From IMG/VR virus record IMGVR_UViG_3300001213_000225, positions 1-25,252 of that record: a stretch of 25,252 bases of DNA; one strand, 5' to 3'. Under the pieces are notes generated by a model. It saw nothing but the letters and a program-made list of their open reading frames with translations, had not been told where the DNA came from and did not search any database. The stretch comes from a virus. Every line of letters begins with the position of its first letter. The first letter of the stretch is position 1. The position numbers and the translations under genes were made by a program. Shown one piece after another: positions 1 to 25,252 of this stretch.

Positions 1-264
1 ATTCTACTTTTTTTCACTTTATGGGGCACGCTCAGCGAAATCAGGAAGGATTTGAAAGGTTTGAAGGAAGACCACGCTGATCTACAGACTAGCGTTGAGG
101 ATGTTAGGAACGATATTCAAGATGAAATAAAAAAGACTAAATCCTGTGTAATGAAAATACTTTACGAATTTAATATGGTTGAAGATCGCCGGCGCAGAGT
201 TGTCCCGGTTAATAATGAACGACGGAAGCGCCACGGGTTAGCGTCTATTGATACGGAGGAATAG
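1..264 (+). CDS. Membrane-anchored coiled-coil protein, 3' part of gene
   Basis: The reading frame is open from the first base of the window to a TAG at 262-264, so the 5' end of the gene lies outside. The visible 87 residues begin with a hydrophobic run (ILLFFTLWGTL), the likely end of a transmembrane segment. A charged helical stretch of Glu/Lys/Asp heptads follows (residues about 13-45), then a basic tail with the run RRRR. One N-terminal membrane span plus a coiled coil is a layout seen in phage lysis and accessory membrane proteins such as inner-membrane spanins and XhlA-like proteins, but no family-specific motif supports a name. A TTG at 52 could act as a start only if the hydrophobic part were not translated, which seems unlikely. 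The gene points towards the leftward block and ends 12 bp from it. Confidence 0.6.
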   Translation: MLLFFTLWGTLSEIRKDLKGLKEDHADLQTSVEDVRNDIQDEIKKTKSCVMKILYEFNMVEDRRRRVVPVNNERRKRHGLASIDTEE

Positions 265-276
265 ACACCTATTAGT

Positions 277-393
277 CTAGGATATAAAAAGCACCGCTAT
301 GACACACCAGAAAATAAATGCTAGGAAACCAAGAAAAATAATTCCAGGGCCTTTGTCAAAATCGTCATCATTGGAACTTTCACGTCGTTTCAT
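277..393 (-). CDS. Small single-pass membrane protein, 38 aa
   Basis: This short gene starts at ATG 393-391 and ends with TAG at 279-277. A strong Shine-Dalgarno (AAGGGGG, 4 nt spacing) lies within the last codons of the upstream gene, whose TAA stop overlaps the ATG (TAATG). The protein has a charged N-terminus (MKRRESSNDDDFDKG) and then one hydrophobic helix of about 20 residues (IIFLGFLAFIFWC and onward) running to the C-terminus. Charge distribution suggests N-in, C-out topology. It is the last gene of the leftward operon. Function is unknown; small phage proteins of this shape include holin-like and superinfection-related proteins, but nothing here decides between them. Confidence 0.6.
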   Translation of the reverse strand: MKRRESSNDDDFDKGPGIIFLGFLAFIFWCVIAVLFIS

Positions 394-590
394 TATTCCC
401 CCTTAAAATTACTTAAATCAATAACCACAATAGAGAATTGTTTCTCGTACTGTTTTACGTATGCTGCCCAATATACTCGCTCTTTTGATTGTGGCACAAG
501 ACCCAGACGAGCGTCCCGTATGCCCCGCCATTTTTGCACAACAATAAAGATCCAAAGAAAAGGGTAGAATATATTTATTAAGATTTTCAT
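393..590 (-). CDS. Small membrane protein, 65 aa
   Basis: The start is set at ATG 590-588 because it overlaps the TGA of the preceding gene (ATGA) and comes directly before a hydrophobic segment (residues about 3-20, ILINIFYPFLWIFIVV). A longer frame beginning at 608 would run 22 bp into the upstream gene. After the membrane segment comes a basic stretch (QKWRGIRDARLG) and an amphipathic C-terminal half. This predicts a single-pass inner-membrane protein with a cytoplasmic tail. The TAA stop overlaps the ATG of the next small membrane protein. No family recognised. Confidence 0.55.
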   Translation of the reverse strand: MKILINIFYPFLWIFIVVQKWRGIRDARLGLVPQSKERVYWAAYVKQYEKQFSIVVIDLSNFKGE

Positions 591-943
591 TTCGGCATCC
601 CCATCCAATCATGTCCACAATCGGAAACGCCAGTCAGCAAAGGTGTTGGATTCCCGTTTTTGTCAATAAGACCATAGAGCTTAAATAAACTGTGAATAAT
701 TCTATTAGCATACGCACCATCAGATAATCGATCAAAATTTATCAATTTTATAGATTCAGCAAAACCGCGCAAAGCTTCAAGCTCTTTTGCTTGTGCGTCT
801 ATATTTGCTTGCTGTATAGTCCAAGCGCCTTCACACCCAACAAGAAATTCATCCCTGTCTAAAAATAAATGTTCGCAAGCTATAGGCCTATGTAAGTTGT
901 CATTAACTATATTTTCAAACCATTTTTCAAATTCTTCGTTCAT
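587..943 (-). CDS. Hypothetical protein, 118 aa
   Basis: A soluble, acidic, mostly helical protein beginning MNEEFEKWFENI. It contains the stretch AWTIQQANIDAQAKELEAL, which resembles the 'F..WF ... A W..' layout of short Eaa-type phage accessory proteins. The resemblance is loose and no function follows from it. The ATG at 943-941 sits one base after the stop of the secreted-protein gene. Only a weak GGTGAATTG-type ribosome site precedes it, so it probably depends on coupled translation. The C-terminal part contains one Cys and one His (DCGHDW), too few for a convincing metal site. Confidence 0.6.
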   Translation of the reverse strand: MNEEFEKWFENIVNDNLHRPIACEHLFLDRDEFLVGCEGAWTIQQANIDAQAKELEALRGFAESIKLINFDRLSDGAYANRIIHSLFKLYGLIDKNGNPTPLLTGVSDCGHDWMGMPK

Positions 944-944
944 T

Positions 945-1730
945 TCAATTCACCAAATAATCAGTCCAAGAATCGCCACCATCAAACATATTACCTGAGC
1001 AATTTGTTACTCCCGGGCTTGCGTCCGCCGACTCTGTAAATGCTATCCGGTGCTTTACAATGCCGACTACAGGCGCTAACCATAGCTCAATGGCATAAGT
1101 GTTATAACCTTTCATGGGAATATATTGCACATACCCTGGGTTAAGTGCAGCCCTATTCCAGCACCTTACGGACTTATTTGCCTTTGTCGATGTCCCATGA
1201 TACATGACCATGTGTATGACGTTTCCATAAGTTTTTTGATTGCCATGTTCAAGCGTAAAAGTTGGCAAAAACTCAATCATCCTTGTGCGGCTATATGCCC
1301 TTAAATCACCATGATTCCCGTTGACATAAACGTCCATCTGCTTTGTCTTGTATCCATAATCCAGACCACCGGGAGCGGACCAATATAAACCAGTAGGATT
1401 ACTCCCGGATTGATATGTTACCTTTCCTTCGTTTTTAATACCACCAAGTTCAACGATGCTCTGGTCAGCGCCAAAGAACAATGGCTGAGTTACAAAATAT
1501 TGATAAGCGCCACCCGTATTATATGCTTTTCCCCACGATCCAACATAACCCCTTTTTTTAAATCGGAATTTTTTACGCATTAACGGATTATTTTTTACAA
1601 AATCAAACCTCGCGGTCAGTTTGCCTTGTGAATTTGAATAATAATTAACACTATTATCAGGAAAATAATCCTGCAAGTTCACCGCTTGTGCTGACGCTGA
1701 AAATAGCATCAAAATGAATAATTTTTTCAT
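945..1730 (-). CDS. Secreted protein with Sec signal peptide, 261 aa
   Basis: The N-terminus MKKLFILMLFSASAQA is a textbook Sec signal peptide: two lysines, a hydrophobic core and an AQA cleavage site near residue 16. The start is placed at ATG 1730-1728, which overlaps the TGA of the upstream 40-aa membrane protein gene (ATGA). The in-frame GTG at 1745 would add five residues before the signal and is less likely. The mature protein is rich in Tyr, Gly, Asn and aromatic residues, looks mostly beta, and has two cysteines (SVRCWNR and VTNCSGN) that could form a disulfide in the periplasm. No lipobox is visible. A phage-borne periplasmic protein expressed from an early-type operon could alter the infected cell's envelope, but its function is unknown. 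Confidence 0.65.
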   Translation of the reverse strand: MKKLFILMLFSASAQAVNLQDYFPDNSVNYYSNSQGKLTARFDFVKNNPLMRKKFRFKKRGYVGSWGKAYNTGGAYQYFVTQPLFFGADQSIVELGGIKNEGKVTYQSGSNPTGLYWSAPGGLDYGYKTKQMDVYVNGNHGDLRAYSRTRMIEFLPTFTLEHGNQKTYGNVIHMVMYHGTSTKANKSVRCWNRAALNPGYVQYIPMKGYNTYAIELWLAPVVGIVKHRIAFTESADASPGVTNCSGNMFDGGDSWTDYLVN

Positions 1731-1849
1731 AGTCCCAACCACCACCCTGCAAATGAGCAGGACATAATTGTTATAACAATGGTCCAGTATGTTAACAACT
1801 CGATAACTGGGTCTTTTTGTTTTAGTGCTCTTGATTTATAGTCTTTCAT
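1727..1849 (-). CDS. Small single-pass membrane protein, 40 aa
   Basis: The short gene runs from ATG 1849-1847 to TGA 1729-1727. The excellent Shine-Dalgarno GGGAGGT precedes the start by 5 nt and is formed by the final codons of the preceding gene. The product starts MKDYKSRALKQKDP and then has one hydrophobic helix (LLTYWTIVITIMSCSFAGWW). Its stop overlaps the start codon of the secreted-protein gene (ATGA), so the two are probably made together at a fixed ratio. It may be the membrane partner of that secreted protein, although this rests on gene order alone. Confidence 0.6.
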   Translation of the reverse strand: MKDYKSRALKQKDPVIELLTYWTIVITIMSCSFAGWWLGL

Positions 1850-1851
1850 CT

Positions 1852-2055
1852 CTACCTCCCGTTATATGGATTTTCTCTATGAAACACGCCAATGACTTGC
1901 GGATTATTGCGGCGTAGCAATCCTACGCTGTACGCTGTATTTGCAAAACCCACATTGACATAACCGCGTTTACCGCAGTTTATAATGATCAACGGACTTT
2001 CCGGCAATGCCATTTCTACGCGCTTCTTGGCATCTTGTTTTTTCATTATGCTCAT
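1852..2055 (-). CDS. Hypothetical protein, 67 aa
   Basis: Start chosen at ATG 2055-2053 because it overlaps the TGA of the upstream gene (ATGA) and has GGAG two bases before it. A second ATG three codons later is possible, and the longer frame from 2076 would overlap the upstream gene more deeply. The protein is small and basic, with a helical N-terminus (KKQDAKKRVEMA) and a probable beta-rich C-terminal half containing GKRGYVNVGFANTAYSVG. No membrane segment or known motif is seen. Its last codons supply the ribosome site for the next gene. Confidence 0.55.
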   Translation of the reverse strand: MSIMKKQDAKKRVEMALPESPLIIINCGKRGYVNVGFANTAYSVGLLRRNNPQVIGVFHRENPYNGR

Positions 2056-2309
2056 TGCTCCAACCCTTTTACCCAATAATCCAGAACAGATTGCAATTTT
2101 TCCACTCCTTTTTGTTCAGTTTCAAAATCACCTAAGAAACTTTTTATCCCTGGCAAAATACAATGAGCCCTATATTTTAAAAGCTCTCCATTATCTCCTA
2201 TAGGATTTCCTAAAGAGTTCCATATAACAGTTCCTATTCTCCATTTACCACACATAACCTCAACCCCGTTAGCGTGTCGTGGTCCCAATGGTTTAACTTT
2301 AATTTTCAT
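2052..2309 (-). CDS. Hypothetical protein, 85 aa
   Basis: A small, mixed-charge protein starting MKIKVKPLGPRHANGV. The ATG at 2309-2307 overlaps the upstream TGA (ATGA), and the gene's own TGA overlaps the next ATG, so it is translationally chained on both sides. The predicted fold is a short beta-rich N-terminal half followed by a C-terminal helix. Two cysteines (VMCGKW, AHCILP) are not arranged as a metal site. No homologous family is recognised. Codon use and spacing match its neighbours. Confidence 0.55.
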   Translation of the reverse strand: MKIKVKPLGPRHANGVEVMCGKWRIGTVIWNSLGNPIGDNGELLKYRAHCILPGIKSFLGDFETEQKGVEKLQSVLDYWVKGLEQ

Positions 2310-2524
2310 TGCTCTACACCCACCAACCCGTCTTCGCTATAGGTTGCCACTTCACCAATCAACATCATAATCGCATGTGTGTCGGATTCAATTGTTGTGG
2401 TTAATTTACCCCCGGACGCTGGTTCGATTTTAAACTTAGACCAGTAACCAGGATGTTGAGCCATTCTAACATCTGTTATTGATGCTTTTAGAAGCTCAAT
2501 GTCTGTCGTGAAATATGCTTTCAT
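2306..2524 (-). CDS. Hypothetical protein, 72 aa
   Basis: It starts at ATG 2524-2522, three bases after the strong Shine-Dalgarno GGGGAGGT. The ATG overlaps the stop of the 56-aa gene upstream (CTATGA). The sequence (MKAYFTTDIELLKAS at the start, GGKLTTTIES in the middle) suggests a small alpha/beta protein with no membrane segment, signal peptide or metal site. Function unknown. The strong ribosome site suggests good expression from the promoter near 3030. Confidence 0.6.
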   Translation of the reverse strand: MKAYFTTDIELLKASITDVRMAQHPGYWSKFKIEPASGGKLTTTIESDTHAIMMLIGEVATYSEDGLVGVEQ

Positions 2525-2691
2525 AGTACCTCCCCGTAATTACGCACAAATTCATTGTGCTGTTTAATAGCACGTTTTAAAGCCTTTTCTTTGCTTTTGT
2601 CGGCTATTACCGTCGCTGACCTTCCTATGTTTACGATCCACATTCCATCGTGGAATCTTTGTGTTGTCTGATCTTTGTATGGGTTGTTCAT
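2521..2691 (-). CDS. Hypothetical protein, 56 aa
   Basis: This short frame runs from ATG 2691-2689 to TGA 2523-2521. It fills the only gap between two otherwise tightly packed genes, and its stop overlaps the next start codon (CTATGA). The product has a 'write-and-wrap' beta start (FHDGMWIVNIGRSATVIAD) and a basic C-terminal helix (KSKEKALKRAIKQHNEF). The ribosome site is weak, and the overlapping 63-aa frame at 2564-2755 fits the operon worse because it would overlap the upstream gene. No function inferred. Confidence 0.5.
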   Translation of the reverse strand: MNNPYKDQTTQRFHDGMWIVNIGRSATVIADKSKEKALKRAIKQHNEFVRNYGEVL

Positions 2692-2699
2692 AGACGCTT

Positions 2700-2987
2700 T
2701 TAGATTTGTGGAATATCGCTATCCAATACCCAGACTTCATTGTTATCAGTAACAAATATTTGAGTCTTTATTGAATGGCAACTAATCCCCATGCTATAGT
2801 GTACCAGATTGACTGTACTGGGTGTTAATGTTCCACTTATAGTCTCAGCGTGTATGTTGTCATAATTATCGTCCGCAGCAAAAGTATAATCCTCCGCTAA
2901 ATTTTCATATCCGTTTTTGACACAATCATCCCAGACAAAGCTATCTTTTACTTTACATAACAAAGTAAAATCTTTTAATGTCTTCAT
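2700..2987 (-). CDS. Hypothetical protein, 95 aa; first gene of the accessory transcript
   Basis: The start is set at ATG 2987-2985, preceded by a GGAGATAAGA ribosome site. The frame is open back to 3098, but that region contains the promoter at 3021-3055, so the longer version is rejected. The protein is acidic and soluble (DDNYDNIHAETISG), with cysteines at CKVKDSF, DDCVKNG and SCHSIK that do not form a recognisable metal site. It is the promoter-proximal gene of the left-hand accessory operon. No family recognised. Confidence 0.6.
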   Translation of the reverse strand: MKTLKDFTLLCKVKDSFVWDDCVKNGYENLAEDYTFAADDNYDNIHAETISGTLTPSTVNLVHYSMGISCHSIKTQIFVTDNNEVWVLDSDIPQI

Positions 2988-3020
2988 CTTCTTATCTCCG
3001 GTTGGGTTTGTTGTTACGTT

Positions 3021-3055
3021 AGATATAATTATACACACCTTATCCAATATTGCAA
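3021..3055 (-). promoter_or_regulatory. Sigma70-type promoter for the left accessory operon
   Basis: Reading leftward, a TTGCAA -35 box (3055-3050) is followed by 16 bp and a perfect TATAAT -10 box (3033-3028), giving a start near 3021 and an untranslated leader of about 34 nt before ATG 2987. The -35 box lies within the 10-bp palindrome TATTGCAATA (3048-3057), which could be a repressor site. It lies just downstream of the DNA polymerase stop codon and separates the accessory genes from the replication block. Confidence 0.65.
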
Positions 3056-3085
3056 TACCTTTGGTAAAAAATAATTCTAAAAATG

Positions 3086-5074
3086 TTAACTGGCGCACAT
3101 TATTGGTCTTTCCACATTAGGCCAACCGTCGAAATATTCCTCAACTTCCAAAAGATACCTTTCATAATCAATGTCCTGTGGGAATACTCTTGGTAATACC
3201 ATACAAGGCCTGGAATTGTCTGACTTGGGGACTTTATTGCCAGACTTGGCATAAACTATTTCCCCGGTCACTTCTGTGCTGTAATACCAGCGTACAACCT
3301 TTCCTAAAAATTCCCCATCCTTAACCGCTCCACCCTTCACGGTACGTACGAACAAAAACTTTGTGACGTCCCTGCACTGATACAATGTGGTTAATGGGTG
3401 CTGCCTGTACCGGAACCAGTTAACCACACAGTCAATAATGATATCCCCGCTCGGGTTCTTGTTCAAATCACCAGCGGTGAATACCCCTTTAGTCTTTATC
3501 CCATCCTTTTTAATTGCAAGATAGTTATTTACGTCCCGGTTGTATAGTGCAAGGTAAGTCGCCTTCTCTGTTTCAAAGTTTGCAATGCGCTCCCAATTAG
3601 CCACAATAGCGTCTGCCCTTGGTTCCAGCTCTTGCGGGAAGTATGCTGTCACTCCGTCTGTGTTAGCAGACACCACACGAATGCCAGCAAGTTCAAATTC
3701 TTCAATGAGCATTAATAAGCTAAGCTGCCCGGTAAGTGTAATCTGGATAACCAAGTCAGGGGAATACAGGTTTGAATAAGGGGAGCCAAACTTTCCAAAC
3801 GTCCCATTGATTGTAATTTTAAGGGTATCCGCTTCAGTCTTGTTTCCAACCTTCTGGGCGTGTAACCTGCGATTAACAATTTGCTTGTATTCCTCCATGA
3901 ATGCTTGCCCTAAGTGTTTGGGCGAATAGTTGTTGTTAACTGCTATTCGTGGGTAATAGGACTTGACGTCCCAATCCCTTATGATATAACCGTTCCCCTC
4001 TTCAAAAGCCTGGGCCTCTTCTGTACTGTGCAGCCCGCCTATCCCTATAGTGTAGGATGCTTTGTTGATATTGATTTTACGGGTGTCATCCCCCCATTCT
4101 GCAGGGAGCCCAATGCGTCCCTGCTCGTTAACAACAAAATTCGCGTTTTTTACTGTGCAAAATTGCGATTGTAGCCGGGCAGTTTTAAAAGCGATGTATT
4201 GCGGAGGGTTGTAGCGGTACACTGTACCAGGCTCGATATAGGGCGGTGAAATGCGACCTGTTTTTCTACTGACTGCTTTGGTAAGTATTTCCTCCGCTAT
4301 TTGTGCGTCGGACTTGCTGCGTAAGTCTAGGTTGTAAGGTTTGCCCACCTGCTCCCGCAATTGGATTTCTTTAATCCTGGTTCTATAGAAGAGGTAGGTG
4401 TGCCATAAGTCATTGACGCAATACCAGCGGGTGATTATCATCTGGTCGTCGTTCAACACCTTGTCTGGGTGGAACGGGAGGTCTTGCAATACCGGGGAAT
4501 GAATGCGCGCCGCAATTAGTTTTAGACTAGCACGAAGTTGACCAAGCTCAATCAGGTCAATGTGGTTACAGTCAAGGGGCTTGGTCTTGTAAGTTGTTTG
4601 GATTTCGCGGGGTCTAAAATCAAGCTGAATAATGTTATCACTCGCCTCTTTGAGCAAGCGGGTTCCACATTGTGTAAGGCATACTTTGAGCATCGGCAAG
4701 TCATAACTAATACTATTGAAACCAATGATCAGAAAGTTTTCCAGTATCCATTTCAATTTCTGATATGGGATTTTGGAGTATGGGGATTGTTCAAACCAGA
4801 TAACCTTTTTAGACTCTATTCCCATGAAGGCAATTAGAAAATAATTGGGGTAACACTCCGTATCCATAATTAATGGTTCGTCCCCCATTAACGCAATGGT
4901 CAACTCCCGGTCTGTGTAGATGTCAAATTGTTGGGTGCGTGCTTCGTGCAGGTGGGGCAGGTAATCATCATTGAGCCATGTGGGTTCAGGTGGTGTACGT
5001 TTTACCACCTCTTTCTTAATTTTGACTTCTGGTATGTCTTCCCAGAAGAAACCCATGGAGTCCGGACGGGTCAT
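3086..5074 (-). CDS. Family B DNA polymerase with 3'-5' exonuclease
   Basis: The 662-aa protein has the ordered motifs of a replicative family B polymerase. The exonuclease motifs are DTE at 71-73 (Exo I), GFNSISYD at 118-125 (Exo II) and YCVND at 218-222 (Exo III). The polymerase motifs are DVKSYYP at 369-375 (motif A), KITINGTFGKFG at 419-430 (motif B) and ANTDG at 470-474 (motif C). The first aspartate of the usual DTD in motif C is Asn, but the metal-binding second Asp (473) remains. No terminal-protein gene or TPR-specific region is obvious, so protein priming is not supported; a primase-helicase encoded at 17200 fits RNA/DNA-primed replication. The gene overlaps the clamp-like gene by ATGA, suggesting coupled synthesis of polymerase and processivity factor. 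Confidence 0.9.
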   Translation of the reverse strand: MTRPDSMGFFWEDIPEVKIKKEVVKRTPPEPTWLNDDYLPHLHEARTQQFDIYTDRELTIALMGDEPLIMDTECYPNYFLIAFMGIESKKVIWFEQSPYSKIPYQKLKWILENFLIIGFNSISYDLPMLKVCLTQCGTRLLKEASDNIIQLDFRPREIQTTYKTKPLDCNHIDLIELGQLRASLKLIAARIHSPVLQDLPFHPDKVLNDDQMIITRWYCVNDLWHTYLFYRTRIKEIQLREQVGKPYNLDLRSKSDAQIAEEILTKAVSRKTGRISPPYIEPGTVYRYNPPQYIAFKTARLQSQFCTVKNANFVVNEQGRIGLPAEWGDDTRKININKASYTIGIGGLHSTEEAQAFEEGNGYIIRDWDVKSYYPRIAVNNNYSPKHLGQAFMEEYKQIVNRRLHAQKVGNKTEADTLKITINGTFGKFGSPYSNLYSPDLVIQITLTGQLSLLMLIEEFELAGIRVVSANTDGVTAYFPQELEPRADAIVANWERIANFETEKATYLALYNRDVNNYLAIKKDGIKTKGVFTAGDLNKNPSGDIIIDCVVNWFRYRQHPLTTLYQCRDVTKFLFVRTVKGGAVKDGEFLGKVVRWYYSTEVTGEIVYAKSGNKVPKSDNSRPCMVLPRVFPQDIDYERYLLEVEEYFDGWPNVERPIMCAS

Positions 5075-6033
5075 CTTCTTAACCCCATAACAATTCCCCG
5101 CAAGCTATCCCCTGCAAACAACATTCCCTTCTCTATGCAGTCAAACGCACGGCAGAACGATTTCAATTTTAATAACATTTCAATTTGAAAAATACCTTCC
5201 CCAATAACCAAGCCATCGACTTCTATTGCTGCACCTGTTTCGTCCGGTTCGTTTATTGGGTAGGTGGATAGATGGTTTTCACTAATATAAACCCTGCCCA
5301 TATCATCGCTAAAAGGTTTCAAAGATTCTAGTGCTTTAAAGAACCCGTCAGGAACTGGTTTGCAGTTGGACAAATCACCGGGCAATACTTTATCAATGTC
5401 AGGCCAGCCAAGATCGAATAGGGTTGTTCTTATCCAGCGGTCTTTGGCGTAATGGAACGTCAGGTGGTTCCCGTCGGTCTGAATATAGCTTGGGTGTTCC
5501 CTAACCCTTAACAGCTCTTTGACCGCTTGCTTAGGAATGTTCAATGGTGTTGGGAATGCTGCGTTAATCTGCTTCTGAACTATCACCACATTATTAGTGG
5601 CGACCAGTTTGTCCCCATACAGTAGAATTCCGTTTGCCCAGGGTCGGGAAGCGTCTTCCCCAATTACCGGGTAGAGGTCACTTAAGGCATTATACACAAG
5701 CCCCCCTTGTATTGCGTAGAATGTGCCAGCGGGGTCTAATACTGGTAGGGGCTCCGGGTGGCAATCAACTACCGCCTTAAACGACCCGCTTTTAATAGAC
5801 AACCTGCCTTTGGCAGTAAGGGTCAATGAGGTGTTTTGACCACAGTTGCTAATCGCTTTGATAAGGTTGCCCGCCTTTGGGTTGCACACCAAGTGGCAGT
5901 CAATAGGGGACGAGATGGTTAGATTTCCATTAAAAGAGCGTATGGTTCCGTTGGCTAATTGGAAATGGGACATTGCGGGGATAAAATCTTTTGTAGAGAC
6001 TGCACCCTGCACAAATTTGAGATCGGTTAGCAT
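5071..6033 (-). CDS. Probable DNA polymerase sliding clamp (beta-clamp-like)
   Basis: A 320-aa protein, a little shorter than bacterial DnaN (about 366 aa). It has the alternating beta/alpha texture of a clamp: an opening LKFVQGAVSTKDFIPAM, repeated beta strands, and a C-terminal DSLRGIVMGLRR that recalls the terminal strand of DnaN (VVMPMRL). It lies directly upstream of the polymerase gene, with ATGA overlap, as expected for a processivity factor. Its own start overlaps the dpdA stop (TAATG). Sequence identity to known clamps is too low to see by eye, so the call rests on length, the C-terminus and the neighbour. A different polymerase accessory protein remains possible. Confidence 0.55.
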   Translation of the reverse strand: MLTDLKFVQGAVSTKDFIPAMSHFQLANGTIRSFNGNLTISSPIDCHLVCNPKAGNLIKAISNCGQNTSLTLTAKGRLSIKSGSFKAVVDCHPEPLPVLDPAGTFYAIQGGLVYNALSDLYPVIGEDASRPWANGILLYGDKLVATNNVVIVQKQINAAFPTPLNIPKQAVKELLRVREHPSYIQTDGNHLTFHYAKDRWIRTTLFDLGWPDIDKVLPGDLSNCKPVPDGFFKALESLKPFSDDMGRVYISENHLSTYPINEPDETGAAIEVDGLVIGEGIFQIEMLLKLKSFCRAFDCIEKGMLFAGDSLRGIVMGLRR

Positions 6034-6950
6034 TAGAAAAGTTCCTGGATGACGGGTTCAAATATGGGGGATTTATCAAGGTTAATTCTACGGTTCACTT
6101 CCCCAAAAGACCACACGTTATAGACCGCTCTGGATTCGTATACCTTGCTTAGACGCTCATAATCAAAACCTTGTTCGTGCAGCATGGCGCGGAGGTGCTC
6201 TTGCTCGATAGCGGTCAATGTGGTTAAGTGCTGTCCCCATGTGTGCCTGGAGGGGCTTTTTTCTGAAACCTGCAATGTGCCAAAGTCTGGGGTGATAATG
6301 GTTCCGAATGCAGCACTCTGAACCCAAGAGGATGAGTCAACACTGTGCCAAGGATATTTCTTCATAATTTCTACCGAAGTAATACCAAACGCATGGATTT
6401 TCTTTCTTGGTCTACCATGCTCGTCTATTATATAATTTGACCACATTCTATCCAGCCAGATGATTAATTGCTTGGTGCTGGATCCAACCATGCCGCCCAG
6501 GGTGAGGTAGGGATAATTATCCAGATAGTATTGGAGATACCTTTCGTCCTCCCCTGCGTGAAAACAGGGCAGCGGTGTCACGCCTAATTGTTCCATTCGT
6601 TTCTGGTTCTGGTAGGTGAGCAAGGGGTCACCAATACCGTCCAATACCGACGCAAGAACAACCCCATCTTCCTCCCGGATGATGTCCGTATTGGTTTTAA
6701 TATATTGGCAGTATTCTTCAATGTCAATGGTGACCCCTAACGTATAAGCCGAAAACGCTCCACTATCTATAAATACCTTATCCCCACGCGAACGCATTGC
6801 TTCTACGAATTGGGGTTTGTGAACGTAATGGTATGATTCCAATAGGTGCGGGTATTGGTTCACAACATACTGCTCATATTCATTTAGCTTATCATATCTA
6901 GCGGTGTGTTTATAACCGTTCGAATGTATTGCAGCCATGTAGATGTTCAT
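6033..6950 (-). CDS. dpdA: DpdA-type transglycosylase (inserts 7-deazaguanine into DNA)
   Basis: The 305-aa protein has the hallmarks of the tRNA-guanine transglycosylase superfamily. IDSGAFS (61-67) matches the DSGGFQ active-site motif with Asp62, LGGMVG (151-156) matches the GGL-VG substrate loop, and HSVDSSSW (202-209) carries a candidate nucleophile Asp205. The C-terminal CxCxxC...H zinc site of tRNA enzymes is absent, as in short viral DpdA proteins. In known systems DpdA exchanges guanine in DNA for preQ0 or a related base, protecting phage DNA from restriction. Every preQ0-pathway gene lies immediately upstream in the same operon, which supports a DNA rather than tRNA role. Start ATG 6950 follows the folE stop by 4 nt with a weak ribosome site. 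Confidence 0.85.
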   Translation of the reverse strand: MNIYMAAIHSNGYKHTARYDKLNEYEQYVVNQYPHLLESYHYVHKPQFVEAMRSRGDKVFIDSGAFSAYTLGVTIDIEEYCQYIKTNTDIIREEDGVVLASVLDGIGDPLLTYQNQKRMEQLGVTPLPCFHAGEDERYLQYYLDNYPYLTLGGMVGSSTKQLIIWLDRMWSNYIIDEHGRPRKKIHAFGITSVEIMKKYPWHSVDSSSWVQSAAFGTIITPDFGTLQVSEKSPSRHTWGQHLTTLTAIEQEHLRAMLHEQGFDYERLSKVYESRAVYNVWSFGEVNRRINLDKSPIFEPVIQELF

Positions 6951-6954
6951 ATTG

Positions 6955-7848
6955 TTATTTCACAGCGTTCAAAAATTCCCCGCGGCAACTTGCGTCATCA
7001 TAGAAGCAACCCGCCAACGATGTGGTTATAGTGCTCGAGCCCTGTTGGCAGACACCACGCGATTCCATGCACATATGACGAGCTTCTATTTGCACTCCTA
7101 CACCAAAAGGGGAAAGGTTTCCCATTAAGGCTTGGGCTATCTGGTCTGTTAGGCGTTCTTGCACTTGCAACCGCCTGGCAAAGGCGTCAACCACCCGGTT
7201 AATCTTGCTTAGTCCCACAATACGTTTATTGGGTATATAAGCAACTGTGGCGGTTCCAAAGAAAGGAGCAAGGTGGTGTTCGCAATGGGAATAAAAGGGA
7301 ATGTTTTTAACCAGTATCATCTGATTGTAAGTCTCACCACCATCCTCGAAGCTGGTAAACAATGCGGGGATGTCAACGGTGTAACCACCTGCCCAATGCT
7401 TCCAGGCCTTTGCTACCCTTGCAGGCGTATCCCTTAAGCCTTCCCGGGTTGTGTCTTCACCGATGTATTGTAGCAATCTGACCACATTATCCGTGAAGCT
7501 TTTGTCTGCACCTTGTTCGCCCACTTCCCAGGGGAACTGATACCAGTTGTTGTCTGGCGCCCCTTTGAGTTTGTTGATAAGAGCATAGAACGGTTGATTT
7601 GGGTAGCGTTTCCTTGTTGCCCCAGTATCGATAATATCGTCCACGATTATGTCAGCTTGCTCAAGGGATTCTGTCATTCTATAAGACGGGCTCAATGACA
7701 TTAAAGCATAAGCAACCGGAACCCCGCCTCTTGGTACTGGATAGATTAAAACAGGGTTGTCTTGTGACATTTCAAAATAAGTCAATTGAATGCGTTCGTG
7801 CATCTGTGCAGCTAACCTAATCACATCATGATTTGTTAATACTTTCAT
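6955..7848 (-). CDS. folE: Gpt-like phosphoribosyltransferase fused to GTP cyclohydrolase I
   Basis: This is a two-domain protein of 297 aa. Residues about 120-297 are GTP cyclohydrolase I: LLQYIGEDTTREGLRDTPARV, then HCEHH (188-192) and a later Cys260, giving the zinc ligands Cys189, His192 and Cys260, and RGVCQQGSST near the end. This enzyme makes dihydroneopterin triphosphate, the first step to preQ0. Residues about 1-112 resemble purine phosphoribosyltransferases. PVPRGG (37-42) matches the SRGG loop, VDDIIDTGAT (69-78) is the PRPP-binding motif, and WYQFPWEVG (102-110) parallels the WIEQPWDMG of E. coli Gpt. The stretch between RGG and the PRPP motif is about 20 residues shorter than in Gpt, so the flexible catalytic loop may be missing. 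The start overlaps the queD stop (ATGA) and has a GGGGG ribosome site. Confidence 0.88.
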   Translation of the reverse strand: MKVLTNHDVIRLAAQMHERIQLTYFEMSQDNPVLIYPVPRGGVPVAYALMSLSPSYRMTESLEQADIIVDDIIDTGATRKRYPNQPFYALINKLKGAPDNNWYQFPWEVGEQGADKSFTDNVVRLLQYIGEDTTREGLRDTPARVAKAWKHWAGGYTVDIPALFTSFEDGGETYNQMILVKNIPFYSHCEHHLAPFFGTATVAYIPNKRIVGLSKINRVVDAFARRLQVQERLTDQIAQALMGNLSPFGVGVQIEARHMCMESRGVCQQGSSTITTSLAGCFYDDASCRGEFLNAVK

Positions 7849-8315
7849 TCATCCCCCATTGTATCCAATACGGCTACTGCTGAACACTTGCTTGTCTCGT
7901 AGAATTCTACCTTGACCAGAGTCACGCCTGTTCCCTTCAATTGCAAGGGTCCAATGGTGTGCAGCAAGTAGTCCGCCATATTTTCAGCTGTAGGATTGAA
8001 CGGGAGAAACACTAAAGAATCCCCAATGATACCACAAGGCTCCCCGTACGGACTACTTCCCAACACCTCAAAGAGTTCCCTAAACAACCCGTCCCCGTCC
8101 CAGACTAGAAAGCGGTGATCCCAATTGTTTTCCAACCACATGCACAACCTGTCTTTGACTGCACTAAAGTCCAGCACCCTGCCTATGGCATCCAGGTCAC
8201 CTACACAATGAAAAATCACTTTGCCATTGTGGCCATGCAGGTGCTTACACTTGCACTCGTGACCTGTGACAACATGCCCGTATGAGAATTCATGTTCGCG
8301 CTTAATTGAGATCAT
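7845..8315 (-). CDS. queD: 6-carboxy-tetrahydropterin synthase QueD
   Basis: A 156-aa member of the PTPS/QueD T-fold family. His14 (SYGH) and the HGH pair His27/His29 are the zinc ligands, and Cys23 in CKHLHGH has the catalytic C-x3-HGH spacing of QueD rather than of pyruvoyl-tetrahydropterin synthase. NNWDHRFL, PTAENMADYL and FYETSKC complete the family pattern. It converts dihydroneopterin triphosphate from FolE to 6-carboxy-5,6,7,8-tetrahydropterin, the substrate of QueE. It is longer than E. coli QueD (121 aa) because of loops in the middle. The gene overlaps the QueF-like gene by 14 bp and folE by ATGA. Confidence 0.92.
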   Translation of the reverse strand: MISIKREHEFSYGHVVTGHECKCKHLHGHNGKVIFHCVGDLDAIGRVLDFSAVKDRLCMWLENNWDHRFLVWDGDGLFRELFEVLGSSPYGEPCGIIGDSLVFLPFNPTAENMADYLLHTIGPLQLKGTGVTLVKVEFYETSKCSAVAVLDTMGDE

Positions 8316-8580
8316 TCTTTATGCTCACTGTGTGTTTGTTAAAAATCAATCGAATTGTTGTTTCATCGCATTTAAGGTTCTGGTGAACCAATTCAGCGCA
8401 TTCCTCCATGAACAGTTTCTTTCCTTGCAGAGTCCGCCTTATTATCTTCCTGACATTATAGAGTTCCATAAAAGGTTTGTTGATAAAGACACATTCGACA
8501 AAAATAAAGTCTGGTAAGCCATTGATTGGACAGAAAGTTATAACTGGAAACCAGTGCGTAATTGTTACATGATGATCCAT
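8302..8580 (-). CDS. Minimal QueF-like T-fold protein lacking the NADPH motif, 92 aa
   Basis: The protein aligns by eye with the QueF nitrile reductase core. FCPINGLPDF (16-25) corresponds to the LCPKTGQPDF of B. subtilis QueF, giving Cys17 and Asp24 as equivalents of the thioimide-forming Cys55 and of Asp62. FMEEC (57-61) corresponds to FHEDC, giving Glu59 for Glu97. The Cys-Asp (7) and Asp-Glu (35) spacings are identical. His96 is replaced by Met58. The NADPH-binding motif ESKSLK is not preserved (here ELYNVRK). Archaeal QueF-like (QueF-L) enzymes have this same pattern and convert preQ0 to archaeosine without NADPH. Start ATG 8580 is chosen because GGAG lies six bases before it; ATG 8592 has no ribosome site. 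Other preQ0-modifying activities cannot be excluded. Confidence 0.68.
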   Translation of the reverse strand: MDHHVTITHWFPVITFCPINGLPDFIFVECVFINKPFMELYNVRKIIRRTLQGKKLFMEECAELVHQNLKCDETTIRLIFNKHTVSIKNDLN

Positions 8581-8969
8581 ATGGCGCTCCATGAGGTTGT
8601 TAGTAGAAGACCATGGGCCCAGGATTTATTAAAAAATTCCCACTCTTCGAAATTGCCAAAGCCCTTGGTTATAAATGGATAAAGAAGCCTTGGGGACCAG
8701 CGTTCTGAATGCGTATAAAAATCAAGCACTAAATGGGAGCTTGTTGCAAATACCGTTAGAAACGGGTCAACCCCGAGTAGAATTCCTAACAAGGTTACAC
8801 AACCAACGAACAGTAGACTATGAGTGATAAAGTACCCTATTGTTGGTCTGCAAGTCCTTTTCAAAGGTAACACAACATCCGGAAGAATCCCTAGTGCCAT
8901 CCCTGTCAATGGGAAACCATAGTGATGCCCAACACTTGCACCCGCCAAAGCGTGAGAAAAAATATCCAT
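8565..8969 (-). CDS. YdjM-like (DUF457) inner-membrane putative metal hydrolase
   Basis: A 134-aa integral membrane protein with the pattern of the YdjM/DUF457 family: an N-terminal DIFSHALAGASVGH, a mid-protein PTIGYFITHSLL and SHLVLDFYTHS, each with His/Asp residues at helix ends that could bind metal. About three to four hydrophobic segments are visible. The family is described as inner-membrane metal-dependent hydrolases of unclear substrate. Here it lies between queC and the QueF-like gene, joined to queC by TAATG overlap, so it belongs to the modification operon by position. What it would hydrolyse in this pathway is unknown, and it may simply be a passenger. Confidence 0.75.
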   Translation of the reverse strand: MDIFSHALAGASVGHHYGFPLTGMALGILPDVVLPLKRTCRPTIGYFITHSLLFVGCVTLLGILLGVDPFLTVFATSSHLVLDFYTHSERWSPRLLYPFITKGFGNFEEWEFFNKSWAHGLLLTTSWSAIWIIM

Positions 8970-9715
8970 TACAAATACCCCTTGTAATTATCACTTACTG
9001 GCAATTCCATTAATCCTTCTTTGACTGCTTCCAACACAAGCGGGTCAGGTAACCCGGCTTCCAGGAACCCCTGAGCTCGAAGTACATTTGCATGATTCAT
9101 GTCCGTGGGCGGGTACTTGCCATCGTAGCTTGTGTGGCTATAAGCAAGAGCTTCCCAACAATCAGGCATTGCGTAAGCCATGGTACAGATTTCTTTCTTG
9201 TTTAATTGTAACAGCGGGGTGACGATTTCGATCTGTCGTGCCCCCAAAGCACTGTCAATCATTTGTTGCATTGCTTGGATAAACTTTTCACGACAGTCCG
9301 GATAATTTGCATTATCTGATTCGCACACCCCTGTAACAATACTCTTACAACCCAAGTGAATCGCATGGTTAGCAGCTACCAACAAGAAGAACGGGTTGCG
9401 TAAAGGAACAAACGTTAGTTCAGTCCGGTTACCAATCACCTTATCCATTTGTTCGTAATTAACGTACTGTTCTAATTCGTTATCGCTTAGTAACGGAGAG
9501 GTGGATTTTAATATTCCATCGCATTCCATTAATTCGTGACTATGCACTTTAGCCATCCCCCCGATTTCCAGAGCCGCATTAATTTCAGCACAGTGCCTCT
9601 GCCCGTAATCAAAAGTAATAGCGTGAACCTCTTTATATTCCCGCAATGCCCAAAAAAGACAAGTTGTAGAGTCCTGTCCTCCACTTAAGATAACCAATGT
9701 TTTTTCGTCTTTCAT
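8969..9715 (-). CDS. queC: 7-cyano-7-deazaguanine synthase QueC, zinc cysteines missing
   Basis: The 248-aa protein carries the ATP pyrophosphatase loop LSGGQDST (10-17), FVPLRNPFF (102-110) and GVCESDNANYPDCR (129-142), all typical of QueC. QueC converts 7-carboxy-7-deazaguanine to preQ0 with ammonia and ATP, through an amide intermediate. The zinc region normally reads TCY.G...PCG.C..C.LR..GF. Here it reads TSYDG (195-199) and PTDMNHANVLRAQGF (203-217), so Ser196, Thr204, Asn207 and Asn210 replace all four cysteines. The fold may have lost the zinc, or activity may be altered, for example stopping at the amide. There is no glutamine amidotransferase domain. Ribosome site GGGGGC precedes ATG 9715. 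Confidence 0.88.
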   Translation of the reverse strand: MKDEKTLVILSGGQDSTTCLFWALREYKEVHAITFDYGQRHCAEINAALEIGGMAKVHSHELMECDGILKSTSPLLSDNELEQYVNYEQMDKVIGNRTELTFVPLRNPFFLLVAANHAIHLGCKSIVTGVCESDNANYPDCREKFIQAMQQMIDSALGARQIEIVTPLLQLNKKEICTMAYAMPDCWEALAYSHTSYDGKYPPTDMNHANVLRAQGFLEAGLPDPLVLEAVKEGLMELPVSDNYKGYL

Positions 9716-9724
9716 TTTCGCCCC

Positions 9725-10423
9725 CTATGGCATTTTGATGATTTTGTGAATTTGTAAACTAAGGATATACCCCTGTGTCATGCAGCTCTGGATTGCTTCA
9801 CGGAGATTCTGTTTATTCTTGACCGGGTCATTTTCGTCGGCTGGTGAAATATAAACAGGTACGCGAGGGCAAGGCATGGCAATCCCCCTTGTCGGATGGT
9901 CAAGCACTCTATAAGGTAAACCGTTCTCTGGGTTACACTCGTGGGCTCTAACCACATACTTAAAAGCGCAGGAATTATTGAAAATATCTTTGTGAATGCT
10001 TCCGGTTTTAGGAGCGCACACTATGAACGCTGATGGTCTTGGGGAAAGTGTATTTATACCCCAGTTGATCTGCATGGGTGGCGGGAGTGTCCCGTTTGTT
10101 TCCACCTGCACGGTAAACTTTTCTTCTAACAGGTTTCGAATTAGTTTAAATAAGTTCTGCCGAAATGGTTCGCCCCCTGTAATTATAATAAGGGGTAACC
10201 CGTAGTTTCTGCAATCCTCTACAATATATTGGATTCTCATTTTGTCCCGTCTGGATGTGTAATCCGTATCACACATTGGGCATTGTAAATTACACCCCGC
10301 TAAGCGTATAAAAGTGGCGGGGCGACCTGCGAACGGGCCTTCCCCTTGTATGGTAGCAAAAATGGAATGAACTTCAAGGAATTCCTGGTCGATAAAAGAC
10401 TCAGGTTGTTGGTTGTTTTGCAT
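9725..10423 (-). CDS. queE: 7-carboxy-7-deazaguanine synthase QueE (radical SAM)
   Basis: The 232-aa protein has the QueE-type radical SAM motif GCNLQCPMCDTDY, with Cys44, Cys48 and Cys51 to hold the 4Fe-4S cluster, preceded by TIQGEGPFAGRPATFIRLAGC. ITGGEP (81-86) and VETNGT (107-112) bind SAM and substrate, and the C-terminus SLQIHKIIKMP matches the conserved 'QxHK' end of QueE. The enzyme contracts 6-carboxy-tetrahydropterin to 7-carboxy-7-deazaguanine. It is the first gene of the modification segment, with a GAGGT ribosome site 5 nt before ATG 10423. It lies directly after an intrinsic terminator and has no promoter of its own, so its level depends on read-through. Confidence 0.93.
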   Translation of the reverse strand: MQNNQQPESFIDQEFLEVHSIFATIQGEGPFAGRPATFIRLAGCNLQCPMCDTDYTSRRDKMRIQYIVEDCRNYGLPLIIITGGEPFRQNLFKLIRNLLEEKFTVQVETNGTLPPPMQINWGINTLSPRPSAFIVCAPKTGSIHKDIFNNSCAFKYVVRAHECNPENGLPYRVLDHPTRGIAMPCPRVPVYISPADENDPVKNKQNLREAIQSCMTQGYILSLQIHKIIKMP

Positions 10424-10441
10424 GGTGACCTCATGAGTGAT

Positions 10442-10467
10442 AAAAAAGAGCGCCCGTCCGTGGGCGC
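10442..10467 (-). terminator. Intrinsic terminator upstream of queE
   Basis: On the minus strand GCGCCC, a 6-nt loop (ACGGAC) and GGGCGC form a 6-bp GC-only stem (10467-10450) followed by a run of six T. It lies between the 301-aa repeat protein and queE. No promoter fits between it and queE, so it probably acts as a partial terminator that lowers expression of the modification genes relative to the gene before it. Confidence 0.75.
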
Positions 10468-10479
10468 ATAGGGGGCTGC

Positions 10480-11385
10480 TTATTGGGCAGCGAATGGAAA
10501 CTGTGAAGCGCTTGGGATTGCAGTAATAGCACCTGGATTAAGCTGTGCCGCTTTGGCTGCTAATTTAGCCTGCTTAGCTTGTTCCTTTGCAGCAAATTTC
10601 TCAGCTTCTTTCTGTGCTTTCTCGTTTGCCTTTACCACATCCACGACTTTTGCAATACCGTGGAACTTTTTCCATTGAGGATATTCAGCTTTAACATTGC
10701 CGATGGTAACATTCCAACCAGCCCAACCCTCCAGACCAATTTGGGATTGACCTGCATTATGTGCTTCAGCTGCGGCAACCAGTTCCCCAATTGTTGCAGG
10801 CCTTTGGAAACCAGAACTCATTGTTGAAGCCAGATTCCAGATTTTACCAGCACTGGTATGAGCATGAGGGTGAGCAACACCATTCTGCACAACCTTTTCA
10901 ACTTTTGGCAATTTAGGTTCCGCAACCTTGGCAACCTTTGGAGCAGGTGTTGGAAGAACCGCACCATAGAAAGTCGCCCATTTTGTGAATGCAGTCTTCA
11001 CCGTCAAGGGAATTGGTGCAAAACCAGTCCAACCTTCCAAATTAATTGGATATGCGCCGTTGTTATGGTTAGCAACTGCTTCCAACACTTCTTCAACGGT
11101 TACCATTCTTTTATGATACGTGCTTAAAGCTGAAGCCAGCGCCCAGATGTTTGCAGTTGAGCTCAAGGGTTTTGGTGCTTTGATACCGTTCTGCTCTTGT
11201 GCTACTTCGACTGGTTTTTGCTTAGCTAATGCTGCCGCTTGTTTTTCTGCTGCTTTAGCTTGCTTTTCCGCTTCTTTAGCTTGCTGAGCTGCAAGTTTAG
11301 CAGCTTCTTTTGCTGCCTTTGGATCAGCTCCAGGAACTGCGAAAACAGGTGCGGAAGGTTGTGCTATTTGTGGTTGATTAAACAT
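10480..11385 (-). CDS. Ala/Lys-rich protein with two internal repeat domains, 301 aa
   Basis: No family is recognised. The protein starts with a Pro/Ala segment and a charged Ala/Lys/Glu/Gln helix (residues about 22-62). Two related domains of about 65 residues follow (75-141 and 177-243), sharing IW-LAS, HN, LEGW-G and W--F-G at equivalent positions. They are joined by a Pro/Lys/Val linker (about 144-172), and a second Ala/Lys helix (about 252-284) ends the protein. High Lys and Ala content and repeated aromatic domains suggest a DNA- or protein-binding structural protein, but this is inference. It has its own strong promoter and is followed by a terminator, which points to high expression. 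GGAGATAGAAA precedes ATG 11385. Confidence 0.65.
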   Translation of the reverse strand: MFNQPQIAQPSAPVFAVPGADPKAAKEAAKLAAQQAKEAEKQAKAAEKQAAALAKQKPVEVAQEQNGIKAPKPLSSTANIWALASALSTYHKRMVTVEEVLEAVANHNNGAYPINLEGWTGFAPIPLTVKTAFTKWATFYGAVLPTPAPKVAKVAEPKLPKVEKVVQNGVAHPHAHTSAGKIWNLASTMSSGFQRPATIGELVAAAEAHNAGQSQIGLEGWAGWNVTIGNVKAEYPQWKKFHGIAKVVDVVKANEKAQKEAEKFAAKEQAKQAKLAAKAAQLNPGAITAIPSASQFPFAAQ

Positions 11386-11417
11386 TTTCTATCTCCAGTT
11401 AGATTAAAATTAAATTG

Positions 11418-11434
11418 CATGTCCGTCTGACATG
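11418..11434 (-). promoter_or_regulatory. Inverted repeat at the transcript start of the repeat-protein gene
   Basis: CATGTC-N5-GACATG is a perfect 6-bp inverted repeat with a 5-bp spacer. It covers about +1 to +17 of the transcript predicted from the promoter at 11441-11468. It could be a repressor operator, or a 5' hairpin that protects the mRNA. No matching copy was noticed in the other promoter regions of the window. Confidence 0.45.
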
Positions 11435-11468
11435 ATTAAAAGTATAAAGAGTATTTTAGAAAAGTCAA
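11434..11468 (-). promoter_or_regulatory. Sigma70-type promoter for the repeat-protein and modification genes
   Basis: Reading leftward, TTGACT (-35, 11468-11463) is followed by 16 bp and TATACT (-10, 11446-11441), each five of six matches to consensus. The -35 box overlaps the TGA of the upstream 139-aa gene. The start would be near 11434, leaving a leader of about 48 nt. This is the best promoter seen ahead of the que/dpdA/polymerase genes. Confidence 0.7.
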
Positions 11469-11884
11469 TACCCATTAACTCCTTTTATAAAAATATTTTT
11501 TGTATTGGGTTCTACAGGAATCCTATTTTTGAGGTAACTTCCTAATTTATAATTAAATCTATCGCTCCGGGGCTCATCCCCTAGATCAGCAAGTTGGTAT
11601 TGTAATTCGTAAAAATTAACTTCACTTGGAGTTGCATACCAACAAAATTCGCTTAATCGTTGTATTAAATCCCCTCTCCCTAGTTGGTGCGGGAACCCGA
11701 GCGCATTATATAGCCCCTGCAATTGAGTGTTAGTGAACCTATTAAATTGCTTGGAGCAGTCTTCGACGGGGCATATGACCACAGTATCGGCAGAAAATTC
11801 CAATAACATGAGCAAGCAAAGGGTTCCGTAACTCTCGCACTTATATGGCACTGTGTTGAGTGTGTGGTTAATCAGAACATACAT
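11465..11884 (-). CDS. Hypothetical protein, 139 aa, possible SAP-like segment
   Basis: The central part (TNTQLQGLYNALGFPHQLGRGDLIQRLSE, written here by its key elements L-x2-LYNALG and RGDLIQRL) has the helix-extended loop-helix spacing of SAP-type DNA-binding motifs. The match is weak. The N-terminus (MYVLINHTLNTVPYKC) looks beta-rich, and the C-terminus is basic (YLKNRIPVEP). It overlaps the helicase gene by 17 bp. A helicase accessory role would fit the position, but nothing else supports it. Confidence 0.55.
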   Translation of the reverse strand: MYVLINHTLNTVPYKCESYGTLCLLMLLEFSADTVVICPVEDCSKQFNRFTNTQLQGLYNALGFPHQLGRGDLIQRLSEFCWYATPSEVNFYELQYQLADLGDEPRSDRFNYKLGSYLKNRIPVEPNTKNIFIKGVNGY

Positions 11885-13517
11885 GACTCAGCACCTCCTC
11901 ACCGTGCTTATAATGCACCTGTTCTATTTCTGGATACTTGGGAGCAACATTAACATCTATCCTAACAATTTTTGCAAGCTCTCCGGTTCTGCCCAACGCT
12001 TCTGCAACTGTTTCAGGTGCTGCATTGTGGTTGAGTTGTAACGCTTCCCACCAATGAACCGCACGTCGCCTGACAAATGGTACGTGCTCGAAGCCGAGGT
12101 ATTGATGAAAAATAGTTGCTCCGGAATTGCAATAGTAGGATATTTTAAAACTAGTTAATCCAGTCCCCCTTGCAGTATGACGGGAATAGGTCACATGGCG
12201 CACGGTAAAGGACTTGACAACTGGTTCGACAACTTGCCTAATTAATTCTAAAGTGCTGGCCTTGGAGGTTAAGTTAACATCCTTCGGAAATTCATAACCA
12301 CAATTTTCACACAACCCAACACTCGGGTGATTGTAGCAGGAACAGGAGGGGCAGATTTTAATAGGCATTATTCCCTTGTCCCTCTTTCGCTCACCGGGTG
12401 GTGGAGGGATAACCGGGTCATTAATTGGTCCAAGGCGTTCTGTATTACGTGCAAAGTCTAGCACTAGACAATTCTTTTTTCCCGGTGATGTGCGTGTTCC
12501 CCTGCCTAGCATTTGCACCCATAGACTAGACGATTGGGTTGGGCGCATTACTGCAATGAGGTCTACAGGGGGATGATTGAAACCTGTTGTAAGCAGGTCG
12601 TTATTCACTAGACACTTATATTTCCCGTCTTTGAAATCCTGTATTTTCTGGTCACGCACCCTATCAAGCATCTTGGAATGAACAGCGGTTGCCTTTATGC
12701 CAAAATTACTACATAACAAGTCTGCCACCCGTTCACTATGTTCAATCCCCGTCGTGAAGATCAACCAGCTTTGACGGTCGCTACCCTGTTCAAGAATTGT
12801 GGTCAGCACCCGCCTGTTAATGTCATCCTTATTTAGTTGGAGTTGCATTTCACCTTGATTGTATTCCCCGCCCGTGATTCGTATGGTACTAAGATCATAG
12901 TGCTCCCGAGTCTGGAACGGTATAACGGGGCATAAGTAACCTTCTTCAATCAGCCAATTAAAATTCCTAAGGGTTGTTAAGTCAAAGCAGATGTCCGTAA
13001 ATATGTGGTTAGCTGTTAGCATTCCGTGACCCATACGCCAACAGGTCGCACTCAACCCAATAACCCGCAGATAGGGGTTTCGTACTGTTAACTGGTTGAT
13101 AAAAGAGCGATATTGCGTCTCCGTATTGGTACTTACTAGGTGTGCTTCATCTATAATTACTAAATCCACATGGTTGAACAGGTTAGCCCGTTTAGCCACG
13201 CTTTGAATTCCACAGAATGTGATTGGGTATTGGTGTTCCACCTTACCAACAGATGCGGAATAAATGCCGCTCGGTGACTCGGGCCAGATGCCCTTGTGCT
13301 CGTTGTAGTTCTGAACGATGAGCTCTTTACGGTGCGTAACAATTAAAATTCTCTGACTGGGATAACGCTTCAATACCTCGTCCAGAAAGCAAGCTATAAC
13401 AACACTTTTCCCGGTGCCCGTGGGTAGCGCGATTAATGGGTTCCCAGTGCTATGGATTCTAAAATAATGGTAAAGTGAATCTATTGCAGCACGTTGAAAA
13501 GGGTGTGGTATTAACAT
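11868..13517 (-). CDS. SF2 DEAH-box helicase with C-terminal zinc finger
   Basis: The 549-aa protein has the superfamily 2 motifs in order. They are a Q-like FQRAAID at 7-13, Walker A PTGTGKS (32-38), motif II DEAH (123-126), motif III SAT (156-158), DLLTTGFNHP (motif V region, about 307-316) and motif VI QMLGRGTR (335-342). After the helicase core a four-cysteine zinc finger (Cys389, Cys392, Cys403, Cys406) precedes a C-terminal domain of about 140 aa with no recognised family. Proteins of this UvsW/RecG-like phage type remodel forks or recombination intermediates. It follows the Cas4-like nuclease and a 54-aa gene and overlaps the latter's stop codon, so nuclease and helicase are probably made together. 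Confidence 0.9.
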   Translation of the reverse strand: MLIPHPFQRAAIDSLYHYFRIHSTGNPLIALPTGTGKSVVIACFLDEVLKRYPSQRILIVTHRKELIVQNYNEHKGIWPESPSGIYSASVGKVEHQYPITFCGIQSVAKRANLFNHVDLVIIDEAHLVSTNTETQYRSFINQLTVRNPYLRVIGLSATCWRMGHGMLTANHIFTDICFDLTTLRNFNWLIEEGYLCPVIPFQTREHYDLSTIRITGGEYNQGEMQLQLNKDDINRRVLTTILEQGSDRQSWLIFTTGIEHSERVADLLCSNFGIKATAVHSKMLDRVRDQKIQDFKDGKYKCLVNNDLLTTGFNHPPVDLIAVMRPTQSSSLWVQMLGRGTRTSPGKKNCLVLDFARNTERLGPINDPVIPPPPGERKRDKGIMPIKICPSCSCYNHPSVGLCENCGYEFPKDVNLTSKASTLELIRQVVEPVVKSFTVRHVTYSRHTARGTGLTSFKISYYCNSGATIFHQYLGFEHVPFVRRRAVHWWEALQLNHNAAPETVAEALGRTGELAKIVRIDVNVAPKYPEIEQVHYKHGEEVLSHVCSD

Positions 13518-13675
13518 TTAACCCAGTTCCCAAGACGGTCATAATACCCTTGTATATTCGAGCCATCATTACTCCTAAAAGTCATGGTCAACGTCTGGTA
13601 GGTTATCTCTCTTACTTTTTGACCATCTAAAGGGCCATTAACCAACCTAACCATTTTCCAAGGTCTGCGTCTCAT
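13511..13675 (-). CDS. Small basic protein, 54 aa
   Basis: The frame runs from ATG 13675-13673 to TAA 13513-13511. It exactly fills the space between the nuclease and helicase genes: its ATG overlaps the nuclease TGA (ATGA), and its last codons overlap the helicase ATG. A GGGAGATTAAT ribosome site precedes it. The product begins MRRRPWKMVRLVNGP and ends YYDRLGNWVKC; it is basic, compact and probably beta-rich. The shape 'R-W-x-V-R-L-V-N-G-P-x-D-G' resembles small phage proteins of unknown role that often lie beside recombination genes. Function unknown. Confidence 0.6.
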   Translation of the reverse strand: MRRRPWKMVRLVNGPLDGQKVREITYQTLTMTFRSNDGSNIQGYYDRLGNWVKC

Positions 13676-14568
13676 ATTAATCTCCCATAACTACTACAAC
13701 CAATAAACTGTTTTTCTTTAGTTAGAATTTCACCTGTCAATTTGCATATCCAATCCCCCGTATTGTGTGGAGTGCTATGCTTGCACGTACGGCAGTTGAT
13801 GGCAGGCATTTCATTGGAATGGCACACGGGTTTAAAATCACAATACCTGCATTCATACCACCCCGCGCTATCGTGAAGTCTGGGTAACGGAAGTGGACTG
13901 TATACTACGTGCCGTCCCCGTTCCAAAGCTGCTAATGCAGCTTGTTGATTATAAGGTATCAACTCCGCATATATTTCATCATTATCTTTATTGACCGCAA
14001 GATACAGAGCAACTGGGAGTTGAAGGTGGTGCATATAACTCTGGCATTGAACATAGTGTAAGGGCTTGCTTATAAACACCCCGCTCGTTTTTACTCCGCT
14101 GAACGATTTGTCCGAGTGGGTTTTAAATTCCCCGAGGCAAGGGGTTCCGGGTGCAAGCTCAGGGAGCCCCATAACCACACAATCACAGCTTCCGCCTAAA
14201 TGACCATCAGCGTCCTTAATACGGAACTGCTTACCGTTAGCATCTTGCATCCAAACCTGAAACCCGCACATTTTCATCAGTGCAAGGAATCGCGCTTCTT
14301 CCAGGTGCCCCCGATTAAATAGGCGCAACATGCGCCCATCGTGTTTCACCACTTTTGCCCAGCGGAACCCATACCACAAAGCACGACCACATTTGTCCCC
14401 CAGAATGGAAGCCCCTAAATGGGTGCGAAATGGCTCCTCATTCTGGGAATAAGCATCCCCCATTAAGGGTAGCAATTCTTCTAGATGTTTACGGTATTGA
14501 GCTCCCTGGTCAGCGACTAAGTATTGCTCAAAGAGTTCGAGTGTTTGTGTAGCTAAGATTGGCTTCAT
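13672..14568 (-). CDS. PD-(D/E)XK nuclease, Cas4/RecB-like, with Fe-S cysteines
   Basis: The 298-aa protein shows the Cas4/AddB-like nuclease layout. Cys60 (LGDKCGRALWY) and a late cluster Cys240, Cys243 and Cys249 (ECRYCDFKPVC) would hold a 4Fe-4S cluster. Between them lie the active-site Asp129 (SCDCVV), Glu147-x-Lys149 (GEFKTH) and Gln174/Tyr178 (QCQSYMH). Such enzymes act on DNA ends in recombination and replication. After the Fe-S cluster there is an extra tail with four more cysteines (259, 262, 275, 291; INCRTCKH, WICKLTG, IGCSSY) that could bind a separate zinc. It precedes the helicase with ATGA overlap through the 54-aa gene. A CRISPR role is not implied: no cas genes or array are present. 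Confidence 0.88.
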   Translation of the reverse strand: MKPILATQTLELFEQYLVADQGAQYRKHLEELLPLMGDAYSQNEEPFRTHLGASILGDKCGRALWYGFRWAKVVKHDGRMLRLFNRGHLEEARFLALMKMCGFQVWMQDANGKQFRIKDADGHLGGSCDCVVMGLPELAPGTPCLGEFKTHSDKSFSGVKTSGVFISKPLHYVQCQSYMHHLQLPVALYLAVNKDNDEIYAELIPYNQQAALAALERGRHVVYSPLPLPRLHDSAGWYECRYCDFKPVCHSNEMPAINCRTCKHSTPHNTGDWICKLTGEILTKEKQFIGCSSYGRLI

Positions 14569-14588
14569 AGTGTTCCTTAATTAACATT

Positions 14589-14613
14589 CAAAAACCCGCT
14601 CTTGCGAACGGGT
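14589..14613 (-). terminator. Intrinsic terminator with GNRA tetraloop
   Basis: On the minus strand ACCCGTTC, loop GCAA, GAGCGGGT form an 8-bp stem (one T-G pair) capped by a GNRA tetraloop and followed by a T run. It lies just after the stop of the DUF669 protein gene and before the nuclease gene. No promoter fits downstream, so it probably attenuates rather than ends the transcript. Confidence 0.75.
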
Positions 14614-14622
14614 AGTGGAATA

Positions 14623-15318
14623 TTAACTCTGACGCATCCAAGGCGGAATATCCCCCGCTGCCCCCGCTTGCGGTTGTGGGGCTGCTTGTTGCTGCACAGG
14701 CGCGGCTGGTTGCTGAGCCCAGGGTTGTGCTGCCGGTGCAGCTTGTTGTGGTGCTGCTGGCGCTGCCCAAGGTTGCTGAGCAGGTGCAGCGGGTTGAGCT
14801 TGTTGTGTTACTGGCTGAGCCCAAGGTTGTGCTGCTGGTTGTTGCGTCGCTGTTGCGGGTGCTGCCCAAGGTTGTGCTGTTGTGGCTACCGGAGCGGTCT
14901 GGTTCTGTTCAGGCGGAATTTCATAGCTTAAAGGTTTGTACATCACCGCCTCGTTGCTTGCAGCATATTCCCCCTCAGCCGGGTTTACTTTCAATTTTAC
15001 TTTGAAAGGTAGGTTGTGAAGCTGTTGGGTATCTTCCATCACCATTACATTAATGGCGTGGCATAAAGCGCTCAACTGCCCCAGGCCTATTTTCTGGGCC
15101 TCAGCGTTCTTGTTGTTGATGTTAAAGCGTTCCGTGATGACAGCATCCTTGTAGATACCATCGACAATAACTATGCCGATTTCAAGAAAGAAACCATCCT
15201 TTTTCTTGGTCTGTTTGACCTCGGATTTATTAATCATACCGATATACCAGCCAGCGGGGATTGCTTCGCGTCCTTGTTCTGGTGGAATTTGACCTGCGTT
15301 AAATGCAAATTGGACCAT
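14623..15318 (-). CDS. DUF669-family ssDNA-binding-type protein with long linker
   Basis: Residues 1-135 match the DUF669 layout found next to Sak4-type ATPases in phages: GWYIGMINKSEVKQTKKKDG near the start, ERFNINNKN in the middle, and a compact beta-rich core consistent with a single-strand binding fold. Residues about 140-215 are a low-complexity Ala/Pro/Gln linker with repeated QPWA units, and the protein ends in GDIPPWMRQS. That architecture, with a binding core, a disordered linker and a short conserved-looking tip, parallels bacterial SSB (which ends DDDIPF). It follows the ATPase gene at once, with AGAGGAA as ribosome site, and is followed by a terminator, in line with stoichiometric expression. 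Confidence 0.75.
   Translation of the reverse strand: MVQFAFNAGQIPPEQGREAIPAGWYIGMINKSEVKQTKKKDGFFLEIGIVIVDGIYKDAVITERFNINNKNAEAQKIGLGQLSALCHAINVMVMEDTQQLHNLPFKVKLKVNPAEGEYAASNEAVMYKPLSYEIPPEQNQTAPVATTAQPWAAPATATQQPAAQPWAQPVTQQAQPAAPAQQPWAAPAAPQQAAPAAQPWAQQPAAPVQQQAAPQPQAGAAGDIPPWMRQS
14665..14900 (-). repeat. Coding repeat for Ala/Pro/Gln-Trp linker
   Basis: Degenerate short repeats encode AQPWA-type units at least five times in the C-terminal linker of the DUF669 protein. Near-identical DNA blocks (GCCCAAGGTTGTGCTG on the plus strand and variants) recur. Repeats like these can change length by slippage, so linker length may differ between related phages. Confidence 0.7.
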
Positions 15319-15319
15319 T

Positions 15320-16042
15320 TTATATTCCTCTTATTTTGTTGATGATGTGGGTTAGATTCGGGGGCTCCAATGGGTCAAGAGCGCCCGAACGGTCTTTAGC
15401 TGTTAAGCTGAAGCTGGGCTGAGTATTTAACACCCTATATGATTTGCCATCTTGTGCAGTGGCAATCGTTAGGGCAAAAATCTCATCGAATAAATAGGGT
15501 AGTGTTTGTGCAAGCTTGGACCCAGGCATAAGCATGGTGTAATTAATTGCACCAGAAGCCCCGTCCACAACCCTTTCTTGCTTGCAACTCATATACACGT
15601 TAAGCCCAGGCAAATCCCTGAAATTTCTTAACATAAGGGAGAGTTGCTCAATTAACTCACCATACGCTTGGCGCGGATCCTTCGTAGACGCTTTTAATGT
15701 GGTTAGAAGTATTTCACCAATCTCGCTGATGCTATCCAAGCATACAGTTTGAAAGTCCCCCGAACTTTTATTCTGGAATATCCAATTGTATGCCCCAATC
15801 AAGTCCTGCATGTTAGTGATGTTTATAACCGGGATATCATAAGTTATACCGGGGGCATCCTTGCCAAATAACCTCTCAATATTAGCACGGCTTAAGGACA
15901 ACAACCCAGACTCTGAACTTAGAATAATAGGGCGCGGTGCGGTTGCACACAATACAGTCTTACCTAGACCAGGGCCTGAGTGAACTAGCATTTTGATGCC
16001 AGTGTCTTGAATCGATCTAGAGGTGGTGGTAAATTCAACCAT
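15320..16042 (-). CDS. Sak4-like RecA-family ATPase
   Basis: The 240-aa protein has a Walker A motif HSGPGLGKT near its N-terminus, a Walker B-like TVCLDSISE about 75 residues later, and the compact size of single-domain Sak4/AAA_24 phage ATPases, which promote single-strand annealing or recombination together with an ssDNA-binding partner. The adjacent DUF669 gene supplies that partner. ATG 16042-16040 is chosen over the frame start at 16066 because GGGGG lies 5 nt before it and it overlaps the TGA of the upstream 59-aa gene (TGATG). Confidence 0.82.
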   Translation of the reverse strand: MVEFTTTSRSIQDTGIKMLVHSGPGLGKTVLCATAPRPIILSSESGLLSLSRANIERLFGKDAPGITYDIPVINITNMQDLIGAYNWIFQNKSSGDFQTVCLDSISEIGEILLTTLKASTKDPRQAYGELIEQLSLMLRNFRDLPGLNVYMSCKQERVVDGASGAINYTMLMPGSKLAQTLPYLFDEIFALTIATAQDGKSYRVLNTQPSFSLTAKDRSGALDPLEPPNLTHIINKIRGI

Positions 16043-16221
16043 CAATCCCCCTCGCAACGTGGGCAACTTTTATTTTCATATTCATGTAAGCCTTTGTTAT
16101 TTAAAGCAAAATTTAATAGGCGCAATTTTTCCGCAGTCAATAATATGCCAGGTGGCTTGTCATAATTGTTCACAATATAACGTAATTGTTCCAACTGATT
16201 TTCTGTTAAGTGAATGATCAT
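16042..16221 (-). CDS. Small protein with C-terminal CxxC, 59 aa
   Basis: The gene runs from ATG 16221-16219 (ATGA overlap with the upstream stop) to TGA 16044-16042 (TGATG overlap with the Sak4-like gene). The product begins MIIHLTENQLEQLRYIV, has a Leu-rich helical middle (LLTAEKLRLLNFAL) and ends KSCPRCEGD. The CPRC pair is half of a zinc ribbon and could bind metal in a dimer. No function is recognised. Its position suggests a recombination accessory protein. Overlaps on both sides make it very likely to be translated. Confidence 0.6.
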   Translation of the reverse strand: MIIHLTENQLEQLRYIVNNYDKPPGILLTAEKLRLLNFALNNKGLHEYENKSCPRCEGD

Positions 16222-16607
16222 TTAATTAATAATGTGGGTGTCTTAGGCTTGATAACCAGAAAGCTATCAACAAATTCCCTACCTTCATCCCGTAAGGATC
16301 GATAAATTTTAAGTGAGATATCCGGGTTCCACCTTAACACTGTCACGGGTGCAAGTTGGTTCCACGCCGGGTCGTTCTTGGTTGCTTCGAGTGCGGGAAT
16401 ATCTATTTTTCTGTCAAGTGCGAAAGTTGCTGCAAGCTTATAAGAACCTGCTTCGGTGTTAACCGTTCCCTCATGCGCGATTGGTATGTGGGAATACAGT
16501 TCTGCAAACAAGTAGTCCTTGATCTGCTTTTCCAAATCCCTTAACTCTTCAATTTTCTTTCGCGTATCTTGCAGAGCAACTATGGCAGCGGGAACATGGG
16601 GGTTCAT
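16218..16607 (-). CDS. Hypothetical replication/recombination-associated protein, 129 aa
   Basis: ATG 16607-16605 has a strong ribosome site (GGAGGGA) and overlaps the stop of the 54-aa gene, so it is preferred to the frame start at 16634. The protein opens with a predicted coiled helix (ALQDTRKKIEELRDLEKQIKDYL shown by its elements TRKKIEEL and LEKQIKDYL) followed by a beta-rich half with the repeated pattern KLAATFALDRKID. Proteins of this size and helix-then-beta layout are commonly found before Sak4/DUF669 pairs in phages. The biochemical role is unknown. Confidence 0.6.
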   Translation of the reverse strand: MNPHVPAAIVALQDTRKKIEELRDLEKQIKDYLFAELYSHIPIAHEGTVNTEAGSYKLAATFALDRKIDIPALEATKNDPAWNQLAPVTVLRWNPDISLKIYRSLRDEGREFVDSFLVIKPKTPTLLIK

Positions 16608-16768
16608 AAATCCCTCCACGGTGAGCTGATGCAATGGTGCCCCGCTGCTTGCGGATTACCATTTCGCCAACGGTCAACAAATTCTTGACCAGCTCTCTTT
16701 GTTAGGAAGCTATGAGTCCCGCACATCCAGTATCCAGGAAGGATACGAACTTTCCACTTTCGTTTCAT
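16604..16768 (-). CDS. Small basic protein, 54 aa; first gene of leftward block
   Basis: The start is set at ATG 16768-16766, which has GGAG seven bases upstream; ATG 16786 and the longer frame from 16858 lack a ribosome site and enter the regulatory region. The product begins MKRKWKVRILPGYWMCG and is rich in basic and aromatic residues, with Cys at 16 and 46 and a pair of His (GHHC). Its TGA overlaps the next ATG. As the first gene after the divergent control region it may be a regulator or host-takeover protein, but no motif decides this. Confidence 0.5.
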   Translation of the reverse strand: MKRKWKVRILPGYWMCGTHSFLTKRAGQEFVDRWRNGNPQAAGHHCISSPWRDL

Positions 16769-16917
16769 TTGCTGTCTCCATTGCATTTTTAAAATGTGTG
16801 CATAGCGTAGCAGCTTATTATAAATATTGCAAGCTTTATTTATTGCAATTTTATACATTAACTGTTATTGTTAACTTACTGCACTTTTCGCAGTTACACT
16901 TTATATAGGAAACCAAA
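16769..16917. promoter_or_regulatory. Divergent promoter/operator region between early blocks
   Basis: This AT-rich gap separates the leftward block from the rightward regulator gene. Two inverted repeats with identical geometry, TTAAC-N7-GTTAA (16858-16874) and ACTGC-N7-GCAGT (16878-16894), have centres 20 bp apart, about two helical turns. A direct repeat TATTGCAA occurs at 16825-16832 and 16841-16848. Leftward, a perfect TATAAT lies at 16822-16817, but its -35 is unclear; TTGCAA (16832-16827) with TACGCT 17 bp on is an alternative. Rightward, TATATA at 16902-16907 may be a -10 box without a good -35. AGGAAACC serves as ribosome site for the gene at 16918. Confidence 0.5.
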
Positions 16918-17199
16918 ATGGCAAAGTTTACCCTTGAACCAGACAAGTACATAACCCGAAAACAATTAGCTGACCAGATGGGGGTGACTACCCAGACCGT
17001 CCGTCTAATGGAAAAGAATGAGGCGCTGCCCAAACCAATTTATATCTCAGTTGGTAACGTCATGCCAGCTGGGTTTTACTACAGGATAGAAGACTTGGAC
17101 CAGAGCTTAATCAACACTCAACGAAACAAAGCAATTGAAAGGTCAACCGCAACCCTGCAAAAATTAGGATATAGGGTAATTGCTCCTAAGGTAGTCTAA
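16918..17199 (+). CDS. Helix-turn-helix DNA-binding protein, 93 aa
   Basis: The first half holds a MerR/AlpA-like helix-turn-helix: ITRKQLADQMGVTTQTVRLMEK (key elements RKQLADQMGV and TQTVRLME) followed by a wing-like LPKPIYIS and FYYRIEDLDQ, the usual excisionase/MerR-type layout in which a hydrophobic Tyr-Arg-hydroxyl strand leads to a final helix. It lies beside the divergent control region and probably binds it, governing the choice between the two blocks. The next gene starts directly after its TAA, suggesting co-expression with the primase. An excisionase role is unlikely without an integrase in view. Confidence 0.75.
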   Translation: MAKFTLEPDKYITRKQLADQMGVTTQTVRLMEKNEALPKPIYISVGNVMPAGFYYRIEDLDQSLINTQRNKAIERSTATLQKLGYRVIAPKVV

Positions 17200-19428
17200 A
17201 TGTTCATACCCGACGAATTGAAAGTGCTGCCTCGATGGTGCTTAGCTGACCCAAAGACAAAAATTCCATATTCAGCTGTTGATGGTGTGCGCATTAAACA
17301 AAGTGAGGACGACAAACTAATAACCATCTATAACCTATCCGAATCCCAGAAGCAAGAAATTCAATGTGGTCAAATTGCATTAGGTTTCTGTCTGCATAGC
17401 TCTCTCAATATAAGCGTTATTGATATTGATGGCAAACACGCAAGCAAACAACCGGAACGCTATTCCAAATTAATTCAGACGTTCAATAGTTATACGGAAG
17501 TATCTCAATCTGGTACGGGTTGCCATATATGGGTTAAGGGCAACATTGGCGGGGGCAGACGGTTTAATGGATTGGAGGTATACAGTGACGGGCGCTATAT
17601 TTTAATGACAGGTAACCACATCCCAGCCTATGGGGATGCATTGGTTGACCGCCAGGAAATGTTGGATGAGTTAATATCAACCGCTCCAAAACATGCTTAC
17701 GCTATGGATGCACAGGATATTGAAGTTGCTTCAATATTAACCAACCAGGAAGTCCTGCACAAATGCTCCACCCGTTCCAATGGAGAGAAGTTTAACCGAC
17801 TATATAATGGCGACTGGCAAGGGTTGGGCTATCCGTCCCAATCAGAAGCCGACCACGCTCTAATTGAAATGTTGTGCTTCACAACCGAGTCAAATAGCCA
17901 AGTCCGCAGACTGTTCAAAGAATCCAGGCTGTACCGGCCCAAACACGATGCCCGTCCTGACCTTGCTACCCGGTCTATTCTAAGCAGTAGAGCGAGGGCT
18001 GCACAGCAAGCAAACATTGTCCGCTTCGAGCTACCCAAGTTAAACGGTCACCCTATTGACCCATATAAAGAACATGCTATTAACCAGGAGTACAAAAAGT
18101 CACAACCAAAGCCCGCTCCTGAACCATTAGCCTGGCCCCCGGGGTTTTGGGGTTACCTTGCACAAGAGTTCTACCTACGCTCACCCTCCCCAATTAGGGA
18201 AGTATCTATTGCATCAGCTTTCGGAATGCTCTCAGGTATTGTGGGAAAGTCTTTTAGTATTAACGGGTTAGGCCTTAATAGTTATGTATTGATGCTGGCT
18301 AAATCCGGTGTCGGTAAAGAAGCTTTATTCAGCAACCCGGAAAAGTTGTTTGTACAGATGGGGAAAGAGCACACCCGCTATTCCATAGGATCTTTCCTGG
18401 ACTTCTCCAATTATGCATCCCCTGAAGCCCTAGAAAAAGCAATGCGTTCCTCCATGTGCTTCGCTCATTTCTCCCGCGAATTCGGCGAAGCTTTTGGGGA
18501 AATGTGCAGTCCCCGCATATCCCCGCAATACCGCAAATGGCGCCAACTATTAACATCCCGTTATAGTGCAGGTGCGCCCAATGCTATTTTAGGGGACATG
18601 AAATATTCCCAATCCGAGAATTCAATTGAGGGGATGAATAGGGGTTGCGCTTATACCTTGGTTGGCGATGCCCCACTTACATCCTTTTACAGAACCATGA
18701 CCGACTCTGTATTGGTATCCGGTTTAATATCCCGTTTTACAACTTTTCATTATAGGGGGGAAGGATCACAAGACAGCATTATCAGGGATAACCATTTTAC
18801 GCCTTTTACAGCTAATTTAACTGACCACATACAGAGTATTGTTGACCTTTGTAGCGAGTTAAACGCTTTGGGGTTAAGAGGTGAAAACAGGGTTATAAAC
18901 ATTAGCGCTGAAGCCAGTGACGTAATTAATGAATATTATAGGCACATAAAAGGGTTGACTAATGGGGTGCAGCATGAGGAAAAATTACAGAAATACGTGA
19001 GACAGGTTGAAAAAGCTTTGAAAATGGCTGGGGTTAATGCTTGCACGGACAACCCAACAAACCCAATAGTAACTCTTGAACATATTAATTATGCAATTAC
19101 CCACGCTAATTTAACAATGCACGAGTTTGAAGAATTAGAGGATGAAGGTGGTGTTGGTAGTGAAGACGTTGGTCTCCCTGTGATAGCTGAAATCATATAT
19201 AAAAAGGTGTGCCAGAAGCTTGATGAGAATGGGGAAATTACATTAACTGAAATTGGAAGGAATTTAAGGTCACAAAATCCCTTTAAGAAAAGGGGATATG
19301 AAAGAGCTTTGGACGACGGTCTAAAGTACCTAATTGAGCACGAATATCTGGAAATAATACTAAAAGAAAGTAAAAACGGAGCAGCGAAACCATTTACAAA
19401 AGTTTTTAAAGTGATTAAGGATTTTTAA
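17200..19428 (+). CDS. Primase-helicase (AEP/PrimPol N-terminus, P-loop C-terminus)
   Basis: The 742-aa protein begins with an archaeo-eukaryotic primase domain. VIDIDGKH (73-80) supplies the DxD metal site (Asp75, Asp77), SQSGTGCHIW (102-111) is the second motif with His109, and LEVYSDGRYILMTGN (125-139) is the third. A Pro-rich linker (about 301-313) leads to an ATPase-like domain with the P-loop AKSGVGKE (367-374), resembling DUF3987-type helicases. The C-terminus (about 670-742) looks like a winged helix. It would make primers and open DNA for the family B polymerase. It starts directly after the HTH gene stop with an AAGGTAG ribosome site. The DEGG/EELEDE acidic stretch near 645-655 is probably a flexible joint. 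Confidence 0.85.
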   Translation: MFIPDELKVLPRWCLADPKTKIPYSAVDGVRIKQSEDDKLITIYNLSESQKQEIQCGQIALGFCLHSSLNISVIDIDGKHASKQPERYSKLIQTFNSYTEVSQSGTGCHIWVKGNIGGGRRFNGLEVYSDGRYILMTGNHIPAYGDALVDRQEMLDELISTAPKHAYAMDAQDIEVASILTNQEVLHKCSTRSNGEKFNRLYNGDWQGLGYPSQSEADHALIEMLCFTTESNSQVRRLFKESRLYRPKHDARPDLATRSILSSRARAAQQANIVRFELPKLNGHPIDPYKEHAINQEYKKSQPKPAPEPLAWPPGFWGYLAQEFYLRSPSPIREVSIASAFGMLSGIVGKSFSINGLGLNSYVLMLAKSGVGKEALFSNPEKLFVQMGKEHTRYSIGSFLDFSNYASPEALEKAMRSSMCFAHFSREFGEAFGEMCSPRISPQYRKWRQLLTSRYSAGAPNAILGDMKYSQSENSIEGMNRGCAYTLVGDAPLTSFYRTMTDSVLVSGLISRFTTFHYRGEGSQDSIIRDNHFTPFTANLTDHIQSIVDLCSELNALGLRGENRVINISAEASDVINEYYRHIKGLTNGVQHEEKLQKYVRQVEKALKMAGVNACTDNPTNPIVTLEHINYAITHANLTMHEFEELEDEGGVGSEDVGLPVIAEIIYKKVCQKLDENGEITLTEIGRNLRSQNPFKKRGYERALDDGLKYLIEHEYLEIILKESKNGAAKPFTKVFKVIKDF

Positions 19429-19763
19429 CAATAGTAAGTAATAAAGCATCAGTATAGTCAGTAAATATTGTGTGCAAGTTGCTGTTCTATAACGCAAATG
19501 GTGGAAATATAGTGATATTGTAATTATTGTAATATAACTACTACTACTAACTACTACTAATTGACTACTACAAACACACTTTAGATATATCTAAACTACA
19601 CGTTTTTAAATACTGTATAAAATATAATTACTATAATGAATAAGAAGTTAACAAATACAAGCACTTACTTTACTATACGTATACTATATTATTATTATAT
19701 TACTATATAAATACTTATTAATAAAAAACCAATCTAAATTTCTAAATCAAAAGGAGTATAAAA
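19429..19763 (+). other. AT-rich non-coding region; candidate replication origin
   Basis: No gene is supported in these 335 bp, far more AT-rich than the rest. They contain a tandem TATTGTAAT repeat (19516-19524, 19525-19533), tandem CTACTACTAA (19541-19550, 19551-19560) with further partial ACTACTA copies on either side, a 16-bp perfect palindrome TTTAGATATATCTAAA (19580-19595), the palindrome TATACGTATA (19674-19683) and long A/T runs suited to unwinding. The region follows the primase-helicase gene. Direct repeats plus an unwinding-prone stretch next to the initiator gene is the usual layout of a phage origin; a promoter region for the next gene is the alternative, or both. Confidence 0.45.
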
Positions 19764-20030
19764 ATGAATACAAATTATAAACAGCATCTTGAATCTTATC
19801 TAGAACGTAACCCAGAGAAAATTGAAAACTTGAGAACAGGAACAACCTTCCAACAAGAAATGAAAAAACTAGATTTATACCTAGAAATGTGGTTAAGCTT
19901 TCTTCCACCAAATGCGCCAAAAGAAACGGTAGAAGGATCTAAACAAATGTTCAAAGCAATTCTAAAAAACCGCTCACCAAAAGACATTTCAAATTCTTCC
20001 ATTCAACTGTTCTTAGAAACTCGTTTCTAA
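19764..20030 (+). CDS. Hypothetical helical protein, 88 aa
   Basis: ATG 19764 has the strongest ribosome site of the rightward block (AAAAGGAG, 7 nt spacing). The protein is almost wholly helical and soluble (HLESYLERNPEKIENL, KKLDLYLEMWLSFL, SKQMFKAILKNR), with no Cys, His-rich site or membrane segment. Its DNA is more A-rich than the neighbours, with many AAA and GAA codons, which may reflect recent acquisition or selection for high early expression. It is the first gene after the candidate origin. Function unknown. Confidence 0.65.
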   Translation: MNTNYKQHLESYLERNPEKIENLRTGTTFQQEMKKLDLYLEMWLSFLPPNAPKETVEGSKQMFKAILKNRSPKDISNSSIQLFLETRF

Positions 20031-20044
20031 ATTGTGGTCAAATC

Positions 20045-20341
20045 ATGAATGACTATACTGCCAAGAATATTAAAATTCTTTCGAGCCAAGAAGCGATTGA
20101 ATTGATGCCATGGTTAAGTGCTGAAACACTTGCCACCCAATACCATCGCGATCTAAAATTTATTCAGCGGGGTCTGCTTGCTTGTCGGAATGCGGATGTC
20201 CCGGAAAGTTATTTTGTAGAACGGTATCTAAAACATAATCCAGATATTCCATTCCATGAAGGAGTTGATTATCAGATGCGGGTATTGCTGGGAATTGTTC
20301 CAAGGTTATGGGAGCCCCCACGTATAGGGGATGGCGAATAA
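20045..20341 (+). CDS. Hypothetical protein, 98 aa
   Basis: The product begins MNDYTAKNIKILSSQEAIELMPWLSAETLA and contains two helix pairs (SAETLATQYHRDLKFI, ESYFVERYLKHNPDI) ending in a proline-rich tail (VPRLWEPPRIGDGE). The first pair could be a helix-turn-helix of a phage regulator but lacks the signature residues. The ribosome site is weak. Its TAA is followed directly by the ATG of a 53-aa frame. No family recognised. Confidence 0.55.
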   Translation: MNDYTAKNIKILSSQEAIELMPWLSAETLATQYHRDLKFIQRGLLACRNADVPESYFVERYLKHNPDIPFHEGVDYQMRVLLGIVPRLWEPPRIGDGE

Positions 20342-20503
20342 ATGTCGCACAATACGTGGGAAGTAAAATTTGCCGCGCTGTGCAGCGAAAAATGGGAGGG
20401 GGTTGCAAACACTATGCCCTGCAAGCGAAAGTCGCTTAAAACGCAGATTTGCACGCTAATTTTGCAAGAATTTTATGTATTTTTAGGGCGGGTGCAAAAA
20501 TAA
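20342..20503 (+). CDS. Possible small basic protein, 53 aa
   Basis: An ATG directly abuts the preceding TAA (TAAATG) and opens a frame to TAA 20501-20503. The product (MSHNTWEVKFAALCSEKWEG at its start, PCKRKSLK in the middle) is basic with four cysteines. The frame passes through the cluster of TTGCA boxes, so part of it may be regulatory DNA rather than gene. Against it: no clear Shine-Dalgarno and an unusual composition. It is listed as possible only. Confidence 0.3.
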   Translation: MSHNTWEVKFAALCSEKWEGVANTMPCKRKSLKTQICTLILQEFYVFLGRVQK

Positions 20504-20552
20504 CTTGCATTTTGTAAAATTTTGTTTTACTCTTTGCAAAAATTTACTTGCA
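20403..20552 (+). promoter_or_regulatory. TTGCA-box cluster and candidate promoter of the late genes
   Basis: TTGCA occurs six times in 150 bp (20403, 20449, 20462, 20505, 20534, 20548), several extended to TTGCAA. One, TTGCAT at 20505-20510, is followed after 17 bp by TACTCT (20528-20533), a plausible -35/-10 pair for the VRR-NUC-terminase-portal operon. The remaining boxes could be activator or repressor sites. A transcription start near 20540 would leave a leader of about 47 nt with AGGAG before the nuclease gene. Confidence 0.45.
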
Positions 20553-20586
20553 ATGGGGAGTTATTTGTGTTAGGAGAAAGCGTGTC

Positions 20587-21006
20587 ATGTCCGTGACACC
20601 CGAGCGGTTGGCAGAAGAAGGCAGCGAATCAGCGCATCAAAGAGCTGTTATGTGCTGGTCTGCCAAACAAGTTGCGAAAGGGGTGGAGAGCTTGCGATGG
20701 TTGTATGCTATCCCGAACGGTGGTGGCAGAACTGCAAGCCAAGGAGCTGCTTTGCAAGCAGAAGGGGTTAAGCCGGGTGTGGCAGATTTGTTTCTAATGC
20801 AAGGGTGTGCGGTCTATCACGGATTGTATATCGAAATGAAAGTTTATCCAAACGGGATGAGTGACAAGCAAGTCTCTTTTGCCAATGATGCGTTAGAGAG
20901 GGGTTATTATTACGCTCTTTGTTATTCCTGGGAAGAAGCTCGAAATATAATTGTACAGTATTTGGAACTCTGCGGAATAACCTGTCCCGTCGAGGAAGCT
21001 GTGTGA
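20587..21006 (+). CDS. VRR-NUC domain nuclease
   Basis: From ATG 20587 the protein is 139 aa and shows the VRR-NUC pattern: HQRAVMCW near the start, LYAIPNGGGRTASQGAALQAEGVKPGVADLFL (key parts AIPNGG, KPGVADL with Asp67), YIEMK (81-85, Glu83-x-Lys85) and Gln95. These form a PD-(D/E)XK-type active site. VRR-NUC enzymes in phages act on branched DNA, probably resolving replication or packaging intermediates, and here the gene directly precedes the terminase genes. The start is chosen at ATG 20587, with AGGAG upstream; the frame is open to 20548, but that part overlaps TTGCA boxes. Confidence 0.85.
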   Translation: MSVTPERLAEEGSESAHQRAVMCWSAKQVAKGVESLRWLYAIPNGGGRTASQGAALQAEGVKPGVADLFLMQGCAVYHGLYIEMKVYPNGMSDKQVSFANDALERGYYYALCYSWEEARNIIVQYLELCGITCPVEEAV

Positions 21007-21057
21007 ATGTGGTTACTCGAACGGATTGGGGGCATTCCGCTCGACGGATAATGGATT

Positions 21058-21534
21058 ATGAGATTACCAACTTACCGTTCTGCGATGCTAGATCCGTTAA
21101 CTACGGAAGAAATGCAATTACGGAAAGCATTTGTCCAGGAGTATATCAAAGACTATGATGCTCCCCTTGCTCTGGTACGTATGGGTCAACCGTTTGAGCT
21201 TGCTAAAAGGATGGCTCAACAGTATGTTCAGGATTGCTGGGTTCAGACGTTACTCCAGAAAGAAAAGGAACAGTTTTTTACAAAGCTTAGTAACAGGGAT
21301 GAGACAATCATGGGCATTGTTGCAAGCAGATATTTTGAAGAGGCTTGTACTGCTCGCGGTGCTGCTAAGCTTGCCGCATTGGGCAAGCTGTCCGACTTCC
21401 TTAAGATGGAGACGGCACGTTCTACAAGAACAGACAACCAAAGCGGCCTAAGCTTAGGTGAAATTCAACAAGAATTAATAAGGCGGGGATTACCTAGTGA
21501 CATTTTGGAAGACCAATTTAGCCCAGACGCTTAG
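21058..21534 (+). CDS. terS: Terminase small subunit
   Basis: A 158-aa protein directly before the large subunit gene, with the helical DNA-binding layout of Terminase_2-type small subunits: LRKAFVQEYIKDYDAPLALVRMG (elements RKAFVQEYI and APLALVRMG) followed by AKRMAQQYVQD. The middle (KLAALGKLSDFLKM) is probably the oligomerisation helix, and the Gln/Ser-rich tail probably contacts the motor. It would recognise packaging sites in the phage DNA. Its end overlaps the large subunit by 38 bp in another frame. Start ATG 21058 is the first in frame; ATG 21085 is possible. Confidence 0.78.
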   Translation: MRLPTYRSAMLDPLTTEEMQLRKAFVQEYIKDYDAPLALVRMGQPFELAKRMAQQYVQDCWVQTLLQKEKEQFFTKLSNRDETIMGIVASRYFEEACTARGAAKLAALGKLSDFLKMETARSTRTDNQSGLSLGEIQQELIRRGLPSDILEDQFSPDA

Positions 21535-22969
21535 TGAAGCTGACTTGTATGAAATGCAGGTGCAGATCAAAGCACGGACTAACCTATGGGTCTATAGGCG
21601 TTATATGCGCCCCCAAATGATTCCCAATTGGTGGCAATGGGATCTGTCCACTCACCTTCAAAATTTCTATCACGAACTTATTCAGGGGCACCGGCCGATA
21701 CTGGTAATTCAAGCACCCCCTCAGCATGGAAAATCTGTCTCCGTTGTTGATTTCATAGCTTGGATTTCCGGTCGTTGCCCCTACCTTAAAATCGGATTTG
21801 CCTCCTATTCAGACATGCTAGGCGTCAAAGCTAATCTGCACCTTCAACGCACATTTGCGGACAACAAGTTCCAAGCGCTGTTTCCTAAGCTCACCATCCC
21901 TACCCGTAAAGACCGTGGCATCCTCACAAGGGATAAAATTGAATTTATGGGGACGGATGGTTTTTTTAGAAATACAACTGTTGGTGGCGCAATTACCGGG
22001 GAGCCCTTGGATCTTGGTGTTATTGATGACCCAATCAAAGGGCGTGAAGAAGCAAATTCAAAACGCATACGGGAAAAGACCTGGGATTGGTTTACGGACG
22101 ATTTCTCTACCCGGTTCAGTGAGCATAGTGGATTGTTGTGGGTAATGACCCGCTGGCATGTCGATGATCCCATTGGGAGGTTCCTCAACCAAGATATTGG
22201 AAACGTCAAGGTTCTTAAATACCCTGCTATTGCGGAACATGACGAACTCTATCGCAAGAAGGGTCAGGCGTTATTTCCACAGCATAAATCCATAGACTTT
22301 CTGGAAGAGCGCAAAGCACGAATGGCCTCATTCTCCTATGAGGCATTGTACCAGCAAAACCCAAAAGTGATTGGCGGCAATATAATCAAAGGTTCTTTCT
22401 TTCGATATTACAATGTGCTCCCTAAGTTGGAGTATAGAAACATTTACGTCGATACCGCACAGAAGACCAAGGAAGCTAACGACTATACTGTTTTCGAATG
22501 CTGGGGCAAGGGCGTGGATGGAAATCTTTATTTGGTGGATCTATGGCGCGGTAAATGGGATGCTGTGGATTTGGAGTTGAATGCTGCTATCTTTTGGAAT
22601 AAACATAACGTCAAGGATTCCGCCAACCCTGATTTTGACGATGCTTTATTGGGGGGTCTGAGGGTGATGAAGATTGAAGATAAGGTGTCCGGAACTGGTC
22701 TTATTCAATCCCTACCAAAGAAGCACAAAATACCTGTTCAAGCTATTCAGCGTAACAAGGATAAATATACCCGTGTTTGTGATAACTTGGGTTACATTGA
22801 ATCTGGGTTTGTCTATTTACCCGTCGTGTCCAGTTTCACCCAGACCTTTGTGACTGAGTGTGAGGAATTTAGTGCAGATGGCAACCACTCTCACGATGAC
22901 CAAGTTGACCCGCTGTTAGACGCTATAGAAGATATGTTGGGAAGCACAAGAAGGACGTTCTATGATTAA
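21497..22969 (+). CDS. terL: Terminase large subunit
   Basis: The 490-aa packaging motor has a Walker A QAPPQHGKS at about 72-80, Walker B LGVIDDP at about 173-179 and a coupling segment VMTRWHVDDP. The C-terminal RNase H-like nuclease has YVDTAQKTKEANDYT (first Asp) and DDQVDPLLDAIED (last acidic residues). The enzyme cuts and pumps DNA into the prohead. The start is GTG 21497, with GCGGGG upstream, inside the small subunit gene. If phage DNA carries modified guanine, this motor and its nuclease must act on it. The gene overlaps the next by 8 bp. Confidence 0.93.
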   Translation: MTFWKTNLAQTLSEADLYEMQVQIKARTNLWVYRRYMRPQMIPNWWQWDLSTHLQNFYHELIQGHRPILVIQAPPQHGKSVSVVDFIAWISGRCPYLKIGFASYSDMLGVKANLHLQRTFADNKFQALFPKLTIPTRKDRGILTRDKIEFMGTDGFFRNTTVGGAITGEPLDLGVIDDPIKGREEANSKRIREKTWDWFTDDFSTRFSEHSGLLWVMTRWHVDDPIGRFLNQDIGNVKVLKYPAIAEHDELYRKKGQALFPQHKSIDFLEERKARMASFSYEALYQQNPKVIGGNIIKGSFFRYYNVLPKLEYRNIYVDTAQKTKEANDYTVFECWGKGVDGNLYLVDLWRGKWDAVDLELNAAIFWNKHNVKDSANPDFDDALLGGLRVMKIEDKVSGTGLIQSLPKKHKIPVQAIQRNKDKYTRVCDNLGYIESGFVYLPVVSSFTQTFVTECEEFSADGNHSHDDQVDPLLDAIEDMLGSTRRTFYD

Positions 22970-23195
22970 TCTAGTCGAAGCTGAAAAACACAAGGCCCAA
23001 GCTTATCAGCTTTCTGATGGTAGGTTTGTTTCCACTCCTGAGGAATGGGTTACAAAGGAAAATGAATTGCTTAGAAAAAAATCATTATATCTGCTAGAAG
23101 CTAGGGTTACTAATGATACTCGGGTTCAGCAATTCATTTTGGACAATATTGATTTGTTAGTTCAGATTGCCAAAGATCCGGGTGCTGTGGCATGA
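22962..23195 (+). CDS. Hypothetical protein between terminase and portal, 77 aa
   Basis: A small, helical, acidic protein (MINLVEAEKHKAQAYQL; LLRKKSLYLLEARV; FILDNIDLLVQIAKD) overlapped by terL at its start and by the portal gene at its end (ATGA). Such tightly coupled small genes between terL and the portal may encode head-assembly helpers, but no family is recognised. No membrane segment or metal site. Confidence 0.65.
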   Translation: MINLVEAEKHKAQAYQLSDGRFVSTPEEWVTKENELLRKKSLYLLEARVTNDTRVQQFILDNIDLLVQIAKDPGAVA

Positions 23196-24562
23196 CTAGA
23201 AGCCTCTATGCTACGGATGGTCTGGAGAACGTGGTTGCTGGGCTTGGTACTGAGCGCGATAAGCGTTCTTATTCCGCTTATGGAATTGTTACTTCCCTTA
23301 GCTGGATGGAGTTGGATTCTATGTACCGGGGTTCTTGGTTGGCAAAACGTATTGTCAACAGTGTAGCAGAGGACATGACCCGGGAATGGATTGATGTCAG
23401 CGTAAAAGGGGATGATGATTTTGATTTTTGTGAATTGGAAAAACCTTGGAACCTTAAGTCCAAAGTAACTGAAGCCTTGCGTTGGGCTAGGTTGTACGGG
23501 GGCGCTGCCATCATTATTGGAACGGGCGTTGACGAACTTAACACCCAGTTAGACATTGAATCTCTTAAGCAAGGACAATTAAAATATCTATTAGTATTGG
23601 ACAGGTGGCAATTAACTTGGAGTGGTAGCGTTGATGAGGATATTGAGTCCCCGAACTTTGGTTATCCCTCCGCTTATGTGCATTCAACAAGCGGGAAGAC
23701 TATACATTGGACAAGGGTTATTCGCTTCGAGGGTCAACCTTTACCTTGGCAGAGTTGGATAGCAAATAGTCGTTGGCACGACAGCGAATTACAGCACGTC
23801 TTGGACAGCATAACATCCTATGATAGCACCCGGGATATAATCCACACCATGCTCTATGAGGCTAATGTGGATGTGGTTAAAGCAGTTGGCATGGCGGAAC
23901 TACTTGCTTCAAAAGACGGGGAAAAGAAAATTATCAAACGGTTCCAGACCGCTGCTCTAATGAAGTCGATTAACCGTACACTGTTGTTGGATGATTCAGA
24001 AAGTTATGAAAAGAAGTCCAATAACTTTACCAACCTTTCCGACGTCTGGGGTAGGTTCATAGATGACGTGTGTGGTGCATCCGAGATCCCAAAAGCTCGT
24101 TTGTTTGGTGATTCCCCTGGTGGATTAAATGCTACTGGGAAAGGGGAATTGACCAACTATTATGATATGATTTCTAATAAGCAAGAAGCCGCCCTGCTTA
24201 CCCAAGTTGAAAAGCTTGTCAAAGTTATTGTGGTTAATGCGATGGGTAGTTACCCAGATGATTTGAAGGTTGAGTTTAATCCACTATGGCAGACCAGTGA
24301 GACAGAACAGATGGCTAACAGTAAGGTTCGGGCGGATAGGGATAAAATTTATTTAGATAGTGGTATCGTTACGCCTGCGGAAGTTGGCCAATCTTTGTTG
24401 GATGATAATATTTACCCAGCTATGACAGAGGAATCGATTACCTTGTTGGAAGAAATGGAAAATGAACCATTACCTGATCCGGTGAATCCGTTGAATCCGA
24501 TTCCAGTAGTTAACCCCATTGCCCCGCCTGTAAGTAATGCCGCAGCAGAGGAGAACCAATAA
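23192..24562 (+). CDS. Portal protein (DUF1073 type)
   Basis: The 456-aa protein follows the DUF1073/Gp1-like portal layout: MYRGSWLAKRIVNSVAEDMTREWI early (key parts WLAKRIV and DMTREW), GGAAIIIG, a central NRTLLLDD and SPGGLNATGKGELTNYYD (parts SPGGLNATG and NYYDMI) before a helical C-terminal part. It forms the dodecameric DNA gate of the capsid and binds the terminase. The C-terminal 30 residues are Pro/Asn-rich (PVNPLNPIPVVNPIAPP), probably disordered. It is ATGA-coupled to the preceding small gene. Confidence 0.85.
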   Translation: MTRSLYATDGLENVVAGLGTERDKRSYSAYGIVTSLSWMELDSMYRGSWLAKRIVNSVAEDMTREWIDVSVKGDDDFDFCELEKPWNLKSKVTEALRWARLYGGAAIIIGTGVDELNTQLDIESLKQGQLKYLLVLDRWQLTWSGSVDEDIESPNFGYPSAYVHSTSGKTIHWTRVIRFEGQPLPWQSWIANSRWHDSELQHVLDSITSYDSTRDIIHTMLYEANVDVVKAVGMAELLASKDGEKKIIKRFQTAALMKSINRTLLLDDSESYEKKSNNFTNLSDVWGRFIDDVCGASEIPKARLFGDSPGGLNATGKGELTNYYDMISNKQEAALLTQVEKLVKVIVVNAMGSYPDDLKVEFNPLWQTSETEQMANSKVRADRDKIYLDSGIVTPAEVGQSLLDDNIYPAMTEESITLLEEMENEPLPDPVNPLNPIPVVNPIAPPVSNAAAEENQ

Positions 24563-24616
24563 ATGCAATCACCATATCAAATTGTGGGCTTAGATTTTAA
24601 AGGGCAGCCATGTTAA
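24563..24616 (+). CDS. Possible 17-aa leader peptide
   Basis: An ATG directly follows the portal TAA (TAAATG) and opens a 17-codon frame ending TAA 24614-24616, overlapping the start of the collagen-like gene. It may be a leader that couples translation of the next gene or may be chance. No ribosome site of its own is visible apart from GAGGAG in the portal tail. Confidence 0.2.
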
Positions 24617-25252
24617 ATTTATCTACAGTTAATACCACATTGCTTCTGATTACCGGGTCAGCGGGTAAGATATCCGTATCTGGTTCAGGGGTAGATGCTC
24701 CGTCTGTTCTTTCTCAGTCCTCTAGTTATGCACCCTTTGGGTTCCAACTAGATGATATTGTGGTAGCAGGGTCAACCCCGATAGTAGATGCTCCACCCCC
24801 TTATGAGATTCGGAATGTAAAACAATTAACTATATCTAACACCCATGCAACATTAGCGAATTTGTGCAGGGTTGAACAATATGACGGGGTTCGCCGGATT
24901 GTTAAATGGGCAGGAACTTTACAAGCTGGGGAACGGGTTGAGTTTGATGAGACTGGCGTATGGACTGTCTATAACAGTGAAGGTAGTGGGGTTATTAGCG
25001 GCCAGACTGGACCAATTGGAGCAACTGGTCCAACTGGGGCAGCGGGTCCAACGGGTGTACAAGGTCCTATTGGTGCAACTGGATCACAGGGTATCGCTGG
25101 CCCCCAAGGCTCCATAGGGGCAACTGGACCAACTGGTGCGACTGGGGCTGTTGGTTCCCCCGGCGCATTGGTCAGCCAGGGCACCTGGAATGCGGCAACC
25201 AACACCCCAACGTTAGCGTCAGGCACAGGCACAAAAGGGTTTTATTATACCG
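24610..25252 (+). CDS. Collagen-like structural protein, 5' part of gene
   Basis: From ATG 24610 (ribosome site AAAGGG, 6 nt before) the frame is open to the window end, giving 214 residues. Residues 1-130 form a Ser/Thr/Val-rich beta domain resembling a virion decoration or fibre-attachment domain. Residues 131-187 are 19 uninterrupted Gly-X-Y triplets, rich in GAT and GPT, forming a collagen-type triple helix. After that comes [21 protein letters not shown], the 'GTWNA-TNTPTL-SGTG--G' motif common in collagen-like phage fibres and baseplate proteins. The protein is probably a head fibre or tail fibre; position next to the portal favours a head or neck fibre. The 3' end is outside. Confidence 0.8.
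25000..25170 (+). repeat. Gly-X-Y collagen repeat
   Basis: Nineteen consecutive Gly-X-Y codon triplets with recurrent GGTGCAACTGG-type DNA blocks. The opposite-strand frame across it is a shadow of this low-complexity sequence. Repeat number is likely to vary between relatives by recombination. Confidence 0.85.

Follow-up and report, generated by a model that had tools for sequence, protein, structure and literature searches.

A Gpt-like phosphoribosyltransferase domain without its flexible loop is fused to GTP cyclohydrolase I in viruses and in small-genome bacteria

A gene of a viral 7-deazaguanine operon gives GTP cyclohydrolase I a new architecture by joining two known domains: an N-terminal Gpt-like (XGPRT) phosphoribosyltransferase (PRT) domain and a complete FolE. 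The gene (6955-7848, minus strand, 297 aa) lies in IMG/VR virus record IMGVR_UViG_3300001213_000225, whose 25,252 bases form the window, that is, the whole stretch of DNA analysed here. The reading preferred here, to which we assign a probability of roughly one half, is that a catalytically crippled ligand-binding domain adjusts FolE activity to the state of the purine nucleotides or of PRPP. A wider formulation, in which a phosphoribosyltransferase turned ligand sensor controls FolE in viruses and a few bacteria in a GFRP-like manner, also when encoded by a separate gene adjoining folE, falls slightly short of even odds.

Domain composition and operon context

As a single sequence, residues 1 to about 112 match phosphoribosyltransferases weakly and stay below the curated score cut-offs for XGPRT/Gpt, with 18.9 bits against 26.3 for PF00156 and 15.1 bits (E 0.013) against 138 for the XPRT family PRK09177. 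A profile built from 12 homologous N-terminal domains matches the E. coli and Yersinia XGPRT sequences of the PDB with E values of 2e-7 to 3e-6. In the AlphaFold model of the monomer (mean pLDDT 94.5) the domain superposes on XGPRT 4jls with Z 12.0 over 108 residues at 3.1 Å, as befits a type I phosphoribosyltransferase fold. Profile and model agree in deriving the N-terminal domain from xanthine-guanine phosphoribosyltransferase.

Residues 116-297 are FolE according to all profile libraries consulted, among them Pfam GTP_cyclohydroI (PF01227, E 2.5e-68, 229.5 bits against a cut-off of 27) and NCBIfam folE (TIGR00063, 214.7 bits against a curated cut-off of 181.6), and this part of the model superposes on Thermus thermophilus FolE with Z 25.1. 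The catalytic and zinc-binding residues of E. coli FolE are C110, H112, H113, H179 and C181. The corresponding Cys/His set is in place in the fusion, since C189, H191, H192, H258 and C260, within C189-E-H-H192 and H258-M-C260, are present and invariant among 75 homologues. The protein is a predicted GTP cyclohydrolase I and would be expected to have FolE activity. The best profile match (E 2e-7), the fold and the TIGR00063 score bear out the initial annotation, which had described a Gpt-like phosphoribosyltransferase fused to FolE.

Fused translation is supported by the overlap of the fusion start with the queD stop and by a GGGGGA just upstream of that start (Table 1). The operon runs queE-queC-(queF-like)-queD-fusion-dpdA, and the setting among dpdA, queD, queC and queE was likewise recognised correctly at the outset. 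Given the QueF-like protein, the phage may process preQ0 further, to G+ or preQ1; in MMDA13, the gene at its position is annotated as a QueF-like archaeosine synthase. Separately, a YdjM-like membrane protein is encoded inside the operon (8565-8969, minus strand; PF04307 E 8e-5, below the cut-off), and the CPINGLPDF of the QueF-like protein (8302-8592) is close to the QueF catalytic-Cys motif.

Table 1. Features of the fusion gene and its operon in window coordinates
Feature	Position	Strand	Evidence
N-terminal XGPRT/Gpt-like domain without flexible loop, residues 1-112	7513..7848	-	family profile, AlphaFold model superposition
FolE (GTP cyclohydrolase I) domain, residues 116-297	6958..7503	-	Pfam, NCBIfam, model superposition
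PPi loop VPRGG, residues 38-42 (PRGG 39-42)	7723..7737	-	G42 73/73, G41 71/73, R40 67/73
Site of the missing flexible loop II, residues ~52-62	7663..7695	-	segment count, HMMER alignment gap
PRPP-binding loop VDDIIDTGAT, residues 69-78	7615..7644	-	D70, D71, G76, T78 73/73; D74 72/73
Purine-binding elements K93, W102-x2-FPWE108	7525..7572	-	W102, P106, E108 73/73; W107 72/73; K93 69/73
ATGA overlap of queD stop and fusion start (translational coupling)	7845..7848	-	sequence, ORF coordinates
dpdA (DNA guanine transglycosylase), directly downstream of the fusion	6033..6950	-	PHROG 887, 2.3e-83
queD/PTPS	7845..8315	-	PF01242, 1.3e-23
Small QueF-like protein, 96 aa	8302..8592	-	QueF-II, E 0.004
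queC	8969..9715	-	PF06508, 4.7e-50
queE radical SAM	9725..10423	-	PHROG 2076, 1.2e-51

A conserved pocket without the flexible loop

Conservation was assessed over 73 non-redundant domains, viral (including that of the split locus L037) and cellular (L099 and L131). The features expected of XGPRT, namely the PRPP loop DDxxDTGxT, the PPi loop RGG, the purine-binding Lys and W-x3-PW(D/E), are all found, and PRGG (39-42), VDDIIDTGAT (69-78) and W102-x2-FPWEVG agree with the initial description. Of the 105 columns, the 20 with the highest conservation include 12 of the 14 positions that we assume to contact ligands in XGPRT (p 5e-9). Judged from this pattern, the domain has conserved a pocket that would be expected to accommodate a 6-oxopurine (nucleotide) together with a phosphoribosyl group like that of PRPP.

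The flexible loop, on the other hand, has disappeared. By an alignment-based count, the segment from RGG to DDxxD spans 27 residues in the 6955-7848 protein, 21-34 in 72 of the 73 domains and 42 in the remaining one, and 48-51 in true Gpts (Haemophilus, Rheinheimera and others). HMMER alignment with XGPRT places 21 extra Gpt residues at the loop site, and none of the 73 non-redundant family domains has flexible loop II with its Ser-Tyr motif. The shortfall of about 20 residues noticed earlier in this one protein is seen here as the 21-residue HMMER gap, and the shortening extends to all 73. In Gpt this loop closes the active site as catalysis proceeds; its loss is evidence against efficient turnover but not against the binding of ligands.

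This pattern bears directly on guanine salvage, in which an active N-terminal phosphoribosyltransferase would turn guanine and PRPP into GMP, and host kinases would carry the product on to GTP for FolE. We regard salvage as the chief rival, conceivable but rather unlikely. In its favour, all base- and PRPP-contact residues are kept, including Asp74 and Lys93, whose positions serve catalysis in active phosphoribosyltransferases; their retention in 72 and 69 of the 73 domains, respectively, goes beyond the needs of a sensor for PRPP alone and in that respect counts against the preferred reading. Against salvage, the loop carrying the Ser-Tyr dipeptide is missing throughout, Lys93 is replaced in four domains (L004, L060, L078 and L098) and Asp74, the third Asp, in one (L082), and in the cellular copies RGG has become KNG/KSG and PWE has become P(Y/F)E. 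Nor is channelling obvious, and GMP would need two kinases before it could serve as GTP.

The conserved residues also weigh on two other explanations. The domain might be structural, docking on DpdA, QueD or the polymerase clamp, or setting the FolE oligomer, with no metabolite control. The missing loop fits such a loss of catalysis, but a surface for docking could afford to lose the acids of the PRPP loop and the Trp that stacks on the purine, which every member keeps, and this role seems improbable. Alternatively, the pocket might have turned to 7-deazaguanines, as a preQ0 feedback sensor or for phosphoribosyl transfer to preQ0. PreQ0 offers a 2-amino-6-oxo edge that Lys93 and Trp102 could read, and feedback on the first enzyme of a pathway would make sense. 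The position of Asp74, however, faces N7 of guanine in phosphoribosyltransferases, and the kept Asp would clash with the C7 nitrile; we give this explanation very little credence.

Occurrence in viruses

Used alone as a query, the N-terminal domain matches 33 of 50,697 GenBank phage records, and the number of records matching the entire fusion over 80% or more of its length is likewise 33; where the records are annotated, the match is a GTP cyclohydrolase gene, which in PaMx25 is divided between two annotated genes despite a continuous frame. A profile scan of IMG/VR gave 328 relatives, of which the best 80 were combined with earlier ones and the analysed record into 84 loci; the viral samples were thus chosen by similarity and are no census. 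PRT and FolE share one ORF in 83 of the 84 loci and are successive ORFs in one frame in L037. Full length in the 33 GenBank records and in those 83 loci, the fusion is not a product of chance and forms a widespread family. At L037 (7286-8329) a single TAG separates PRT from FolE, either as a natural split or with stop readthrough.

The initial annotation had proposed a search for the same domain order in other DpdA phages, and dpdA indeed accompanies the fusion in 79 of the 84 loci. Four of the five loci without it end at most 832 bases from the fusion gene, and L096, also dpdA-less, is truncated at the end that in L090, a near relative, carries dpdA. Every viral contig of sufficient reach has dpdA alongside the fusion. 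Fusions occurring consistently in phages without dpdA, which had been named as evidence against recycling, are not what phages present; dpdA-free fusions are found in cells. The constant viral association speaks for salvage, for which the guanine would come from DpdA release in phages and from turnover in cells.

A second sample, picked by DpdA, comprises 62 loci non-redundant by DpdA; in the stretch examined, 24 carry the fusion, 36 carry FolE alone and 2 carry neither. Since many related phages lack the fusion, the PRT domain counts as accessory, and its absence from many dpdA phages is also a point against a sensor. In most phages queD, dpdA and the polymerase clamp belong to the operon of the fusion, an arrangement in favour of a docking role.

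Three candidates for other arrangements were set aside. In PaMx25 (L013 5964-6894), publicly annotated with separate gp38 and a short folE, the fused frame is open and gp38 is called in another frame. The FolE of Providencia phage PSTCR4 (L015 7647-8663) has a different N-terminal extension of ~150 aa with no PRT profile match, and the PRT accompanying an unfused FolE in L187 has a longer loop region and lies ~1 kb away. Among the neighbouring genes, L004 has a 649-aa DpdA ORF (7522-9471) seemingly interrupted by a large intein-like insert, and its clamp gene (9843-11855) looks the same; in L035 (10884-12942) two tandem DpdA-like ORFs directly follow the fusion.

Cellular fusions without DpdA

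A genome scan yielded two cellular fusions, L099 and L131. The former lies on a Candidatus Peribacteria contig, next to genes read from the sequence as dihydrofolate reductase and thymidylate synthase. The latter belongs to a clade with genomes of ~1 Mb, and the fusion is present in 12 of the 57 genomes of its class, 24 other members of which have ordinary FolE frames of 186-218 aa. These 12 genomes and one Peribacteria genome have no full-length FolE other than the fusion, an indirect sign that it may act on GTP. A search of the 13 genomes, mostly MAGs of no stated completeness, yielded no DpdA; in a repeat with 5 of the 13, four virus records with known dpdA, serving as positive controls, were detected.

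The fusion is therefore not confined to genomes with dpdA, and since it is the sole full-length FolE of DpdA-free cells, guanine released by DpdA cannot be its general reason. The domain tracks FolE rather than DpdA. Of the guanine-recycling loop proposed in the initial annotation, the derivation from Gpt, the kept pocket and the company of dpdA in viruses stand; as the main reading it gives way before the family-wide loss of the loop, the DpdA-free cellular fusions and the domain-less FolE of more than half of the dpdA sample. The fallback offered with it, that the domain only binds nucleotide, fits better, ligand binding itself being presumed.

The cellular neighbourhoods also tell against the two remaining explanations. 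Docking on DpdA is hard to apply to cells without DpdA, and no clamp gene was seen beside a cellular fusion. The fusions there sit among pterin or folate genes, and the stretches retrieved around them showed neither queC nor queE, which a pocket for 7-deazaguanines would not lead one to expect. Gene order in the ~1 Mb clade is LLM oxidoreductase-PTPS-PTPS-fusion-SDR-AhbAB-HemA-like-HemC-like, with an acyl-CoA-ligase-like gene between the LLM oxidoreductase and the first PTPS in G241 and G002, and suggests a tetrahydrobiopterin-like pathway. A PTPS-PTPS-PRT-FolE-SDR cluster is seen at L285 7452-9835 (~1 Mb genomes), with the fusion at 8286-9137.

Salvage gains one argument from this clade. By length, its other phosphoribosyltransferases look like Prs, PurF, Apt and PyrE, the last two of which were confirmed in G241; no separate Hpt or Gpt was seen among them, and the fused domain is accordingly the only Gpt-type domain there. 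Salvage predicts this, and it counts against a sensor.

Evolution and repeated pairing with FolE

Presence of the PRT domain was mapped on a quick FolE tree (135 rows, LG+G4, SH-aLRT only, long branches), where it requires 15-17 changes, ~4-6 of them forced by strongly supported branches. The ~1 Mb clade falls together with L006 and L007, both viral (support 99), and L099 with viral L077 (88, on a long branch), so that the cellular copies look acquired, presumably from viruses or a shared source and at least twice. The domain is also found on a second, distant FolE lineage (L020, L030, L092, L181 and L183, and L037 with its intervening stop), whose unfused members L180 and L186 adjoin dpdA.

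In Flavobacterium phage immuto, a standalone loop-less PRT (L299 6911-7306) lies directly upstream of folE, in a cluster that also holds queD, queE and dpdA. That one domain is found with FolE again and again, in different FolE lineages and both as a fusion and as a separate gene, points to a role in common with FolE. A PRT nearly identical to that of immuto is encoded at L273 (G178 C44, Peribacteria class), and this likeness makes the G178 contig probably viral. Standalone loop-less PRTs of 128 aa occur in two Prochlorococcus genomes (L104 9920-10303 and L110 9980-10363); no folE was found near the standalone loop-less PRTs of Prochlorococcus and of a Patescibacterium, which give no functional clue.

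Proposed function and comparison with known systems

A sensor domain acting on FolE is favoured by the selective conservation of the pocket residues, the absence of the loop from every family member and the tie to FolE where DpdA is lacking. Physical attachment may itself point to regulation, because a regulator must be joined to its enzyme and a salvage enzyme need not be. In the proposed mechanism, the FolE of the fusion would start preQ0 synthesis for DNA modification, while the N-terminal pocket would bind a purine nucleotide, guanine, PRPP or a ppGpp-like alarmone. Binding may then change FolE activity, upwards or downwards, and the GTP-consuming step would thereby follow the purine pool.

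The routes to folate, tetrahydrobiopterin and 7-deazaguanines all begin with FolE, which takes its substrate from the GTP pool. If the proposal is true, the fusion constitutes an unrecognised control point through which purine status reaches DNA modification and pterin synthesis. The PRT-derived domain is carried by about two fifths of the dpdA phage sample and by a small-genome bacterial clade, and an uncharacterised part of phage 7-deazaguanine operons is hidden under the annotation "GTP cyclohydrolase". Searched by term, Hutinet 2019 (PMC6884629) and the MMDA13 paper (PMC7472734), which deal with phage operons of this kind, gave no mention of an N-terminal PRT-like domain on FolE. In the open literature, with subscription journals outside the scope, no description was found of a phosphoribosyltransferase-FolE fusion, nor was one found of GFRP-like control of FolE in phages or bacteria.

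With the FolE of preQ0 and folate synthesis the fusion has in common the catalytic domain, the Cys/His residues and the operon partners, and it adds the N-terminal PRT-like domain; the FolE of phage 9g complements E. coli ΔfolE (PMC6884629). E. coli Gpt/XGPRT (PDB 1a95-1a98, 1nul, 4jit and 4jls) shares its fold and motif order (RGG, DDxxDTGxT, Lys, W-x3-PWD/E) with the N-terminal domain (profile E 2e-6), which differs in lacking ~21 residues of loop II, in being fused to FolE and in scoring below the Pfam and NCBIfam phosphoribosyltransferase cut-offs; any activity of the domain is putative. The immuto PRT is alike in having no loop and in preceding folE in a 7-deazaguanine cluster, but is a separate gene beside a different FolE subtype. 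The animal GCH1-GFRP complex (PDB 1is7, 7ala and 7alb) resembles the proposed system in its idea, a ligand-responsive part that sets GTP cyclohydrolase I activity. No homology with GFRP is claimed, and here the candidate regulator would be a phosphoribosyltransferase-derived domain on the same chain. Bacillus subtilis PurR is a DNA-binding repressor in which a phosphoribosyltransferase fold with a PRPP pocket is used for regulation. The design, a phosphoribosyltransferase fold turned regulator, would be alike in both, with the difference that in the fusion the domain sits on an enzyme.

Follow-up and report, generated by a model that had tools for sequence, protein, structure and literature searches.

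Which step in the synthesis of a modified DNA base would be assigned to a small QueF-like protein whose gene is embedded among genes for preQ0 formation and DNA transglycosylation? The question arises from queF' in a 25,252-base linear virus record, a fragment that we analyzed as a whole and refer to as the window. All genes of the locus are encoded on the minus strand, in the order queE (9725–10423), queC (8969–9715; a preQ0 synthase without GAT domain), a gene for a YdjM-like (PF04307) membrane protein (8565–8969), queF' (8302–8580), queD (7845–8315), the start of which overlaps the end of queF', folE (6955–7848; GTP cyclohydrolase I) and dpdA (6033–6950; DNA guanine transglycosylase, phrog_887), beyond which lie the genes for a clamp and for DNA polymerase B. 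The locus represents a Queuovirinae-type cluster for 7-deazaguanine modification of DNA, and its DpdA shares 57–62% identity with the DpdAs of Seurat-, Nonag-, Nipuna- and Amoyvirus phages; with this DpdA as query, viral contigs yielded one locus (L005), which carries neither QueF' nor a GAT domain. FolE is preceded by an N-terminal phosphoribosyltransferase-like domain of ~110 residues with a PRPP-like motif (DDIIDTGAT), and several relatives (NP1, Sphingomonas phage vB_StuS_MMDA13, L035, L037) have a domain like it. Elsewhere in the window, on the plus strand at about 24860–25200, collagen-like GPTGATG repeats lie in a reading frame that is still open at the contig end and probably encodes a tail fibre or virion protein. 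A preliminary description of the sequence had named the queF' product as a candidate preQ0 amidinotransferase, and this has emerged as the best-supported interpretation: in its predicted fold the protein is closest to archaeal QueF-Like (QueF-L), Cys, Asp and Glu are kept, the NADPH motif and the catalytic His are lost, and the GAT domain of related phages is replaced. We consider it likely that QueF' is a viral QueF-L, predicted to act as an ammonia-using amidinotransferase that converts preQ0, either free or in DNA, to G+.

The queF' reading frame extends from the ATG at 8580 to the stop at 8302 and encodes a QueF-like T-fold protein of 92 aa with conserved Cys17, Asp24, Glu39, Glu59 and His83. 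Translation from a rival ATG at 8592 would give 96 aa, and the ATGGAG codons at this position, which recur in relatives, themselves encode a GGAG. As this putative Shine-Dalgarno element (8587–8590, minus strand) is separated from the ATG at 8580 by a 6-nt spacer, the 92-aa start is the likelier one. Scanning IMG/VR and the GenBank phages with patterns and profiles gave a family of 15 records (the window, MMDA13, L003, L004, L027, L033–L041 and L051), including both L036 and L037, which are near-identical across the region. A genome scan returned solely a phage contig (L042, PBAL01000089.1; 55,901 bases) that was binned in a Verrucomicrobiales MAG and carries this cluster; in length it equals the IMG/VR contig of L034.

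One family member has been described before. Gp33 of MMDA13 (QHB80466), 42% identical to QueF' of the window and annotated as 'putative archeosine synthase QueF-like', was predicted in a 2020 publication (PMC7472734) to be a QueF-like archaeosine synthase, so the amidinotransferase prediction as such is not new. The gene order in MMDA13 is that of the window, including the YdjM-like gene (Gp34), while the Asp-Glu interval of Gp33 is 6 residues longer. The annotation of MMDA13, whose record is complete, lists no ArcS. Within the MMDA13 clade, QueD (L001:9285–9752) is just 22% identical to that of the window despite the otherwise collinear cluster, which suggests that QueD was replaced.

Searches with single QueF' sequences gave no match in Pfam or PHROGs, and the Pfam QueF match within the window is located in FolE and not in queF'. 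NCBIfam QueF-II was matched weakly (E 0.0093), and scores against TIGR03139 amounted to 15.8–16.9 bits, below its cut-off of 86.9 bits. In the PDB, a single QueF' sequence found chance matches only by phmmer (saccharopine dehydrogenase), and a profile built from the family alone had no match. Alignment of the family with an alignment of five QueFs by hhalign gave an E of 2.3e-5 and a probability of 76%, versus 0.3% and 0.1% for the controls FolE and QueD, placing CPINGLPDF of QueF' opposite CPKTGQPDF of QueF and FMEE opposite FHED. At this profile level the similarity between QueF' and QueF exceeds chance, in line with the matching CPxxGxPDF and F-x-E contexts pointed out in the preliminary description. 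A mixed QueF'-QueF profile also reached archaeal QueF-L from Pyrobaculum calidifontis (PDB 5JYX; E 2.1e-6).

The AlphaFold model based on the family alignment adopts a T-fold (bbaabb, unimodular; pLDDT 88.5), and the closest solved structure is that of archaeal QueF-L (5jyx/5k0p; Foldseek E 3.3e-5, TM 0.75; rmsd 2.0–2.2 Å over 89–91 residues), an enzyme that, as predicted for QueF', performs no NADPH reduction. The Z score was highest for archaeal QueF-L (12.8), followed by GTP cyclohydrolase I (11.5) and B. subtilis QueF (9.8), although other T-fold enzymes give values close to that of archaeal QueF-L. Sequence identity to archaeal QueF-L is ~15%, and by coordinates the family Cys (profile column 21) falls on position 21 of the 5jyx chain, the Cys of the published thioimide. 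With a first, shallower model, the best named match among viral models was 'Archeaosine synthase [Siphoviridae sp. ctJ7x27]' (34% identical). The designation of QueF' as a 'minimal' enzyme is overstated, the archaeal QueF-L chain itself comprising just 109 aa.

Which chemistry would such a protein support? In the window, Cys17, Asp24 and Glu59 are indeed spaced by 7 and 35 residues as in B. subtilis QueF. The first of these spacings (C-x6-D) is shared by all 15 records, whereas the Asp-to-Glu distance varies between 33 and 41; the exact value of 35, to which the preliminary description had attached weight, is therefore a coincidence rather than a family trait. In an 11-row alignment (96-residue numbering), invariant positions are W14, P16, T19-F20-C21-P22, N24, L26-P27-D28, E43-L44-Y45, R48, M62-E63, A66, L82, H87 and V89, thus including Cys, Asp, both Glu and the C-terminal His; even in L051, the most divergent member, where much else is lost, C, D, both E and H are still present. 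The loss of the NADPH motif and the replacement of the catalytic His by Met, both claimed from the window sequence, extend to the family: in every aligned member ELYxVRK stands where QueF has E(S/L)KSLK(L/Y)Y, the RGG turn is absent, and His96 of the QueF H96/E97 pair is an invariant Met, with the Glu retained.

These losses bear on whether QueF' might still be a reductase that turns the nitrile into preQ1, its cofactor site being altered. In favor of this, the weak family match points to a preQ1 synthase, QueF-II, and phage QueFs with a role in preQ1 formation exist (PMC6884629); yet because the NADPH motif, the His and the RGG turn are missing from all aligned members, we regard a reductase as very improbable. 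QueFs of B. subtilis and the phages Dp-1 and HVTV-1 share with QueF' the CPxxxxPD and F-x-E-D/E contexts and the catalytic Cys, Asp and Glu. In contrast to QueF', they make preQ1 and have preserved the NADPH motif, the H/E pair and RGG; our comparison found E(S/L)KSLK(L/Y)Y, HE and RGG all kept in the Dp-1 and HVTV-1 proteins, and E(S/L)KSLK(L/Y)Y plus RGG also in QueFs of HCTV-1, phiSM and Funsized. Hutinet et al. warned of the difficulty in distinguishing QueF from QueF-L in phages; two HHpred-based QueF-L assignments, those for Dp-1 and HVTV-1, proved to be cases of dPreQ1, the base that the DNA of both phages carries (PMC6884629). Since QueF' has lost all three motifs except for the Glu, this precedent is not directly applicable, but it is still a reason for caution.

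The strongest functional argument comes from the exchange of QueF' with the GAT domain. R7M, MiCath, NP1 and 9g have the same cluster with a Gat-QueC of 467–508 residues, in which an unrelated glutamine amidotransferase is fused to QueC, and they lack QueF' and the YdjM-like gene; CAjan has a plain QueC and neither QueF', GAT nor the YdjM-like gene. Conversely, GAT was not found in eight QueF' records searched in their entirety, nor QueF' in three GAT records searched likewise, and the locus in the window, itself a fragment, contains no GAT domain. Thus, QueF' and the GAT domain are mutually exclusive in related phages. On a DpdA+clamp+PolB tree, which comprises only 16 taxa, the distribution of the two requires a minimum of four changes, and the branches concerned are well supported: L027 (QueF') groups as sister with NP1 (GAT), and L035 (QueF') with R7M (GAT). 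On this tree, monophyly of QueF' was rejected (p-AU 0.00016); the QueF' group had been named by gene content before the tree was built. Gat-QueC, which occupies the same place in the cluster as QueF' and presumably performs the same step, leads together with DpdA of phage 9g to dG+ (PMC6884629), and the DNA base of CAjan is dPreQ0 (PMC8306585). Because 9g has dG+ while CAjan, with neither protein, has dPreQ0, it is plausible that amidination of preQ0 depends on GAT or QueF' filling this slot.

The slot argument also weighs against a nitrile hydratase, in which water instead of ammonia would hydrolyze the thioimide to yield 7-amido-7-deazaguanine (dADG) in DNA. Such an enzyme would need the same Cys and Asp and no cofactor, and dADG is among the bases known from phages (PMC8306585, PMC6884629). 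We consider it unlikely, given that queF' occupies the position of a domain that yields dG+ and that the closest fold belongs to an ammonia-using enzyme.

Based on these considerations, amidinotransfer by QueF' may proceed as follows. FolE, QueD, QueE and the plain QueC would make preQ0, and DpdA would exchange it into phage DNA. Cys17 would attack the nitrile of preQ0, as the free base or in DNA; Asp24 would serve as general acid in the formation of the thioimide, and Glu59 and Glu39 would keep the base in position. As the NADPH site is lost, the thioimide would then be attacked by ammonia rather than hydride, and the product would be the formamidine of archaeosine (dG+). QueF' would in this way stand in for the GAT domain of the Gat-QueC of sister phages, and the resulting base may protect the DNA from restriction; QueF' probably helps the phage to disguise its DNA. 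We infer the thioimide and ammonium chemistry from the case of P. calidifontis QueF-L: there, the thioimide forms through Cys21, and G+ is produced from preQ0-tRNA and ammonium (PMC5485725). A further alternative is decarboxylation of 7-carboxy-7-deazaguanine to give dDG. A decarboxylase, DpdL, was reportedly proposed in phages by Cui et al. in 2023; every QueF' cluster, however, retains QueC intact. This enzyme would use up the substrate and would itself be superfluous, and for this reason we reject a decarboxylase role as extremely improbable.

A scheme based on QueF' alone has no place for its constant neighbor. The YdjM-like gene, on which the preliminary description is silent, encodes a membrane protein of ~135 residues and lies directly upstream of queF' in all 15 records. 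Nine of its residues are invariant (D2, H6, D31, H50, H79, D83, H87, E109, E111), all His, Asp or Glu. PF04307 was matched by each of the 10 members tested, two of which also showed weak matches to zinc phospholipase C. No phage in the GenBank collection was found to have the YdjM-like protein outside the pairing with QueF', and in IMG/VR, QueF' is present on every contig with a match. Two types of plain QueC accompany the pair, one ~54–61% and the other 34–36% identical to that of the window; the latter is found in L033, L034 and L040 and is close to the 37% of CAjan. It is conceivable, if rather doubtful, that the cofactor-free T-fold transferase and a membrane metal-hydrolase constitute an obligate two-protein module that is exchanged as a unit with GAT and supplies ammonia, acts at the membrane side or makes an undescribed base. 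The fixed pairing and the PF04307 and phospholipase C matches could also be taken to mean that the pair makes another preQ0 derivative or a further-decorated G+, beyond the products of QueF-L and Gat-QueC. We view this as quite unlikely, as the partner has no known chemistry and archaeal QueF-L works alone (PMC5485725); the latter acts on tRNA and has no known partner protein, unlike QueF' with its YdjM-like neighbor. Within the literature searched, which covered few subscription journals, no published mention of this partner was found, and its fixed association with QueF' is apparently new.

As far as checked, the size of the QueF' family, its structural placement beside archaeal QueF-L, the motif contrast to dPreQ1 phages and the repeated exchange with GAT are newly shown here as well. 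Retention or loss of the NADPH motif provides a sequence rule that could settle the ambiguity between QueF and QueF-L behind earlier mispredictions, and the family points to a YdjM-like partner protein in a DNA modification cluster. If QueF' is indeed an amidinotransferase, a T-fold enzyme would act on DNA or DNA precursors, and phages would possess two unrelated routes to dG+, one based on glutamine and the other on free ammonium, that have been swapped repeatedly at a single locus.
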